Assembly: GCF_004216905.1 (NCBI RefSeq)
Contig: NZ_SGXJ01000001.1
Span: 2,356,001-2,420,000 of the forward strand
Direction: 5' to 3'
DNA from: Kribbella sp. VKM Ac-2569
GTDB lineage: Bacteria; Actinomycetota; Actinomycetes; Propionibacteriales; Kribbellaceae
Length of the DNA: 64,000 nt
The position numbers and the translations under genes were made by a program. The notes beneath the pieces are model-generated. The model saw only the letters and a program-made list of their open reading frames with translations. It searched no databases and had not been told where the DNA came from. Shown piece after piece: positions 1-64,000 of this stretch; the first letter of the stretch is position 1; every line of letters starts with the position of its first letter.

Positions 1-533
1 TGTTGGGCCTTCTCGGCGGGCTTTCGGAAGGAGATCGTCATCGTCCGGGTGATCACGTAGTCGTACACCGTTCCGTCGACCCTGATCAGGACATGGTCGC
101 CGTTGCGTAGCTCCGGCGCTCGCTCCAGTGGTCGTCCGTGGCTGACGCGGTGGCCGGTCACGATGAAGTTCCCGATCTCGCCGGGCCCGACGCCGCCGTC
201 GCGTCCGCGTGGGCTGGCGGCGACACCGCGGTTCTGGATCCTGGTGCCCGGCCGATCGTCGGCGGTGCCGGTGTAGGCGACGACCCGCAGGTTCCGTACG
301 CCGATCGCGGGAATCGACATGCTCACCGGCCCGGACACGGTCGGGCGGGGCGAAGGTACGGCGGTCTTGGTCGGCGGGCGCGCCGGAGAGGGAGTCGGGG
401 CGGGTTCTGTGGTTGGAGTTGGGTCGGTGGTCGGTGTGGTTCGGTTGGACGGCAGGCCGGAGTCGCCGGTCGGAGCCGTGTCGCTGCATCCGGCCAGCGC
501 CGTCAACACGACGAGAGCACCCACCAGCCTCAC
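1..533 (-). CDS. Sortase-like lipoprotein, C-terminus cut by window edge
   Basis: Reading the minus strand from a GTG at 533 gives a short signal peptide with lipobox LAG-C (Cys16), a Pro/Thr-rich linker of about 50 residues, then a sortase fold beginning MSIPAIGVRNLRVVAYTG and containing the conserved TGH histidine motif (FIVTGHRVSHGRPL) and the following strand GDHVLIRVDGTVYDYVI. This matches the class E/F sortase domain, which in this family cleaves or processes surface proteins outside the membrane. The catalytic Cys and Arg would lie beyond base 1 and cannot be checked. A lipid anchor in place of the usual N-terminal membrane helix is unusual. The start is uncertain because no strong ribosome site is visible. 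It lies 42 bp downstream of the MOSC gene on the same strand. Confidence 0.8.
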   Translation of the reverse strand, partial: MRLVGALVVLTALAGCSDTAPTGDSGLPSNRTTPTTDPTPTTEPAPTPSPARPPTKTAVPSPRPTVSGPVSMSIPAIGVRNLRVVAYTGTADDRPGTRIQNRGVAASPRGRDGGVGPGEIGNFIVTGHRVSHGRPLERAPELRNGDHVLIRVDGTVYDYVITRTMTISFRKPAEKAQ

Positions 534-575
534 ACTTCGACGGTAGGCCGCGAGACCAAAAGTCGCGCGAAAGTC

Positions 576-1100
576 TCAGTCCAGGATGGTGAGTTCGGTT
601 GGGCCGAGGTGGAGTACGCCGGAGGTCAGTGGGGTTGCTCGGATGCCGCCGTGACCGCGCAGCGCCTGCATCGCGCCGGGGGCCAGGACCTCGTCCATCC
701 ATGCACAGGGATTAGCCGGGCGGTTCGCCTGGAAGGTGATCGGGCCCAGGGTGAAGCGTCGGCCGGGTACGCGGGTGCCGTCGGAGGCGCGGTGAGCGGC
801 GAGTTCGTCGATCGGGAAGCCGCGGAGGGTGATGTTGCGGCGGGTGAGGTGCGGGTCGAGGGGTTCGTCCAGGTTGAGGACGCGTTCGACCTCGTCGAGG
901 GAGGCAGCGTCGATGAGCGTGACGGCGGCGTTCTTGTGGATCGCTTGGGCGTAGTAGCGGTCTCCCACGATGCCGAGGTCGGCGCGAACCTCGATCTCGG
1001 TACGCGCGACCGGTTCGGGGTCGGGACGCGGGCCGTCCTGCGGGCGTCCTTCGAAGGCGTGTTCGCGGGAGACGACCAGGGCGACGAGTTCGACTCTCAT
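576..1100 (-). CDS. MOSC domain-containing protein
   Basis: This 174-residue protein carries the MOSC (molybdenum cofactor sulfurase C-terminal) signature: TRRNITLRGFPIDEL in the middle and the strictly kept Cys in RPANPCAWMDEV (about residues 129-140), followed by ALRGHGGIRA. Stand-alone MOSC proteins are thought to carry molybdenum cofactor or transfer sulfur to it, but the substrate of this one cannot be read from sequence. It starts three bases after the stop of the aminoglycoside-phosphotransferase-like gene, so the two are very probably cotranscribed. No signal peptide is present; it should be cytoplasmic. Confidence 0.88.
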   Translation of the reverse strand: MRVELVALVVSREHAFEGRPQDGPRPDPEPVARTEIEVRADLGIVGDRYYAQAIHKNAAVTLIDAASLDEVERVLNLDEPLDPHLTRRNITLRGFPIDELAAHRASDGTRVPGRRFTLGPITFQANRPANPCAWMDEVLAPGAMQALRGHGGIRATPLTSGVLHLGPTELTILD

Positions 1101-1103
1101 GAT

Positions 1104-1856
1104 TCAGCCCCAGGTGAGTGGGTCGAGGAGGCGGAAGAAGTAGAGGCGGCGCGGGTCCGGGTTGGGTACGCCGTACGCCTCGTGGAACGGCTCCGGGGCG
1201 GCGGACCACTCGTCGTGGAGCTGGATCGTGGTGAGGGCGAGGTCGGAGTATCGGTCGGCGACGCCGAGGCGTCCCAGGTCGATGAGGCCGGTGACTTCGA
1301 GAGTCTCGGGGTCGAAGAAGATGTTCGGCAGACAGGCGTCGCCGTGACAGACGACCGGTTCCAGGACGCTCTCGATATAGGGGCGCTCAGCAACCACTTG
1401 GGCGAGCAGCTCCGACGGCTTCAGGCGGCGCCATTCGTCCGTGAGGTACGCCGGGTTCACAGCACCACGCCGTACGACGTCAGCCGCCGTCGCGATGACC
1501 TCCGCCAGCGGCCGCTCGAACGGGCAGTCGGTGAGCGAGTGCAGATCACGAAGGGTCGCCCCGAGCCGCCGCATGGCACGATCGTGCGACGCAGGCGGGA
1601 GCGTGTCCCCGGGAACCCCCGGCACCGCAGAGGTCACCAAACACGCACCACTCGAGGTCTGCTCGAGCCAGTCGACGACTGTTGCTCCGGGGAAGCCCGT
1701 TGTGGCTAGCCAGGTGATGCGGTCGCGTTCGGCTGCCAGGTCGGCTGCGCCGGACGGGTCGCAGCACTTGGCGAACGTGTTGCCTCGGCGGTAGACGGAC
1801 GTGTCGGACTCGCCGATGTCGATCGGCTCCCAGTCCTCAGACGGCGGCGCGTGCAA
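1104..1856 (-). CDS. Aminoglycoside phosphotransferase APH(3'')-like kinase
   Basis: A 250-residue small-molecule kinase of the APH family. The catalytic loop is VCHGDACLPN (His171, Asp173, Asn178) and the metal site is LIDLGRLGVADRYSDLAL (Asp193), which closely follows the pattern in streptomycin 3''-kinases of the StrA/APH(3'') type. The start used is a TTG at 1856 with AGGGA five bases upstream; this places the first 20 bases inside the end of the sulfatase gene, implying translational coupling. Resistance to streptomycin is possible, but its place in a sulfatase/sugar-import operon also allows a sugar or metabolite kinase. The family call is firm; the substrate is not. Confidence 0.85.
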   Translation of the reverse strand: MHAPPSEDWEPIDIGESDTSVYRRGNTFAKCCDPSGAADLAAERDRITWLATTGFPGATVVDWLEQTSSGACLVTSAVPGVPGDTLPPASHDRAMRRLGATLRDLHSLTDCPFERPLAEVIATAADVVRRGAVNPAYLTDEWRRLKPSELLAQVVAERPYIESVLEPVVCHGDACLPNIFFDPETLEVTGLIDLGRLGVADRYSDLALTTIQLHDEWSAAPEPFHEAYGVPNPDPRRLYFFRLLDPLTWG

Positions 1857-3309
1857 GGCGTTCCCTGGTGTGGTTGAGGATCGCGGTCACCGGACGCCCG
1901 GTCACCAGCTTGCCATCAGCAACGAACCCTTCCTCGCGCCCGGTGAGGTCCTGGATCAACCGCGACCGCCACAACTCCCGAAGCTCGGGCTCGGACTGCA
2001 CCAGGTTCCGCAACTCCCCCGGATCCGCGGCGAGATCAAAGAGCTGCTCCACGCCAAGCGAAGAACCCCAGACGTACTTGGTCTTCCCGTCCGTCACCCA
2101 CTGGATCGACTGCCCGAAATGTAGATGCTCGCCGTGCAACCACTCCCGCACCGGCACCGACTTCCCGCGCAGGAACGGCGCCAGCGACACCCCGTCCACC
2201 GACGAAGGAATCGGCACCCCGGCGAGATCCAGCAACGTAGGCATCACGTCCCGCAACTCGACCACCTCATCCACAACCCCACCACGCACAGCACCACCGG
2301 CGGCAGCACGATCCGCAACGATGACCGGCACCCGCGCGGACCCCTCGTACGGCACCGACTTCCGGAACATCCGGTGGTCGCCCATCATCTCGCCGTGGTC
2401 GGACGTGAACGCGATGATCGTGTCGTCGTACACCCCGAAGTCGACCAGCGCCTCGCGGATCCGGTTGATCTGCAGGTCGATCTGCGCCATCAACCCGTAG
2501 TACCCGGCCCGCGCGCGATGCACGACGCGATCCGGCAGGTCCCCGATCGCCGCCTGGTAGTCCCCGTCCCGCCGGAACTCGTCCCAGTCGTCCTCCCAGT
2601 CACCCAAACGACGCTCGTACGGCGGCAGCGCGTTGTACTGGTCGTAGGCCCATGCCGGCGGGTCGTACGGCGGATGCGGCCGATGGAACGACAAGTACAA
2701 GAAGAACGGCCGCGTCGGATCGCGCCGGTACAGCCAGTCGATCGTCTGCGTGCCGATCCAATGCGTCGGATGCAACTCCTCCGCCTTGTCCCACGGCCGC
2801 GCGACCACCGAGTTGCAGTTGACCCCGTGATCGAAGTACTCCGCATCCGGCGAGACCCCCGGCTGCCGCCGCAACCACGGCACGTAGTCGTCGAAGAACC
2901 CGAACTGCTGCCGGTAAGAACGCCGCGAGTGATGCAGGAACCCGTCGTGCAGGATCACGTCGTCGAACCCGAGCCGCGCCCGCTCCGGCCACACATGCAT
3001 CTTCCCGATCGCCTGCGTGTGGTACCCGGCGCGCCGGAACTCGCCCTGCACCGTCACCGGATGCGCGGTGTCGAACGGTACGCCGTCCGTGTACCCGACG
3101 CGCCCGTGCCGCTCCTGCGACTGCCCGGTGAACAACGCCACGCGGGCCGGCACGCACGTCGGCGTCGCGGAGTACCCGCGGCTGAACCGCACCCCGTTCC
3201 GCGCCAGCTCGTCCAGATGCGGCGTCTCGACGTACGGATGACCGGCGCAGGACATCGCATCGCCCCGCCACTCGTCGACACAGATCAGGACGACGTTAGG
3301 TCGACTCAA
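1837..3309 (-). CDS. Type I sulfatase (formylglycine-dependent), locus A
   Basis: This 490-residue alkaline-phosphatase-superfamily sulfatase opens with the metal-binding segment NVVLICVDEWRGD. The signature TCVPARVALFTGQ has Cys52 as the residue expected to be oxidised to formylglycine; later TSDHGEMMGDH supplies the second metal motif. There is no signal peptide, so it should act in the cytoplasm on an imported sulfate ester. The start is TTG at 3309; its bases overlap the TGA stop of the upstream lacI gene, a typical coupled junction. Its position after a binding protein, two permeases and LacI argues that its substrate is what that importer brings in. The chemical identity of the substrate (sulfated sugar or other ester) cannot be told. 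Confidence 0.93.
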   Translation of the reverse strand: MSRPNVVLICVDEWRGDAMSCAGHPYVETPHLDELARNGVRFSRGYSATPTCVPARVALFTGQSQERHGRVGYTDGVPFDTAHPVTVQGEFRRAGYHTQAIGKMHVWPERARLGFDDVILHDGFLHHSRRSYRQQFGFFDDYVPWLRRQPGVSPDAEYFDHGVNCNSVVARPWDKAEELHPTHWIGTQTIDWLYRRDPTRPFFLYLSFHRPHPPYDPPAWAYDQYNALPPYERRLGDWEDDWDEFRRDGDYQAAIGDLPDRVVHRARAGYYGLMAQIDLQINRIREALVDFGVYDDTIIAFTSDHGEMMGDHRMFRKSVPYEGSARVPVIVADRAAAGGAVRGGVVDEVVELRDVMPTLLDLAGVPIPSSVDGVSLAPFLRGKSVPVREWLHGEHLHFGQSIQWVTDGKTKYVWGSSLGVEQLFDLAADPGELRNLVQSEPELRELWRSRLIQDLTGREEGFVADGKLVTGRPVTAILNHTRERLARAAV

Positions 3310-4298
3310 GAAGACTCCCGGACGATTAGTTGCCAGGGGAAGTCGAACACCTCACCGGGTGCGCCCTCCCGGTCGGTCAGCCTGCTCACGATGATCCGGG
3401 CGAGTGCCTCGTTGAACCCGACCGGTCCGACAGTGGACAGCGACGGGTCCAGGTGCTCGCCTTCAGGCGTGTTGCCGACGCCCACGATCGCCAGATCCCC
3501 GGGTACGTCGATGCGCAGCCGGTGCGCCGCCCGTACGGCGGCGATCGCGGCAAAATCAGTAGTGCAGTAGAGCCCAGTCGGCCGATCGGGCTTGGACAGC
3601 AGCGCCATCGCGGCCCGGTAGGCGCCCTCCGGATGCTGCTCGAAGACCTCGATGTGGTCGCTGCTGATCGGCTTGCCGGCCGCGCGCAACGTGTTGACGT
3701 ACGCGTCGAAGCGAGCGAACCCCGTGGTCCGGGAGGTGAGCGCGCCGACCCGGTCGTGGTGCTCCAGCAGGTGCTCCACGGCGAGGTGGCAGCGCGGCTC
3801 GGCGCCGGACCGGATCACGTCGAAGCCCTGCGGTTCCAGGGTTTCGCTGAACGCGACGATCTGCACGCCCTGCGCCGCGAACGCCTCCAGCTCGGCGATC
3901 TGTTCCGGGTCCGGCTTGATGCTGTCGATGAAGATCACGTCCGGCGTCCGGTTGGCCAGCACGGTCCGCCAGTCGCCGTCCGCGACGATCAGCGCGGTCT
4001 TTCCGAGCGGCGACACCGCCGTACTGACCGTGGCCGCGACGGCCTGCGACCACGGGTCCGCGAGCACGTTCAGCGACAGCAGGACGAGATCGGACTTGCC
4101 GGTTCGGATCGCGCGGGCCGCGTCGTTGCGCCGATACCCCAGGCGCGACGCGGCCTCGCGGACCCGGTCCGCGGTCGAGTCCTTGATCGTGTGGCTGCGG
4201 TGCCGTCCGGACAGCACGTAGGACACGGTCGCGACCGAGACACCGGCCTCCTTCGCCACCATCCGCAGCGTCGGCCGCTCAGCCAAAGGTGAGGACAT
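3306..4298 (-). CDS. LacI-family transcriptional regulator, locus A
   Basis: A 330-residue repressor. Residues 9-30 (LRMVAKEAGVSVATVSYVLSG) are the LacI helix-turn-helix, followed by the hinge helix region RLGYRRNDAARAIRTGKSD and a periplasmic-binding-protein-like effector domain ending in IVGVGNTPEGEHLDPSLSTV. The same frame stays open upstream, but the ATG at 4298 starts exactly at the DNA-binding domain and lies 17 bp after the permease stop, so that start is preferred. It sits inside the operon it probably controls. The ligand is likely the imported substrate or its desulfated product; this is inference. Confidence 0.93.
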   Translation of the reverse strand: MSSPLAERPTLRMVAKEAGVSVATVSYVLSGRHRSHTIKDSTADRVREAASRLGYRRNDAARAIRTGKSDLVLLSLNVLADPWSQAVAATVSTAVSPLGKTALIVADGDWRTVLANRTPDVIFIDSIKPDPEQIAELEAFAAQGVQIVAFSETLEPQGFDVIRSGAEPRCHLAVEHLLEHHDRVGALTSRTTGFARFDAYVNTLRAAGKPISSDHIEVFEQHPEGAYRAAMALLSKPDRPTGLYCTTDFAAIAAVRAAHRLRIDVPGDLAIVGVGNTPEGEHLDPSLSTVGPVGFNEALARIIVSRLTDREGAPGEVFDFPWQLIVRESS

Positions 4299-4315
4299 AT
4301 ATCGATTCTTGCAGA

Positions 4316-5191
4316 TCAGCCTTTGACCGCACCGGTAATAACGCCTTTGGTGAAGTGCCGTTGGAGGAACGGGTACACCATGGCGATCGGCACCAGCGCG
4401 ACCACGACGACGGCCATCTGCAGGGATTGGGGTTGCGGCGGCGGGTGGACGCCGAGCTGATCGGCGGACAGCGACTTGCCCTGCAGGACGTAGGTTCGCA
4501 GGATCACCTGGACCGGCCACTTCGAGGTGTCGTTCAGGTACAGCAGGGCGTTGAAGAACGCGTTCCAGAACCCGACCGCGTAGAACAGGCCGACGACAGC
4601 GATCACCGCCTTCGACAGCGGCATGATGATCCGGCGCAGGATGGTGAAGTCGCTCGCGCCGTCGATCCGGGCGCTCTCCAGCAACTCGCCCGGTACGTTC
4701 ATGAAGAACGTGCGCAGTACGACGAAGTTGAAGGCCCCCAACGCGCCCGGCAGGATCAGCGACCACAGGCTGTCGAGCAACCCGAGCTGCTTCACCACCA
4801 GGAACATCGGGATGATGCCCGGCGCGAACAGCAACGTGAACAGCACCATCAGCAGCACCGGCCGCCCGAACAGCACCGGTCGCGACGTCGCGTACGCGAG
4901 CGCGATGGTGACAGCCAACGCAATCGCCGTACCGACGATCGTCACGAACACGCTGACCAGGATCGCCCGGCCCATCAGGCCGCCGCTGAACAGCGTCTGG
5001 TACGCCTTCACCGTCGGATGCGACGGCCACAGCACATACCCGCCCGCGTCGATGATGTCCTTGTCACTGGCCAGCGACGTCGAGATCACGACCAGGATCG
5101 GTACGACGATCACCAGCGCGAACCCGCCCAGAATCAGGGCCTTGATCGCCTGGTAGCCCGGCGACGGATTCTCTTTCCACACAGGTCTCAT
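4316..5191 (-). CDS. Carbohydrate ABC transporter permease (MalG/LplC type), locus A
   Basis: This 291-residue integral membrane protein has six predicted helices; the first is at about residues 17-37. The cytoplasmic EAA loop contains ESARIDGASDFTILRRIIMP, which contacts the ATPase. It is the second permease subunit of a CUT1 importer. ATG at 5191 overlaps the TGA of the upstream permease (ATGA), so the pair is coupled. No ATPase gene is present in the locus, as is usual in actinobacteria where a shared MsiK-like ATPase serves many importers (established for the group, inferred here). Confidence 0.93.
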   Translation of the reverse strand: MRPVWKENPSPGYQAIKALILGGFALVIVVPILVVISTSLASDKDIIDAGGYVLWPSHPTVKAYQTLFSGGLMGRAILVSVFVTIVGTAIALAVTIALAYATSRPVLFGRPVLLMVLFTLLFAPGIIPMFLVVKQLGLLDSLWSLILPGALGAFNFVVLRTFFMNVPGELLESARIDGASDFTILRRIIMPLSKAVIAVVGLFYAVGFWNAFFNALLYLNDTSKWPVQVILRTYVLQGKSLSADQLGVHPPPQPQSLQMAVVVVALVPIAMVYPFLQRHFTKGVITGAVKG

Positions 5192-6141
5192 GAGCGCCTC
5201 TGGAAGATTCCCGGCTCGCCGAGCCGATGAGCGAGTGAGTTGGCACCCCACAGCAGCAGCGCACCGACCACGACCTTGGCCAGCCCGGCCGCGGCCCCGC
5301 TGCTCCAGTCCCCGCCGACTACGCCCGCGTAGTACGTGAACGTGTCCAGTACTTCGGCAGCACCTGGACCGACCGAGTCGCGTTGCAGGATGAACTGCTC
5401 GAACCCGACGCTGAGGATGTCGCCGATCCGCAGGATCAGCAGCAGCACGATGACCGTCCGCAGCGCCGGCAGCGTGATGTGCCACAGCCGCCGCCAGCGC
5501 CCGGCGCCGTCCGCCGCGGCCGCCTCGTAGAGCGAGACGTCCACGGTGGTCAGCGCCGCGAGGAAGATGATCATCGCCCAGCCGGCGTCCTTCCAGATCA
5601 GCTGCGCGACGACGAGCAGCGGGAAGGTGTCCGGGTTGGTCATGAACGGGATCGGGTCCAGTCCGGCCTGCCGGAGCAGGTTGTTGATGAACCCCGCCCC
5701 GCCGAGCGACTGCTGGAACAGCGTCACGACCAGCACCCAGGACAGGAAGTGCGGCAGGTACGCGATCGTCTGGAACCAGCGCCGGAACCGGTTGCTGACC
5801 AGCGAGTCGACGATCAGCGCCAGCCCGATCGGCACCGGGAAGAACAGCAGCAACTGGACGGCCGCCAGCAGCAACGTGTTCCGCAACGCGTCCCAGAAGT
5901 CCGGGTTGGCGTACAGGTTGACGAAGTTCTGCAGGCCGTTCCACTCGCTGTGCATGATGCCGAGGTACGGCTGGAAGTCCTGGAACGCGACCACGTTGCC
6001 GATCACCGGCAGGTAGAAGAACACCAGCAGGAAGACGACGCCGGGAATCATCAGCAGGACCATCTGCCAGTCCCGGCGCCACTTCGCCTTCAGCGGCAGG
6101 CCGTTCTTGACCCGCGCAACGGAGGAGGTTCGTTTCAGCAT
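5188..6141 (-). CDS. Carbohydrate ABC transporter permease (LplB/MalF type), locus A
   Basis: This is the first permease subunit, 317 residues, with a hydrophobic helix at about residues 29-49 (VLLMIPGVVFLLVFFYLPVI) after a basic cytoplasmic tail, and the EAA-loop sequence EAAAADGAGRWRRLWHITLP. It pairs with the downstream permease, which overlaps it by four bases, and with the binding protein that ends three bases upstream of its start. Similarity is to the LplB branch that moves complex or modified oligosaccharides, judged from overall pattern only. Confidence 0.93.
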   Translation of the reverse strand: MLKRTSSVARVKNGLPLKAKWRRDWQMVLLMIPGVVFLLVFFYLPVIGNVVAFQDFQPYLGIMHSEWNGLQNFVNLYANPDFWDALRNTLLLAAVQLLLFFPVPIGLALIVDSLVSNRFRRWFQTIAYLPHFLSWVLVVTLFQQSLGGAGFINNLLRQAGLDPIPFMTNPDTFPLLVVAQLIWKDAGWAMIIFLAALTTVDVSLYEAAAADGAGRWRRLWHITLPALRTVIVLLLILRIGDILSVGFEQFILQRDSVGPGAAEVLDTFTYYAGVVGGDWSSGAAAGLAKVVVGALLLWGANSLAHRLGEPGIFQRRS

Positions 6142-6144
6142 GTA

Positions 6145-7767
6145 TCAGGACCCGGTGACCGGAACGCTCGACGGGAGCACGGCCGCGAACTCGTCGCGCA
6201 TCTTGTCACCGCCACCGGACTTCCAGCGCTTGAGCGCCTCGTCGTACGCGTCGAGCTTCTGCCGGCCGGTGACGATGTCGACGATCGTGTCCCGGAACGC
6301 CGCGGTCAGCTTCGGGCCGACCTTGCTCGAGGTGTCGGAGTACGTGCCGGCCGTGGGGTTCCGCATCGCGAACTTCAGCAGCTGCTGCTCGGTCGCGTAG
6401 ATCTTCTTGGTGTCGTCCGGGTTCGCCGGGTTGAAGATCACGCTCTCCGGGGAGTTCATGATCTGCAGCGCGCTGACCAGACCGGGCGCCTGCTGCTGAC
6501 CCGCCTTGGTGAGTACGGGGTTCTTCTGCGCATCCAATGCGTACTGCTGCCCCTCGACGCCGAAGTTCTTGACCAGGTACTCCTTGGTGCCGAACGGCGC
6601 CGACAGGTAGTCCATCAGCGCGAGCAGCTCGCGGATCCGGCCCTCGTCGGTCTTCTTGAACGGCGTGAACCCGACCGTGCCGTACCCCATGTCGTAGACC
6701 GGCTTCGCCTTGCCGTCGTGGCCGAACGGGATCATCGTGTCCACGAACAGCGACGGGTCGAGGTTCCGGAAGTCGGCGGTCGCGCGCGGGCCGACCACGA
6801 CCTGTGCGGCGATCTGGCCGTTCACGGTCTTCGGCGTGGCGTCGGCCAGGTTGAGGTCCGGGTAGAACACCTTGGCCGCCCAGAGCTTGGCGGCGTACTC
6901 GACGGCGGCCTTGTAGTTGTCGGTCTCGTACAGGTGCGTCAGCGACCGGTCCTGGTTCACGCGCCAGGCGTTCGGGGCGCCGAACCACTCGCCGAACATG
7001 TGCAGCATGTTGATGATCGCCGGCTCGAGCGCGTAGTTCGTGCCGTTGGTGAGCTCCTTGCACTTGGCGAAGAACTCGTCCGCGGTGGTGCACTGCAGGC
7101 CGCCGACCTTCGCCCAGGTCTTCGGGTTGCCCATCATCACCTGGCCGAACGGCGTCGACGGGATCGGGGCGCCCCAGATCTTCCCGTTCACCACGGCGGT
7201 CCGCCAGGAGGCCGGCTTCAGCGCGGCCAGGTTCGGGTACTCCAGCACGGCGTCGCCGGACAGGTACTTGGTCAGGTCCTGGAACTTCGCCTCGAGCATC
7301 GGGCCGATGTTCGGGATGCCCTGGTTCGGCGGCAGCCACATCAGGTCCGGCAGCGAGTCGCTGGCCAGCAGCGTCGCGAACTTCTCCGGGTAGCCCGGGT
7401 CGGTGCCGATCGTCAGCCTGAGCTCACCGCCGAGCGCCTGGTTCAGCGCCTGCCACATCGGGTTGCTGCCCATCGGCGGCGGAGGCGTCGCGAACGTCTC
7501 GGTCAGCGCGGTGACCGCGCTCTTCAGCGGCGGCGCCTTCACACTCGAGACGGCGTCCGCCGGGAACTTCAGGAACCCGGGCTCGAGGCCGGACTCGGCC
7601 CCCGGGAAGTCCGGGTGCAGACCCTCGAACGGTTTGTACGTCGGTAGCTTGAGGTCGCCCGACGCCTTTGCGCCCCCGTTCGCCGCCCCGCCGTCGCCGC
7701 AGGCCGCCAGCGTGGAGGTGGCAATCGCCGCACCGGTCACCTGCAGGAACCGTCGCCGACTGATCAT
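6145..7767 (-). CDS. Extracellular substrate-binding lipoprotein, locus A
   Basis: A large (540-residue) solute-binding protein of the LplA-like type. The N-terminus MISRRRFLQVTGAAIATS with lipobox LAAC shows a Tat-like signal followed by lipid attachment, so it works outside the membrane, delivering ligand to the two permeases downstream. ATG at 7767 is chosen because GGAG lies six bases upstream; a longer reading from 7803 lacks such a site. The length is well above the 420-440 usual for CUT1 binding proteins and fits the larger LplA class. It is the first gene of the locus A operon. Confidence 0.92.
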   Translation of the reverse strand: MISRRRFLQVTGAAIATSTLAACGDGGAANGGAKASGDLKLPTYKPFEGLHPDFPGAESGLEPGFLKFPADAVSSVKAPPLKSAVTALTETFATPPPPMGSNPMWQALNQALGGELRLTIGTDPGYPEKFATLLASDSLPDLMWLPPNQGIPNIGPMLEAKFQDLTKYLSGDAVLEYPNLAALKPASWRTAVVNGKIWGAPIPSTPFGQVMMGNPKTWAKVGGLQCTTADEFFAKCKELTNGTNYALEPAIINMLHMFGEWFGAPNAWRVNQDRSLTHLYETDNYKAAVEYAAKLWAAKVFYPDLNLADATPKTVNGQIAAQVVVGPRATADFRNLDPSLFVDTMIPFGHDGKAKPVYDMGYGTVGFTPFKKTDEGRIRELLALMDYLSAPFGTKEYLVKNFGVEGQQYALDAQKNPVLTKAGQQQAPGLVSALQIMNSPESVIFNPANPDDTKKIYATEQQLLKFAMRNPTAGTYSDTSSKVGPKLTAAFRDTIVDIVTGRQKLDAYDEALKRWKSGGGDKMRDEFAAVLPSSVPVTGS

Positions 7768-7804
7768 AGTTGCTCCAAGTTTCGAAGAAGTGCTCACTAA
7801 CACT

Positions 7805-7820
7805 CACTTAAACGTTAACC
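7805..7820. promoter_or_regulatory. Candidate LacI operator upstream of locus A
   Basis: A sequence TTAAACGTTAA with a perfect AACGTT core centred at 7813/7814 lies about 45 bp upstream of the first gene of locus A. A CpG-centred palindrome is the usual layout for LacI-family sites. Only the core is symmetric, so this is a weak candidate for the site of the LacI encoded at 3306-4298. Confidence 0.35.
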
Positions 7821-7868
7821 CGGACCGTAAACCTGACCCGCCCCTCGATGCAAGCGCCCAGAACGAGC

Positions 7869-7927
7869 ACTTTGAGAAGCCACCGACCATCTCGGCGGCA
7901 CGAAAATGATCGGTGGCTTCTCAAAGT
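7869..7927 (-). terminator. 18-bp perfect-stem hairpin, probable terminator of cyclase/ATPase gene
   Basis: Arm 7869-7886 (ACTTTGAGAAGCCACCGA) is the exact reverse complement of 7910-7927, separated by 23 bases. It begins 16 bases after the stop of the minus-strand regulator gene and lies upstream of the locus A promoter, so it most likely ends the regulator transcript and insulates locus A. There is no clear U-run, which is common for high-GC terminators. Confidence 0.65.
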
Positions 7928-7943
7928 CGCCCGGGACGGGCGC

Positions 7944-10472
7944 TCAGAGTGTCAGGCGGGCGAGTAGGTCCTCGACGCGTTCGGTCCGGCCCGTGTGGCG
8001 GTGACGGTCCCAGTCCTCGCGGGAGATCGTGTCGCCGACGAGTTCGAGGGCTTCGGCGAGTTCCTCGTCCAGGTACGGATTGGGGATCTCGAGCCGTTCG
8101 CCCATCGCTTCCTCCGCGCCGAACAGGTGCGCGGCCCCAACCGGGTCGCCGCGCCGGATCAGCAGGTTCATGACGGTGTTCGAGAACGCCATCGTGAGAC
8201 TTGGGCTGCCGAGCGCCAGTACGGTCGGCAGCACCCCTCGGGCAAGCTCGGCGGCCTCGTCGGGCCGGCCCGCGAGGATCAACAGATACGCGAGGTTCTG
8301 CCCCTGTACGGCGATCTCGTGCGCGTCCCCGATCGACTCGGTGATCGTGAGGGACTCGCGGAGCAGGTCCTCGGCGTGCTCCAGGTTTCCGAGGTCCTCC
8401 TCGATGCCGCCGAGGTGGCTGAGCACCCGCGCCAGGCGCCAGTCGTCGTCGAGGCTGCGGAGTCGTTCGACAGCCTCGGTCAGCGTCGCCCGCGCCGCGT
8501 CGAGATCGCCCTGCTGCCGTTGCGCCGACCCGAGCACGGTCATCCCGAACGCGATACCGGCCGGGTCGTCCAGCTCCCGAGCGATCTCCAGGCTGCGGGT
8601 CGTCAACTCATGGGCACGTTCCGTCTCGCCCTGCATGAGTAGGAGGTTGCTCAACCCGCGCAGGCAGGCGGCCAGCTCCGGCGATGACGTCGTACCGGCG
8701 GCCGCGATCACCTGCTCGTGCCAGGCGCGACTTTCGCCGATATAGCCGCCGAACAGCCAGACCCAGCCGAGCGCCGAGCACAGGCGCAGCCCTGTTCTGA
8801 CGTCGTTCTCGGTCGCCCAGGTCAGCGCGGCGCGGAAGTTGTCGAGGTCCGCCTCGGCCCGCTCGACCGGCGGCTCGGACATGGTCTTCTTGATGGTCTC
8901 GAGGTGGTCGGCGAGGTCGGCGTAGTACGCCGCGTGTTCGCGATGGACGGCCTCGGCTTCGGCGGTGCGGTCCAGCTCGTCGGCGGCGTACCGGCGGATG
9001 GTTTCCAGCAACTGGACGCGGGTGCCGTCCGGCCCGTCGGACAACGTGATCAGGTTGGCGTCGTGCAGCTCGGCGAGGGCGTCGAGCGGGTCGATGCCGG
9101 TGGCAACTTTCTCGACCGCGGCCAGGTCGGCGCCGCCCGCGAAGACCGCGAGGCAGCGGAAGGTACGACGGTGTTCGGGGCCGAGCAGCTCGTACGACCA
9201 GGCGATCGTCTCCCGGAGCGTCCGCTGGCGTTCCGGGGTCGCCGCACTGGTGGACGCGATGTCGAGCGCCTGATCGATCCGGGCGAGCAGCTCCTTGACA
9301 CTGAGCAGCCGCACCCGCGGCGCGCACAGCTCGATCGCGAGCGGAAGCCCGTCGAGCCGACGGCAGATCGCGACCACGTCGGCCGAGTTCTCGTGGGTCA
9401 GCGTGAACGTCGGCCGGACGGCCTGGGCGCGCTGCACGAAGAGTTGTACGGCGTCATCTGTGATCGACAGTGGCAGCACCGGGTGCTGGTACTCGCCGGT
9501 GAGGCCGAGCGCTCGCCTGGACGTGGCGACGAGCTTCACGTGCGGCGCGCCTTCGATGATCTCGGCGACGACCTTGCCGGCGTCCGGGAGTTGCTCGAGG
9601 TTGTCGAGCACGAGCAACAGGGTCCGTTGCGCCAGGTAGGCGACGATCCGGCCGCGCTCCCGCGGCGGGATGTCGAGGACTTCGGCGATCGTCGTCCACA
9701 GCACCCGCGCGGACGTGACCGCCGCGAGCGGAACGAAGTACACCCCGCCCGGGAACTTCGTGGTCAGCTCCGCGGCCACGCCGATCCCGAGGCGCGTCTT
9801 GCCCGACCCGCCCGGTCCGGTCAGGGTGACGAGCCGTACGTCGGACCTGTCGAGCAGACCGGTGACGCGGTCGAGATCCTGTTCGCGCCCGAGCAGCGGC
9901 GTCGCGGGCGAGGGCAGGCTCGTCGACGTACCGACAGTGCGTGGTGGCGGGAAGTCGCCCTGCAAGCCGTCGATGGTGACTTGGAGCAGGTGCTCGGGCT
10001 CCGGGATGTCCTTGAGGTGGTGCGTGCCGAGATCGCGCAGCGTGACACCGTCGGGCAATTGCGTCAGATCACCGGTGACGGCCGACACCACGATCTGCCC
10101 TCCGTGTGCGGCGGCCCCGATCCGTGCGGCGAGATGGACGTCCATGCCCCAGTAGTCTCCGTCGTACACGCCCGGCGTACCGGTATGGATCCCCATCCGC
10201 ACCCGCAGCCGCTCGTCGTCCGGCCATCGGTGCTCTTCCAGCTGCCGCTGCCCGTCGACGGCCGCAAGGACCGCCTCGCCGGCCGTCCCGAACACGACGA
10301 AGAAGCTGTCGCCCTCGGTCCCCATCTCGGTCCCGCCGTACGCCGTCCAGACCGCCCGCAGGATCCGCCGATGATCTTCCAGCGCGTCCAGGTACCGGTC
10401 CCCCAACCGGCGCAGCAGCAGCGTCGACCCTTCGATGTCCGAGAACAGCATCGCCACCATTCCCCCACCCAT
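7944..10472 (-). CDS. Class III adenylate/guanylate cyclase domain + AAA ATPase + TPR regulator
   Basis: An 842-residue multidomain protein. Residues 1-165 are a class III nucleotide cyclase domain with metal aspartates at FSDIEGST (Asp12) and [12 protein letters not shown] (Asp55). A signalling ATPase follows, with Walker [12 protein letters not shown] (about 219-229) and a Walker B-like [10 protein letters not shown]; the rest is an alpha-helical repeat region of TPR type. In the transition-state segment MDVHLAARI a His stands where classical cyclases have Asn (Arg117 is kept), so activity is doubtful. The frame is open further upstream but overlaps the next lacI; ATG at 10472 (or 10460, preceded by GGGGGA) starts directly at the cyclase domain. 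Such proteins are usually cytoplasmic signal sensors; the ligand is unknown. Confidence 0.88.
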
Positions 10473-10510
10473 GCCGCCAGTCTTAACCGCTGGTCCGGCA
10501 TGCGCCAGTG

Positions 10511-11509
10511 TCAGCCGATGCCGGTCGTGCTCTCGCGGACGACGAGGCTGAAGGGGGCTTGCAGGCGTTTGGGATCGCTGCCGGGGCGCTGGTCGCGGAG
10601 GGCTTGCAGCGCCAGGCGGGCGATGGCGACCCGGTCGGGCGCGACCGTGGTGAGCGTCGGGAGGGTGGCGAGGTCGTACGGGATGTCGTCGAAACCGACA
10701 ACGGCCACGTCCTGCGGCACTCGCAGACCGCGCAGGACCAGCGCGCGGATCGCGCCCATCGCCAGCCAGTCGGTGGCCGCGAAGACCGCGTCGGGCGCCG
10801 GGTGTCCCGAGTCCAGCCACTCGCCGAGGGTCCGCTCGGCGTCCTGACCGCGTAGTCCGCCGGTCGCGAGCACGATGTCCTCGTCTGTTTGTAGCCCGGC
10901 CGCGGCGAGTGCGTCGCGGTACCCGTTGATCCGCTCGTCGTCCATCCGCGGTCCGGGCGCCAGCGCCATCACGTGGCGCCGCCCGAGCTCGAGCAGATGC
11001 TCGGTCGCCACCTTGCCGGCCTCGCGGTTGTCGATCCCGACGTGATCGGCGTGGTGCTCCGTGCCGGCCTTCTCACCCAGCAGGACGAGAGGGAGCGACG
11101 GGTCGCGGTTCTGCACATCCTCCGCGGTCAGCCCCAGCGGGCTCATCACGATGCCGTCGAGGCGGGCCGGATGCCGTTCGGTGAGCAGTGCGAGCTCGGC
11201 CTCGCGGCGGCCGCCGGTCTGATGGAACTGCACGATCCAGCCGAACGACTCGGCTTCGTCGAGCATCCGGGCCGCGAGCGAGGCGAAGTACGGCCTGTCG
11301 AGCTGCGGTACGGCGAGCGCGATCACTCCGCTGCGCCCCTGGGCCAGGTTGCGGGCCGCGATGTTCGGCCGGTACCCGAGCTTGTCGATCGCGGCCAGCA
11401 CCCGTTGCCGGGTCTCCTCGCGGACATGCTCGGCGCCGTTGACGACGTTCGACACCGTCTTCATCGACACCCCGGCCGCCTCGGCGACATCGGTCAGGCG
11501 CGGCCTCAT
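10511..11509 (-). CDS. LacI-family transcriptional regulator, locus B
   Basis: A 332-residue LacI protein with DNA-binding segment [20 protein letters not shown] at residues 5-24, hinge [18 protein letters not shown], and a sugar-binding core ending [20 protein letters not shown]. It is the last gene of the locus B operon, 13 bp after the second permease. Its likely target is the tandem palindrome in front of the sulfatase at the other end of the operon (15976-16002), because that is the only strong LacI-type site nearby; this link is inference. Confidence 0.93.
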
Positions 11510-11522
11510 AGCTGGCAGGATC

Positions 11523-12341
11523 TCATTTGAGGCCGGTGTGGGCCATTCCGGCCAGGATGCGGCGCTGGAAGATCACGAACACCACGACAACCGGGACCAG
11601 CGTGACGACGCTCATCGCGAACAGCGCGCCCCACTCCGAGCTGCCGGTGGCATCCAGGAAGCCGCGCAGAGCGACCGGCACCGTCAGCCGGGTTCGCGTG
11701 GACAGGTAGATCAGCTGGCTGAAGAAGTTGTTCCAGGTCCAGATGAACGAGAAGATCGCCGTCGTCACCAGCGCCGGCGACAGCAGCGGCAGGATGATCC
11801 GCCGGTAGATGCCCCACGCCCCGCAGCCGTCGATCCGGGCCGCGTCGTCCAGCTCGACCGGGATCGACCGGATGAACTGCACCATCAGGAACACGAAGAA
11901 CGCGTCGGTGGCCAGGAAACTCGGCACGATCATCGGCCAGAACGTGTCGATCCAGTTCAGCTTCCGGAAAATCGAGTACTGCGCGATCAGGGTCACGTGA
12001 GCAGGCAGCATGATCGTCGCCAGCATCAGCGCGAACAACGTTTTCCGGCCCACGAACGTGAGCCGCGCGAACGCGTACGCCGTCAGCGAGCAGGTCAGCA
12101 CGTTGCCGATCACCACCGCGGCGCAGATGATCAGCGAGTTCATGATGTAGATGCCGAAGCTGGTCCCGGTCGACGACCAGCCGAGCGCGTAGTTCCCGAG
12201 CGTCGGGTGCTCCGGGATCAGCCCGGGACGGTCGAAGATCTCGTTGTTCGGCCGCAGCGAGGCGCTGATCATCCAGAGCAGTGGGTAGAGCATGATCAGT
12301 GCGCCCGCGGTCAGGCCGGCGTGGGCCAGTACGCGTCTCAT
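11523..12341 (-). CDS. Carbohydrate ABC transporter permease (MalG type), locus B
   Basis: This 272-residue membrane protein has a first helix at about residues 8-27 and an EAA loop with DDAARIDGCGAWGIYRRIIL. It is the second CUT1 permease. ATG at 12341 overlaps the stop of the preceding permease (ATGA). The frame reads open further upstream, but that part shadows the other permease. No ATPase is present. Confidence 0.93.
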   Translation of the reverse strand: MRRVLAHAGLTAGALIMLYPLLWMISASLRPNNEIFDRPGLIPEHPTLGNYALGWSSTGTSFGIYIMNSLIICAAVVIGNVLTCSLTAYAFARLTFVGRKTLFALMLATIMLPAHVTLIAQYSIFRKLNWIDTFWPMIVPSFLATDAFFVFLMVQFIRSIPVELDDAARIDGCGAWGIYRRIILPLLSPALVTTAIFSFIWTWNNFFSQLIYLSTRTRLTVPVALRGFLDATGSSEWGALFAMSVVTLVPVVVVFVIFQRRILAGMAHTGLK

Positions 12342-13234
12342 CGACGTACCCCTTCGTCTCCGTAGAACACCCAGGTGCGGCCGAGGACGAAGTTCAGTCC
12401 GGTGAAGACCGCGATGATCAGCAGCAGCACCCAGGCCATCGCGGCGGCGTACCCCATCCGGAAGTTTCCGAACGCCTGCTGGTACAGGTACAGGGTGTAG
12501 AACAGCGTCGAGTCCGACGGGCCGCCTTTGCCGCCGCTGATCACGAACGCCGGGGTGAACGCCTGGAACGCGCCGATGATCTGCAGCACCAGGTTGAAGA
12601 ACACCACCGGCGAGAGCAGCGGCAGCGTCACCCGCCAGAATCGTTGCCATCGGCCCGCACCGTCGACCTCGGCGGCCTCGAGCACCTCGTCCGGGATCTG
12701 CCGCAGTCCGGCCAGGAAGATCACCATCGGGGCGCCGAACTGCCAGACCCGGAGCAGGATCAGGGTCCACAGCGCCGTACCCGGCTCGGAAATCCAGCCG
12801 CGGCCGTGGATGCCGAAGATGCCGAGGACGTCGTTGAGCAGGCCGTCACTGCCGAAGATCTGCTGCCACAGCAGGGCGATCGCGACACTCCCACCGAGCA
12901 GACTCGGGACGTAGTACAACGCTCGGTAGACAGCGAGACCTTTGAGCCCCCGGTTCAGGAGTACGGCGACGGCGAGCGCGAATGCCATCTCGAGCGGCAC
13001 CGAGACGCCGACGTAGATGAACGTGACGCGCAGCGAGTGCAGGTACCGCGAGTCCTGGAAGAGGGCCGTGTAGTTGTGCAGCCCGGTCCACTCGGGGGTG
13101 TTGAGCAGCGCGTAGTCGGTGAACGAGTAGTAGAGCGACAGCAGCATCGGGCCGATCGTCAGCCCGAGTACGCCGATCAGCCAGGGCAGCAGGAACAGGT
13201 ACGCCGGAACGCTCTGCCTTAATCGGGAAATCAC
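12338..13234 (-). CDS. Carbohydrate ABC transporter permease (MalF/UgpA type), locus B
   Basis: This is the first permease subunit, 298 residues, with six predicted helices (first YLFLLPWLIGVLGLTIGPML) and the EAA-loop EAAEVDGAGRWQRFWRVTLP. It overlaps the binding-protein gene upstream by four bases and the second permease downstream by four bases, giving one tightly coupled transport unit. Confidence 0.93.
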   Translation of the reverse strand: MISRLRQSVPAYLFLLPWLIGVLGLTIGPMLLSLYYSFTDYALLNTPEWTGLHNYTALFQDSRYLHSLRVTFIYVGVSVPLEMAFALAVAVLLNRGLKGLAVYRALYYVPSLLGGSVAIALLWQQIFGSDGLLNDVLGIFGIHGRGWISEPGTALWTLILLRVWQFGAPMVIFLAGLRQIPDEVLEAAEVDGAGRWQRFWRVTLPLLSPVVFFNLVLQIIGAFQAFTPAFVISGGKGGPSDSTLFYTLYLYQQAFGNFRMGYAAAMAWVLLLIIAVFTGLNFVLGRTWVFYGDEGVRR

Positions 13235-14490
13235 TGACCGAGAGTCTTTCCGGCCAGGTCGACGAACTCCTGAGCGCCCGCCGCCGGTGTGCTCTTACCG
13301 AAACCGATGTTCTCCGCGATCCGGTCGAACCCGGTCAGCAGCTCGCCGTACCCCTTCGGCCACGGCTTCGGCGACGGACCGACCTTGCCGGCCAGATCCT
13401 CGACGTACTTGATCGCCCGCGCGCCGGCCGAACCCGCGTCCGCGGAAACCAAGTCACGCGCTTTCTTCGACGGCGGTACGCCGAGAAGGATGCCGATCGC
13501 CTTGATTGCCTTCTCGTCGTTCAGCAGGAACCCGATCAGTTTCGCAGCGTCCTCAGGGTGCTTGCTCGCGGCCGAGATGCACCACAGGTCGAGGCCCTTC
13601 ACGAACTGACCGGTCAGATCGCCGGCCTTGCCCTGCGGGACAGGGAGAACTGTGAGCGGGCTCTTCACCAGCGGCTGGTAGAAGGTGACCTGCTGGACCC
13701 AGCCGAACTGCAGCGGAGCTTTGCCGGTGGCAATCAACGACTTCTCGATCCCCGTCGTCTCACCGCTCACGTTCTGCGGCGGCGCGGCCTTCGCGTTCCG
13801 CAGGTCTGCCCAGTACTGGAACCATTCCTGGACGGTTTCCTTGGTCGTCAGCAGTTTTCCGCCGTCGTCGGAAAACATCTCCGTGCCGTGCTGGCGCGCG
13901 TACACCTCGAACAGCTGGAAGTTTCCGGCCTGGTCGCTCGACCCGAACGCGCCCTGCACCGAACCCGAGTAGTCGCGGGCGAACTCGGCGAACTTGTCCC
14001 AGGTCCAGCCCTGCGCCGGCACGGTGCCGCCGGCGTTCTTGATCGCGCCCTCGTCGACGTACATCGAGTAGCTGATCGAGCTCTGCCCGACCCCGTAGTT
14101 CTTGCCGTCGGCGACACCACTGGCGGCAACGTCCTTGTCGAGACCCGACGTGTCGATCCCCAGCGAGCCAAGGTCCTTCAGCGCACTCCGTCCCGCGTAG
14201 TCGCTGAAGTAGCTCATCGACATCCGCAGTACGTCGGGCGCGTTGTTGCCGGAGGTCTGCGTGGCGAGCTTGTCCCAGTAGTCGTCGAAGGGAGCGCTCT
14301 CCGCGGAGTACTCCGCGCCGCCGCTCGACTTCCACGCGTCCAGCGCCTTGTTGAGCGCCTTGGTCACCGGATCCGGGCCGTACCAGGAAACGCGCATCGG
14401 ACCGGACTTGCCGGAGCAGCCAGGGACGGTGATCGCCGCGGCGGTGGCGGCGCCGAGACCCAGCAGGGTCCGGCGGCTGAAGGTGTTCAT
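13231..14490 (-). CDS. Extracellular sugar-binding lipoprotein, locus B
   Basis: A 419-residue CUT1 binding protein. MNTFSRRTLLGLGAATAAA shows a twin-arginine-like signal and VPGC a lipobox (Cys25), so it is exported and anchored to the outer face of the membrane. The mature domain has the typical two-lobe pattern (PFDDYWDKLATQTSGNNAPD; QGWTWDKFAEFARDY). ATG at 14490 overlaps the sulfatase stop by four bases. Confidence 0.93.
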   Translation of the reverse strand: MNTFSRRTLLGLGAATAAAITVPGCSGKSGPMRVSWYGPDPVTKALNKALDAWKSSGGAEYSAESAPFDDYWDKLATQTSGNNAPDVLRMSMSYFSDYAGRSALKDLGSLGIDTSGLDKDVAASGVADGKNYGVGQSSISYSMYVDEGAIKNAGGTVPAQGWTWDKFAEFARDYSGSVQGAFGSSDQAGNFQLFEVYARQHGTEMFSDDGGKLLTTKETVQEWFQYWADLRNAKAAPPQNVSGETTGIEKSLIATGKAPLQFGWVQQVTFYQPLVKSPLTVLPVPQGKAGDLTGQFVKGLDLWCISAASKHPEDAAKLIGFLLNDEKAIKAIGILLGVPPSKKARDLVSADAGSAGARAIKYVEDLAGKVGPSPKPWPKGYGELLTGFDRIAENIGFGKSTPAAGAQEFVDLAGKTLGQ

Positions 14491-15953
14491 CTTGATTCTC
14501 CTTGGGGTGCCCAGCGCCAGTTGTGGGGCAGGCGGAGCGGGGTGTAGTTGCCGTTCGGGAGGTCGTCGGTCAGCCGTGCCTGCCAGCGGGCGAGCTGGTG
14601 CAGGACGCGGGCCCGGACGGCCACATGCGCGTCGTCGTCGAAGAGGTTGTCGAGCTCGGCCGGGTCCTGGGCCAGGTCGTACAGCTCACCGGGCCGGTCG
14701 GCATGGACGATCAGCTTCCAGCGGCCGCTGCGGAGCATCCGCGCGGCGCCGGATTGGGTGACGGTGTTCAGCTCGTCGAACGTCGGACCGTCGTACCCGA
14801 AGTGCAGCGGCGGCCGGGCGGTCACGTCGTACGCGCGACCGCCGTACCCGTGCTCGGCGATAATGCTGCCGAACTCCTCCTCGGGTGCGTCCTCGCCGTG
14901 GGTGAGTGGCAGGAGGCTGCGGCCCTGGACGCCGTCGGGGATCGGTTGGCCGACGGTTTCGCAGATGGTGGGCAGGACGTCGACGATCGAGACCGGTTCG
15001 TCGCGCTGCTGGGGGTGTACGCCGTCGCCGGTGATGATCAGCGGGATCCGCATCAGGAACTCGGACAGGCCGGCGCCCTTGCGCTGCAGGCCGTACTCGC
15101 CGACGTAGTCGCCGTGGTCGGCGAGGACGATCGTGAGCCGCGGCCGGGTGCGTTGGGCGAGACCCTCGTGCAGGCGGGCGATCTGGTCGTCGAGGAGATT
15201 GAGCATGCCGAGGTAGTTGGCGGCGTACCGGCGCCACATGTCGTCGTACCCGGGTCGCTTCTCCTCCTGGAGCTTGCGCAGCCAGGCGTAGCTGCCGCCC
15301 TTGATTTCCGTTGCCTCGGGTCCCGTTGTGCGGTCGGGAACGTCTTCGGGGCTGACCAGGTCGAAGTAGGGCTGAGGGACCTGGTAGGGGTTGTGGGGCT
15401 CGGGATAGGAGACCCAGAACAGGCCGGGTCTGTCGGGGTCGGCTTCGTGGACCGCTTGCAGTGCGTCGGTGGTGATGCGGTAGGGCAGTTGGTTCTTCAC
15501 GTCGTACGGCGTCGGCTCGTCGGAGACGCCGTGGTCGAGGTTCTCGAGCCATTTGTCGAAAGCGTTTTCTTCCGCGTTCCGCTCGGGTCCATGGGTGTGG
15601 AAGTACGGACCGGCGTACGTGTCGAAGTCCTGCGCGTCGCGGTGCATGTGCGGCTTTCCCGCGAAGTGCAGTTGGTAGTCGGCGGCCCGCAGTACGTCGA
15701 CCAGATCCTGGGCGAACCGTGCGTGCTGGGCGTTGCTGTTCTGCCGGACCTGGTGGGCACTCGGGAACCGGCCGGTGAGCAGGCTGGTGCGCGCCGGAAC
15801 GCAGGCCGGCGCGGCCGTGTACGCGTTCCGGAAATCCGTTCCGCGGTCCGCCAGGCTGTCGACGAACGGCATGGTGTCCACCGGATACCCGCTCCGCCGC
15901 GTCAGCCCCACCCGCTGCTGATCGGTCATCACGATGACGATGTCGGGACGCAT
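14487..15953 (-). CDS. Type I sulfatase (formylglycine-dependent), locus B
   Basis: This 488-residue cytoplasmic sulfatase has opening metal motif DIVIVMTDQQRVG, signature ACVPARTSLLTGR with formylglycine Cys51, and later LADHGDYVGEYG. No signal peptide is present. It is the first gene of locus B, directly behind the tandem operator. Although it shares the fold with the sulfatase at 1837-3309, the two differ through most of their length, so they are separate family members and not recent duplicates. Substrate unknown; import by the coupled ABC system followed by intracellular desulfation is the simplest reading. Confidence 0.93.
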   Translation of the reverse strand: MRPDIVIVMTDQQRVGLTRRSGYPVDTMPFVDSLADRGTDFRNAYTAAPACVPARTSLLTGRFPSAHQVRQNSNAQHARFAQDLVDVLRAADYQLHFAGKPHMHRDAQDFDTYAGPYFHTHGPERNAEENAFDKWLENLDHGVSDEPTPYDVKNQLPYRITTDALQAVHEADPDRPGLFWVSYPEPHNPYQVPQPYFDLVSPEDVPDRTTGPEATEIKGGSYAWLRKLQEEKRPGYDDMWRRYAANYLGMLNLLDDQIARLHEGLAQRTRPRLTIVLADHGDYVGEYGLQRKGAGLSEFLMRIPLIITGDGVHPQQRDEPVSIVDVLPTICETVGQPIPDGVQGRSLLPLTHGEDAPEEEFGSIIAEHGYGGRAYDVTARPPLHFGYDGPTFDELNTVTQSGAARMLRSGRWKLIVHADRPGELYDLAQDPAELDNLFDDDAHVAVRARVLHQLARWQARLTDDLPNGNYTPLRLPHNWRWAPQGESR

Positions 15954-15975
15954 CTACCTGCTCTCTGCTCAGGAC

Positions 15976-16002
15976 TTACAGCGCTGTAATGCAGCGCTGT
16001 AA
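15976..16002. promoter_or_regulatory. Tandem LacI-type operator of locus B
   Basis: TTACAGCGCTGTAA (15976-15989) is a perfect 14-bp palindrome centred on CpG-containing GCGC. A second copy, ATGCAGCGCTGTAA (15989-16002), matches at 12 of 14 positions and starts 13 bp later. The pair lies 23-49 bp upstream of the sulfatase start, the expected place for repressor binding. LacI-family proteins characteristically bind such sites; the LacI at 10511-11509 is the probable binder. Confidence 0.75.
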
Positions 16003-16068
16003 ACCTTGCCGCAGGCATCCGCCCGACGTCAAGAGGTGAGCCGCGCGCCGGATAGCATCGGCGTCGTG

Positions 16069-16269
16069 ATGTACGAGCCGATGAGCCGACGCCTGGTCAT
16101 TTCGTTCGCCGTGATCGGCGTGGTCCTGGCCGTCGCCGGCCTGATCGCGCGGCCGGCGAACATCACGGTCGCGGTCGTGCTGTTCTTAGTGGCCGTCATG
16201 GCCCTGGGCCTGGCCGGCTACGGCGTCCTCGACCGCACAATCGGTGGCCGCAAGCGATCGGTCAACTGA
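16069..16269 (+). CDS. Small two-helix membrane protein, unknown
   Basis: This 66-residue protein has two predicted membrane helices (RLVISFAVIGVVLAVAGLIA and ITVAVVLFLVAVMALGLAGY) and a basic C-terminal tail. ATG at 16069 is directly preceded by GTG, and a longer reading begins at 16006 within the promoter region of the divergent sulfatase, which is less likely. I do not recognise a family. Confidence 0.55.
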   Translation: MYEPMSRRLVISFAVIGVVLAVAGLIARPANITVAVVLFLVAVMALGLAGYGVLDRTIGGRKRSVN

Positions 16270-16276
16270 GTTGTAG

Positions 16277-16915
16277 CTAATTGAGCTGTTCGGCCAGGCG
16301 GCGGATGCCGCGTTCGGGGCTGGTGAGGACCGGGACGGCGAGGTCGAGCCCCTCGGCCGCCGACGCCATCGACGCCTGCGCGAGAACGACCACGTCGCCG
16401 GACGCCGCCTTGATCGCGTCCGCCACCAGCGAGTCGTGACGAACGCGATCCCCCGCGACGGCTGCCTCGAACGCACCCGGTACGACGACCTCGTCGATCT
16501 GGACGTCGCGGCCCTGGATCTCGGCCCGTTCACGGAGGAGGGCAGCCGTCGGCTGCACCGTCGTGGGCAGCGTCGCGATGACGCTGACACGGTCACCGGC
16601 GCGAACTGCCTCGTCCGCCATCGCCTCGTCGACGCGATACACCGGAACACCAAGACGGTCGGCAAGCGGTCCGGCGTACTGCGAGATCGACGAGCACGTG
16701 AACATCACCGCCTCCGCGCCGGCCGCAACCGCGGCATCACCAAGATCAGCGAGCCGCTGCGCGACCTGCTCAACCGCAGCACCCCGGCCCAGATCGGCGA
16801 CGATCTTGTCGTCGAGCAGGTTCTGCACCTCCACACCGGGCAGATGCTCGGCGGCGAGCGTCACGAACGTCGGAATAACCACGGCTCCGGTGTGCAGGAA
16901 GGCGATACGCGTCAC
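16277..16915 (-). CDS. Aspartate/glutamate racemase-family protein
   Basis: A 212-residue member of the Asp/Glu/hydantoin racemase family. FTCSSISQYAGPLADRL carries the first catalytic Cys region, and VLAQASMASAA occupies the position of the second active-site segment, where the usual Cys seems replaced, so racemase activity is not assured. The start is GTG at 16915, with GAGGAG six bases upstream; the longer open frame before it is not protein-like. It stands alone on the minus strand, tail-to-tail with the small membrane protein. Related proteins act as hydantoin or maleate/arylmalonate enzymes, so the substrate is open. Confidence 0.8.
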   Translation of the reverse strand: MTRIAFLHTGAVVIPTFVTLAAEHLPGVEVQNLLDDKIVADLGRGAAVEQVAQRLADLGDAAVAAGAEAVMFTCSSISQYAGPLADRLGVPVYRVDEAMADEAVRAGDRVSVIATLPTTVQPTAALLRERAEIQGRDVQIDEVVVPGAFEAAVAGDRVRHDSLVADAIKAASGDVVVLAQASMASAAEGLDLAVPVLTSPERGIRRLAEQLN

Positions 16916-17090
16916 CTGACGCTCCTCACGTTGCAATGCGCGACACAGCCAGCGACGTCGATGGCGCTCTTCGGCACCAAGAGTGACACGCTTCCAACAG
17001 ATTATGCAATCGTTTGCGCCGCGGTGGAGCGTGCAACTGGGGATTCCTGCTGGACCCTCCAGGTGCAATGCATTCCCCACCCCGCGAACC

Positions 17091-17456
17091 TCAGTGCAAA
17101 GCAACTGACAACAACAGAACAGACGCAGTACGCGCGTGTACGTCGTGACGCTGCGGGGGTACCGCCACGAGATCTCCCGCCCGCAGTGCGACCGAGGTAT
17201 CACCCGTCCGCAGCACGACGTCCCCCCGCAGGCACATCAGCGAGGCGTCTCCGGGGCTCTGATGTTCGCCAAGAGTCTGCCCGGCATCCAGCGCGATCAA
17301 CGTCTGCCGCAGCCGGGCCCCGGGCCGGCTGTACAACGTCGTCGCACTACGTCCGCTGTCACTCTCCCCAGCCAGTTCCAGGTGAACAGCCGCCAACTCG
17401 TCGACCCGCAAAACCTCCATCAGCCGATCGTCGCACCGAGCCGACGAAGACTCCAC
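17091..17456 (-). CDS. Cupin-domain protein
   Basis: This 121-residue single-domain cupin has beta-barrel motifs TLIALDAGQTLGEHQSPGDA and GDLVAVPPQRHDVHA with the metal-type His residues of the two cupin boxes. It is a small cytoplasmic protein, probably a sensor or small isomerase/dioxygenase-like fold. The start shown is a GTG at 17456 just after a GGGGGGAGG run; an ATG at 17420 (starting MEVLRVDEL) is an alternative that keeps the whole fold. Function not determinable. Confidence 0.75.
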   Translation of the reverse strand: MESSSARCDDRLMEVLRVDELAAVHLELAGESDSGRSATTLYSRPGARLRQTLIALDAGQTLGEHQSPGDASLMCLRGDVVLRTGDTSVALRAGDLVAVPPQRHDVHARTASVLLLSVALH

Positions 17457-17551
17457 CCCTCCCCCCGCTACGACTGCGCGACCGCCGTACGACTGTGGTC
17501 TGAGGCGCGGTCAGGGCGGGGTCCGGTTCGTCCCCGATGTGGTCCGGTGGC

Positions 17552-17765
17552 GGAGCATGACGGGCCGTGCGAGGTGCCGTGGGGTTTCACGCTGGCCGAC
17601 GACCACGATCTCGTGCTCGGCATCTAGGCGACCCGGGACAAAGCCGACGAGGTGGCAGCCGAGGTACGGCGGGTTGCCGGCCGGAACGTGGTGCTGACAG
17701 AAGGTACTCAGGGGCGGTTCGACGAACTGGCCGAGCAGTACCGCATCGAGCATCCCTCGACCTAG
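17552..17765 (+). pseudogene. Possible decayed gene fragment with in-frame amber codon
   Basis: One plus-strand frame reads CEVPWGFTLADDHDLVLGI, stop (TAG at 17625-17627), then ATRDKADEVAAEVRRVAGRN and on to a second stop at 17763-17765. Both halves look protein-like (the second is a charged helix) and stay in the same frame, suggesting a short gene broken by one nonsense change. No family is recognised and chance cannot be excluded. Outside this fragment, the 315 bases between the cupin and SnoaL genes hold nothing I can identify. Confidence 0.25.
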
Positions 17766-17771
17766 ACCAAC

Positions 17772-18248
17772 TCAGAGATCACGCGCGACGGGTCGCAGGA
17801 ATCGCCGCCGGCCGAGGAAAGGGCCGATGCCGGAACGCCACCATCGAAGCCAGGCACGCGGGCGACGAACGAGCGCGACGGCCGGTGGAACCGAGTCGAA
17901 GAACGACTCACGGAACAGCAACCGACCCTCCGGCGAGAGCCTGAGCAGATCGACCGCCTCCCAGCTCAGCGGCCGTCCACCCACGGTCGCCACGAACCGA
18001 ATGTGGATGAACACGTTTTCCTCCACGCCGGCCCACCGCAGCACCTCGACCCGCAGATCAGGAAGCAGCGCCTGCGTCCGGGCGAACTCCTCCCACCACA
18101 GCGCCGGCCCCACGCCGTCGCGCAACATCGGCTGCACGAACCGGACGGAATCATCGAGGAAACCGTCCCACGCATGCGGATCGGGTTTCTCCCAGGCGAT
18201 CCGGAATTGCCGGACAACGTTTTCGTGAGTTTCCGGCCAGTCCGTCAT
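17772..18248 (-). CDS. SnoaL/NTF2-like protein
   Basis: This 158-residue protein has the pattern of SnoaL-like/NTF2-fold domains: a first helix TDWPETHENVVRQFRIAW, the conserved DPHAWDGFLDDSVRFVQPM, and a final strand pair RLLFRESFFDSVP. The C-terminal 30 residues are strongly basic with a WLRWWRSG segment that could touch the membrane. ATG at 18248 overlaps the stop of the upstream membrane-protein gene. It is the fourth and last gene of the TetR-controlled unit. NTF2-fold proteins bind small hydrophobic ligands, and many are isomerases or hydratases; the specific role is unknown. Confidence 0.8.
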   Translation of the reverse strand: MTDWPETHENVVRQFRIAWEKPDPHAWDGFLDDSVRFVQPMLRDGVGPALWWEEFARTQALLPDLRVEVLRWAGVEENVFIHIRFVATVGGRPLSWEAVDLLRLSPEGRLLFRESFFDSVPPAVALVRRPRAWLRWWRSGIGPFLGRRRFLRPVARDL

Positions 18249-18631
18249 GCGTCCTCCCGACTCGCGAAGGTGAGAAATCCGAGTACGCCGGTCCCCACGA
18301 CCAGCAGCACCGCCTCCCCGACCCCGACCGCGAGCGAGCGCGAGCGCGCCTCCGAGAGATCGACGAGATGCGACACCGCATGCAGCCCGTTCCAGGCGGT
18401 GGCGACGACCAGCACCGGCGTACGCCAGGAGGTACGTCGTACGGCGAGCAGTAGCCCGGCCCCGATCGCGATCGAGGCCGCTCCGAAGTCGTGCACCAAG
18501 TGATCGTTCTGCGGACCGAAGTCGGCCAGCGCACGCGTGAACGATCCGCTGCCGACGGCGGCCCAGATACCCAGCCCCGCAAAGAGTCCGCCGAACGCCG
18601 CGATCGCCACCGGCGCCAATCGGTGCCTCAT
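18245..18631 (-). CDS. Four-helix membrane protein, unknown
   Basis: This 128-residue protein has four predicted membrane helices (about residues 6-26, 49-64, 72-88 and 102-122) and conserved-looking polar positions between them (HDFGAAS, NGLHAVSHLVDL) that could bind a ligand or metal. ATG at 18631 overlaps the end of the HD-domain gene, and its own stop overlaps the start of the SnoaL gene. The family is not recognised by name, but the coupling ties it to that operon. Confidence 0.75.
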   Translation of the reverse strand: MRHRLAPVAIAAFGGLFAGLGIWAAVGSGSFTRALADFGPQNDHLVHDFGAASIAIGAGLLLAVRRTSWRTPVLVVATAWNGLHAVSHLVDLSEARSRSLAVGVGEAVLLVVGTGVLGFLTFASREDA

Positions 18632-19359
18632 GCAACTGTCCGCTCAGCCCTGCGGACCGAGCGCTCCATCCCGAGGCGCCACAACAGCCCGGCTCGGGAA
18701 GACTTCCGAAGCCGCCCCTCCTCCTGCATCACAGCGAGGAAGTGGTCGGCGAACCCAGCCCGAGGCTCCTGCGCATGTACCTCGGCAACGCTGCTCCGGG
18801 CGATCTCCAACCGCCGCAACCCAACCACGTCAAGATGCGTGCCCGCGTGCAGGAGATGCGCCTCGGCACCCCACGACAGCGGTACGGCGACGTTGAAGTG
18901 CGCCGCGATCGCATCGGCCACATCATCAGCGAGCGCAGCATCTCCAGCCGCATCGATCACGACGCCACGCGCAACCGCCGCCCCATGTACGGCGAAGCAG
19001 GCGGCGTCCGGACCGGGACGATGCGAGTCTGCAAGCGCGACATCATGCAGCAGCGCAGCGACGTACAAACGCTCGCCGTCGTACTCGAGCCGATCGAGTT
19101 CGGCCAACATGCACGCCCACAACCACGAGCGCATGCTGTGATGCAGCAAAGGCGCGGGCAAGACGGTCCGGGCGAAGTCGGTGACGCGCTGGGCGACATC
19201 TGTGCTCGGCGGAGTTCGATCGGCAGCGAGCACGGCTCCACCTCGGCGCCGCGGCGCAAGCTCTCGAACGATCGCCTGAGCGACGAACCGCACCTGATCC
19301 GGCAACCCCAGCGCGCCGTTGGTCTCAGCTACCCATTCCCGCGAACCTATCGCTGCCAT
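18628..19359 (-). CDS. HD-domain metal-dependent phosphohydrolase-like protein
   Basis: A 243-residue protein with the HD metal site spread over LLHHSMRSW (His74 region), LLHDVALAD (His105-Asp106, Asp111) and a later His in AVHGAAVARG. The layout, with two cysteines and no extra regulatory domain, resembles cyanamide-hydratase-like and metabolite-acting HD proteins more than nucleotide-signalling ones, but this is pattern judgement only. It starts 13 bases inside the alpha/beta hydrolase gene and ends overlapping the membrane-protein gene. The product is probably cytoplasmic. Confidence 0.8.
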   Translation of the reverse strand: MAAIGSREWVAETNGALGLPDQVRFVAQAIVRELAPRRRGGAVLAADRTPPSTDVAQRVTDFARTVLPAPLLHHSMRSWLWACMLAELDRLEYDGERLYVAALLHDVALADSHRPGPDAACFAVHGAAVARGVVIDAAGDAALADDVADAIAAHFNVAVPLSWGAEAHLLHAGTHLDVVGLRRLEIARSSVAEVHAQEPRAGFADHFLAVMQEEGRLRKSSRAGLLWRLGMERSVRRAERTVA

Positions 19360-20219
19360 CGCGCCAAACCTTCCTTCGCAACAAGCTCAGGCTGGTCCTC
19401 AGCGACGTACGTGAAGGAGTCCGGGATCAGTTGCACCCGAGTCCCCAGCCGCTCGGCGTACGCCGTCGCATGCGCGGTCGGGAACACCCGATCGTCCCCA
19501 GCCCAGAACAAATCGATCGGCTTGTCGAACTCCTCGACGAGCGTAGCGGCGGCACCCCGGCTGTACCGCTCGTCGACCGAACCGATCGCCTTCCGCCCGT
19601 CGTACCGGATCGCCGCATCCTTCAGCACCGGATCGATGTAGCTCCGCATAGTCACCTCGTCGATCGGATACTTGGCCAACCAGCCATAAGTGTTCCGCCA
19701 TCGCCAACTCCCCGGCCATCGCAGCACCTGATAGAGCGCGCGATACGTCAACGGATGCACCGCCGTCCGCTTGAGCAGCGGAAAGCCGCCCGGCGCCGGC
19801 GGCCACGTGCAGTCCGGAGTTTCACACGAGGCCAGCACCAGCCGTCCGACCCGCTCTGGGTACGCCGCCGCAGCGAGCTGACTGTAGGCGCCGCCCGAGT
19901 CGTTGCCGAACAGGATCACCTCCCGCAGATCGAGCGCTGCCAAGAAGTCCGCGATCAGCTCCGCCATCCCGGGCGGTGAGAGATCGGCGTCTCGGTTCAT
20001 CGGCACCAGATGAGACCCCAACGGCCAGTCCGGCATGATGCACCGGAACTGCCCCGCCAGCAGCGGCACGACCTTGCGCCACAGATTGGCGTTCACCAGA
20101 TACCCATGCACAAAGACGATCGGCGGACCGTCCCCAACTGCGTGATACCGCAGCGTCCCGGCGGGCAGCTCGACGTCGTACGCCGTGCCTAACCGCGCAT
20201 CGCGCGAGACCGTCATCAC
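19347..20219 (-). CDS. Alpha/beta hydrolase, haloalkane-dehalogenase-like, atypical active site
   Basis: This 290-residue alpha/beta hydrolase has the oxyanion motif VFVHGYLVNANLW (His38-Gly39) and nucleophile elbow LFGNDSGGAYSQ, in which Asp107 takes the nucleophile place as in haloalkane dehalogenases. The expected C-terminal catalytic His (normally in a GHF-x-x-EDQP context) is Thr270 in DSFTYVAEDQPE, so the triad looks incomplete. The start is GTG at 20219, with AAGGAGG seven bases upstream; ATG at 20216 is equally possible. First gene of an operon with HD, membrane and SnoaL genes, preceded by a near-perfect palindrome that matches one at tetR. Confidence 0.85.
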   Translation of the reverse strand: MMTVSRDARLGTAYDVELPAGTLRYHAVGDGPPIVFVHGYLVNANLWRKVVPLLAGQFRCIMPDWPLGSHLVPMNRDADLSPPGMAELIADFLAALDLREVILFGNDSGGAYSQLAAAAYPERVGRLVLASCETPDCTWPPAPGGFPLLKRTAVHPLTYRALYQVLRWPGSWRWRNTYGWLAKYPIDEVTMRSYIDPVLKDAAIRYDGRKAIGSVDERYSRGAAATLVEEFDKPIDLFWAGDDRVFPTAHATAYAERLGTRVQLIPDSFTYVAEDQPELVAKEGLARWQR

Positions 20220-20230
20220 GCCACGACCTC

Positions 20231-20253
20231 CTTCTTGTAATCATTGCAAGAAG
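20231..20253. promoter_or_regulatory. TetR-type operator before the hydrolase operon
   Basis: Inverted repeat CTTCTTG-TAATCATTG-CAAGAAG: the outer seven bases are perfectly symmetric and the inner part nearly so (one mismatched pair plus the centre). It begins 12 bp upstream of the hydrolase start. Its core TGYAAYCATTGCA recurs at 20913-20925 next to the tetR start, so one regulator probably binds both. Confidence 0.75.
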
Positions 20254-20292
20254 TGTCCGCACACTAGCACCGGCCGTTTGCCACCCGCAATG

Positions 20293-20910
20293 TCAGTCCT
20301 GCTCAACCAGGAGACCGTGGGCGAAGGCATCCGTCGCCGCCCGTAGCAAGCGTTTCAGCTGACGAGGGTTGCGCTGCAGGCGGTCCTGCCGCCAGCCCAG
20401 GCTGATGATCCCGTTCCACGAGGACCACAGCACCGTCGCCAGCTCTTGGGCGTTGACCTTGCGGATCGTGCCGGCCTTGATACCGCGCTTGATCGCGTCG
20501 ACCATCCGCCGGTTCTGCTCGTCCACCGAATCCGCCAACCGCTCCGCGAGCTCCTGCCCCGCGGCATAACTCCCGGGCTCAGCGGGGAACGCCAGCATCC
20601 GGAAGTACTCCGGGTTCGCCAGATAGAACGCGAGATACTCATCCGCGGCGGCGTACAACTGCTCGACCGGCCCGCGGCCCTCGACGTACGCGAGATCCAT
20701 GAACTGCCGATCCACGACAACGGCCCGCTCGACCAAGGCGGCGTACAGCCCGGCCTTCGACCCGAAATGGTTGTAGACCGACCCAACCGCAACGCCAGCG
20801 GTGGCCGCGATCTCTTCGACCGTGACGTCGGCGACGGACCGAGCCGCGAAGAGCTCCTCCGCTGCACTCAACAACGCATCGATCGTCCGCTGCGCCCGTG
20901 GATCCACCAT
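20293..20910 (-). CDS. TetR-family transcriptional regulator of the hydrolase operon
   Basis: A 205-residue repressor. The DNA-binding segment is VEEIAATAGVAVGSVYNHFG near the N-terminus, followed by the TetR core KAGLYAALVERAVV, and a C-terminal ligand domain. A TTG at 20928 would give six extra residues, but ATG at 20910 is preferred because the region just before it (20913-20925, TGCAACCATTGCA) is a palindrome related to the operator at 20231-20253. It therefore likely represses both itself and the hydrolase operon, which shares its orientation and lies 74 bp downstream of its stop. Confidence 0.9.
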   Translation of the reverse strand: MVDPRAQRTIDALLSAAEELFAARSVADVTVEEIAATAGVAVGSVYNHFGSKAGLYAALVERAVVVDRQFMDLAYVEGRGPVEQLYAAADEYLAFYLANPEYFRMLAFPAEPGSYAAGQELAERLADSVDEQNRRMVDAIKRGIKAGTIRKVNAQELATVLWSSWNGIISLGWRQDRLQRNPRQLKRLLRAATDAFAHGLLVEQD

Positions 20911-20912
20911 CC

Positions 20913-20925
20913 TGCAACCATTGCA
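20913..20925. promoter_or_regulatory. TetR autoregulatory operator
   Basis: TGCAA-CCA-TTGCA, a perfect five-base-arm palindrome directly upstream of the preferred tetR start, related to the core of the operator at 20231-20253. Binding here would block translation-start-proximal transcription and give autoregulation. Confidence 0.6.
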
Positions 20926-20944
20926 CAAACGACAGTCAAGGAGG

Positions 20945-21634
20945 TCACCGGTCAGGCAGGTTGAGCCGCTTCAGTCGCTCGTACGCCCCGACGATGTGCT
21001 TGTCGATTCCGTCCTGCGCGGCTTGCGGATCACCCAGGGCCAGGGCGTCGCGCAGCTCCTTGTGTTCGCTGTAGCCGACCTCTAGGAAATCCGGGAAACT
21101 CGCGTTCCGGGCGCGCAGGAAAACGGTCACCTGCCCACGGATGGATTCCCAGACGCGCTGCACCCGGCCATGGTCGCAATACGCGTAGATGATGTCGTGG
21201 AACTGAAGGTCCAGCCGTACGGCGTCCTCCGGATCGATCTTGGTGTCGACGCTCTTCATCTGCTCCAGGACCTCGTCCATCTCGGCGAATCCTGCGCCCT
21301 GCATGCGGGTGCACGCACGGCCGGCGGCCAGTCGCTCGATCGCGCCGCGGAGGGTGTGCACCTCCTCGACGTCGGTCCTGGTCAAGGTGCTGACGAAGGC
21401 TCCGCGGTGCCGCCGGAGCTCGACGTGCCCCTCTTCCTCGAGCCGCGCCAGCGCCTGCCGGATCGGCCCGCGGCTGACCTTCAGTGCGTCGGCCAGCTCG
21501 GTCTCCTTGAGATGCTGGCCCGGCTGAAACCGGCCGCCCGTGATCATTTCCCGGAGCACGTCGGTCACCAGGTCACCCAGAGCGCGCTGCGACGGCAGCG
21601 GGGACACGACATCGTCGGGGATCAAGCCGACCAC
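20945..21634 (-). CDS. GntR-family (FadR/FCD-type) regulator of the GH39 operon
   Basis: A 229-residue regulator with GntR winged helix ELADALKVSRGPIRQALARL (about residues 46-65) and an all-helical FCD effector domain containing DLQFHDIIYAYCDHGRV with metal-type His residues. GTG at 21634 sits too close to GAGGAG; a TTG at 21625 would have better spacing, so the true start may be three codons later. It is divergent from the GH39 operon and probably controls it through the GTAAAC direct repeats in the shared promoter region. FCD regulators typically sense small acids or sugar acids. Confidence 0.9.
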   Translation of the reverse strand: MVGLIPDDVVSPLPSQRALGDLVTDVLREMITGGRFQPGQHLKETELADALKVSRGPIRQALARLEEEGHVELRRHRGAFVSTLTRTDVEEVHTLRGAIERLAAGRACTRMQGAGFAEMDEVLEQMKSVDTKIDPEDAVRLDLQFHDIIYAYCDHGRVQRVWESIRGQVTVFLRARNASFPDFLEVGYSEHKELRDALALGDPQAAQDGIDKHIVGAYERLKRLNLPDR

Positions 21635-21708
21635 CTCCTCAAGCCAATTACCGCCAGTAATCCGGAGCAGGGGACGACTCTAACCCCTGCCCGGTCTCTC
21701 TGTAGATT

Positions 21709-21735
21709 GTAAACAGTTACTCATTGACAGTAAAC
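21709..21735. promoter_or_regulatory. GTAAAC direct repeats in the gntR/GH39 promoter region
   Basis: Two identical GTAAAC hexamers begin at 21709 and 21730, 21 bp apart, which is two helical turns, in a local AT-rich stretch of the otherwise GC-rich intergenic region. They are the best candidate for the GntR binding region or for promoter elements. Short length keeps confidence low. Confidence 0.35.
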
Positions 21736-21792
21736 GAAGTACCGGAGCAGACTCGGAACCTCCCGCTCAGGCAGAGAGAGGTCACGACGCCG

Positions 21793-23511
21793 ATGACCAC
21801 CGAGACAGCCGTTCACACCGGACGTAGAGCCCTCGGCCCGTTCCCGCCGGCCGCTCCCCGGAATCCCGATGCACCGCACGTCACCACGGCGACGATCGAG
21901 GTCGACGCCGCGGAGACCGAGGGTCCGCTGACGCGCGTCTGGGAGAGCTTCGGGTACGACGAGTTCAACTGGACGTACATGCCCACCGGAAAACGTCTGC
22001 TGCAGACCTTCGCCGACTTCTCCGGCGCCGGCTACTTCGTCCGGCCGCACTACATGTACTGCTCCGGCAGCGGATTCGGCATCCCGCACTGGAGCAACGG
22101 CAACGTCTACCACGAGGACGCCGACGGCAACCCGTACTACGACTTCACGCTGCTAGACCAGGCGTACGACGCGATCGTCGGCGCCGGACACCACCTACTG
22201 GTGGAGCTCGGCTTCACCCCGCGCGACCTGCTGCCACCCGAGGCCGCCGAGCTGACCGTCGTCCCGAGCCCGACCGCCTACACCAACTACGAGGCTGGCG
22301 CCTGGGGGTATCCGCCCAAGGACTACGCCAAGTGGGCGGGCCTGATCAGCGCCACGGTTCAGCACTGCATCGAGCGATACGGCGAGGCCGAGGTGAAGAC
22401 CTGGCTCTGGGAGCTGTGGAACGAGCCGGACATCGACTACTGGCGCGGCACTCTCGAGCAGTACAACGAGCTCTACACCGCGACAGCCCAGGCGATACGC
22501 ACCGTGCTGCCCGAGGCCAAGGTCGGCGGACCGGCCGTCACCAGCGGCGGATTGAGCTTTCTGCAGGGTTTCCTGGACTACACGTCGCGCCGCGGCGAGC
22601 CGCTGGACTTCATCTCGTACCACACCAAAGGCTGCCACTTCCCGACCCGCGACTACCGCCCGTTCGCCGAGCCGGCGGCCGAGCAGCTCAGCCCGTCGTC
22701 GACGAAGATGCTGTACGACCTGCGCGAGTTCAATCGCCTGATCGGTTCGTACGAGGCGTACGCCGAGCTGCCGGTGATCGTCGACGAGTGCGACGCGGCG
22801 GTGCCGGCGCACTTCGGACGCTACGACAACCGCAACTACAGCTTCCAGAACACCGAGTACTACCCGGTCTTCCAGGCCAAGCTGATGAAGAAGATCCTCG
22901 ACCTGAACGCGACTGAGCCGGCGCAGGTCGCGTACGCCACCTCGTGGAGCTTCTACTTCGAGGCCGAACGCTACTTCGAAGGCACCCGGTCCTTCCTCAC
23001 TGCAGGCGGCGTCGAGAAGCCGTTCCTCAACGCCTATCGGATGCTGTCGCTGCTCGGGCAGAACCGCCTTCGCACGACCTCGGACGCGGCCTGGCAGGTC
23101 GGCGAGCTCGAGGGCACCGACGGCAGCAGCATGCCTGAGGAAGTCGACGCCCTCGCTTCGCGTTCGGAGGACGGGAGCGTCGCCGTGCTGATCTGGCGGC
23201 ACATTGATGACCAGTACCAGACCAGCCAGGACCTGACGCCGGCGACCGTGACCGTACGCAACCTGCCTGCGGGGTCGTACCGGTTGCGGCATCTGCGCAT
23301 CGACGCCGACCACAGCAATGCGTTCACCGTCTGGCAACAGCTCGGCTCACCCCAGGATCCGACCGCCGAAGAGTTGGCCACGATCAAGAGCCGGCAGGGT
23401 CTGGAGGAGTTCGAAGCGGAACGCAGTCTCACGGTTGACGGCGACGTGTCTTTGGAGGTCTCGCTGCCGTTGCCGTCGGCATCGTTGCTGATCCTCGAAC
23501 CGAGCAGCTGA
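21793..23511 (+). CDS. GH39 glycoside hydrolase (beta-xylosidase-like)
   Basis: This 572-residue glycosidase has a TIM-barrel acid/base motif LWELWNEPD with Glu211, and nucleophile segment PVIVDECD with Glu332, both as in family GH39 (beta-xylosidase, alpha-iduronidase and relatives). The C-terminal 120 residues form a beta domain (VAVLIWRHIDD...). No signal peptide follows ATG 21793, so it acts inside the cell on an imported glycoside. ATG 21793 with AGAGAGG eleven bases upstream was chosen over an open reading from 21724, whose first codons overlap the promoter repeats. It is the first gene of an operon with an aldo/keto reductase, an ABC importer and an SDR. Exact specificity is unknown. 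Confidence 0.9.
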   Translation: MTTETAVHTGRRALGPFPPAAPRNPDAPHVTTATIEVDAAETEGPLTRVWESFGYDEFNWTYMPTGKRLLQTFADFSGAGYFVRPHYMYCSGSGFGIPHWSNGNVYHEDADGNPYYDFTLLDQAYDAIVGAGHHLLVELGFTPRDLLPPEAAELTVVPSPTAYTNYEAGAWGYPPKDYAKWAGLISATVQHCIERYGEAEVKTWLWELWNEPDIDYWRGTLEQYNELYTATAQAIRTVLPEAKVGGPAVTSGGLSFLQGFLDYTSRRGEPLDFISYHTKGCHFPTRDYRPFAEPAAEQLSPSSTKMLYDLREFNRLIGSYEAYAELPVIVDECDAAVPAHFGRYDNRNYSFQNTEYYPVFQAKLMKKILDLNATEPAQVAYATSWSFYFEAERYFEGTRSFLTAGGVEKPFLNAYRMLSLLGQNRLRTTSDAAWQVGELEGTDGSSMPEEVDALASRSEDGSVAVLIWRHIDDQYQTSQDLTPATVTVRNLPAGSYRLRHLRIDADHSNAFTVWQQLGSPQDPTAEELATIKSRQGLEEFEAERSLTVDGDVSLEVSLPLPSASLLILEPSS

Positions 23512-23516
23512 CCGCG

Positions 23517-24341
23517 ATGATCACACTGAACAACGGCGTACAGGTTCCCCAGCGTGGCTTCGGCGTCTTCCAGGTCCCGCCGGACGACACCCAACCCGCG
23601 GTCGAGCAGGCACTCGAGATCGGTTATCGGCACATCGATACCGCGGCGGCGTACAACAACGAGGCCGGCGTGGGCGCCGCCGTACGGGCCAGCGGTCTGC
23701 CGCGCGACGAACTGTTCGTCACGACCAAGCTACGCAATGGGGAGCACGGTTACGAGTCGGCACTGCAGGCGTACGACGAAACGCTGGAACGCCTGGGGCT
23801 GGACTACGCCGACCTGTATCTGCTGCATTGGCCCAACCCGACTGCGGATCTGTATGTCGACAGTTGGCGTGCCCTGGAGCGGATCTACATCGATGGACGA
23901 GTGCGGGCAATCGGTGTGTCGAACTTCCTGCCCGAACACTTGGACCGATTGGCCAAGGAAGGCGAGATCGTTCCGGCGATCAACCAGGTCGAGCTGCACC
24001 CCACCTATCAGCAGCGCGAACTGACCGAGCTGTGCCGGGAGCGTTCGATCGCGGTCACGGCGTACTCACCGCTCGGTCAGGGCGGCGACCTCGATCATCG
24101 GGTTCTGGCGTCGATCGCAAGGCGTCACGAGGTGACGCCGGCCCAGGTTGTGCTGCGGTGGCATCTGCAACGCGAGCACATCGTCATCCCCAAGTCGGTG
24201 GATCCCGGGCGGATCCGAGCCAACTTCGAGCTTGACGGCTTCGAGTTGACCGATGACGAGATCGCGTCGATCACCATGCTGGAGAACGGCAACCGACTCG
24301 GCAACGATCCCCGCACCTTTGCGCTCAGCCAGATCAGGTAG
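23517..24341 (+). CDS. Aldo/keto reductase
   Basis: This 274-residue AKR has the complete catalytic tetrad: Asp41 and Tyr46 in HIDTAAAYNNE, Lys71 in TTKLRN and His104 in LLHWP. NADPH-binding tail residues lie in IPKSVDPGRIRANFEL. It starts five bases after the GH39 stop. In this operon it would reduce or oxidise the sugar (or aglycone) released by the GH39 enzyme, perhaps together with the SDR at the operon end. Substrate not determinable. Confidence 0.93.
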   Translation: MITLNNGVQVPQRGFGVFQVPPDDTQPAVEQALEIGYRHIDTAAAYNNEAGVGAAVRASGLPRDELFVTTKLRNGEHGYESALQAYDETLERLGLDYADLYLLHWPNPTADLYVDSWRALERIYIDGRVRAIGVSNFLPEHLDRLAKEGEIVPAINQVELHPTYQQRELTELCRERSIAVTAYSPLGQGGDLDHRVLASIARRHEVTPAQVVLRWHLQREHIVIPKSVDPGRIRANFELDGFELTDDEIASITMLENGNRLGNDPRTFALSQIR

Positions 24342-24348
24342 CCCGACC

Positions 24349-25254
24349 ATGACGAGCAGATCTGTGCGATTCAAAACCACCTGGATCTGGATCTTCCTGG
24401 TGCCGACCGTCGTGCTGTACGGCGTCTACACCATCTACCCGATCATCGCGAGCTACTGGTACTCGCTGGTCGAGTGGAACGGGTTCGACGCCGACCAGAA
24501 GTTCGTTGGCCTGAGCAACTACCGCGAGGTCTTCGCCGATCCGCTGTTCTGGAACTCGTTCAAGGTCACGTTGTTCTTCATGCTGCTGGTGGTACCGGCG
24601 CGGGTGCTGCTCACACTGCTGCTGGCGATGGTCCTCAACTCGCCGAAGCTGCCCCTGATCGGCTTACTGCGTTCGGCATTCTTCATCCCCGTGGTGACCA
24701 CAACGGCGATCATCGGTGTGGTGATGCGCTTCATCCTGGATCCGGCCAGCGGACCGATCACTACCGTGTTGACGAAGCTCGGTTTCGGCGGCGTCGATTT
24801 CCTGGGTGACCAGCACCTGGCGTTGCCGACGGCAGCCGTCCTGTACGTCTGGAAGTTCTTCGGCGTCACGATGATCTACTGGCTCGCGGCGCTGCAGACC
24901 ATCCCGTACGAGTTGTACGAGGCCGCCCGGATCGACGGCGCGGGCACCGGGCAACTCTTCCGGCACATCACGCTGCCGATGCTCAAGCCGTTCCTGATCA
25001 TCATCACCGTGCTGACGGTCGAGGAGACGTTCCACAACTTCGACCTGATGTACACGCTGACCGGCGGCGGTCCGTACTTCCACACCGAGATCATCGAGAT
25101 CTACATCTACCGCTGGGCCTTCGCCGCCTCGATCCCCCAACTCGGGCACGCATCCGCCGCCGCGGTGATCTTCGGGCTGTTGGTCGCGGTCGTCGGAGCC
25201 CTTCAGTTGTGGGGCGTGTACGCCGGTCGCCGGTTGAGAGGAGACCAGCGATGA
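24349..25254 (+). CDS. Carbohydrate ABC transporter permease (MalF/UgpA type), GH39 operon
   Basis: A 301-residue membrane protein with first helix WIWIFLVPTVVLYGVYTIYP and EAA-loop EAARIDGAGTGQLFRHITLP. ATG at 24349 lies seven bases after the aldo/keto reductase stop; the frame is open upstream but shadows that gene. First permease of the CUT1 importer. Confidence 0.93.
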   Translation: MTSRSVRFKTTWIWIFLVPTVVLYGVYTIYPIIASYWYSLVEWNGFDADQKFVGLSNYREVFADPLFWNSFKVTLFFMLLVVPARVLLTLLLAMVLNSPKLPLIGLLRSAFFIPVVTTTAIIGVVMRFILDPASGPITTVLTKLGFGGVDFLGDQHLALPTAAVLYVWKFFGVTMIYWLAALQTIPYELYEAARIDGAGTGQLFRHITLPMLKPFLIIITVLTVEETFHNFDLMYTLTGGGPYFHTEIIEIYIYRWAFAASIPQLGHASAAAVIFGLLVAVVGALQLWGVYAGRRLRGDQR

Positions 25255-26120
25255 CAGCGCAAGTCGTCGTACGCACGGATCGGCAACGGCGAATGTTGCG
25301 CCGAATGCCGTGGTGGATCGCCGCGCTCTTCCTGGTGGGTATCGCGGTGCTCTGGATCTTCCCGTTCCTGTGGATGCTGTCGGCATCGCTCAAGGACAAC
25401 ATGGAGATGTTCGCAGGCGGCCTGAAGCTGTGGCCTTCCAAGTTCGTCTGGGACAACTATGCGCGGGCGTGGAACGACGCGCACTTCGGCCGGTACCTGA
25501 TCAACACCGTGGTCACCACAGTCATCACCGTCGTGATCGTCACCATCCGCTGCGCGACCGCGGGCTATGTCCTGGCCCGTTACCGATTCCGCGGGTCCAA
25601 GCTGTTCCTCGGCGTACTGATCGCGACGCTTTTCGTCCCCACCGGCTACACGATCATCCCGGTGGTCAAGATCTCGATGCAGCTGCACCTGATCGACTCG
25701 CTGGGCGGAATGATCCTGGCGCTCAGCGGCGGTGCGTACGTGTCGGCGATCCTTTTGTACTACGGGTATTTCCGGCAGATCCCCCGCGAGCTGGAGGAGG
25801 CCGCGATCGTCGACGGCGCCGGGTTCGTTCGTACCTTCTTCTCGGTGATGCTGCCGCTGGCGATGCCGGTCACGGCGACCGTCGCGGTCCTCACCTTCAT
25901 CACGACCTGGAACGCCTTCTTCCTGCCGCTGGTGTTCACCTTCAGCCGGCCTGATCTCCGGACGGTGAGCGTCGGCATGCAGGCGTTCGTCGGCGAGACC
26001 GCGACCGACTGGTCCGGCATGGCCGCGGCCGGGGTGATCTCGATCGTCCCCGTGGTCGTGCTCTTCATCTTCCTGCAGCGCTACTTCGTCGAGGGAATCT
26101 CCGGAGCAGTCAAGTCCTAA
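25251..26120 (+). CDS. Carbohydrate ABC transporter permease (MalG type), GH39 operon
   Basis: A 289-residue second permease with helices from about residue 20 (WWIAALFLVGIAVLWIFPFL) and EAA-loop EEAAIVDGAGFVRTFFSVML. ATG at 25251 is preceded by GAGAGGAG and overlaps the upstream stop (ATGA), fixing the start. Confidence 0.93.
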   Translation: MTAQVVVRTDRQRRMLRRMPWWIAALFLVGIAVLWIFPFLWMLSASLKDNMEMFAGGLKLWPSKFVWDNYARAWNDAHFGRYLINTVVTTVITVVIVTIRCATAGYVLARYRFRGSKLFLGVLIATLFVPTGYTIIPVVKISMQLHLIDSLGGMILALSGGAYVSAILLYYGYFRQIPRELEEAAIVDGAGFVRTFFSVMLPLAMPVTATVAVLTFITTWNAFFLPLVFTFSRPDLRTVSVGMQAFVGETATDWSGMAAAGVISIVPVVVLFIFLQRYFVEGISGAVKS

Positions 26121-26129
26121 GGAGTGGAA

Positions 26130-27572
26130 ATGACCGGGATGACACGTCGCACTCTGCTCGGCGCATCGGTATTTGCCGCCGTCAGCGCCGCGACCGGATG
26201 CAGCGACTCGAGTTCTCAGAGCGGAACCGCGAGCGGAGGTGCCACCGGAACGCTGGACTGGTGGGACCACTTCAGTTCGTTCAAGCGCCTCAACGACGAC
26301 TGGGCCAAGACCCAATCGTCGCCTTTGAAGACCAACGTCGCCCATACGTACTACGACGCGTCCAAGGCGACCCAGGCGTTCCAGCTGGCGCATCAGGCCA
26401 ACAAGATGCCGGACGTCTACTCGAACGTGATCGGGCTCCCGCTGCCTGCCCTGGTGAGTGGCAAATGGGTGCATGAGGTCACGATTCCGGCTGACATCAA
26501 GTCGAAGCTTCCGAAGGACGCGTTCACCGAGGGCATCACCCAACTGGACGGCAAGCTGTACGGGTTCCCGATGTTCAGCTTCCGGCAGAGCTCGACGCTG
26601 GTGTGGGTGAACAAGGACCACTGGTCCAAGGCTGGGCTCGATCCGAACAACGTGCCGACGGACTACGCCGCCTTCAAGGACGCGTTGGGGAAGCTGAAGT
26701 CGGCCGGGATTCAGCCGCTCACGCTGGCGATCGGTGCGGACGGCGGGCGCATCCGCGATCAGGTCGACGACATGGCGCAGGTGGCCGGCTTCCCCGGTTA
26801 TCAAGGCCTGCAGTTCACGACCGGCGAGTACGCCTACCACCACGATGCCTACGTCACCGTGATCGAGTTCCTGAAGCAGCTGAACGACGACAAGTTGATC
26901 ATGCCGGGCTCGAACAACTTCGGCGTCGTCGATGCTCGGACCCGGTACGCATCTGGTGCAGTCGGGACGTTCATCGACGGCATCTGGTGTGCTGGTGGAT
27001 CGAAGGCGCTGGCGCCGACAATCGTCGACAAGCTTGCGTCCGGACAGATTCTGGTGCCGACGTCCGGCATGGATCCCTGGTGCTACCGCGGCCGGCCAGC
27101 TGCGACGTACTTCGTTTCCGCGGACAGCAAGAATCCCGACGCCGCCGGGAAGCTGATCGCGTCCTTCATGTCCGACGACTATCAGAAGGGGATGGTCGAG
27201 GCGATGGACCAGCCGCCGCTGAACCTTGATCTCGTCGCGTCGTCGAACGTGGTCGACGCGTACAAGAAGGGCGTCGAGTACTGCAAGAAGAACGTGTTCC
27301 TGATGCCCCAGGCGATCGTGAAGAACCCCGCAGTGGCCCGCATCGACGCGCTCCGCAAGCCAGTCACGCCGCACGTCGGCAACATCGTCCAGGGCTACCT
27401 GGGCGGATCGATCAAGGACCTCAAAGCCGAACTGAAGAAACTTAGCGACGCCACGTCGGCCGACCGTGCCCAGGCCCTGACCAAGGCCAAGGCCGCCGGC
27501 GCCAAAGTCTCCGAAGCCGACTACGTCTTCAGCGACTGGAAACCCGGCCAGGACTACGGAGCCGCCAAATGA
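26130..27572 (+). CDS. Extracellular sugar-binding lipoprotein, GH39 operon
   Basis: A 480-residue CUT1 binding protein. The N-terminus has TRRTLLGASVFAAVSAATGC, a twin-arginine-like signal ending in a lipobox-type Cys. ATG 26130 has GGAG five bases upstream; a GTG at 26124 is an alternative. Its stop overlaps the start of the SDR gene. It follows both permeases, an order unlike the other importers in this window, where the binding protein comes first. Confidence 0.92.
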   Translation: MTGMTRRTLLGASVFAAVSAATGCSDSSSQSGTASGGATGTLDWWDHFSSFKRLNDDWAKTQSSPLKTNVAHTYYDASKATQAFQLAHQANKMPDVYSNVIGLPLPALVSGKWVHEVTIPADIKSKLPKDAFTEGITQLDGKLYGFPMFSFRQSSTLVWVNKDHWSKAGLDPNNVPTDYAAFKDALGKLKSAGIQPLTLAIGADGGRIRDQVDDMAQVAGFPGYQGLQFTTGEYAYHHDAYVTVIEFLKQLNDDKLIMPGSNNFGVVDARTRYASGAVGTFIDGIWCAGGSKALAPTIVDKLASGQILVPTSGMDPWCYRGRPAATYFVSADSKNPDAAGKLIASFMSDDYQKGMVEAMDQPPLNLDLVASSNVVDAYKKGVEYCKKNVFLMPQAIVKNPAVARIDALRKPVTPHVGNIVQGYLGGSIKDLKAELKKLSDATSADRAQALTKAKAAGAKVSEADYVFSDWKPGQDYGAAK

Positions 27573-28327
27573 CCGCCGACCGCACCGCGGTTGTGACCGG
27601 CGCGGCATCCCCGCGCGGCATCGGCCGCGCAACCGCCTTGCTCCTTGCTGAGCAGGGCTGGAACATCGGCATCCTCGACATCGACTCTGTTGGCGGCAAG
27701 GCACTCGCCGCAGAGATCACCGCGACCCACAACGTCACGGCGTACGCCGTCACCGCCGACGTCTCGAACGAAGCCCAGGTCCGCACAGCGATCGACGAAC
27801 TCGAAGCTGCCCTACCACCGCTAGCAGCGCTAGCAAACATCGCCGGCGTCAGCTCCCCCGTCCCCTACCTAGAACTAACCTCCGACGAGTGGCACCGAGT
27901 CATCAACACCAACCTGAACGGCGTCCACTACGTAACCCGCCGCGTCGCCGAGAGCATGGTGAGGCACAACTACGGCCGAATCGTCAGCATCTCCTCCACC
28001 TCAGCCCAACGAGGCGGCGGCACCTACAGCAAAACGCCGTACTCAGTAGCCAAAGCCGGCGTAATAGGCCTGACCCGAGCCCTAGCCCGAGAACTTGGCC
28101 CGCACGGCATCACCGTCAACGCGGTGGCCCCCGGCCCCATCGACACGGACATCATGGGCGGCCCACTGACGCCCGAGACACGGGCGGACCTGGTCGACAG
28201 CCTCCTGGTCAACCGCGTCGGCGAAACCCACGACGTCGCATCCGCAATCGCCTATCTACTCTCCGACCAATCCACCTACATAACCGGCCAAACCCTCAAC
28301 GTAGACGGCGGCCTCTACATGCACTGA
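27569..28327 (+). CDS. SDR-family oxidoreductase
   Basis: This 252-residue classical short-chain dehydrogenase has nucleotide-binding TGAASPRGIG (residues 10-19), NIAG (90-93), and catalytic SISS/Tyr158-x-x-x-Lys162 in TPYSVAKAG, with PGPIDTDIMGG after it. It ends in the typical GQTLNVDGGLYMH. Coupled to the binding-protein gene by ATGA. It probably oxidises the sugar or sugar acid in the GH39 pathway. Codon usage drifts from about 27800 on toward CTA/ACC/TAA-type codons rarer in the neighbours, a mild anomaly. Confidence 0.93.
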   Translation: MTADRTAVVTGAASPRGIGRATALLLAEQGWNIGILDIDSVGGKALAAEITATHNVTAYAVTADVSNEAQVRTAIDELEAALPPLAALANIAGVSSPVPYLELTSDEWHRVINTNLNGVHYVTRRVAESMVRHNYGRIVSISSTSAQRGGGTYSKTPYSVAKAGVIGLTRALARELGPHGITVNAVAPGPIDTDIMGGPLTPETRADLVDSLLVNRVGETHDVASAIAYLLSDQSTYITGQTLNVDGGLYMH

Positions 28328-28350
28328 GCACGCAAGGCATCAGCTGCAAC

Positions 28351-28653
28351 TCACGTCTCTGCCGCTTCGGCACGGGGCTTCAGTTGGTTGCTGACATCCA
28401 CCACACCCGCGGTGTCCCAGGCGTCGTCGCCGGCAGCCCGCTTGACCAGCCAGGAGGCCACCTCACCACCGAGGACCACCACCGCTTGTTTGACATCCAC
28501 GCGGATGTCGTCGTCCTTGGTGCGCGGATTCTCCTTGAGCCGCTGTACAACCATCGACTTGATCTCACGGTCGGTGGGATGCCCCGGCCGCACCGGGCCT
28601 TCCCACCAGTTGTAGTAGTAACGATCCTGCGGGTACGTCCAAGGGTCGATCAC
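28351..28653 (-). CDS. BON-domain protein
   Basis: A 100-residue protein. After an acidic/aromatic start (IDPWTYPQDRYYYNWWEG) comes a BON domain: IKSMVVQRLKENPRTKDDDIRVDVKQAVVVLGGEV. BON domains bind phospholipid or act in stress-related envelope proteins. No signal peptide is visible. The GTG start at 28653 is supported by GGGAGG five bases upstream. It is convergent with the SDR gene, 23 bp between stops. Confidence 0.85.
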   Translation of the reverse strand: MIDPWTYPQDRYYYNWWEGPVRPGHPTDREIKSMVVQRLKENPRTKDDDIRVDVKQAVVVLGGEVASWLVKRAAGDDAWDTAGVVDVSNQLKPRAEAAET

Positions 28654-28837
28654 GGCTGCCTCCCTGAGCCGACCTCAGTACCCCGTTCGGGTGCCCGCGA
28701 GCGGCCGAATCATGCCACCTCCGCACAGGCATTCCGTCGTACGGCGGCCGCCAGGAGCAGAGTGCCCGAGTGCATGCAACCAGACTGCTCGGGCACCGGA
28801 GCGTCATGCCGACGACACCTGACCGCCCCAAAGAGGT

Positions 28838-29042
28838 CAGAGGATCTCCGACTGGCAACCGTGTGCGTGAACGCGACCGACGTGGATCGCGCCGCGGGCT
28901 TCTGGTCGGCGATCCTTGGCTACCAGCGGCCTGCACGGATCGGCTCCGACGATCGGTTCGCCAAGCTAGAAGATCCAGCCGGTACGGGGCGGGCAACGAG
29001 TTCTGCGTGATCGCGGTCCCGCCCGATACCAATCAGGCCTAA
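28838..29042 (+). pseudogene. VOC/glyoxalase-family pseudogene, internally deleted and frameshifted
   Basis: One frame gives LATVCVNATDVDRAAGFWSA followed by ILGYQRPARIG and FAKLEDPAG, the first half of a VOC domain. The next frame then gives GNEFCVIA, the well-known end motif of the same fold (GNEFCV), up to a stop at 29042. The 60 or so residues that should lie between are missing and the frame shifts near 28988. The gene is therefore a remnant. The rest of the 420-base gap between the BON and hemerythrin genes shows nothing else I can support. Confidence 0.65.
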
Positions 29043-29073
29043 CTTCGGGTCTCAGCCAGAGCAAGGAGGAGCC

Positions 29074-29649
29074 ATGGCGACCGTCGACCCTGGCAACCAG
29101 CACGATCTCATCAGCGTCATTCTCGAGGATCACCGAGCGGTCGAACTGATCTTCGCCGAGCTCATGGCCGGGGCCGGAACCCCGCAAGACCGGCGGGACC
29201 TCGCCGATCACCTGACGACCGAACTGGTGCGGCATTCCGTGGCCGAGGAGATGTACATGTACCCGGCCGCCCGCAAGGCGCTACCCGACGGGGACAAGGT
29301 CGCCGACCACGAGATCGAAGAACACGCCGAGGTCGAACGGCTCCTCCAGGATCTGGAGGGTGTCGCCGCCACCGACCGCGCCTTCGACGACCTGATCGCC
29401 AAGCTGGCCACAGAGGTCCAGCACCACATCGGCGAGGAAGAGAGCACATTGCTCCCTCGGCTTCAGCAGGCGTGTGACGCCGACGACCTGCTGGAACTCG
29501 GCCGCAAGGTCACCCGGGCAAAGGCGTCCGCCCCCACGCGCCCACACCCCTCGGCGCCGGACAAGCCACCGCTCAACCTGATCCTCGCTCCCGGCACAGG
29601 CATGATCGACAAACTCCGAGACGCCCTAACCGGCCGCAACCGCGACTAA
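29074..29649 (+). CDS. Hemerythrin HHE-domain protein
   Basis: This 191-residue protein begins with a four-helix HHE cation-binding domain whose metal ligands are visible in order: DHRAVELIF, RHSVAEEMYMYP, DHEIEEHAEVERLL and QHHIGEEESTLLP. Such domains carry a di-iron centre that senses or handles oxygen, NO or iron. The C-terminal 50 residues are Pro-rich, ending in a short helix. AGGAGGAGCC precedes the ATG. Probably a cytoplasmic stress protein. Confidence 0.9.
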   Translation: MATVDPGNQHDLISVILEDHRAVELIFAELMAGAGTPQDRRDLADHLTTELVRHSVAEEMYMYPAARKALPDGDKVADHEIEEHAEVERLLQDLEGVAATDRAFDDLIAKLATEVQHHIGEEESTLLPRLQQACDADDLLELGRKVTRAKASAPTRPHPSAPDKPPLNLILAPGTGMIDKLRDALTGRNRD

Positions 29650-29738
29650 CACCGTCCCACTCGCCTCCGCCCAGAATCTGATCGGCGGCCTCACCACCCC
29701 GGCTATTCGTCAATCCCACCTGGTGCAGACTTCATTGA

Positions 29739-30596
29739 GTGACAGACCTTCGCGCTGCCCCGCCTGAGCTCCTACTGGCCCACGAGCGCTGGACGGCTCG
29801 CGGCCGCCCAGCTCAGCCGGCGCCGCACTGGTTCCCACACCGCTGGACCGCCCGACTCCCCGAACACGCGGACTTCATCGAAACGCTCCCGAACCCCATC
29901 AACCGAGACGACGTCGCCGCGCAGTTCGTTGACGCCGACGACAGCGAACCAGCCGCGCTGCGTGCCTTCTTGGCCGCAATGATCTGGGGCCACGGCCGAA
30001 ACGGGTACGGCGCTTACCGTACGGCGAGCGTTCTCGCGGCATCCGACCGCGCGGGCAAGTGGTTGTCCGAGGCGCTACAAGTCACGCGCACAGCTGGCGG
30101 ACCGGCGGGCTTCGAGTACCTCGCCCGACATCGCCTCAAGGGCCTCGGCGTCGCGTTCGCAACGAAGTACCTCTACTTCTGCCTCGCCTCTGACGCCGAC
30201 GTAGCACCGGCACCGATTCTCGATCGCATCGTCCGCGACTGGCTCGCAGCCAACCTCGACTGGCAACCACGACTCGATTGGCGCATCGACGACTACCAGC
30301 GCTACTGCGATCTGGTCGTCCATTGGTCGGACCAACTCACCGAACCCGCAGGCACAGTCGAGTACCTCATGTTCGCAAGCGGTATCGGCACCGCGAGCCA
30401 GTGGGCAGACCCTCGTGAACGCGTGACGGCGACCGCAACCTCGAACTCAGGGACCACCGCGGTGCTCGCAGCCCTCGACGACGCAGCTGACGCTTTCGAA
30501 GCACTCTCAGGCGACATCACCCCCGAAGACGCCGAAGACTTCGAACGCGGACTACGAGCCTTGAGACGCATCGTCATCGCACGAACCAAACGCTGA
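29739..30596 (+). CDS. OGG-fold (8-oxoguanine glycosylase-like) protein, tentative
   Basis: A 285-residue protein with the pattern of a family annotated in actinobacteria as 8-oxoguanine DNA glycosylase OGG-fold proteins: WGHGRNGYGAYRTASVL, then HRLKGLGVAFATKYLYFC (helix-hairpin-helix-like Lys-containing segment) and PILDRIVRDWL with an Asp. This would make it a DNA base-excision or DNA-modification-linked glycosylase, but I recall the family from memory and have not verified it. It starts with GTG at 29739 and stands alone between short intergenic gaps. No partner gene is evident. Confidence 0.6.
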   Translation: MTDLRAAPPELLLAHERWTARGRPAQPAPHWFPHRWTARLPEHADFIETLPNPINRDDVAAQFVDADDSEPAALRAFLAAMIWGHGRNGYGAYRTASVLAASDRAGKWLSEALQVTRTAGGPAGFEYLARHRLKGLGVAFATKYLYFCLASDADVAPAPILDRIVRDWLAANLDWQPRLDWRIDDYQRYCDLVVHWSDQLTEPAGTVEYLMFASGIGTASQWADPRERVTATATSNSGTTAVLAALDDAADAFEALSGDITPEDAEDFERGLRALRRIVIARTKR

Positions 30597-30660
30597 GTGC
30601 TTGTCTCTACAACGGGCGCCGACGTCACGTCGTGCGGGCCTCCCCCGAGCCGTGCCAGGG

Positions 30661-30948
30661 CTACATGTCGAGTTTGAAGGGGTCGTGTTCTGTTAGGAGT
30701 TTGTCGAGTCTGGCTTGGTCGACTCGGTTCGTGACTTCTGACATCTCTTGGCGGTCGCGGACCACTTTGCACAGGACGACTGTCGACGTTACGACGTACA
30801 GCAAGCCCAATGCCAGGAACGCCCGTACCCACCCTGCGGCCGGCATGTAGACCAGCGCCACCACCATCGCCGTCACCGAAATTCCGAACGACGCCACCGC
30901 CTGTGCGTAGAACGCGCCAGTCTGCGAAGGCTGAACCCGTTTCGTCAT
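30661..30948 (-). CDS. YiaA/YiaB-type two-helix membrane protein
   Basis: This 95-residue protein has two close helices (FYAQAVASFGISVTAMVVAL and WVRAFLALGLLYVVTSTVVL) matching the YiaAB two-helix domain, followed by a cytoplasmic RDRQEMSEVTNRVDQARLDK tail. ATG at 30948 after GAGGATG is preferred to a GTG-type reading from 30999. Function of the family is unknown; E. coli members are envelope proteins. Confidence 0.8.
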   Translation of the reverse strand: MTKRVQPSQTGAFYAQAVASFGISVTAMVVALVYMPAAGWVRAFLALGLLYVVTSTVVLCKVVRDRQEMSEVTNRVDQARLDKLLTEHDPFKLDM

Positions 30949-31004
30949 GCCAGCATCCTCGGCTCGACGCATGAGTTCCGCCTGAGCAAAACCACTCAAG
31001 TCGG

Positions 31005-32003
31005 TCAGGGGTTTGATTGGGTACGGCGCTCGAGGGCTTCAATGACGGTTGGGCAGACGTCGACGTCGTAGAGCCTTTCGACGCTCTGCATTCCGCCCGG
31101 GCTCTCCGCGTTGATCTCCACCACCTTGTCGCCGATCACATCGATGCCGACGAAGTACATGCCGTCGGCCACGAGTTTGTCGCTCATCGCTTCGACGATG
31201 CCGCGTTCGACGGCGCCGATCTCGAGCGGGATCGGGCGCCCGCCCTTGCTGATGTTGGCGCGCGGGTCGTTTCCCGTGGGCACTCGGCGGAAGGCGGCCG
31301 GCTTCCCGTCGCGCTCGAGGATCTTTCCCTCGAGCAGGAAGATCCGGGCGTCGCCGTCCTCGCCGCCGTCGACGAACTCCTGGACGACCGCGTAGCCGTC
31401 TTGTCGCACCGCCTCCGTCATCTGCGCGAGGTTCGGTTCATCCTCGTCCTCGATCATGAACACGTTCCGGCCCTTGGCGCCGTACAGCGGCTTGACGACG
31501 GAGTGGCCGACCTCGGCGACGAACCGCTCGATCGCTTCCGGGTCGTGCGTCACCAGCGATCGCGGCCGGATCTTCGCGGGAAACTCCTCCAGGTAGAGCT
31601 TGCTCGTTGCCCGGATCAGGGACATCGGGTCGTTGACCACCGTGACGCCGCGCGCCTTGAGCATCTGGCCGAAGACAACACCCAGTGGACTTGCCCACGG
31701 CCGCTTCTGCAGATCGTCGATCGATTCGTTCCGCAGGAACAAGGCGTCGAGGTCGTCCATGACGACCCGTTCGGGGTCGCGCTCCTTGATGCGCTCCATG
31801 AAGGTCTCGAGCGTGTCGTCTTTCTCGAACTCCGCGGCTTGGGCCCGCGCCACCAACTGCCCGTCGCTCTCGCCGAGCTCGACGTCGCACACACCGACGT
31901 ACCAGACCTGATGCCCGGCCTGAGCCGCGGCCCTCGCCAGCCGAGTGGTCGTGTACTCGTCGATCTCGGTGGCAACGTCGTTGACGAAGAAAGCAAGCCT
32001 CAT
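31005..32003 (-). CDS. ATP-grasp ligase, glutathione-synthetase (GshB/RimK)-like
   Basis: A 332-residue protein that follows the GshB layout along its whole length: N-terminal MRLAFFVNDVATEIDEYTT, ATP-binding SVVKPLYGAKGRNVFMIE, PRANISKGGRP glycine loop, and metal-binding DVIGDKVVEINAESPGGM. Such enzymes form an amide or peptide bond using ATP. Actinobacteria normally use mycothiol, and no GshA-like partner is nearby, so glutathione synthesis is doubtful. ATG 32003 overlaps the stop of the upstream DUF1704 gene (ATGA), coupling it to a metallopeptidase-like partner. It may ligate an amino acid to a peptide or protein. Confidence 0.85.
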   Translation of the reverse strand: MRLAFFVNDVATEIDEYTTTRLARAAAQAGHQVWYVGVCDVELGESDGQLVARAQAAEFEKDDTLETFMERIKERDPERVVMDDLDALFLRNESIDDLQKRPWASPLGVVFGQMLKARGVTVVNDPMSLIRATSKLYLEEFPAKIRPRSLVTHDPEAIERFVAEVGHSVVKPLYGAKGRNVFMIEDEDEPNLAQMTEAVRQDGYAVVQEFVDGGEDGDARIFLLEGKILERDGKPAAFRRVPTGNDPRANISKGGRPIPLEIGAVERGIVEAMSDKLVADGMYFVGIDVIGDKVVEINAESPGGMQSVERLYDVDVCPTVIEALERRTQSNP

Positions 32004-33181
32004 GCCGCCACAGCTCCTTCGTACAGATCCATGACCGACGCGCCCGCGCGCAGTCTGTCGAGACGCTCCTGCGCCCCGGGTACGTCGAGCCAGCGTGGAC
32101 GGACCCATGGTGCTTCGAGTACGTCGCGGTCGAGCAGGTCCTGGATCAACGGGATGTGATCCAGCGCGAACTTGCCGACGAAGAGGACATCGAGGCTGTT
32201 GCCCTCCGCAAGGGCTTCGAGGAGACGCGTGATCCCACGCAGGTAGATCGCGTCCTTCACCGAACCGCCTCCGACGACGACCCGGATCGCGATGGTCCAG
32301 GCAGTCCTCGTCGGTATCCGATACTCCGCCCGCAACGACTCGAAGATGTCCAGGAATCCGGCGCCGTCGAGCATCTTGTCGACGGCTACAACCCGTGCCG
32401 CGAGCACGCGGAGACGCCGCGGGTCCAGACCGCCGCTCAGGTACTCGGCGAGCACGGCAAGGCCCTCTTGGGTCTCGTCGTACCCGGGCAGTCCGATCGC
32501 CAGCAGCGTCAGGGGTTGTCTGGCGCCGTTCTGGTACGTGACGACATGGGTGCCGACCTCGTGATGCAGCAACGGCTCGACGCGGTCCGCCCGGAACGTG
32601 GCGGCTTCGGGGATGAGCAGCCGGCCGAACGACACCATCAGTTCGGAGACGTCGTCGCGTACGGCGACGTGCGCGGGGAAGTCCTGATACACGTCACGGT
32701 AGCGATCGAACTCCGCACGAGCCGCCTCCGCGAACGCACCGGCCGTGACGGTTCGGGTGCTGGGAGCTTGGGTCGGGATGATCTCGAGCAGCTCCTCCGC
32801 GGTGGACACGAGAGGCTGGGCGATCCCGCCGTACAGCTGCAGCGATCCGTACACGAACCGTGACGTATCGCGATCCTCCAAGGCTGTGATCTGTCGCGCT
32901 ATCTCGTCTCGCTTCGCCCGGAAGAGCGTGTGCAGCGCAGGGTCGGTGACGTTCTCGATCTCGAGGTTGTAGAGGTCACGTCGTACCAGGTCCGGCTCGA
33001 ACTCAAGAGGTCTGAGCCTGAGCGTGGGGGCCGTGCCGAAGTCACACCGCTCGAAGTCGGCCCATGCCTCTGCGGCATTGACCGGCGTGGTGTTGATCAG
33101 CAGGTCCAAACCGCGCTCGATCTCGGCGAGGCGTGTGTCGATCTCGAGAGCGGGTTCAAGCTGCTCGTTGGGAGTGCCCAT
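32000..33181 (-). CDS. DUF1704 / QEGLA-motif metallopeptidase (MATCAP-like)
   Basis: This 393-residue protein carries the family hallmarks HHEVGTH (His207, Glu208, His212), a metallopeptidase-type HExxxH site, and ETQEGLAVLAEYLSGG (QEGLA at 238-242, with a Glu likely completing the zinc site). Bacterial members are annotated as flavohemoglobin-expression-modulating QEGLA proteins; the eukaryotic relatives are tubulin tyrosine carboxypeptidases (MATCAP). No signal peptide. It is upstream of and coupled to the ATP-grasp ligase gene, so the two probably act on the same substrate in opposite or sequential steps. Confidence 0.85.
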   Translation of the reverse strand: MGTPNEQLEPALEIDTRLAEIERGLDLLINTTPVNAAEAWADFERCDFGTAPTLRLRPLEFEPDLVRRDLYNLEIENVTDPALHTLFRAKRDEIARQITALEDRDTSRFVYGSLQLYGGIAQPLVSTAEELLEIIPTQAPSTRTVTAGAFAEAARAEFDRYRDVYQDFPAHVAVRDDVSELMVSFGRLLIPEAATFRADRVEPLLHHEVGTHVVTYQNGARQPLTLLAIGLPGYDETQEGLAVLAEYLSGGLDPRRLRVLAARVVAVDKMLDGAGFLDIFESLRAEYRIPTRTAWTIAIRVVVGGGSVKDAIYLRGITRLLEALAEGNSLDVLFVGKFALDHIPLIQDLLDRDVLEAPWVRPRWLDVPGAQERLDRLRAGASVMDLYEGAVAA

Positions 33182-33297
33182 CTTTCACACGTACCCACCA
33201 CCCATGCGAGACAAGCGTCTCAGATCCCTCTCTCGGGGGAATCAGATCCCTCGCTCGCGGGATGCGGTACGGCGGCGGTTCGCGCTTGACTGTCCGT

Positions 33298-33864
33298 ATG
33301 GTTGCCGGAGTCAATGAATCCGCACGGCCTCGCGCCGTCGTGCTCTCGGGGTGGTTAGCCGCCGTCTGCTGCGTTGGGTTCGCGGTGGTGAACGTGGTGT
33401 TCGAGAGCACCGGGCGCTTCTCCGACGGACCGTTCGCCGACTACGCCGCCGGTCTCACGGTGATGAACTGGCTTGTCGTACTGCTCAAGCTTCTCGGCGC
33501 CGCAGTCGCCGTCTACTCACTCACGACGAACCCCAAGCATGCAGACGCACTCGGCGTCCTCCTCTGGGGCGCGTTCTCCTTGCTCTCCCTCTACGCCCTC
33601 GGCAGCGTCGCAGAAGCAGCCGCAATCCTCGCGGGTCTCACCGGCCACCGCGACGACATCACCCTCGCGAGCATCGCGTACGTCGCCTTCTTCACCCTCC
33701 TCGCCATCGCGTTCGGCGTCCTCGCCTTCGCCCACAGCCGCCGCTTCGACCTCACCCGACGCCCCAGAGTCCTGGGAGCCCTCGGCGCACCCCTCGTCCT
33801 CGCCGTACTCCTCCTGGGAGTCCCCGCCCTCCTGGTAGCCCTGGGCCTGATGCCCAGCCTCTAG
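33298..33864 (+). CDS. Multi-helix membrane protein, unknown
   Basis: This 188-residue protein has about five predicted membrane helices (first GWLAAVCCVGFAVVNVVFES), short loops and a C-terminal hydrophobic hairpin. ATG at 33298 is the first start that does not overlap the divergent DUF1704 promoter; earlier codons in the frame are low-quality. I recognise no family with confidence; it resembles DUF4386-like proteins only in layout. Confidence 0.65.
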   Translation: MVAGVNESARPRAVVLSGWLAAVCCVGFAVVNVVFESTGRFSDGPFADYAAGLTVMNWLVVLLKLLGAAVAVYSLTTNPKHADALGVLLWGAFSLLSLYALGSVAEAAAILAGLTGHRDDITLASIAYVAFFTLLAIAFGVLAFAHSRRFDLTRRPRVLGALGAPLVLAVLLLGVPALLVALGLMPSL

Positions 33865-33879
33865 GCGTCCTGGTTATAC

Positions 33880-33897
33880 TGCAAGCGGTTGCTGCAA
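33880..33897. promoter_or_regulatory. LacI-type operator elements before lacI (GH4 locus)
   Basis: GCAAGCGGTTGC (33881-33892) has arms GCAA/TTGC around four bases and overlaps TTGCTGCAA (33889-33897), a second small palindrome. Both elements reappear in the nagB/GH4 divergent promoter at 35778-35789 (GCAAGCTATTGC) and 35816-35824 (TTGCAGCAA). The shared layout points to one LacI binding both promoters. Confidence 0.6.
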
Positions 33898-33935
33898 CCG
33901 CAGCAGGGCTGTCCTTCGAGGGGTCAAGGAGCGGC

Positions 33936-34925
33936 ATGGCTGTCACTCTCGCTGACGTCGCGGCTGCGGCGGGGCTGTCGGGTTCCACCGTTTCCCGGGC
34001 GCTCTCCGCCCCCGAAAAGGTCAACGCGACGACCCGCGAGCGGGTCGAGCGGATCGCGCGAGAGATGGGGTACGTCCCCAACCACAGCGCGCGGTCGCTG
34101 ACGGCGGGCCGCACCGACCTGATCGGGCTGATGGTGCCGGACATCGCCAATCCGTTCTTCCCGCCGATCATCAAAGCGGTGCAGGCGCGCGGTATGCAGC
34201 ATGGCAGGACAGTGCTGATCGCCGACGTCGACGAGCGCACCGCCGACGAGCTGCCGCGGGCCCGGACGATGCGCCGGCAGGTCGACGGCCTCATCATCGC
34301 CTCGCCCCGCACCCCCGACGACATGATGGACGAGCTGCTCGCGCTCGCTCCGGTGGTCTTCGTGAACCGCGCCGTCCCGGGCGCGGCGAGTGTCGTCATC
34401 GACGAAGCAGGCGGGATGGCGCAGGCGGTCGAGCACCTCGCCGCCCTCGGGCATCGCGCCATCGCCTACCTCAACGGACCCAAGCGTTCCTGGTCGAACA
34501 CCCAGCGCCGTGGCGCAGTCCAGGCGGCGAGCGCCCGGCTCGGCCTCGATCTCGTGGAGTTTGGACCATTCGAGGCGCAGGTCCAGTCCGGCGTCCACGC
34601 CGCAGACCTGGTGATCGCGCGCGGAATCACCGGCGTGATCGCGTACGACGACCTCATCGCGCTCGGCGTCATGGCGCGGCTGACCGAGCGGGGGGTCCGA
34701 ACCGGAGCAGACATCAGTGTCATCGGGGTGGACGACAGCCCGATGTCGGCGATGGCGTATCCGACGTTGACCTCCGTCCACGTTCCTGGCGACGCCGCCG
34801 GCTCCGAGGCGGTCGATGCGCTGCTCGCGATCATCGAGGACCGGCAGGTCGAGGACGACGAGCACGTCGTCCTCGACTCCCGGCTGATCGTGCGTAGTTC
34901 CACCGGCCCTGCGCGCACCGCCTGA
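33936..34925 (+). CDS. LacI-family regulator of the NagB/GH4 locus
   Basis: This 329-residue LacI repressor has helix-turn-helix LADVAAAAGLSGSTVSRALS at residues 5-24, hinge MGYVPNHSARSLTAGRTDLI, and a binding-protein-like core ending ISVIGVDDSPMSAMAYPTLT. ATG 33936 lies six bases after AAGGAG. The gene is convergent with nagB (22 bp between stops) and its promoter shares operator elements with the nagB/GH4 promoter, so it probably represses both and itself. Confidence 0.93.
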   Translation: MAVTLADVAAAAGLSGSTVSRALSAPEKVNATTRERVERIAREMGYVPNHSARSLTAGRTDLIGLMVPDIANPFFPPIIKAVQARGMQHGRTVLIADVDERTADELPRARTMRRQVDGLIIASPRTPDDMMDELLALAPVVFVNRAVPGAASVVIDEAGGMAQAVEHLAALGHRAIAYLNGPKRSWSNTQRRGAVQAASARLGLDLVEFGPFEAQVQSGVHAADLVIARGITGVIAYDDLIALGVMARLTERGVRTGADISVIGVDDSPMSAMAYPTLTSVHVPGDAAGSEAVDALLAIIEDRQVEDDEHVVLDSRLIVRSSTGPARTA

Positions 34926-34947
34926 CACTGCCCGGCAGGGCCGGAGT

Positions 34948-35745
34948 TCAGCGACGCTCGGTCGCTACCGTCGAGTCGGTGCGATCCAGCAGCGACGCCG
35001 AGGCAGGCTCGAGCAGCAGGACGGCGTTGGGCGATCGGCGCAAAATCGTCGCCGGGCAGTGCGGACCGATCTCCTCGACCAGCGTTGCGCGCACCGCGCC
35101 TGCCTTGCGGCTCTCCGGCACGCACACCTGGACCTGATCCGCCGACAGCAGCGCCGGAATCGTCAGCGAGATCGCCTGCTCGGGTACGTCGTCCAGAGAC
35201 GCGAAATGACCTTCATCGACCTGCTGACGCCTCGACTCCGGCGTCAGTGTGACCACCCGGGCCCACCGCGGGTCGTCGAAGTCGGCGTCGAAGGGCTCGT
35301 TGAAGGCCAGGTGACCGTTCTCTCCGATGCCCATGCAGACAAGGTCGAGCGGCGCTGAACGCAGCTCGCGCTCGTAGCGTTCCGCCTCTGCCTGCGGATC
35401 GCCGGCGCCACTGAGGTAGTGCACCCGCGCCGGAGAGAACCGCTGCTCGATACGGTTCCGGATCCACAGCTGGAAGCTGGCGGGATGCTGGTCGTCGATC
35501 CCGACGTACTCGTCCATGTGAAAGACCTCGACCTCGCCCCAGGGGATCTCCTCATCGGCCAGGGCGTCGGTGAACGCGTACTGCGAGTTCCCGGTCGCGA
35601 TCACGACGCGAGCCCGCCCGCGTGCCTCCACCGCGGCCCTGAGGACCTGGGCGGCCCGGCCGGCGGCGGCCGCCCCCATCGCGCCTTCGCCGGCATGGAT
35701 CTCGACCGCCAGGTCCTCGGCCGTGAAGCGGGTGTCGATCGTCAT
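34948..35745 (-). CDS. nagB: Glucosamine-6-phosphate deaminase-like (NagB family)
   Basis: This 265-residue NagB-family protein has conserved FHMDEYVGI (Asp78-Glu79) and active site GIGENGHLAFNEP, with His145 and Glu150. The position matching the E. coli catalytic Asp141 is Asn143, a change also common in Gram-positive members. The family deaminates glucosamine-6-phosphate to fructose-6-phosphate, but some act on galactosamine-6-phosphate, which would suit the divergent alpha-galactosidase-like GH4. ATG 35745 has GGAGAGG upstream; an extension to 35781 is possible but unneeded. Cytoplasmic. Confidence 0.85.
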   Translation of the reverse strand: MTIDTRFTAEDLAVEIHAGEGAMGAAAAGRAAQVLRAAVEARGRARVVIATGNSQYAFTDALADEEIPWGEVEVFHMDEYVGIDDQHPASFQLWIRNRIEQRFSPARVHYLSGAGDPQAEAERYERELRSAPLDLVCMGIGENGHLAFNEPFDADFDDPRWARVVTLTPESRRQQVDEGHFASLDDVPEQAISLTIPALLSADQVQVCVPESRKAGAVRATLVEEIGPHCPATILRRSPNAVLLLEPASASLLDRTDSTVATERR

Positions 35746-35777
35746 GGGTGCCTCTCCGATTTCTACGAGTAGTCGCA

Positions 35778-35824
35778 GCAAGCTATTGCAAGCGCATGCA
35801 GCATATGCACTAGTGTTGCAGCAA
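35778..35824. promoter_or_regulatory. LacI-type operator region between nagB and GH4
   Basis: Three elements lie in the divergent promoter: GCAAGCTATTGC (35778-35789), the near-palindrome TGCAAGCGCATGCA (35787-35800) and TTGCAGCAA (35816-35824). The first and last match the pair in front of lacI at 33881-33897. Position between two divergent genes fits control of both nagB and the GH4/ABC operon by the LacI at 33936-34925. Confidence 0.6.
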
Positions 35825-35872
35825 TCACTATCACAGGTCGGCAGGATCGATCACCCACTCGAGGAGCAGTTG

Positions 35873-37246
35873 ATGGCTCGCATTGTGTTCATCGGGGCAG
35901 GCAGCGTCGTCTTCACCCGCCAGCTCGTCGCAGATCTGCTGAGCTTTCCGGATCTGCCGGAACTGGACCTCGTCCTCCATGACATCAACCCGGCGCGCCT
36001 GGACGTGGCCCGCGGTACTGCGGAACAGCTCGCGGCCCGCACCGGTCGCCCGCTCCGGATCACTGCCGCGGCGGACCGCCGTACCGCCCTGGACGGTGCC
36101 GACTTCGTGGTGAACATGATCCAGGTGGGCGGCGTCGACGCGAGCCGCGTCGATCTCGAGCTCCCGAACGAGTTCGGGCTGCGCCAGACGATCGGCGACA
36201 CCACCGGCATCGGTGGCGTGTTCCGCGCCCTGCGAACGTTCCCCGTCCTGTCGGGGATCGCCAGAGACATGCGCGCAGTCTGTCCGGAGGCGTTGTTCCT
36301 CAACTACACCAACCCGATGGCGATGAACATCTGGTGGCTGGCGACCGTCTCGCCGGACCTGCGAGCCGCGGGCCTGTGCCATAGCGTGTTCTGGACCGTC
36401 CACGATCTCTGCGCGCTGATCGGCGTACCGCTCGAAGGCACTCGGTTCCGGGCGGCAGGCGTCAACCATCAGTCGTGGCTCTACGAGTGGAGCCGGGACG
36501 GCGCCGACCTCTACCCGCAACTGCGGGAGAAGATCGCGGCGGACCCGGAGCTCGAGCGCCGGGTGCGGGTGGAGATCTTCCGCCGGATCGGCTACTACCC
36601 GACCGAGACGAGCGAGCACAGCGCCGAGTACCTGTCCTGGTTCCTGCGCTCCGACGAGCAGATCGAGCGCTTCCGGCTGCGGCCGATGCAGCATCTCGAC
36701 ACCGACCGGCGCAACCTGGCCGAGTTCCACGCGGCCCAGCAGGCGCTCGCCGAGGGCCGGGACCTGGAGCTCGAGGACGGCGGTGCCGCGGAGTACGCAC
36801 CGCAGATCATCCACTCCGTTGTCACCGGCAACGAGCGCGAGATCCACGTGAACGTGCCCAACCGCGGCCTCATCTCGAACCTGCCCCAGGGCGCGGTCGT
36901 CGAGGTCCCGGCCACGGTGGACGGGTCGGGGATCGCGCCGATCGCTGTCGGTGCGATCCCGGTCCAGGGGGCAGTACACAACCGGACGTACCTGTCCGTG
37001 GCGGAGCTGGCCGTGGAAGCGGCCCTGACCGGGTCGCGGGAGCTGGTTCTGCAGGCGATGCTCGTCGATCCGAACGCCAGCTCCACGCTCACACCTGACC
37101 GGCTCGCCGCGCTCGTCGACGAGCTGTTCAAGGTCCATCAGGACCTGCTGCCGTCAACGCTGGGCGGCGGCGTGGAGCTCGACCTGTCCGACGTACCGAA
37201 CCGCAGCTGGGTCACGACGACCCGACCTCGAAGGAGCTTGTTATGA
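35873..37246 (+). CDS. GH4 glycosidase, MelA-like alpha-galactosidase family
   Basis: This 457-residue NAD+/metal-dependent GH4 enzyme has the Rossmann motif VFIGAGSVVFTRQL at the start, FLNYTNPMAMNIWW, metal ligands GLCHSV (Cys169, His170) and GVNHQSW (His199), and NLPQGAVVEVP near the C-terminus. The segments track E. coli MelA closely, so an alpha-galactosidase or related alpha-glycosidase is the best call. Import is by an ABC system without phosphorylation, which argues against a 6-phospho-glycosidase. ATG 35873 has GAGGAG six bases upstream. The stop overlaps the start of the binding-protein gene. Confidence 0.87.
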   Translation: MARIVFIGAGSVVFTRQLVADLLSFPDLPELDLVLHDINPARLDVARGTAEQLAARTGRPLRITAAADRRTALDGADFVVNMIQVGGVDASRVDLELPNEFGLRQTIGDTTGIGGVFRALRTFPVLSGIARDMRAVCPEALFLNYTNPMAMNIWWLATVSPDLRAAGLCHSVFWTVHDLCALIGVPLEGTRFRAAGVNHQSWLYEWSRDGADLYPQLREKIAADPELERRVRVEIFRRIGYYPTETSEHSAEYLSWFLRSDEQIERFRLRPMQHLDTDRRNLAEFHAAQQALAEGRDLELEDGGAAEYAPQIIHSVVTGNEREIHVNVPNRGLISNLPQGAVVEVPATVDGSGIAPIAVGAIPVQGAVHNRTYLSVAELAVEAALTGSRELVLQAMLVDPNASSTLTPDRLAALVDELFKVHQDLLPSTLGGGVELDLSDVPNRSWVTTTRPRRSLL

Positions 37247-38556
37247 AGCGTCGCATCACCTTTTCCGTCGTCACGGCACTCGTGACGCTTGGTCTGGCCG
37301 GGCTGACCGCCTGCGGATCAAGCGGCCAGGGTGCGAGCAGCCTGGATAAGGACGCGAAGGTCTCACTCACCATGTGGACAGGGCAGACCGAGAACTCGGA
37401 GAAGATCCTCGAAGGACTGGCCGCCGAGTTCCAGAAGGCCCATCCGAACGTCTCGATCGACGTGTCCTCCGGAGCCTCCAGCACCGACGACCTGCTGCAG
37501 AAACTGTCCGCCGGTTTCGTCGGCAACAGCTACCCGGACATCTCCTACGCCTACGGAAGCTGGGCGAGTGAGCTGGAGGCGTCCGGCCGCACCCTCGACA
37601 TCACCGACCGCGTTGCCGAGCCCGACGTCAAGTGGAACGAGTTCCCCGAAGGCGCCCGTCTCACCGCCCGTCCCACCGGCAAGAAGACGATCGGTTTCCC
37701 GGCGATCGTCGACAACCTCACGTTGCTCTACAACAAGACGGTCTTCGACGCGGCCGGCGTGCCCTACCCCACCGACCAATGGACCTGGGACGATCTCCGG
37801 GCCGCCGCGAAGAAGCTCACCAACCCCGCGACGAGCACCTACGGCTACGCCTACTCGGTGTCCGGTGCCGAGAACACCGTCTGGAAGATGTGGCCGCAGC
37901 TCTGGCAGAACGGCGGTGAGATCCTCAGCCCGGACCAGAAGACCGCCGCGTTCGACTCCGATGCCGGCGTCAAGGCGCTGACCTTCCTGCGGGACATGGC
38001 CGTCACCGACAAGTCCGTGTATCTCGATCAGACCGACACCAAGTACGAGCAGCTGTTCCGGAACAACCGGATCGGCATGATGGCCTCCGGACCATGGGTG
38101 CTCTACGACCTCAAGACAGCGCGCACGAAGTACGGCGTGACGCTGCTCCCGGGGACGAACGGCGATCACCAGACCGCGTCCGGCCCCGACCTCTGGGCGC
38201 TGTTCGACCACCACGACAAGAACCGCGAGTACTGGGCCTACGAGTTCGCCAACTGGCTGACCTCGGCGGCGCAGGACGAGCGCTGGAATGTGGCCGTCGG
38301 CAACTTGCCGCTGCGCTCCTCCGAGGTCGGCTCGGCAGCCTTCAAGACCCAGGTCAAGACGTACCCCGGCCTGGACATCATGGCGGCGAACGGCGCCAAT
38401 GCGAAGAAGGTCCGGCCGACCGTCTCCGGCTATGTGGGGCTGTCGCAGGCAATAGGCGCGGCCATCTCCGAGGTGCTGCAGGGACGGGCCGAGCCGAAGC
38501 CGGCGCTGGAGAAGGCCGCCACCAAGGCGAACACCGCGCTCGAGGCCGCGCGATGA
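37243..38556 (+). CDS. Extracellular sugar-binding lipoprotein, GH4 operon
   Basis: A 437-residue CUT1 solute-binding protein with Sec-type signal MKRRITFSVVTALVTLGLAG and lipobox LTAC (Cys25). Mature motifs include SLTMWTGQTENSEKI and PYPTDQWTWDDLRAAAKKL. It overlaps the GH4 stop by four bases and the next permease start by four bases, giving a compact operon. Confidence 0.94.
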   Translation: MKRRITFSVVTALVTLGLAGLTACGSSGQGASSLDKDAKVSLTMWTGQTENSEKILEGLAAEFQKAHPNVSIDVSSGASSTDDLLQKLSAGFVGNSYPDISYAYGSWASELEASGRTLDITDRVAEPDVKWNEFPEGARLTARPTGKKTIGFPAIVDNLTLLYNKTVFDAAGVPYPTDQWTWDDLRAAAKKLTNPATSTYGYAYSVSGAENTVWKMWPQLWQNGGEILSPDQKTAAFDSDAGVKALTFLRDMAVTDKSVYLDQTDTKYEQLFRNNRIGMMASGPWVLYDLKTARTKYGVTLLPGTNGDHQTASGPDLWALFDHHDKNREYWAYEFANWLTSAAQDERWNVAVGNLPLRSSEVGSAAFKTQVKTYPGLDIMAANGANAKKVRPTVSGYVGLSQAIGAAISEVLQGRAEPKPALEKAATKANTALEAAR

Positions 38557-39503
38557 CCACCACGGAACTGTCGCCCGCCGCCACTGCGCCGTCAGGAGCA
38601 GATCAGCCGGATCGCTCCGGACGTCGCCATGACCGGTGGCGGGCTGCTCTCACGGGTTGGCTCTTCGCCGGCCCGGCAACGCTGATCGTGCTCGGGCTCT
38701 CGATCTTTCCGGCCGGCTGGGCGTTCGTGCTCTCGCTGGAGAAGTGGAACGGTTTCAGCCCACCCGAGTTCGTGGGCGGCAAGAACTACAGCCGGCTCAT
38801 CACGGACGCGGAGTTCGCCGACGCCGTACTGCACACGATCATCTACACGGCGATGTTCGTCCCGATGTCGGTCCTCGCCGGGCTGTTCCTGGCGGTAGCG
38901 CTCAACCGGAGGATCCGCTTCATCGGGATCTACCGCACCGCGATCTTCGTACCCTTCGTCGCCTCGGCGGCCGCCACCGGCATCCTGTCGACGTACCTGT
39001 TCAGTCCGCAGTACGGCCTGGTCAACAACGTGCTGCAGAGGCTCGGGCTGCCCGCTCAGGGCTGGCTCGAGGATCCGGCCCAGGCGATGGTCGTGATCGC
39101 GATCATGTCGCTGTGGGGTCAGGCCGCGTTCACCACGGTCATTTACCTGGCTGCACTGCAGGACGTACCGGGCGAGCTCATCGAGGCCGCGCGGGTCGAC
39201 GGCGCCGGCAGTTGGCAGACGTTCTGGCGGGTGATCTGGCCGCAGCTCCGGCCGGTGACCGTCTTCGTCACCATCTGGCAGACGATCGGCGCTATCCAGC
39301 TGTTCGACCTCGTCTACACGACGACGCGTGGCGGTCCGTTGAACGCCACCAGGACGATCGTCTACTTCCTGTGGGACAAGGCCTTCAGGTCTCTCGACTT
39401 CGGCTACGGCTCGGCGGCGGCGTACGTGCTGTTCGCGATCACCCTGCTGACCACGATCGGGGTCGTCGTCTACTCCCGGCGGAAGAACATGGAGGCGTTC
39501 TAG
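38553..39503 (+). CDS. Carbohydrate ABC transporter permease (MalF type), GH4 operon
   Basis: This 316-residue membrane protein has a 30-residue charged cytoplasmic tail, a first helix WLFAGPATLIVLGLSIFPAG, and EAA-loop EAARVDGAGSWQTFWRVIWP. ATG at 38553 overlaps the binding-protein stop, fixing the start although the frame is open further upstream. Confidence 0.94.
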   Translation: MTTTELSPAATAPSGADQPDRSGRRHDRWRAALTGWLFAGPATLIVLGLSIFPAGWAFVLSLEKWNGFSPPEFVGGKNYSRLITDAEFADAVLHTIIYTAMFVPMSVLAGLFLAVALNRRIRFIGIYRTAIFVPFVASAAATGILSTYLFSPQYGLVNNVLQRLGLPAQGWLEDPAQAMVVIAIMSLWGQAAFTTVIYLAALQDVPGELIEAARVDGAGSWQTFWRVIWPQLRPVTVFVTIWQTIGAIQLFDLVYTTTRGGPLNATRTIVYFLWDKAFRSLDFGYGSAAAYVLFAITLLTTIGVVVYSRRKNMEAF

Positions 39504-40346
39504 GTGACCGTCGACACAACCTCAAAGGCCCCGAAGTCACGTCCGTCCGGCTGGCACCTGTTGCTGGCGCCGGTGGCTCTGCTCTTCCTGCTGCCGTTCC
39601 TGCAGATGTTCCTCGCGTCGGTGTCGCCGGCGGACGAGCTGCTCAAGTTCCCGCCGCCGATCATCCCGTCACGGATCGACTTCAGCGGGTTCGTGACCTT
39701 GTTCACCGAGTCGGATGCGCTGCTGTGGCTGGGCAACACCGTGCTGGTGGCAACGTCGGCGATCGTGTCTCATCTGCTCCTGTGCTCGCTGGCCGGGTAC
39801 GGATTCGCGCGGCTGGCGTTTCGGGGGCGTACGGTCGGTATCTTCATGATCCTCGCAACGATCATGATTCCCACCCAGCTGCTGATGATCCCGACGTACC
39901 TCCTCTTCTCGCGGCTGCGGCTGATCGACAGCCTCGGCGCCGCCATCGTGCCCTGGCTCTCGTCAGCGTTCGGGATCTTCCTGATGCGGCAGTTCTTCCT
40001 GTCGCTGCCGAAGGAACTCGAGGAGTCCGGTCTGATCGACGGTGCGAATCGCTGGCAGGTCTTCTCCCGGATCGTGCTCCCGCTGGCGAAGCCCGCGCTC
40101 GCGACCCTGGCGATCTTCACGCTGCTCGGCTCGTGGAACGACCTGGTCTGGCCGCTGATCGCGATCAACAACGACCACGCCTTCACCCTGCAGCTCGGCC
40201 TGGCGAACTTCCAGGGCACCCGCCGGACCGAGTGGTCCTTGCTCATGGCCGGCAACGTCGTAGCCACGTTGCCCCTCATCCTCTTCTTCCTGATCGCCCA
40301 GAAACAGTTCGTCGCCACCATGACCCTCTCCGGCCTCAAGGGCTGA
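39504..40346 (+). CDS. Carbohydrate ABC transporter permease (MalG type), GH4 operon
   Basis: A 280-residue second permease with helices from residue 15 (WHLLLAPVALLFLLPFLQMF) and EAA-loop EESGLIDGANRWQVFSRIVL. The GTG start at 39504 follows directly on the TAG of the previous permease with no gap. Last gene of the GH4 operon; no ATPase gene is present. Confidence 0.93.
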   Translation: MTVDTTSKAPKSRPSGWHLLLAPVALLFLLPFLQMFLASVSPADELLKFPPPIIPSRIDFSGFVTLFTESDALLWLGNTVLVATSAIVSHLLLCSLAGYGFARLAFRGRTVGIFMILATIMIPTQLLMIPTYLLFSRLRLIDSLGAAIVPWLSSAFGIFLMRQFFLSLPKELEESGLIDGANRWQVFSRIVLPLAKPALATLAIFTLLGSWNDLVWPLIAINNDHAFTLQLGLANFQGTRRTEWSLLMAGNVVATLPLILFFLIAQKQFVATMTLSGLKG

Positions 40347-40472
40347 CCCGAGCAAGACCGCCGTCGATCACTCGCCGTACGGCGACATGAACTGAGCACT
40401 AGGCGCATGCTGCAGTCATGGCTGAACTCGTCTGGGCCACAGTGAGTTGAGCGAATCTTCGAGGGGGAAGCG

Positions 40473-42905
<2,433 letters not shown>

Positions 42906-43034
42906 GGTTCTTCCGGAATGGACCCCGCGGTCGGTGTCACGACCCAAGCGGCGCATTGACCCCACCGAGGTACGGATCCCGGCCGACCTGCCCGGCCCTT
43001 GGCGGCTGAGCTGCCCGGCTGTCAAGGTGGCGGT

Positions 43035-43823
43035 GTGTCAGAGCAGCAGCTCGATGGCGGGATCGCGAACGCGGGCCAGGTCGTCCGCGTCGGTCCGCAT
43101 GTTCTTCGTCCTTCGAGTCCGCACTCGGGTTCGATTCACGCCTTCCTGCGGGCGGTGAAAGACGCCGGATTCGACGGTGCCCCGACACCAGTCGGAATCG
43201 ACAAGGACGGCCGCGAGCGCCTTGTGTTCATCGACGGCGACGTGCCAGTGGCGCCCTATCCGGACTGGAGCCAGTCCGACACCGCGCTGGCGTCCATCGC
43301 CAGGCTGCTGCGCGGGCTGCACGACGCCGCCCGCGAGTTCGACCCTCAGAGTCTCACCTGGAACGACAGTCTGGCTGACCCTGCGGGCGGGACGATCGTG
43401 TGCCACAACGACGTGGAGCTCTCGAACGTGGTCTTCCGTGACGGCATTGCCGTTGCTCTCCTCGACTTCGAGTTCGCCGCCCCTGGCCGCCCCGTCTACG
43501 ACGTGGCCCAGCTCGCCCGCCTCTGTGTACCAATCGAGGACGACTTCGACCAGGACCGGATCGGCTGGCTGCCCGCCGACCGACCAGCGCGGTTACGACT
43601 CGTCGCCGACGCCTACGGACTGGACCGGGACGGCCGGGCAGAACTGCTCACCGCCATCAACGATGCCGTCGCCCGCATCGAAGCAGCCGCGAGGCGCACC
43701 ATCGATGCGGGCGGCCCGAACACCGTCGCGATGCTGAACCGGACGGGAGGCATCGAGAAGTACGACCGCCGGCGCCGCTGGTGGACCGCCCACCATGACC
43801 AGTTCGCCAAAGCCCTCCTCTAA
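43035..43823 (+). CDS. Phosphotransferase (APH family), unknown substrate
   Basis: A 262-residue APH-fold kinase with catalytic loop VCHNDVELSN (His124, Asp126, Asn131; Asn replaces the more usual Gly in HGD) and metal segment ALLDFEFAAPG (Asp144). GTG at 43035 with AAGGTGG upstream starts the recognisable protein; an earlier ATG at 42999 is possible. The N-terminal lobe is short, as in small actinobacterial APH proteins. Drug resistance is not implied; substrate unknown. Confidence 0.8.
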   Translation: MSEQQLDGGIANAGQVVRVGPHVLRPSSPHSGSIHAFLRAVKDAGFDGAPTPVGIDKDGRERLVFIDGDVPVAPYPDWSQSDTALASIARLLRGLHDAAREFDPQSLTWNDSLADPAGGTIVCHNDVELSNVVFRDGIAVALLDFEFAAPGRPVYDVAQLARLCVPIEDDFDQDRIGWLPADRPARLRLVADAYGLDRDGRAELLTAINDAVARIEAAARRTIDAGGPNTVAMLNRTGGIEKYDRRRRWWTAHHDQFAKALL

Positions 43824-43951
43824 CGCACCCCTTCGCCCACCCGAGAGGCCACACGGTCGGCGTGTACGGAGGTCCGCCGACTGCGTGCGATACCGGCCGC
43901 GGGTCAGGCTGCCTGGGGCCGGGTGCCGCCGTTGCATCGATACCGCAGATG

Positions 43952-44467
43952 TCACGGCAGGTGCACGTAGCCGAGGTAGGCCGCCCCGGCAGGCCCAGCA
44001 CGCGACGTTCCGTCCCGGGTCCAGCCATGCCGCTCGTAGAACCGGATCGCGCGAGGGTTCCGCTCCCACACCTCGACCTCGCCAACGGCATCAGCCTGGC
44101 GTGCAAGGGAAACGAAGCGAGCCATCAGAGCGCCACCGACACCGATGGACCATCGGTCCGGCTCGACAAAAATACCGACGAGCCGCACACGCTTCTCGTG
44201 AGATGCTCTCGTCGGAAACACCTCACCGGCGTCCACAGTGATAACACCGACGATGTCATCATCGATAGCCGCCACCAGGACGGCAATCCGAGGGTCGTCC
44301 ACCATCTTTCGCCAGGTCTCCCGGTACTCCTCGTCAGGATGCACCGCCACCTCATGGCCGCCGGCACGGTAATACACAGCTCGCGACCGGGCGTGCATCT
44401 CCGCCAGCGCATCACCGTCTCCTGGCACGGCGTCACGAATGTGCACCAGCTGACTTGGCTCTGACAT
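43952..44467 (-). CDS. GNAT-family N-acetyltransferase
   Basis: This 171-residue acetyltransferase has the acetyl-CoA-binding strand-helix segment VRLVGIFVEPDRWSIGVGGA followed by ERNPRAIRFYERHGW, the standard C-terminal GNAT pattern. ATG 44467 starts it; an upstream start at 44476 adds three residues. Substrate unknown (amino group of a small molecule or protein). Confidence 0.88.
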   Translation of the reverse strand: MSEPSQLVHIRDAVPGDGDALAEMHARSRAVYYRAGGHEVAVHPDEEYRETWRKMVDDPRIAVLVAAIDDDIVGVITVDAGEVFPTRASHEKRVRLVGIFVEPDRWSIGVGGALMARFVSLARQADAVGEVEVWERNPRAIRFYERHGWTRDGTSRAGPAGAAYLGYVHLP

Positions 44468-44597
44468 GAGACACAAAGGTATGGCTCCTCAGGTCGAGCT
44501 GCCACTGCCTTGGCGCCTCTCCGTCTGCCTGTAGCAGGCTCGTGGATGCCGATGGGCCCCTCGTCTCGGATCGGGCAGAAACAGAGGTGCTAGCCCG

Positions 44598-44942
44598 CTA
44601 GGACTGGTCTCGCCGCTGTTCGTTGATGCGCAGGGCTTCGGCGAGTTGGTCTTCCAAGATGATGATCCGACACGCGGCCTCGAGCGCGGTGCCTTGGTCG
44701 ACGAGTTCACGAGCGCGGGTGGCCAGGCGTAGCTGGTAGCGGGAGTAGCGGCGGTGGCCGCCCTCGGAGCGTTGCGGGGTGATCAGCTTCGCCTCGTCCA
44801 GGCTCCGCAGGAACCCTGGCGTGGTGCCCAGCATCTCCGCGGCCCGGCCCATCGTGAACGCCGGGTAGTCGTCATCGTCGAAATTGGCCGTCCCGGCCGG
44901 GGTTGAACTCATCAGGGTCTCCGCGTGTGTATCTGGGGTCAT
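44598..44942 (-). CDS. MerR-like transcriptional regulator
   Basis: This 114-residue regulator has a MerR-type winged helix (FTMGRAAEMLGTTPGFLRSL, then LITPQRSEGGHRRYSRYQL) and a short coiled helix (ALEAACRIIILEDQLAEALR) with no effector domain. The size and fold recall BldC/HspR-like small MerR proteins. ATG 44942 has GGAGG four bases upstream. Just upstream of that lie a 10-bp hairpin (44962-44985) and a 105-bp array of short repeats, suggesting autoregulation or a structured leader. Confidence 0.88.
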   Translation of the reverse strand: MTPDTHAETLMSSTPAGTANFDDDDYPAFTMGRAAEMLGTTPGFLRSLDEAKLITPQRSEGGHRRYSRYQLRLATRARELVDQGTALEAACRIIILEDQLAEALRINEQRRDQS

Positions 44943-44961
44943 CGAGCCTCCATGCCGAAGA

Positions 44962-44985
44962 GCCCCGGTGCGGAAGCACCGGGGC
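44962..44985 (-). promoter_or_regulatory. Perfect 10-bp hairpin in merR leader
   Basis: GCCCCGGTGC-GGAA-GCACCGGGGC: 10-bp perfect stem with a four-base loop, ending about 20 bases before the merR start and just upstream of its GGAGG. On the transcribed (minus) strand no U-run follows, so a leader structure or attenuator is as likely as a terminator. Confidence 0.65.
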
Positions 44986-45197
44986 CCAAGGGGTTGTTGG
45001 ATTGTCACCATCTACCGGCTGTGAGGCCGGCCTTGCATGTCCGCAGCGCGCCACGTGAAGGCCATCGCTGCGGGGATCGCTGAATGCGTAACCGAAGACC
45101 ACCTTCCAATCCGATGGAACTACGGCACCCGCCCGGCAAAGTACTGGCACTGGCGGGCGATCCGACGGTGTAATCCCTTCCCTTCTCTCTCGAACCA

Positions 45198-45303
45198 CAA
45201 CTACCTACTGCTACCTCAACTACAAACAGCAACTACAACTGCGCATTGCTACTGCAACTACGGAACTGCTCACTGCCACTTCGACTTGCAAAACTGCTAC
45301 TTC
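45198..45303. repeat. Array of ACTRC/GCTAC pentamers upstream of merR
   Basis: Within 106 bases there are about sixteen copies of a pentamer of the form ACTAC, ACTGC, GCTAC or ACTTC, including four copies of CAACTAC (45198, 45217, 45230 and 45255). The tract is almost free of G on the plus strand, unlike its surroundings. Spacing is irregular (3-13 bases). It could be a multi-site binding region for the small MerR protein next door; a coding explanation was rejected. Confidence 0.55.
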
Positions 45304-45574
45304 GATCCATCAAGTCTGGAACCCCGATCGACCACTGGCTCCACAGACTCTGACCCTGGCGTGAAACCCGAGCCCCTTCACTGATCGGCCCGGCGGAGTC
45401 CGCCGTCGTACCTACTTCACAACCTTGGACAGATCGGTAGCTGTCCACGTCAGCTTCGCTGTTCTTCTCTGTCAACAAGAGCAACGCTACACAGTCCAGG
45501 CCCCAATGTCTAATCCCGCCACGATAGGTTTTACGCGGATCTCACAACAGCTTCCGCGGCGGCCGGCCCGATCA

Positions 45575-46048
45575 TCAGCTTGCGTTCCAGACGGCTTCTG
45601 CCCCGGCGTGACCAGTGGCGATGACGAGCAGCAGGACGGCGACTCCCGCAATCGGTAGCAAGACCATCACCACGGGAACCAGCACAGGCATCCGCGCCTT
45701 CTTGTCAGAGCCGCCCGCCAGCGCACTGATATGGGGCAGCACCCACCAAGCGACCGCGGCAACTGCAGCGAGAGCCAAAGCTCCGAGCTCGAGGCGTCCG
45801 GCCCACATGTCATGTGTCTCGACCTGAGCGCTGCGCAGGTTTCGATCCCGCCGCAGGTCTTGCCCGGTCAGGCTCGCGACCTGGGTCATCACAACGGCAG
45901 CCAGAGCGAACGCCAACGCGGGGTTCCGCAACAGGTATCGCCACTTCGGCACCAGCGCATAGACGATGGCCAGCAGAGCAGCAACTGGAACAAGGAGGAC
46001 CACCCCGTGGACGAGCAAGGGGTGCAGTGGCAGTCCATCGATCTCCAT
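45575..46048 (-). CDS. DUF2231 membrane protein
   Basis: A 157-residue protein beginning MEIDGLPLHPLLVHGVVLLV, the N-terminal signature of DUF2231, with four membrane helices (about residues 16-36, 47-63, 88-106 and 125-148). ATG 46048 has AAGGAGA upstream. Function of the family is unknown; members may bind heme or metals through the conserved His residues (HPLLVH). A 24-bp motif shared with the doxX upstream region lies at 46131-46154. Confidence 0.85.
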   Translation of the reverse strand: MEIDGLPLHPLLVHGVVLLVPVAALLAIVYALVPKWRYLLRNPALAFALAAVVMTQVASLTGQDLRRDRNLRSAQVETHDMWAGRLELGALALAAVAAVAWWVLPHISALAGGSDKKARMPVLVPVVMVLLPIAGVAVLLLVIATGHAGAEAVWNAS

Positions 46049-46130
46049 CGGATTCTCCTTGGCAGGCGGAGCTCGGCGGGCCGGCGACCGAACGGTTGAG
46101 GTCTCGAACATGTCTTGATCCGACAGAGAT

Positions 46131-46154
46131 CTCAATCATCACAAGGGATGACGT
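46131..46154. promoter_or_regulatory. Shared 24-bp upstream motif, DUF2231 copy
   Basis: CTCAATCATCACAAGGGATGACGT, matching the copy at 47112-47135 at 21 of 24 positions; mismatches are limited to three adjacent central bases. CATC and GATG arms form a small inverted repeat. It lies 83-106 bp upstream of the DUF2231 start, a promoter-like position. Probably a common regulator site. Confidence 0.5.
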
Positions 46155-46307
46155 TGTCGAGGTCGTCTCACCCTCAAGTCCCGGGCCACTACTGGGCAGC
46201 GCGTGCCGCGGTGGGAACCGCGAGAACCTTTCCCAGCAGGCGATGTAGCTGTTGCTGTTCGCGGTCACCGAGGGACGTGAACGGAGAACGGACGTAGGCC
46301 CCGGCGA

Positions 46308-46595
46308 TCAGGCGCTTCCTGCGGCATTGGCTGGGGCCGAGAGGGTCTCCCCCTCGTCGGCAGCCAGGACGACCTGGGCCGAGGCTCCACTGGCACCGGC
46401 CTGAGGGAACTCCCGCTGCAGGACGTCGATGGCTTGCTGGGCTTCGGTGCCGCGGACATCGAGGCCGTTGGTGGGCGTCCCCGACGTCAGCATCGACCCA
46501 CCGAGGGTGATGCCGAGGGCAAGCAGCCAGCCGACGAGGACAACCCAGCGTTTGCGGAATGCGAAAGTACCGAGTCGATACAGGTACTGAGCCAT
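46308..46595 (-). pseudogene. Truncated MMPL-transporter remnant (N-terminal 80 residues)
   Basis: The ORF of 95 codons starts MAQYLYRLGTFAFRKRWVVLVGW, the cytoplasmic start plus first helix of MMPL/RND-type lipid transporters, then TEAQQAIDVLQREFPQAG and AQVVLAADEGE of the first outer loop, and stops. Normal MMPL proteins have 700 or more residues with 11-12 helices, and no continuation is visible in the 260 bases downstream. It is therefore a fragment left by deletion or an assembly-independent decay event. Confidence 0.75.
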
Positions 46596-46623
46596 GGGAA
46601 GCGTCTCCTGATCCGAGTCTTGG

Positions 46624-47043
46624 TCAGCGTGTGGCGGGCAGGAGACGACGGCGGAGCGTGCGCAACGTGTCGAGCGATCGATCTTTGCGCAGCCACGCGG
46701 CCGTCAGGGTCAGCACCAGCAAGACGATCGGGATCACCGGGGATCCGTCTTCCACGAATACGAGCTGGGTGACGATCGCCCCGACCATCTGCGCCGCCAG
46801 GGCAGCGGCGGCCAGACCGGCCAGCGGGAGCACGAGCAACGCGACACCGCCGAGGATCTCGGTCGTCCCCGTGAAGTAGCGCAGCCATTGACCGGCACCG
46901 ATCTCCTCGTACGACGCCCGAACTGACTCACCCCCGGCGAGCTTCGAGATACCGAAGTACAGGAACGCCGCGGACAAGAGCCCTTGCAACGACCAGGCGA
47001 CAGCAGATCGCGACCGGGTCGGCGATGCGGTGAGTGTGGACAC
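46624..47043 (-). CDS. DoxX-family membrane protein
   Basis: This 139-residue, four-helix membrane protein of the DoxX type has LQGLLSAAFLYFGISKLAGG at the first helix and the typical YFTGTTEILGGVALLV second helix. DoxX-like proteins are linked to thiol/oxidative stress in actinobacteria. GTG 47043 with GGAGG five bases upstream is a strong start. It precedes the truncated MMPL fragment by 28 bp and was probably once cotranscribed with it. Confidence 0.87.
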   Translation of the reverse strand: MSTLTASPTRSRSAVAWSLQGLLSAAFLYFGISKLAGGESVRASYEEIGAGQWLRYFTGTTEILGGVALLVLPLAGLAAAALAAQMVGAIVTQLVFVEDGSPVIPIVLLVLTLTAAWLRKDRSLDTLRTLRRRLLPATR

Positions 47044-47111
47044 GGAGACCTCCGGAGTAGTTGAGTTCCTAAACCATCTACTCCAGCAGTCCAGCAGCAA
47101 CGGCCACCCGC

Positions 47112-47135
47112 CTCAATCATCAATGGGGATGACGT
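47112..47135. promoter_or_regulatory. Shared 24-bp upstream motif, doxX copy
   Basis: CTCAATCATCAATGGGGATGACGT, 21 of 24 bases identical to the copy at 46131-46154, lying 69-92 bp upstream of the doxX start. Same orientation and similar distance in both promoters support a shared regulatory role. Confidence 0.5.
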
Positions 47136-47301
47136 AAGCGCCTCCCAGTCCGCCGAGCGAACTACCCCCTTCCCGTGCATCACCCGACAGACTGCTTGAA
47201 CAACTCAAGGAAATGAACGACGTTCTGAACGGCCCGCTATTGCCCCGGTGAGGTTGTTTGCCATCCCGCAACGATGGCCGGACACCGCTCAGCATGTTTC
47301 A

Positions 47302-47331
47302 TTCAATCCGGTGAGTAAAACGGTGAGTTGC
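47302..47331. repeat. Dispersed 30-bp repeat, copy 1
   Basis: The 30 bases differ from 63433-63462 at one position, and similarity continues imperfectly for another 12-14 bases. The unit holds two CGGTGAGT octamers 12 bp apart around AAAA. Here it lies between doxX and the response regulator, in no gene. Confidence 0.6.
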
Positions 47332-47519
47332 GGCGGGCACGAAGCGGCTTGGAAGCGGAGGTGATCGGGCAGACCGGTGGCGCGGAGACGCTGCTCGATC
47401 CCATCGGGCTGATCAGGTCCGCCGTCCCTCCCCACAGGTCCACCGGTTCGAGACAACGACGGCGGCTACCTGCAAGGTTCACCTTCGGGGGCATCCTCAA
47501 GCGGGTGCCCGGCCGGCCC

Positions 47520-48197
47520 CTACAGTGGGTCTCCTTGGCCGGTGGCCCGGACCAGACCGGATTCGTAGGCGGCGATCACCAGTTGGGCCCGGTCGCGGGC
47601 GTCCAGCTCGGTCAGCAACCGGCTCACGTAGGTCTTCGCGGTCAGCGGACTGATCACCAGTTGTTCGGCGAGTTCGCCGTTGCTCAGCCCGCGGCCGATC
47701 AGCGTCAGCACCTCGCGTTCCCGCCTGGTCAGCGCGGCCAGTGCGCCGGGTGCCGGACCGGCCGGATCGGGTTGCCTCAGCACTCTTTCGATCAGTGCCT
47801 GGGTCGCGCCGGGCGACAACAGTGCCTCGCCGGCGGCCACGGTGCGGATGGCGGCCAGCAGGTGCGCGGGTTTGGTGTCCTTGACAAGGAATCCGCTCGC
47901 TCCCGCACGCAACGCGGTCACCACGTTGTGGTCGCTCTCGAACGTGGTCAGGATCAGCACCCGTACGCCGCTCAGATCCTCGTCGGCCGCTATGGTGGCG
48001 GTGGCAGTGATCCCGTCCGTCCCCGGCATCCGGATGTCCATCACGACGACGTCGGCCCGGGTCGACCGGACCAGCTCGACCGCCTCGTCGCCGTCGGCGG
48101 CTTCACCGACGACGTCCATGTCCGGTGCGGAGCGGACGAGCATCGCGAAGGCGCTCCGGACCAGCTCCTGGTCGTCGGCCAGCACCACCCTGATCAT
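47520..48197 (-). CDS. NarL/LuxR-type response regulator
   Basis: A 225-residue response regulator with receiver domain (phospho-acceptor Asp54 in VVVMDIRMPG; FLVKD Lys) and a C-terminal LuxR helix-turn-helix (LTRREREVLTLIGRGLSNGE). ATG 48197 overlaps the stop of the sensor kinase gene. Likely target is the MMPL gene at the front of the same operon. Confidence 0.94.
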   Translation of the reverse strand: MIRVVLADDQELVRSAFAMLVRSAPDMDVVGEAADGDEAVELVRSTRADVVVMDIRMPGTDGITATATIAADEDLSGVRVLILTTFESDHNVVTALRAGASGFLVKDTKPAHLLAAIRTVAAGEALLSPGATQALIERVLRQPDPAGPAPGALAALTRREREVLTLIGRGLSNGELAEQLVISPLTAKTYVSRLLTELDARDRAQLVIAAYESGLVRATGQGDPL

Positions 48198-49339
48198 CGC
48201 GCTCCCGGAACAGGTACGGTCGCCGCGACCCGGAATCCGCCGTACCGGGCGTCGCCAGTGACCAGCTGACCACCGACGGATTGCGCCCGCTCGTTCATCC
48301 CCGCGATGCCATAGCCGGCTGTGCTGCCGCTGTCGGATCTGCCCCGGCCATCATCAGTGACCTCGAGCCGAACCTCCTCGACGTCGTACTCGAGCTGCAC
48401 CAGTGCCTGTCGAGCGTGCGCGTGCTTCACCACGTTGGTCAGGGCCTCCTGCGCGATCCGGTAGAGGGTGATCTCGACGGCTGCCGGCAGCGGCCGGCTG
48501 CTGCCACTTATTCGCAGCTCGACCTGTACTCCGACTGCTGTGGTGACCGCTACGAGCCGGGCCAGGCCGGCGAGGTCCGGCGTCGGGTGCCGATCCACGT
48601 CGACCTCGTTGCCGCGGAGGACGTCGAGGGTGGTTCTCAGCTCGGCCAGTACTGCGCTGCTCGCGTCCGCCACCGTGTGCAGCGACTGCGAGATCGGCGC
48701 GAGGGTCGGATCGTCGGTGCGGTCGTCGAGCAGATGAGCGGCCACACCGGCATGCGAGTTGATCACGACGATGTGATGGGCCAGGACGTCGTGCAGGTCG
48801 CGCGCGATCCGCAGCCGCTCCTCGGCGACCCGGCGTTCGCTCGTCTCCGTGAGCAAGGCGCGGTGCAGGCGCATCGCCTGGCCACCGACCGCGGCGACTG
48901 CGAACCAGCCAAGGGGGCTGATCACTTCCGCGCCGATCGATTCGTCTTGAGGGACGCTCGCGCTCACCAGGACTCCGGCGACGCTGATTCCGACCATCGC
49001 CAGCGTTGAGGCGCGGGAGGTGGTCAGGGAGACCGTGTAGATGAGGACTACCGCTACCGGGAGCATGATGTCGTGCGTGTAGTTCAAGGCGTGGTAGGCC
49101 ATCTGGACGGCTACGCAGAAGAGCAGCGCCTGGATCGGGTAGCGGCGTCTGACGAGAACAGGCATGGTCGCCAAGACGAGCAGGGTGATCCCGAGAGCGT
49201 CGGGTTGCCTGTCGTCGAGCCAGTGCCGCGGCAGGGCGAGGACGGCGGCCACCGGCAGGACCAGCAGCGCCGCGGTCAGCAGCAGGTCGACCCTGCCGAT
49301 CCCCCACCGCCTCGCTCCCACCAGGACCACCGTCCCCAT
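48194..49339 (-). CDS. Sensor histidine kinase (HisKA_3 type)
   Basis: A 381-residue kinase with four or five N-terminal membrane helices, dimerisation helix with phospho-acceptor His183 in RIARDLHDVLAHH, and ATPase domain ALTNVVKHAHARQALVQLEY with TDDGRG. It signals to the coupled response regulator downstream. Three bases separate it from the upstream MMPL stop. Stimulus unknown; membrane stress is plausible from the MMPL link. Confidence 0.94.
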   Translation of the reverse strand: MGTVVLVGARRWGIGRVDLLLTAALLVLPVAAVLALPRHWLDDRQPDALGITLLVLATMPVLVRRRYPIQALLFCVAVQMAYHALNYTHDIMLPVAVVLIYTVSLTTSRASTLAMVGISVAGVLVSASVPQDESIGAEVISPLGWFAVAAVGGQAMRLHRALLTETSERRVAEERLRIARDLHDVLAHHIVVINSHAGVAAHLLDDRTDDPTLAPISQSLHTVADASSAVLAELRTTLDVLRGNEVDVDRHPTPDLAGLARLVAVTTAVGVQVELRISGSSRPLPAAVEITLYRIAQEALTNVVKHAHARQALVQLEYDVEEVRLEVTDDGRGRSDSGSTAGYGIAGMNERAQSVGGQLVTGDARYGGFRVAATVPVPGAR

Positions 49340-49342
49340 CCC

Positions 49343-51400
49343 TCAGCTCCGTTCCTGGCCGACCAGCACCGACTCGTCCGGGGCTGCCGCCGGTTGTGGG
49401 TTGTCCGCAGGTCGGCTCGGCCACCAGATCCATCGGCGCAGGCCCACCATCATCGGCGCCAGCAACGCAGGCGCTACCAGGAGAGTCTGAAGCAGAACCC
49501 CGACGGCGACCACAACACCCATCTCCACCATCGGCACGAACGGCAACGATGCCAGCACCGCGAAGGTTGCCGCCAGCACCAATCCGGCCGACGCGATCAC
49601 CGGCGCGGTGGCCCGCACCGCCCGCCGGGTGGCGACCGTGGTACCGAGTTCCTTGCGGTCCTCGGCGATCCGAGCGACCAGGAAGATCGCATAGTCGACG
49701 CCGAACGCCACCAGGAACACGAACACCAGCACCGGCAGCGTCGGCTCCACGCCGCCGAACCCGAGCACGTGCTCGAACACCAGAGAGCCAAGTCCAAGTG
49801 CCGCGAGATACGAGAGCACGACCGCGGCCACGACGAGCAGCGAGGCGACCAAGGATCGGAGCAGCAGGAACAGAACCAGCAACACCACGGTGAGTACGAG
49901 GGGAATCACCAGTTTGGTGTCGGCGGCGCTCGCCTCCTGGACGTCGACCCGCTCCGCCCCTTCGCCACCGACCAACGCCGCGGGCGGCAGATCGGCCCGC
50001 AGTCGCTTGATCACGGCTGCTTCGCCATCGCTGTCCGGCTGAGCCGCCGGTACGACGTCGACCAGCGACCAGCCGTTGCCCTCCCGCTCGGTTTCCGCTG
50101 ACACCACCTTGTCCGTCGCACGCGCCACAGCGAGCACCTGTGCCACCTGATCGGTCGGAGTCGCAACGGTGAAGGGCCGGCCGCCCTCGCCCGGGTAGGC
50201 CCGATCAAGCGTCGCGAACCCCGTCACCGACTCCGGCGTGTTGGTGAACGAGTCGGCCTCCCGCAGGTCCGTCGAGAGCCCGAGCACCCCGAGTCCCAGC
50301 AAGCCGAGCGCCAGCGCCGAAACTCCGGCCGACCGCAACGGCCTGGCGAAGACCCACCGCCACCAGTCGCGGCCGGCGGGCGCAGTACTGGCCAGGGCAG
50401 GGACACGCGGCCAGAAGACCTTGCGGCCCAGCGCCGTCAGTACTGCGGGGAACAGCGTCAGCATGGTGACCAGAGTCGCCAGGATGCCCAGCGCACCGAT
50501 CACCCCGATCCCGGAGATGTCGTTCATGTCGGCCACGAACAGACAGCCCAGGCCGAGGGCGACCGTCGATCCCGACGCGAGGATCGCCGGCCCCACACTC
50601 TTCAGCGCGGCGCGCATGGCGGCATGGACGTCGCGGTGGTGGCGCAGTTGCTCGCGGTACCGCGCGACGATCAGCAGCGCGTAGTCGGTCCCGGCGCCGA
50701 ACACCATCACGATCATGATCGAGGAACTCTGCGTACTCACCGTCAGGTCCAGCGCACCGGCGACGACCCGGACCAGCGCCATCGACAGGTAGGCGGCGGC
50801 CCCGACGGTCAGCAGCGGCACCAGCCAGAGGAACGGGCTGCGGTAGGTGATGATCAGCAAGAACGCGACGACGATGACGGTGACGAGCATCAGGGTCGTA
50901 TCGATCCCCTCGAACACCGCGTCGACGTCCGCGTCGATCGCGGCCGGGCCGGTCACCTCGGCCCGCAGACCACTCGGCCGGTCGGCGGTGACCGCCCGAA
51001 CCCGCTCGACGAACCTGGCGACACCCGCGTCGTTCCCGCTCGCCGGCTGGCCGACGGCGTACATGAGAGCCGTGCCGTCCTCGGAGGGGACCGGCGGCAT
51101 GTCGACCTCGAACTCCCGTGCCAGGGTGGCGTGCTGCCGCGCCACCGCCTGCTGGTCCCCGTCGGCGAGACCGCCGTCCCGGTGATAGACAACGATCAGT
51201 TCGTCGTCCTCGGAGCCCGGGACGCGATCCTCGGCCTGATGCACGAGCGTCGATTCCGCACCGCCCGGCAGCTGATCGGTGGCGTCGTCGCTCTGCACGT
51301 CACCCAGCCCCGCGGCCAACGGAAACACCGCCACCAGCAACAGGACCCAGACCGCGACCGCACCCCACTTACCCCGCCGCCCAGCCTGCAACGTGAACAT
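49343..51400 (-). CDS. MMPL-family transporter
   Basis: A complete 685-residue MMPL protein: cytoplasmic start RRGKWGAVAVW, two outer domains between helix 1-2 and helix 7-8, and central helices with IMIVMVFGAGTDYALLIVAR and VFLVAFGVDYAIFLVARI, the paired signatures of the family. It probably exports or translocates lipids or hydrophobic compounds. GGAGGTTTTC precedes the ATG. First gene of the MMPL-kinase-regulator operon; a separate N-terminal MMPL fragment lies at 46308-46595. Confidence 0.94.
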   Translation of the reverse strand: MFTLQAGRRGKWGAVAVWVLLLVAVFPLAAGLGDVQSDDATDQLPGGAESTLVHQAEDRVPGSEDDELIVVYHRDGGLADGDQQAVARQHATLAREFEVDMPPVPSEDGTALMYAVGQPASGNDAGVARFVERVRAVTADRPSGLRAEVTGPAAIDADVDAVFEGIDTTLMLVTVIVVAFLLIITYRSPFLWLVPLLTVGAAAYLSMALVRVVAGALDLTVSTQSSSIMIVMVFGAGTDYALLIVARYREQLRHHRDVHAAMRAALKSVGPAILASGSTVALGLGCLFVADMNDISGIGVIGALGILATLVTMLTLFPAVLTALGRKVFWPRVPALASTAPAGRDWWRWVFARPLRSAGVSALALGLLGLGVLGLSTDLREADSFTNTPESVTGFATLDRAYPGEGGRPFTVATPTDQVAQVLAVARATDKVVSAETEREGNGWSLVDVVPAAQPDSDGEAAVIKRLRADLPPAALVGGEGAERVDVQEASAADTKLVIPLVLTVVLLVLFLLLRSLVASLLVVAAVVLSYLAALGLGSLVFEHVLGFGGVEPTLPVLVFVFLVAFGVDYAIFLVARIAEDRKELGTTVATRRAVRATAPVIASAGLVLAATFAVLASLPFVPMVEMGVVVAVGVLLQTLLVAPALLAPMMVGLRRWIWWPSRPADNPQPAAAPDESVLVGQERS

Positions 51401-51453
51401 GAAAACCTCCCCTGTCTATGGACCTCAAACACTGGCCCAGCAGGGTGAGGTGA

Positions 51454-51476
51454 ATCGTCCGCCCACAGTGGACAAT
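51454..51476. promoter_or_regulatory. Inverted repeat upstream of MMPL operon
   Basis: ATCGTCC-N9-GGACAAT: seven-base arms with one mismatch, 54-76 bp upstream of the MMPL start. It is a candidate site for the response regulator of this operon, because NarL-type regulators often bind such spaced repeats. The match is short. Confidence 0.4.
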
Positions 51477-51611
51477 CCGCACTACTCCCGTGGTCGACAG
51501 CTACTGCGCCCTGCGGCTCTATGTTGCTGTCGGGCCAGGTCGAGCTGATCTACAAGCAGGAGCGGGTCGCATCGGCTCGCGAGTCCGGAAGACAGCACAC
51601 CGGCCCCGCAG

Positions 51612-52064
51612 CTCACTCTCCAGCTCGAGGAGGGCCTGGCCGACGAGTTTTGCTCCGGGACGCCGCCGCGAGAACTTGCCATCAAGTACGGCATCTCGCG
51701 GGCAACGGTGTACCGGATCGCCTGCGAGCACAAGGTAAAGACCAACTCGCGCCGCGGGTTCGCCCCGACCGGCCACGGCAAATCCCGGACCCCTGGCCAG
51801 ATCGGCACCGCCCGGCAACTACAGGCCGACGGCATGTCGATCCGACAGATCGCCGACGCTGTTGGGTCAAGCCGGGCGACCGTACACCGCGCTCTCTCCA
51901 CCGACCTGATCATCTCGGTCGCAGCACAAGGCCAAGTCGGCCAGCGCCGCCTCATTTGCTGTGGCGGTGCCCCGGCAGCCAAACTTGGGCCGCGCGGCCG
52001 CGCGAGGAACTCCAGACCTCCTCGTGGTCGACTACCGACCACCAGGACCCGGCCCGGATCGTGA
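51612..52064 (+). pseudogene. Decayed HTH protein (resolvase/invertase-like)
   Basis: The frame reads ELAIKYGISRATVYRIACEH, then SRTPGQIGTARQLQADGMS and IRQIADAVGSSRATVHRALS. The latter is the DNA-binding tail pattern of serine recombinases; two helix-turn-helix units in tandem may also mark a sigma-like regulator. After residue 110 or so it becomes Pro/Arg-rich and stops. No recombinase catalytic domain lies upstream in frame, so this is a remnant or a small HTH protein of unknown role. Confidence 0.4.
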
Positions 52065-52424
52065 GGACGCGGCACTGCGGCCGGTGCCAGCCGCACACCG
52101 CCTACGCCATGGCGTTGCCTGTCCTGCGGCGACGTCGTACGGCGCCGGCTGAATCTGCTGCCGGACCGCCAGCCAGCTGAGCCCGGTCCGGAGCGGGGTG
52201 TCGAGGTGACCGCCCCGATGGGGTACGGCGGATCCACGTGTCACCGTCTGCAAACCGGTCGGATGTCAGCGCATACCGCTGGTTTCGATACCCGGCCCGT
52301 GGCCTGGCGCTCGGCATGTGGCGGCTGTGCAGAGGCATACCGTCCGCACATGCCGCCAGCCTGCCAGATACTAACCCGGTCATGGCGTCGCTAGGCCTCG
52401 CACGCCTCCACGCTAGCCACGCCG

Positions 52425-53084
52425 TCAGGTTTGCCGCAGCAATCCGATTGCGCCCACCGCGGCGGCCCACACGCCGATCATCGAGCTGACGGGGAACAGC
52501 GGGTCGAACAGGTCGGTGAACGCAATGGTCGCCGTTGCCATGGCGAAGGTGAGCCCTCCGACGAGACCGAGGACGAGGGTGATCCGGTTGCCGACCGTGC
52601 GGGTGATTCCGCCGGCTGTGGCTAGTGCGGCGATCGCCAGGCCCCAGAGCGGGTTCACGATCGTCTCGTTCCAGGTGTGGAACAGGATCAGTGCAGTCGA
52701 GTCACCGTCCTCGATCGCCTTTGCCTCGGTCGCGGCGAAGAGGTGGATCAGCATGGCCAGAGTGGCGACCACCGAGATCGCGGCCACCACACTCACGAGC
52801 CGGGCCATGCCGCCGTACAGGTCGCCGCGTCGACGGATCACGACGACCCCGCCCGTGATGAGCGCGATCGCTGCCAGGAACACTGCATGGGAGGGGTACC
52901 ACAGCGGGTCGACGAGCATGTCGTGGAGCTGCTCGAGCTTGGTGCCGTCCGAGCTGTGGTCCTTGGGATGGAGGGCGCCGCCGGCGAAGAACGCGATGCC
53001 GCCGAAGAGGAGGAAGAAGGCTCCGGTGCGGTCGATGCGGCGGGAGCGGATCGGGTTGGTGCCGAGTGCGGTGGTATTGGACAT
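52425..53084 (-). CDS. Multi-helix membrane protein, unknown
   Basis: This 219-residue protein has about six predicted helices (first GAFFLLFGGIAFFAGGALHP) and a conserved-looking FHTWNETIVNPLWGLAI loop. It resembles DUF4386-like uncharacterised membrane proteins in layout. ATG 53084 has CAGGAG seven bases upstream. It is divergent from the kinase/regulator pair across a 22-bp perfect palindrome, so it is a probable target of that regulator. Confidence 0.75.
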   Translation of the reverse strand: MSNTTALGTNPIRSRRIDRTGAFFLLFGGIAFFAGGALHPKDHSSDGTKLEQLHDMLVDPLWYPSHAVFLAAIALITGGVVVIRRRGDLYGGMARLVSVVAAISVVATLAMLIHLFAATEAKAIEDGDSTALILFHTWNETIVNPLWGLAIAALATAGGITRTVGNRITLVLGLVGGLTFAMATATIAFTDLFDPLFPVSSMIGVWAAAVGAIGLLRQT

Positions 53085-53167
53085 CGGAAGCTCCTGAGTC
53101 GGGCCGGTTGGATGACCCCACGCTCCCGCTGTGGAAGGTTGTACGCAGGAGGGCAGCCCCTGCCCTC

Positions 53168-53189
53168 GTACCAGGGTTAACCCTGGTAC
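53168..53189. promoter_or_regulatory. 22-bp perfect palindrome in divergent promoter
   Basis: The half-site GTACCAGGGTT (53168-53178) is followed at once by its exact reverse complement to 53189, centred at 53178/53179. It lies 84 bp upstream of the membrane-protein start and 31 bp upstream of the kinase start. Perfect symmetry of this length points to a homodimer-binding operator; the response regulator at 55281-55931 is a natural candidate. Confidence 0.75.
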
Positions 53190-53220
53190 GCCGCCGCTGC
53201 GGATCTGCCACTATGTCTGC

Positions 53221-55284
53221 ATGTCTGGGCTGCGCTCGGCCGGTGCGGCCGAGCAGTACGACGAGGGTCCGGCGCCCGCGCGTGAGGCGCTGGTAGGAGT
53301 CGTTGGGCTCGGCACGGCTCTGCTCGTCGGGTACGGGTTGATGCTGGGTTTCCACCTCGACAACCTGCACAACGGCCTTCTCGGTGCGGCGTTCACGGCC
53401 GTCGGCCTCTACGTCCTCCGGGTGCGCCCCGGCCATCGCGAGGCCCGGTTGTTCGTGGCCACCGGCATCGCGTCGGCGATCATGTTCTTCGGCCGGCAGT
53501 ACGGCCTCCATGATGAACCGCTTCCCGGCGCAGCGTGGCTCGGCTGGATCGGTGTCTGGCCGCTGCCGTTGGTGATTGCATTGGCCGGGGTGACAGTGAT
53601 GGCGTTCCCCGACGGCCGGTTTCTCTCCCGATGGTGGCGTATTGCGGCGCTCGCGATGGTCGTGGTCGCGGCGGTGCTCGCGGTGCCCTCAGCTCTGTGG
53701 CCGGTGGAGTACGACCGAGTGGGCGTGATCGCGCCTCACCCATTCGACGTCCCTGGTGCGGACGTCGCAGAGAGCCTCCTGACGCCGGCCCGCACGGTTT
53801 GCTATGGGCTGTTCCAGTTGTTGTTCACGATCGCTGTGGTGGCACGGATGCTGCGTGCCGAGGGCGACGAGGCCCGGCAGTTGCGATGGTTCGTCTTCGC
53901 CGTCGGAATGGATCTCGTGGTCCTGCTGGTCGGCGTGCTGGTGCTCAGCACTCCTCTTCCCGGCCTGCTCGGCACGCCGGTGGTCGCCATCGCCGCGGGC
54001 GTGGCGATCCTCAAGTACCGCCTCTATGACATCGACCCCGTCATCAACAAAACCCTCGTCGTCGGTGTGATGGCCGCGGTCATCACAACCGGCTACCTCG
54101 TGGTTGTGGTTGGTGTCGGTGCACTCGTTCCCTTCCCGGAGGGTGTGATGTCACTGGTTGCGACCGCCCTGGTGGCGCTGGCGTTCGAACCGGCACGGCG
54201 ACGCGCCCAGCGGCTCGCGGACCGGCTGGTCTACGGTCACCGGGCGACGCCGTACGAAGCGTTGTCCAGCCTCTCGGCACAGCTGATCACTCCCCGCGGC
54301 GAGCTGCTGGACGGCCTCGCGGCGGCAGTCGCGAACGCGGTCGGCGCGACCGAGGTCGTCGTGTGGGTCGGTGATGACCGAGCGCTCCAGGCGGTCGCCG
54401 CCTGGCCGGATCGGTGCGATCGGCCGCCGGCCTCGCTGGCTCAGCTGGGTGAGGAGCGCCAGATTGTTCGCCAGGTCGTGCACGACCGCGTGATTCGAGG
54501 CGCGGTGACTGTCCGCAAGCGTGTGGGGGAGCCCCTGACCGAGCCGGAGGATCGGCTGCTCATCGACCTGGTCGCCCAGGCCGGTCTGGTGATCGACCAT
54601 CATGCGAAGGTGCAGCAGGTTGCCGACCAGGCCGCCGAACTGCAGGCCGCGGCTCGCCGGATTGTAACCGCCCAGGACGCGGCTCGGCGTCGGATCGAGC
54701 GCAATCTGCACGACGGCGCCCAGCAGCGGCTCGTGACTCTCGGCCTCGAGCTCGGCGCGCTCGCGGAACGGGCCGCCGAGTCCGGCGACCCGGACCTCGC
54801 GGAGCGTGCGGAGTCCGCACGCCGCCAGCTTCTCGACGCCACTGCGGCACTGCGCGAGATGGCCCGCGGGCTGCACCCGTCGGTGCTCACCCAGGACGGG
54901 CTGGGGCCGGCACTGGCCGATCTCGCCGACAGCTCTCCGGTCCCGGTGCAGCTCCGCGTCGACGTCGCTCAGCGGCAGCCGGCCGAGGTGGAAGCGACGG
55001 CATACTTCTTCGTGAGCGAGGCGATCACCAACGCTGCCCGGCATTCCGGCGCCGCGGTCGTCGAGGTGGTCGCCCAGGACGACGGAGAGGGGCTGCGGGT
55101 TCAGGTGTCCGACGACGGCGCCGGTGGCGCCGATCCCGCGGCCGGCAGTGGACTGCAAGGCCTCGTGGACCGGCTCGCCGCGCTCGGCGCGCGGCTGGAG
55201 ATCGAGAGCCCACCACGGGCCGGCACCCGCCTTCGCACTCACATCCCAGTCGACTGGCCAACGCCGTCCCGGGAGGGACCGTGA
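53221..55284 (+). CDS. Sensor histidine kinase with membrane and GAF-like domains
   Basis: This 687-residue kinase has about eight predicted N-terminal membrane helices (residues 20-280), a GAF-like input region, a HisKA_3 dimerisation helix with phospho-acceptor His497 (RRRIERNLHDGAQQRLVTLG), and a C-terminal ATPase with EAITNAARHSGA and SDDGAGG. ATG 53221 is preferred over an open reading from 53131, since that would run through the palindrome at 53168-53189. Coupled by four bases to the response regulator. Confidence 0.93.
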   Translation: MSGLRSAGAAEQYDEGPAPAREALVGVVGLGTALLVGYGLMLGFHLDNLHNGLLGAAFTAVGLYVLRVRPGHREARLFVATGIASAIMFFGRQYGLHDEPLPGAAWLGWIGVWPLPLVIALAGVTVMAFPDGRFLSRWWRIAALAMVVVAAVLAVPSALWPVEYDRVGVIAPHPFDVPGADVAESLLTPARTVCYGLFQLLFTIAVVARMLRAEGDEARQLRWFVFAVGMDLVVLLVGVLVLSTPLPGLLGTPVVAIAAGVAILKYRLYDIDPVINKTLVVGVMAAVITTGYLVVVVGVGALVPFPEGVMSLVATALVALAFEPARRRAQRLADRLVYGHRATPYEALSSLSAQLITPRGELLDGLAAAVANAVGATEVVVWVGDDRALQAVAAWPDRCDRPPASLAQLGEERQIVRQVVHDRVIRGAVTVRKRVGEPLTEPEDRLLIDLVAQAGLVIDHHAKVQQVADQAAELQAAARRIVTAQDAARRRIERNLHDGAQQRLVTLGLELGALAERAAESGDPDLAERAESARRQLLDATAALREMARGLHPSVLTQDGLGPALADLADSSPVPVQLRVDVAQRQPAEVEATAYFFVSEAITNAARHSGAAVVEVVAQDDGEGLRVQVSDDGAGGADPAAGSGLQGLVDRLAALGARLEIESPPRAGTRLRTHIPVDWPTPSREGP

Positions 55285-55931
55285 GAGTGGTGCTCGCCGA
55301 CGACGCGGTGCTTTTCCGCGAGGGAATGGCGCGGATCCTCGCCGAGGCCGGCTTCGATGTCGTAGGTCAGGTGGGTGACGGCGCCGAGCTCGTCGATTTG
55401 GTCCGGCGCGACCCGCCCGATGTGGCGGTGATCGACCTGCGGATGCCACCCGGCTACAGCGCAGAGGGGATCGACGCAGCCGCGAAGATCCGTATGGCTG
55501 TGCCCGCCGTCGGATTGATGCTGCTGTCGCAATACGTCGAAGTCCACCACGCGATGCGGCTGATGACCGACTTCGACGGAGGAGTTGGTTACCTGCTCAA
55601 GGACCGAGTCTCGGACCTTACGACGTTCAGCGTCGACGTACGGCGAGTCGCCCGGGGCGAGGTGGTGATCGACCCCGAGCTGGTCACCAGACTGGTCGGG
55701 CGGCGCCGGCAACGTGATCCACTGGCTGAACTTACGGACCGCGAGCGTCAGGTGCTGGGCCTGATGGCGCAGGGCCTCTCCAACACCGCGCTGGCGGACG
55801 AAATGCACCTGAGCTTGAAGACCATCGAGGGGCACGTCAACAGCATCTTCACCAAGCTCGACCTCGCTCCCGGCGAACGTGACCACCACAGGCGGGTACT
55901 CGCGGTCCTGCGCTTCCTCCGGCAGGAGTGA
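55281..55931 (+). CDS. NarL/LuxR-type response regulator
   Basis: A 216-residue regulator with receiver Asp52 in VAVIDLRMPPG and a LuxR helix-turn-helix LTDRERQVLGLMAQGLSNTA. GTG 55281 overlaps the kinase stop (GTGA). The receiver-to-output linker carries YLLKDRV, as in DesR/LiaR-like regulators. Probable binder of the 22-bp palindrome in the same region. Confidence 0.94.
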   Translation: MRVVLADDAVLFREGMARILAEAGFDVVGQVGDGAELVDLVRRDPPDVAVIDLRMPPGYSAEGIDAAAKIRMAVPAVGLMLLSQYVEVHHAMRLMTDFDGGVGYLLKDRVSDLTTFSVDVRRVARGEVVIDPELVTRLVGRRRQRDPLAELTDRERQVLGLMAQGLSNTALADEMHLSLKTIEGHVNSIFTKLDLAPGERDHHRRVLAVLRFLRQE

Positions 55932-56255
55932 GCGACGACCCTTGTCGGAGCCGGCCGAACCGGGGCCGAGACGGCGCACATGGTCCCGCACACCACCTCG
56001 GCTCGGTGCCGTGCCACCTCTGCGGAGGCGTGGAGGCGGATCGTGGCCCCTATCGGCCGACCTCGGACACTCCTCGTGCGACGAACTTCGCGGCGTCACC
56101 GCCGGGCAGTTTCGCGCGGGGTGAACCGCGGGCAGGTGGGGGTCCGGGGAGAGATCCGGTCGACGCGGAAGTGCCGTCCTTCGTTGCGGTCTGGTACCTG
56201 CGGCGCACCGAGACCGACCTGCGGCCGTACGGCACCCTTGGGTCGTGGTCCTCGT
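55932..56255. other. Intergenic region, no gene recognised
   Basis: The 324 bases between the response regulator and the convergent FAD oxidase contain short open frames on both strands but none with protein-like features or a ribosome site I can defend. One plus-strand piece (VPSFVAVWYLRRTETDLRPY) looks slightly protein-like and might be a remnant. Confidence 0.4.
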
Positions 56256-57668
56256 TCAGAGGGCACGTCCCGGGTTGAGGAGGTTCATTGGATCGAAAGC
56301 ATGCTTAACTCGTTTCGTCAGGTTGCGTGTGCCAGGGTCGAGTTGCTTGGGGAGGTGTTGTTGCTTCAGTACACCTATCCCGTGCTCGCCGCTGAGGACT
56401 CCTCCGAGGCTGAGACCCAGGTCCATGACCTCCTCGAAGGCCGTCTTGGCACGGTGGCGCGCGTGACTGTCCGCCGCGTCGAACACAATGGTCGGATGCA
56501 TGTTGCCGTCCGCGGCGTGACCGAACGTCGCGATGGTGAGTTCATGTCGTTCAGCGATCTGGCCTACGCCAGCGACAAGGGCGGGCAGTTGGTGCACTGG
56601 GACGGCGACGTCGTGTAGAAGAATCGCGCCCTTGCTCTCGAGGGCGGTCAGCGCCACGGCCCGAGCAGCCATGAGCTCGTTGCCTTCGGCAGGGTCGTTG
56701 GTTCGGAACACCTCCGACGCTCCGTGGTTGCCTAGCAGGTCGCCTGCTAGTTCAGCGTCAGTGGAGTTTGCTGTCTCTGAGCCGTCGAACCGCAGAAGTA
56801 GCACCGCGGCAGCTGTGGTGTTGATACCCATCCTGGTGAACTCGTTCACTGCAGCGATGGTTTGTGAATCCATGATCTCGACCGCTGAAGGAGCCAGTGT
56901 CCGGGTGAGAATGTCCACCGCGATGACCGCCTGGCGAAGCGAGCCAAACAGGGCTACGACGGTCGACGTCCCGACAGGCCTTGGATGCAGCCAGACCGTT
57001 GCCTCCGTGATCACCGCCAGGGTGCCCTCGGATCCGACGACGAGACTGGTCAGATCCAACCCCGTGACGTTCTTGCGGGTCCGTGAGCCGGTGCGCAGAA
57101 CCTGACCATCGGAAAGTACGACGGTCAGGGCGGCGACGTGTTCTCTGGTGACGCCGTACTTGACGCAGCACATTCCTCCGGCGTTGGTGGCGATGTTGCC
57201 TCCGATGGTCGAGATGTCTCGGCTGCCGGGGTCCGGCAAGTATCCAAGGCCGTGCCCTGACGCGGCCCGATCGAGGTCGCCGTTGATGACGCCGGGCTCG
57301 ACCCGAGCCAGACGCCCGACGGGGTCGATCTCGACGATTCGATTCATGTCGGCCAAACTGAGCATGATGCATCCGTCAATCGCATTCGCTGCCCCGGTGA
57401 GCCCTGTACCTGCACCCCGGGTCACGACGGGTATTTGGAAGCGATGTGCGACCTTGAGCGTCTCCACCACATCCTCCTGCGCCGTTGCGCGGACGAGGTG
57501 GGCTGGTACCCCGGCTGTCGTGAGTAGGCACTGGTCGGCAAGATAGGCCGACATCTTCTCCGGATCACCGCTGGTCACCTTGCGGCCGAGGGCCGCTCGG
57601 AGGGCGGCGTGAACGGTGTCCGAGGAGATGCGCGGCGGGGTCTGACGAACGATGTGCGTTTCAGTCAT
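56256..57668 (-). CDS. GlcD-type FAD-linked oxidase
   Basis: This 470-residue flavoprotein of the D-lactate/glycolate/D-2-hydroxyglutarate dehydrogenase family has a VAO-type FAD domain with PVVTRGAGTGLTGAA and STIGGNIATNAGG, and a C-terminal cap with GHAADGNMHPTI (metal/substrate His) and GEHGIGVLK. It should oxidise a D-2-hydroxy acid. ATG 57668 overlaps the upstream MFS stop; the longer open frame before it shadows that transporter. Last gene of the TetR-controlled cluster. Confidence 0.92.
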   Translation of the reverse strand: MTETHIVRQTPPRISSDTVHAALRAALGRKVTSGDPEKMSAYLADQCLLTTAGVPAHLVRATAQEDVVETLKVAHRFQIPVVTRGAGTGLTGAANAIDGCIMLSLADMNRIVEIDPVGRLARVEPGVINGDLDRAASGHGLGYLPDPGSRDISTIGGNIATNAGGMCCVKYGVTREHVAALTVVLSDGQVLRTGSRTRKNVTGLDLTSLVVGSEGTLAVITEATVWLHPRPVGTSTVVALFGSLRQAVIAVDILTRTLAPSAVEIMDSQTIAAVNEFTRMGINTTAAAVLLLRFDGSETANSTDAELAGDLLGNHGASEVFRTNDPAEGNELMAARAVALTALESKGAILLHDVAVPVHQLPALVAGVGQIAERHELTIATFGHAADGNMHPTIVFDAADSHARHRAKTAFEEVMDLGLSLGGVLSGEHGIGVLKQQHLPKQLDPGTRNLTKRVKHAFDPMNLLNPGRAL

Positions 57669-58993
57669 GAGCCTGCCTCGCCAGTCGCGGCCGACTTGGT
57701 GACCCGCTGAGAGTTCTTGCGGGTCGTCAGGGCGAGCAAGCCGCTGAGCACCAGACAGCCGGCCATTGCCGTGAACGGTTGCTGGTAGCTTCCGCTGAGG
57801 TCGCGCAGCCATCCGGTGAAGTAGCCTGCGGCGAAACCCCCGAGACTTCCGATGGTGTTGATCAAGGCCAGGCCGGCGGCCGCCGCGGGGCCCGAGAGTG
57901 ACCCGCTCGCGATGGTCCAGAAGACCGGGATGGCTGAGTAGATCCCGATCGCGGCGATCGAGACGCCGAGCATGAGAAGTGCGAACGAGTTCCCGGCATG
58001 GGCACACAGCAGCACGGCAGCGCCGGCAAGCATGGCCGGAGCCGAGTATCGCCACGGATGCAGGCCGCGAGTCCTGCAGCGCCGACTCCACGTCCACGAG
58101 GCGATCGCACCGAGGCTGAACGGGATGAAGGTCACGAGGTTGATCGCGCCTGTCCCAGCACCGGCGATTGCGGTGGTCGCCAGTGGCAGGAAGAAGCTGA
58201 TGGCGAACATCGGGAAGGTGAGCAGTACGAACGTGACTGCCAGCCTCATCGTTGCGGCGCTGCGCAGTGCGGCGACGAACGAACGGCTCTCCTCAGCCTT
58301 CACTGACTCGCGGGCAGCGGCTTGCTCGAGCGCGCCCTGTTCGTCAGCGCTGAGCCACCGCGCCTCGTTGGGTGTCGAGGGTAGAGCTCGGAGGACGACG
58401 AGTCCCAGGACCACTGCGGCAAGGCCTTCGACAGCGAACATGAATCGCCAGCCATCGACACCGAACGTGGAGGTTCCGTGGTGGATGAGCCAGTTGGAGA
58501 CCGGACCGCCGAGTGCGGTCGAGAGTGGTACGGCGACGTAGTAGGTGCCGAGGACCGTGATGCGATGGGGCCCGCTGAACCATCGTGAGATGTAGAACAG
58601 AATTCCGGGCAGGAGTCCCGCCTCCGCGATGCCGAGCAGGATGCGCATCGTCGCGAATGAATCTGGGCCGACGATGAGGGCGTGGGCCGCCGCGGCGAGG
58701 CCCCAGGTGACGGCGATGCGTGCGAGCCACGTCCGCGCACCGACGCGATAAAGTATGTAGTTGCTGGGCACCTCGAGGAGTACGTAGCCGACGAAGAACA
58801 ACGCTACGCCGAGTCCGTAGGCAGCCGTCGTCATCCCGAGATCGGCGTTCATGTGAGGTGCCGCGAAGCCAACGTTGACTCGGTCGAGGTAGTTGACGAA
58901 CAAGAGGGCGATGAGGATAGGAAGCAGGCGCCTCATCGCTTTGCGATTGGCCGACTCCAAGGTCGCGTTCTGCTGTGCTGGGGTGGTGTTCAT
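57665..58993 (-). CDS. MFS transporter, anion:cation symporter type
   Basis: This 442-residue, 12-helix MFS protein begins LLPILIALLFVNYLDRVNVGFAA with the ACS-family signature and EVPSNYILYRVGARTWLARI at helix 2-3. The family imports organic anions such as tartrate, phthalate, glucarate or hydroxy acids. It overlaps the M24 gene upstream and the FAD oxidase gene downstream, each by four bases. Confidence 0.92.
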   Translation of the reverse strand: MNTTPAQQNATLESANRKAMRRLLPILIALLFVNYLDRVNVGFAAPHMNADLGMTTAAYGLGVALFFVGYVLLEVPSNYILYRVGARTWLARIAVTWGLAAAAHALIVGPDSFATMRILLGIAEAGLLPGILFYISRWFSGPHRITVLGTYYVAVPLSTALGGPVSNWLIHHGTSTFGVDGWRFMFAVEGLAAVVLGLVVLRALPSTPNEARWLSADEQGALEQAAARESVKAEESRSFVAALRSAATMRLAVTFVLLTFPMFAISFFLPLATTAIAGAGTGAINLVTFIPFSLGAIASWTWSRRCRTRGLHPWRYSAPAMLAGAAVLLCAHAGNSFALLMLGVSIAAIGIYSAIPVFWTIASGSLSGPAAAAGLALINTIGSLGGFAAGYFTGWLRDLSGSYQQPFTAMAGCLVLSGLLALTTRKNSQRVTKSAATGEAGS

Positions 58994-60153
58994 CGTCCAC
59001 TCTCAATCAAGGCGCGCGCGCCGGGGTCGGTGGTGAGGTTGATGGTTCTGTCGCGTCCGACGTAAACGAAGTCCTCGATGTGGAAGCCCTGCGTAGGGTT
59101 GACCCACCCGAGCTCGATCTCGAGCGTCATCCCCTCGACGAGCGGTTCGTCGTACTCGACGGTGAGCTGCGGTTCCTCATGGAGGACTAGCCCGATGCCG
59201 TGGCCGACGATGCTCCAGCGGAACTCTTCGCCACGCTGCTCGTACTCGCGTCGCGCGAGATCCACAAGCTCTCGCGCTACGACGCCTGGACGGGCGGCGT
59301 CGACGATGACGTCATGTACGGCGCTGATCCGGTCGAATCGTGTTCGCTGCTCGCGGCTGGCGGTGCCGACGACAGCGGTGCGTGCGATGTCGGAGCAGTA
59401 GCCATTTATGCGGACGCCCCAATCGGTGCGGATGAGCATCCCGGTCTCGAGGGCCTTCTGACTGGGCCAGGGGTGCCATTGGCCGGCGCGGCAGCCACCT
59501 CCGAATATCGAGTGGGTGAGTTCCTGTGCACCGGCGCGCATGAGTGCGTCCGTGATGCGTGCTGCGACCGCGAGCTCGGTGTCGCCTGCCCGGAGCGTGC
59601 TGAGTGCGTCCTCGAGGTGCCGGGCGGTCAGCTGGTTAACCTCGGTCAGGAGCTGCACCTCGGCTGGCGTTTTCACCTGTCGCATCTGGTTGAACAAGGG
59701 CCACGCGTCCCCGAATCGTAGACCGGGCATTCGGTGCCGGAGCCCGTCGGAGATCTTGACGGGACAGGCGCGGTATTCCACGCCGATCAGGCCATTTGTC
59801 AGGCCGAGATCAGCCAGTGCATCGGCGACCACGTCAACCATGTGTTCGTGCTCGCCGCGGTACCCACGAATGTCGCTGATGTACGGGCGGTCTTCCTCGG
59901 GTGCCCAGGTCCCCGAGTCGGTTCCGTTCCAGTTGTCAGCGCGGGCCTTGGGAACGACATAGATCGGCTCCCCGCCGGCGGGCCACACGACGATGTGCAG
60001 GCGCTCCCAGGTGAGTCGCATGTCTGGGTGGTAGAAACCTGAAAGATAGTGAGTGTTTTCAGGCCAGGTCGAGACGATCGCGTCGAACTGACTTTCCGCG
60101 AGAAGCCTTCGGACCCGTTCCATGTCGGCGTAAGTGTGAGTCGGGATAGTCAT
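58990..60153 (-). CDS. M24-family (Xaa-Pro peptidase/creatinase-like) hydrolase
   Basis: A 387-residue pita-bread-fold enzyme with the five metal ligands in place: Asp244 and Asp255 (RTDWGVRINGYCSDIA), His318 (VGHGIGL), Glu347 (LEIELGW) and Glu360 (HIEDF). The N-terminal domain is that of creatinase/prolidase. In this cluster, cleavage of an amide in an imported compound is likely, but peptide and creatine-like substrates are both possible. Cytoplasmic. Overlaps the MFS gene downstream; nine bases after the DUF4392 gene. Confidence 0.9.
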   Translation of the reverse strand: MTIPTHTYADMERVRRLLAESQFDAIVSTWPENTHYLSGFYHPDMRLTWERLHIVVWPAGGEPIYVVPKARADNWNGTDSGTWAPEEDRPYISDIRGYRGEHEHMVDVVADALADLGLTNGLIGVEYRACPVKISDGLRHRMPGLRFGDAWPLFNQMRQVKTPAEVQLLTEVNQLTARHLEDALSTLRAGDTELAVAARITDALMRAGAQELTHSIFGGGCRAGQWHPWPSQKALETGMLIRTDWGVRINGYCSDIARTAVVGTASREQRTRFDRISAVHDVIVDAARPGVVARELVDLARREYEQRGEEFRWSIVGHGIGLVLHEEPQLTVEYDEPLVEGMTLEIELGWVNPTQGFHIEDFVYVGRDRTINLTTDPGARALIESGR

Positions 60154-60162
60154 AGTGCTGCC

Positions 60163-61179
60163 TCAGTGCGAGGGGGAGTCGGCTTGCAGGAGAGCTTGGG
60201 TGACTGCGGTCTGCATGAGCGTTGCCGCCGCCCGTTGGGCCACCAGGGGCACGCCGTCGTCGCTCAGGGTGGGGCGCGCGTACCAACCGCACACGGCCCC
60301 GGACCGGACGGCTGCCCGCAGGAGGTTCTCGACGTAGTCCGGGTCGGCGATCAGGTCAGGCCGCCTGATGAGATAGGCGATCAACGCCGTGACCGCGTAC
60401 CCGCCCCAGTCGGAGATCGCGGCGCTAAGGACGAGGTCGGTCGCTACAGCGGACGCCATGCCTGCGCCACAGGGGCACCGGCAGACGGAGCCCTGCGGCT
60501 GGATGGTTCCAACTTCGGGCACGGAGCCGAATCCGGCCTCGTTTCCTGCGTCGCCGATTCCGCAGGTCAGGATTCCGCGCGACTGCGCGAGCTTGAAGAG
60601 AACCGCGCTATCGAAGTGAACGTCGTGCCAGGGGAGCCCGGTAGCGCCGTGGATGATTCCGGCTCGATTTGGTGACAAGAGTTCGATGGCGAGAACCAGC
60701 GCTGGCTGGAGCTCATCCAGGATCCGGCCGCTGAATTCGCGGCCGAGATCATCGTCCTCCGGTGAGATGTGCAAGGTGATTGATCCCGGGCGGTGGTCCT
60801 CGGGACCGAGCCGGACATTGAGCTCTCCAGCGCGCACCACCTGGGTCAGAGGTTCCATGAAGCGCTCAACCGACGCCAGATGTACCTCAGCCCGCAGGCC
60901 GAGCGCGAGAACACGCGCGAGCGCGACTGCACCCAGGAGGCCGTCGATCTCACCAGTAGGAAGAGTGGGAGGACCGCCCGCTCCGCAGAGGATGAGGACC
61001 GTGTCGCCGGCCGTGACCCTGTTGACTATCCCTTCCGCCATCGCGGTGCTTAAAGGCGTGCCGGTACGGCGGCGTACGGCGTCGTACAGCTTGTGGGCAA
61101 CACCCCTTGGCATGTTGCCGAGGGGACGAAGTTCGGTGGTCATGATCTGGTCGACGTACTGTCCGATGATGGCAGGCAT
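60163..61179 (-). CDS. DUF4392, D-glutamate-cyclase-like protein
   Basis: A 338-residue protein of the DUF4392 family. The marker CGIGDAGNEAGFG (206-218) corresponds to the GIGDGGNE-type motif of mammalian D-glutamate cyclase, which turns D-glutamate into 5-oxo-D-proline; GLPWHDVHFDSAVL and a Cys-rich segment CRCPCGAGMAS flank it. No signal peptide. ATG 61179 lacks a clear ribosome site; an ATG at 61143 is an alternative. Location between an MFS gene and the M24 gene suggests a catabolic, not repair, role. Activity is inferred only. Confidence 0.8.
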   Translation of the reverse strand: MPAIIGQYVDQIMTTELRPLGNMPRGVAHKLYDAVRRRTGTPLSTAMAEGIVNRVTAGDTVLILCGAGGPPTLPTGEIDGLLGAVALARVLALGLRAEVHLASVERFMEPLTQVVRAGELNVRLGPEDHRPGSITLHISPEDDDLGREFSGRILDELQPALVLAIELLSPNRAGIIHGATGLPWHDVHFDSAVLFKLAQSRGILTCGIGDAGNEAGFGSVPEVGTIQPQGSVCRCPCGAGMASAVATDLVLSAAISDWGGYAVTALIAYLIRRPDLIADPDYVENLLRAAVRSGAVCGWYARPTLSDDGVPLVAQRAAATLMQTAVTQALLQADSPSH

Positions 61180-61224
61180 AAAGGAGCCCCTTGGTCGTTG
61201 GTCAGGCGGCAGGTTCGGCGTAGG

Positions 61225-62571
61225 TCAGCGCCGCGTGGGAGCGCCGGGCTGGGCAGAGCTGGCGAACTCTGGGCGTCGCCGAAGCATGAGAGCGACACAA
61301 GCTCCCATCGCCATGAATGCCGCGACAACGAACATCGCCGGCTTGTAGCTCCCGGTAGCTGTCTCGAGGCCACCAGTCATGTATGGCGCGACGAACCCAG
61401 CCACGTTCGCGAGGCCGCCCGCGACTCCGATTCCTGCGGCCGCCGCGGCGCCAGTGAGGAAGCGAGGCGGGAGCTGCCAGAAGACGGGCAGTACCGAGTA
61501 GCTCCCGGCCGCGGCAATGGAGATGGCGATCATGACGAGAGTGGTGTTGGGCAAGTACAAGGCGATTGAGACGGCGATGGCGCCGACGAGCAATGGGATG
61601 GCCGCGTGGAAGTGCCGTTCCTGGTGGCGGTCTGAGCTGCGACCGACAAGCCACACCGCGGCCGCCGCGGCGACAAAGGGAATAGCGGTGAGGAGTGCGG
61701 TATCCCAGATCGAGAAGTCCTGGTCGAACTGTACGGCCAGGTTTGCGACGACCTGCGGCAGAAAGAAGGACAGGGCGTAGCCGCCCATGTTGACCGAGAA
61801 CCCTATGAACGAGACGGCGTAGATGCGCCAGTCCTTGAGGGTCGAATAGACATCAGACGGACCGTGCTCGGCTGCGCTATCAGCCTCCGATTCAAGAGTT
61901 GAGCAGAGCGCGGTGCGCTCATCGTCGGTGAGCCATAAGACGTTCTTTGGGGAGCTCGGCAGTACGAAGAACACGACGATGCCGACAACGACGGCGGGTA
62001 TCGCCTCGGCGAGGAACATGAAACGCCAGCCTTCGAGCCCGAACAGGCCATGCCCGTGCTCGATGAGCACGGCTGAGAGCGGCGCACCCAGGACGACCGC
62101 AAAAGGGATCGCGATGATGAAGAGGGCGACCATCCTGGCCCGAACCTGACTGGGAAACCAGAGTGTCAACAAGTAGATGACTCCTGGCACGAAGCCCGCC
62201 TCTGCGATTCCGAGCAGAACCCGGGCCATGTAGAAGCCCAGCTCCGACTGAACGAAGCCCATCACCCCCGAAATCAGGCCCCAGGTAACCATGATTCGGG
62301 CAAGCCAGAGTCGTGCGCCCAGCCGGTGAAGGATGACGTTCGAGGGCACCTCGAACAGCACGTACCCGATGAAGAACAGACCGGCGCCGAGGCCGTAGGC
62401 GGCGGTCGAGAGTCCGAGGTCGGCGTTCATCTTCGCTGCCGCGAAGCCGATGTTGACCCGGTCCAGGTAACTGATGACATACATCAGCATGACGAGCGGA
62501 ATGAGCCGCGCCGCCGCCTTGCGCGTCGCCGTCTGCAGGGCCACCGAGACACCGGTTGGACTAGTGGTCAT
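61225..62571 (-). CDS. MFS transporter, anion:cation symporter type
   Basis: This 448-residue, 12-helix MFS protein of the ACS family has LIPLVMLMYVISYLDRVNIG at helix 1 and EVPSNVILHRLGARLWLARI. It is related to, but clearly different from, the transporter at 57665-58993. GGAGG six bases before ATG 62571 sets the start. It is the first gene of the cluster, directly downstream of the inverted repeat at 62584-62612. Confidence 0.92.
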   Translation of the reverse strand: MTTSPTGVSVALQTATRKAAARLIPLVMLMYVISYLDRVNIGFAAAKMNADLGLSTAAYGLGAGLFFIGYVLFEVPSNVILHRLGARLWLARIMVTWGLISGVMGFVQSELGFYMARVLLGIAEAGFVPGVIYLLTLWFPSQVRARMVALFIIAIPFAVVLGAPLSAVLIEHGHGLFGLEGWRFMFLAEAIPAVVVGIVVFFVLPSSPKNVLWLTDDERTALCSTLESEADSAAEHGPSDVYSTLKDWRIYAVSFIGFSVNMGGYALSFFLPQVVANLAVQFDQDFSIWDTALLTAIPFVAAAAAVWLVGRSSDRHQERHFHAAIPLLVGAIAVSIALYLPNTTLVMIAISIAAAGSYSVLPVFWQLPPRFLTGAAAAAGIGVAGGLANVAGFVAPYMTGGLETATGSYKPAMFVVAAFMAMGACVALMLRRRPEFASSAQPGAPTRR

Positions 62572-62583
62572 GACGCCTCCTCG

Positions 62584-62612
62584 TACAGTGTATAGACAAT
62601 GAATACACCGTA
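62584..62612. promoter_or_regulatory. TetR-type operator before MFS cluster
   Basis: Inverted repeat TACAGTGTAT-N9-ATACACCGTA: six-base inner arms are exact and three more outer bases pair (one mismatch). It lies 13-41 bp upstream of the MFS start and 49 bp before the divergent tetR, the usual place for a TetR site controlling both. Confidence 0.65.
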
Positions 62613-62660
62613 AATGAACTTGAGGGAAGAGCTTAGATTCGCGTACGCCGTAGGTGTCTG

Positions 62661-63449
62661 GTGTACGGTCGAAACGTGACCTCACAGCCGGACCCCAGTC
62701 CCACCCGTGCGCCAGAGACCACGGATCGTTCACCGTTACGGCGAGATGGTTCCTCACGGTCGCACGTCGCCGCAGTGACATCGGATGACGTGGTGTCCAC
62801 GGCCCTGCGGCAAGCAGGCGAGCGTGGACTGGAGGCACTGTCGATCCGGAGCGTCGCCACCGAACTGGGTATCTCGCCGATGACGATCTACAAGTTCGTG
62901 GCGTCGAAGGACGAACTGATCGACGCCATGCTGGTCCTGGCGCTGAACAGGATGGAGATCCCGTACAGCAACGCGCCTGACTGGCAGCAGCGCGTCATCG
63001 ATGTCATGGTCGCGTGGCGAGAGCTCCTGCTGGATCATCCGAGCGTCGTCCAGTTGCTTGTCGAGCGGCGAGTACCTGCACACTCGGAGGGTCTCGGCCG
63101 ACTGGCTGAGCACGTCCTGGCCAACCTCGAGGATGGTGGGCTCACCGGACGGGCCGCGGCCCAGACGTTCTGGCAGCTGTTTTCACTGACATTCGGTCAC
63201 ATCGTCTTCGAGCGCCCGCGTCGCAACATCGACGAGGAGGCGCAGCGCGAGGCCGCGCAAGCCATGGCCGCGACGGCTCAGGCACGAGGCTTCGCCCGCG
63301 TCGCGAATTTGGCCGAGGATCTGACCAACCTCGCGGTCCGGGGGACACTGGAGACTTCGTTGCGGGTGCTGCTCGACGGACTTCCCTCACGAGGCGAGTC
63401 CCAATCTGTCAGCCAGAATGCCGCGGCGAGGGTTCAATTCGGTGAGTAA
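62661..63449 (+). CDS. TetR-family regulator of the DUF4392/MFS cluster
   Basis: A 262-residue TetR protein. After a disordered 40-residue N-terminus comes the DNA-binding domain with SIRSVATELGISPMTIYKFV, then a C-terminal ligand domain. GTG 62661 is used; a GTG at 62676 is equally possible, and the DNA-binding domain begins well after either. Its TAA stop lies within a dispersed 30-bp repeat (63433-63462). Divergent from the MFS cluster with an operator-like repeat between. Confidence 0.88.
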   Translation: MYGRNVTSQPDPSPTRAPETTDRSPLRRDGSSRSHVAAVTSDDVVSTALRQAGERGLEALSIRSVATELGISPMTIYKFVASKDELIDAMLVLALNRMEIPYSNAPDWQQRVIDVMVAWRELLLDHPSVVQLLVERRVPAHSEGLGRLAEHVLANLEDGGLTGRAAAQTFWQLFSLTFGHIVFERPRRNIDEEAQREAAQAMAATAQARGFARVANLAEDLTNLAVRGTLETSLRVLLDGLPSRGESQSVSQNAAARVQFGE

Positions 63450-63462
63450 AACGGTGAGTTGC
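63433..63462. repeat. Dispersed 30-bp repeat, copy 2
   Basis: Differs at one of 30 bases from 47302-47331 and continues with partial similarity. The tetR stop codon TAA lies inside, so the last residues of that protein are encoded by the repeat. Contains two CGGTGAGT octamers 12 bp apart. Confidence 0.6.
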
Positions 63463-63768
63463 CGTAGGCCCGAACGAGTCGTCACCCGGCGGCTGAGTTG
63501 TCCGGATGTCGCACGCGGCCTTGGCATTGCCACTGGCATCGGCCGTCCGCAGGCCGCCGTACTCGAGGTTAGAGCTCGGCTCTATTGAGTGCGCTGCTGG
63601 TCCTGATCCAGGACTTCGCGGGCAAGCCCTCCAGCGCGCCAAGACGTCCGCCGGCGCTCGACTACTTCAGCGAGGCCGGCATCTGGACAGGTGGTTCGTG
63701 TCCGGTGAGCGAACGACTTGGTCATGGTCGGTTGCGCAAATGGTTTGGGCCGGGCAGACACTGTCTGT
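63450..63768. other. Intergenic region, no gene recognised
   Basis: After the repeat, about 300 bases precede the next gene. Frames are short and not protein-like. I see nothing else in this stretch. Confidence 0.4.
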
Positions 63769-64000
63769 ATGGGGGTGGTTCGCGTTAAGGCGGATCTCCG
63801 GCTTGCCGGCCGGGCAGGTGAGCTGCAGTTGCTCGCGGACGCATTGGCAGCCGCCGCAGGCGGTGTGCCGTGCGCGGTGGTGGTTCACGGGGAGGCCGGA
63901 GTTGGCAAGACTCAGCTGGTCCGGGCGGCATCCGACACGCTGCCACCTGATGTGCAGGTCCTCTGGGGGGCCTGTGTGCATTTTTGTCATGCGTCGGTGC
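63769..64000 (+). CDS. LuxR/LAL-type ATPase regulator, N-terminus only
   Basis: The first 77 codons read LRLAGRAGELQLLADALAAA, then Walker A VVHGEAGVGKTQLVRAA and VLWGACVHF, the start of large LuxR-family (LAL) or related signalling ATPases. The C-terminal DNA-binding domain, if present, lies beyond the window. ATG 63769 is the first start in frame with the conserved segment. Confidence 0.75.
   Translation, partial: MGVVRVKADLRLAGRAGELQLLADALAAAAGGVPCAVVVHGEAGVGKTQLVRAASDTLPPDVQVLWGACVHFCHASV

Follow-up and report, generated by a model that had tools for sequence, protein, structure and literature searches.

A candidate catabolic operon of actinobacteria that combines a DUF4392 protein with an M24 hydrolase

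Gene content and layout of the locus

We analysed a window of 64,000 nucleotides, the whole stretch of DNA taken from Kribbella sp. VKM Ac-2569 (the host, a soil actinobacterium). On its minus strand, genes for an MFS protein, a DUF4392 protein, an M24 hydrolase, a second MFS protein and a GlcD-like FAD dehydrogenase follow one another with intergenic gaps of 45, 9, -4 and -4 bp along the operon, and a TetR-family gene is encoded divergently. The features of the locus are as follows.

62676..63449, plus strand: TetR-family regulator, 257 aa from GTG 62676, in an ORF that opens at 62661; TetR_N/TetR_C_1 (PF00440 7e-9, PF02909 4e-9)
62644..62672, no strand: second, weaker operator-like site directly upstream of TetR, departing from the pattern at 2 positions and lying 60 bp away from the first site
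62584..62612, no strand: 29-bp operator-like palindrome TACAGTGTATAGACAATGAATACACCGTA ahead of MFS1, same layout in two homologous spacers
61225..62571, minus strand: MFS1, 448 aa, nearest organic-anion importers (PF07690 5e-39)
60163..61179, minus strand: DUF4392 / D-glutamate cyclase-like protein, 338 aa, long-form branch (PF14336, GLUCM-like_C, 2e-41)
58990..60153, minus strand: M24B creatinase/prolidase-fold hydrolase, 387 aa (PF00557 2e-38; PF01321, Creatinase_N, 4e-12)
57665..58993, minus strand: MFS2, 442 aa, nearest organic-anion importers (PF07690 4e-33), 4-nt overlap with M24
56256..57668, minus strand: GlcD-like FAD-dependent 2-hydroxy-acid dehydrogenase, 470 aa, accessory (PF02913 4e-61, PF01565 8e-41), 4-nt overlap with MFS2

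All five ORFs and the TetR gene are intact, and the original prediction of five co-directed genes next to a TetR gene with a 29-bp inverted repeat was confirmed in gene families, co-direction and repeat. The in-frame GTG at 62676 appears the more likely start of TetR, because position 62661 falls within the second operator-like site.

Conservation of the gene block and of the operator-like sites

The search for DUF4392 adjacent to M24 drew on about 1,560 genomes plus a single pattern scan. The order and strand of TetR-MFS1-DUF4392-M24-MFS2 were found to be kept in Nonomuraea fuscirosea (locus L011, 71-82% identity) and in Amycolatopsis sacchari (locus L012, 55-71% identity), with orthologs in these two genomes, respectively, of TetR (71% and 55%, in the same place), MFS1 (82% and 69%), DUF4392 (80% and 71%) and MFS2 (77% and 68%, in the same place). 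The four operon genes of the host are at similar divergence from both species (68-82% identical) and their order is kept, as expected if they were inherited as one unit. Furthermore, between the host and Nonomuraea the third codon position is 52-57% identical and the first and second positions are 81-91% identical, a pattern as under purifying selection. The block is rare, being present in only one of the 38 species of the host genus.

The FAD gene is absent from the Nonomuraea and Amycolatopsis blocks, the best hits in those genomes being 45% identical, and elsewhere in the host genus its best match reaches 48%. Conservation of the whole set including the FAD gene was thus ruled out: of the predicted five-gene set, the part from MFS1 to MFS2 recurs with TetR in two other genera and the FAD dehydrogenase stands in the block only in the host genome. 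Since the FAD gene does not recur, the conserved unit is the four genes with their regulator, and the FAD gene is a lineage-specific addition. A relative of the FAD gene on a Rhodococcus plasmid (56%) was dismissed, as neither DUF4392 nor M24 lies in its vicinity. That chance has brought unrelated genes together behind a single promoter, with no pathway in common, seems very improbable. The FAD gene and the flanks of the block are indeed not conserved with it; however, four genes (68-82%), TetR (55-71%) and an operator-like site are kept in order across three genera, which nearly refutes this explanation for the four-gene core, but not for the FAD gene.

The 29-bp inverted repeat at 62584-62612, in which 10 of the 14 arm positions match, was present as predicted, but the palindrome by itself was no better than chance (p about 0.13 against base shuffles of the 89-bp spacer). 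The reading as an operator becomes convincing only because two further genera conserve the layout and another copy lies 60 bp away. All three genomes have the layout TACRNYGTA-N11-TACRNYGTA between TetR and MFS1, and where it varies the two arms have changed in step (homologous sites at 8603-8631 in L011 and 8610-8638 in L012), and a weaker second site stands exactly 60 bp off in two of them, the host and Nonomuraea (L011 sites at 8543 and 8603). Hence the 29-bp site is very probably an operator. In the whole host genome the pattern is matched exactly only at the TetR/MFS1 spacer, and only three sites elsewhere carry one mismatch. Further operator sites were rejected as a lead to additional pathway genes: of the three, one (G000 C4:875910) lies close to another TetR gene and an MFS-like gene, and the other two show no evident link.

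The encoded enzymes and transporters

DUF4392 proteins are distributed from archaea to humans. The host protein scores 142.8 bits against PF14336 (curated cut-off 27.9), its best fold match is archaeal TON_0340 (E 5e-11), and residues E77, D79, E166, D210, E214 and D308 are invariant across 12 homologs. These acidic residues are in register with TON_0340, where, of the six residues described, Glu59 and Asp157 were individually matched (PMC5132392). The host protein thus has the PF14336 profile, the fold and the acidic metal-site residues in common with TON_0340 and the mammalian D-glutamate cyclase (DGLUCY C-terminal domain), and its original description as D-glutamate-cyclase-like holds, in a branch apart from classical DUF4392. 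For TON_0340 a low Mn-dependent phosphatase activity was reported and the true substrate was left undecided by the authors (PMC5132392), and the cyclization of D-glutamate to 5-oxo-D-proline was described for the mouse protein, which carries an additional DUF1445 domain (PMC5339696). In contrast to these relatives, the host protein is longer and is encoded inside a transporter operon, and it has a C-x-C-x-C-G insert (C233, C235, C237) that TON_0340 lacks. In the tree it groups not with the classical branch of short proteins (about 280-320 aa) but in a separate long-form branch (support 100/99). The insert was rejected as a mark of M24-linked DUF4392 proteins, being also found in L028, L030 and L060 without M24. 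The branch leading to the DUF4392 of the block is long, at 1.19 changes per column, therefore its reaction may have shifted.

The M24 protein was originally described as a creatinase/prolidase-fold hydrolase, and we can support this assignment: D244, D255, H318, E347 and E360 align with the metal ligands of Pyrococcus prolidase and make up the M24B set D, D, H, E, E, and the two-domain creatinase fold is shared with PepE, DoeA, prolidase and creatinase (Z 25-28). The match to creatinase 7yto (Z 27.5) reflects a fold shared superfamily-wide. Nevertheless, structural alignments give only 18-26% identity to these enzymes, and the protein stays under every curated cut-off, with 103.4 bits against 630 for the prolidase models (archaeal PepQ) and 56.5 against 575 and 38.2 against 613 bits for those of the ectoine hydrolase DoeA. 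The locus could conceivably serve the scavenging of peptides or peptidoglycan pieces, with M24 as an ordinary dipeptidase of the Xaa-Pro or a related kind, uptake of small acidic peptides by the MFS proteins, and DUF4392 cyclizing the released D-glutamate to 5-oxo-D-proline. M24 does score best against prolidases and PepE, the name of the DUF4392 family rests on the latter reaction (PMC5339696), and several DUF4392 relatives adjoin Dpp-type or amino-acid ABC importers. We nonetheless regard this explanation as unlikely, considering the distance of M24 from every curated peptidase model and the Arg after the HExP motif of both Pyrococcus prolidases, which is Gln in the three actinobacterial M24 proteins and Val in that of a Chloroflexi cluster (L013). 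Moreover, a close M24 homolog is as rare as the remaining block (one of 297 genomes of the class) and therefore fits poorly with a housekeeping dipeptidase.

The FAD protein has both FAD-family domains of the GlcD/LctD/D-lactate dehydrogenase family. It falls below the equivalog cut-off of the glcD model (392 against 568 bits), and the operon has neither GlcE nor GlcF. Among solved relatives, glycolate oxidase (336 bits), LctD (255) and D-lactate dehydrogenase (208) all outscore the more distant D-2-hydroxyglutarate dehydrogenase (151), so D-2-hydroxyglutarate, named earlier as an example of the D-hydroxy acid oxidized, is not supported as the substrate.

The best models for MFS1 are the D-galactonate transporter TIGR00893 (286 bits) and HpaX (271 bits), and for MFS2 TIGR00893 (237 bits); the TIGR00893 subfamily cut-off, which applies to both, is 395 bits. 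The prediction of two organic-anion importers agrees with these nearest models, though both proteins are below the cut-offs, and because of this import is only inferred.

Proposed pathway

The host operon, with a core that keeps its order in two unrelated genera, is a solid candidate pathway that probably takes up and degrades a small acidic amide-like compound. The layout, conservation and rarity of the block, the conserved operator-like sites and the retained metal-site residues are seen in the sequences; repression, the direction of transport, the order of steps, the bond cleaved and the inducer are inferred. We lean towards a TetR-repressed, substrate-inducible catabolic operon that actinobacteria share as a block and through which a small anionic amide, peptide or lactam would be taken up and hydrolysed. 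The two MFS symporters would import the small acidic compound, in which the M24 metallo-hydrolase would cut a C-N bond of the amide, peptide or a similar type, and the metal-dependent DUF4392 protein would open or close a cyclic amide, by chemistry of the D-glutamate/5-oxo-D-proline type, on an amino-acid moiety that was either released or imported. The N-acyl or lactam substrate and the glutamate/5-oxoproline interconversion suggested originally may apply here. The GlcD-type dehydrogenase, found at the operon end in the host genome only, probably oxidizes a 2-hydroxy acid freed from the same compound. TetR would occupy one or two of the 29-bp sites between its own gene and MFS1 and be released on binding the compound or its product. 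This small operon, which is probably inducible and has two clear enzymes besides its conserved operator, offers a direct route to a natural DUF4392 substrate, since the inducer of TetR is expected to be that substrate or the product made from it.

In the open-access literature searched, DUF4392 turned up in just two papers. We found there no published pathway with a matching gene set, in line with the earlier statement that none was known, and neither a glutamate cyclase together with M24 nor a bacterial cluster of similar make-up.

Relatives of the DUF4392 protein and their neighbourhoods

The long-form DUF4392 relatives reside in varied catabolic clusters, mostly adjoining amino-acid or peptide importers. 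The importers next to them are of the amino-acid ABC, Dpp-type ABC, Tct or MFS kinds, and several of these clusters also carry PLP enzymes, an aldehyde dehydrogenase, RidA or aldolases. In the Chloroflexi cluster L013, an M24 gene and a Dpp-type ABC importer accompany two DUF4392 genes. Its DUF4392 copies and the host protein do not group together, and the tree thus gives no support to a single origin of the DUF4392-M24 adjacency; consequently the pairing may have more than one origin, or its occurrence in L013 may be coincidental.

Two of the relatives bear on a different substrate: DUF4392 would then be no lactam enzyme but act, as these relatives might, on a hydroxylated amino acid, an amino-sugar-acid for example, in an operon that degrades an amide-linked sugar acid and whose GlcD-like enzyme oxidizes the hydroxy acid. 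DUF4392 adjoins a DgaE-family ammonia-lyase in L003 (TIGR01437, 349 bits, just below the cut-off of 385) and is accompanied by Ldh_2, an enolase-superfamily protein, a PfkB kinase, KDPG aldolase and RidA in L060, and both host MFS proteins are nearest to the D-galactonate transporter model. None of these partner enzymes is present in the host block, however, and DUF4392 relatives of this type are only 26-37% identical to the host protein, which makes this substrate rather doubtful.

With regard to the preferred reading of an inducible operon for a small anionic amide, peptide or lactam, a more specific version can be put forward only tentatively. The DUF4392-M24 pair might be an undescribed two-enzyme route that hydrolyses a D-amino-acid compound in cyclic or acylated form, and the whole long-form branch might be a family of enzymes for the catabolism of lactams or amino acids, which bacteria join to different importers and partner enzymes. 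Like the host block, the clusters with two DUF4392 genes on rhizobial plasmids and in Paraburkholderia (L007, L010, L055) hold long-form DUF4392 with importers and look inducible. Unlike it, they contain a TIGR03576-like PLP enzyme, an aldehyde dehydrogenase, a HIBADH-type reductase and LysR, lack M24 and have ABC or shikimate-type MFS importers. No described function for these clusters was found in the open-access literature searched. The rhizobial-plasmid relatives suggest that the long-form DUF4392 branch may help bacteria to use plant-associated amino compounds.

A defence or phage role of the block was rejected, with no PADLOC match and no viral-contig relative of DUF4392 found. M24 matches one PHROG of unknown function, and the M24 genes in phage records are, among the matches listed, 25-27% identical to it.

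Operon organization and the conserved unit

The five operon genes and the TetR gene are intact open reading frames, located as originally predicted.

56256-57668, minus strand, FAD gene (Pfam FAD-oxidase_C and FAD_binding_4)
57665-58993, minus strand, MFS2 (MFS_1)
58990-60153, minus strand, M24 gene (Peptidase_M24 and Creatinase_N)
60163-61179, minus strand, DUF4392 gene (GLUCM-like_C, PF14336)
61225-62571, minus strand, MFS1 (MFS_1)
62676-63449, plus strand, divergent regulator (TetR_N and TetR_C_1)

The intergenic gaps from MFS1 to the FAD gene are 45, 9, -4 and -4 bp, thus all five genes are probably carried on one transcript and the last three (M24, MFS2 and the FAD gene) are probably translationally coupled. 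Six exact peptide patterns, scanned in 84,980 species-representative genomes and yielding a lower bound, revealed at least two close DUF4392 relatives, in Nonomuraea fuscirosea and Amycolatopsis sacchari. The order of the divergent TetR, MFS1, DUF4392, M24 and MFS2 is identical in the host and both these genomes, with respective identities to the host of 71, 82, 80, 79 and 77% in Nonomuraea and 55, 69, 71, 71 and 68% in Amycolatopsis. Between host and Nonomuraea, the first two codon positions are 81-91% identical, compared with 52-57% for the third, the pattern expected under purifying selection. The FAD gene is absent from the block in both relatives, where MFS2 is followed by a further MFS gene (Nonomuraea) or by a different gene in the opposite direction (Amycolatopsis), and the best FAD homologs in these genomes share 45% identity, like the two background FAD paralogs of the host. 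Hence, of the predicted gene set, the TetR and four genes form the unit conserved in two other genera, with the FAD gene as an optional add-on of the host lineage.

Among 38 species of the host genus (genomes of 7.4-9.7 Mb; host 8.43 Mb), DUF4392 was found exclusively in the host. Across 395 genomes of the class, one other genome carries a second, distant copy (30%), and three further matches are short weak pieces. For M24, a search of 297 class genomes at E<=1e-50 matched the host alone. In the family samples of Amycolatopsis and Nonomuraea, DUF4392 occurred in 5/249 (long form in two of the five) and 1/251 genomes, respectively. Since so rare a block keeps the same order across three families, we infer lateral transfer as the best explanation.

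Operator-like sites

The predicted 29-bp inverted repeat is present at 62584-62612 (10/14 arm positions match) but is not significant alone, as 13% of base shuffles of the 89-bp spacer gave an equally good palindrome; its support comes from the spacers of the other genomes. The aligned Nonomuraea spacer has the same 29-bp layout in the same place, with T to C in one arm paired with A to G in the opposite arm, and the homologous Amycolatopsis spacer carries TACAGCGTACGAGATGCGGATACGGTGTA. The pattern TACRNYGTA-N11-TACRNYGTA was derived from these three sites, which match exactly by construction. No exact match was found elsewhere in the host genome or in other fetched loci; the remaining listed loci duplicate the three spacers already described. 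A second site with two mismatches lies exactly 60 bp from the first in both host (62644-62672) and Nonomuraea (8543-8571). This spacing and the unique exact occurrence support the pattern independently. As the second host site overlaps GTG 62661, the earliest start codon in the TetR frame, GTG 62676 is the more likely TetR start. At C4:875910-875938 of the host genome (L110), close to an MFS-like gene and a different TetR, one sequence departs from the pattern at a single position; it may represent a related operator or a chance match.

Predicted protein functions

The nearest fold to the DUF4392 structure model (pLDDT 74) is archaeal TON_0340 (E 5e-11, TM 0.80 on target). Six acidic residues (E77, D79, E166, D210, E214 and D308) do not vary across 12 homologs; two of them, E77 and D210, correspond in the alignment to Glu59 and Asp157 of TON_0340, whose mutation abolished activity (PMC5132392). 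TON_0340 is reported to have low Mn-dependent phosphatase activity, its substrate being left open by the authors (PMC5132392), and the mouse DUF4392 protein is reported to convert D-glutamate to 5-oxo-D-proline (PMC5339696). In a tree of 39 sequences, long-form and classical proteins are split with support 100/99 and the three actinobacterial copies of the block lie on a long branch. Unlike TON_0340, several long-form proteins carry a C-x-C-x-C-G insert (residues 233-237 of the protein encoded at 60163-61179; also in loci L013, L028, L030 and L060), which may provide an additional site for metal binding or redox chemistry.

Neighbourhoods of long-form DUF4392 relatives
L007 (Bradyrhizobium), L010 (Paraburkholderia), L055 (genome G546): two DUF4392 genes per cluster; amino-acid ABC or shikimate-type MFS importers; TIGR03576-like PLP enzyme, aldehyde dehydrogenase, HIBADH-type reductase
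L009 (Devosia), L123 (Sinorhizobium), L008 (Microvirga, by ORF starts): Tct importers
L003/L066: Dpp-type ABC importer, DgaE-family ammonia-lyase
L060: Dpp-type ABC importer, enolase-superfamily, PfkB kinase, KDPG aldolase, RidA and ureidoglycolate-lyase-like genes
L063: alanine-racemase-fold/D-serine-dehydratase-type enzyme, Dpp-type importers
L013 (Chloroflexi bin): two tandem DUF4392 genes, Dpp-type importer, M24 gene (30%)

The common theme is that amino or peptide-like acids are imported and degraded, in several clusters with PLP enzymes, and the substrate probably differs from cluster to cluster. DUF4392 relatives also occur on 60 plasmid records, mainly of Sinorhizobium and Bradyrhizobium, often paired within a cluster and separated or flanked by a TIGR03576-like PLP enzyme, or else adjoining Tct importer genes; no described function was found for such clusters (L007, L010, L055, L123, L008, L009).

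The M24 model (pLDDT 72) has the creatinase/prolidase fold (Z up to 28). In contrast to creatinase, which is metal-free, it retains five metal ligands (D244, D255, H318, E347 and E360) and is thus probably a metal hydrolase; it scores far below every peptidase, DoeA and DddP cut-off of curated models. MFS1 and MFS2 share about 40-42% identity with each other's orthologs, and their nearest models, D-galactonate and 4-hydroxyphenylacetate permeases, score under cut-off.

On balance, we slightly favour an operon whose induction allows a small anionic compound (an amide, peptide or lactam) to be imported and hydrolysed. Of this reading, the sequence shows the operon layout, the operator-like sites, the metal-site residues and the conservation; repression, import, the bond cleaved, the lactam step and the inducer are what we infer. 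TetR would repress the operon until an inducer is present, and the imported compound would then be hydrolysed, including a lactam step. In agreement with the original prediction, no described pathway with this gene set was found in the open-access literature searched, outside which most subscription papers fall. All components belong to known families and, as far as could be checked, their combination and the conserved unit are undescribed. The operon offers a tractable route to the natural substrate of bacterial DUF4392.

The FAD protein, previously linked tentatively to D-2-hydroxyglutarate, matches glycolate oxidase (336 bits) above LctD (255), D-lactate dehydrogenase (208) and D-2-hydroxyglutarate dehydrogenase (151). 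Its closest plasmid relative (56%; L122, Rhodococcus sp. JS3073, 12001-13341) lies downstream of genes that, judged by ORF starts alone, resemble reductase and oxygenase types, with no linked DUF4392 or M24. Downstream of the operon and converging on it, 53131-55931 encodes a membrane histidine kinase-like protein and a LuxR-type response regulator (4-nt overlap), the latter with best relatives of 59% identity among other species of the host genus.
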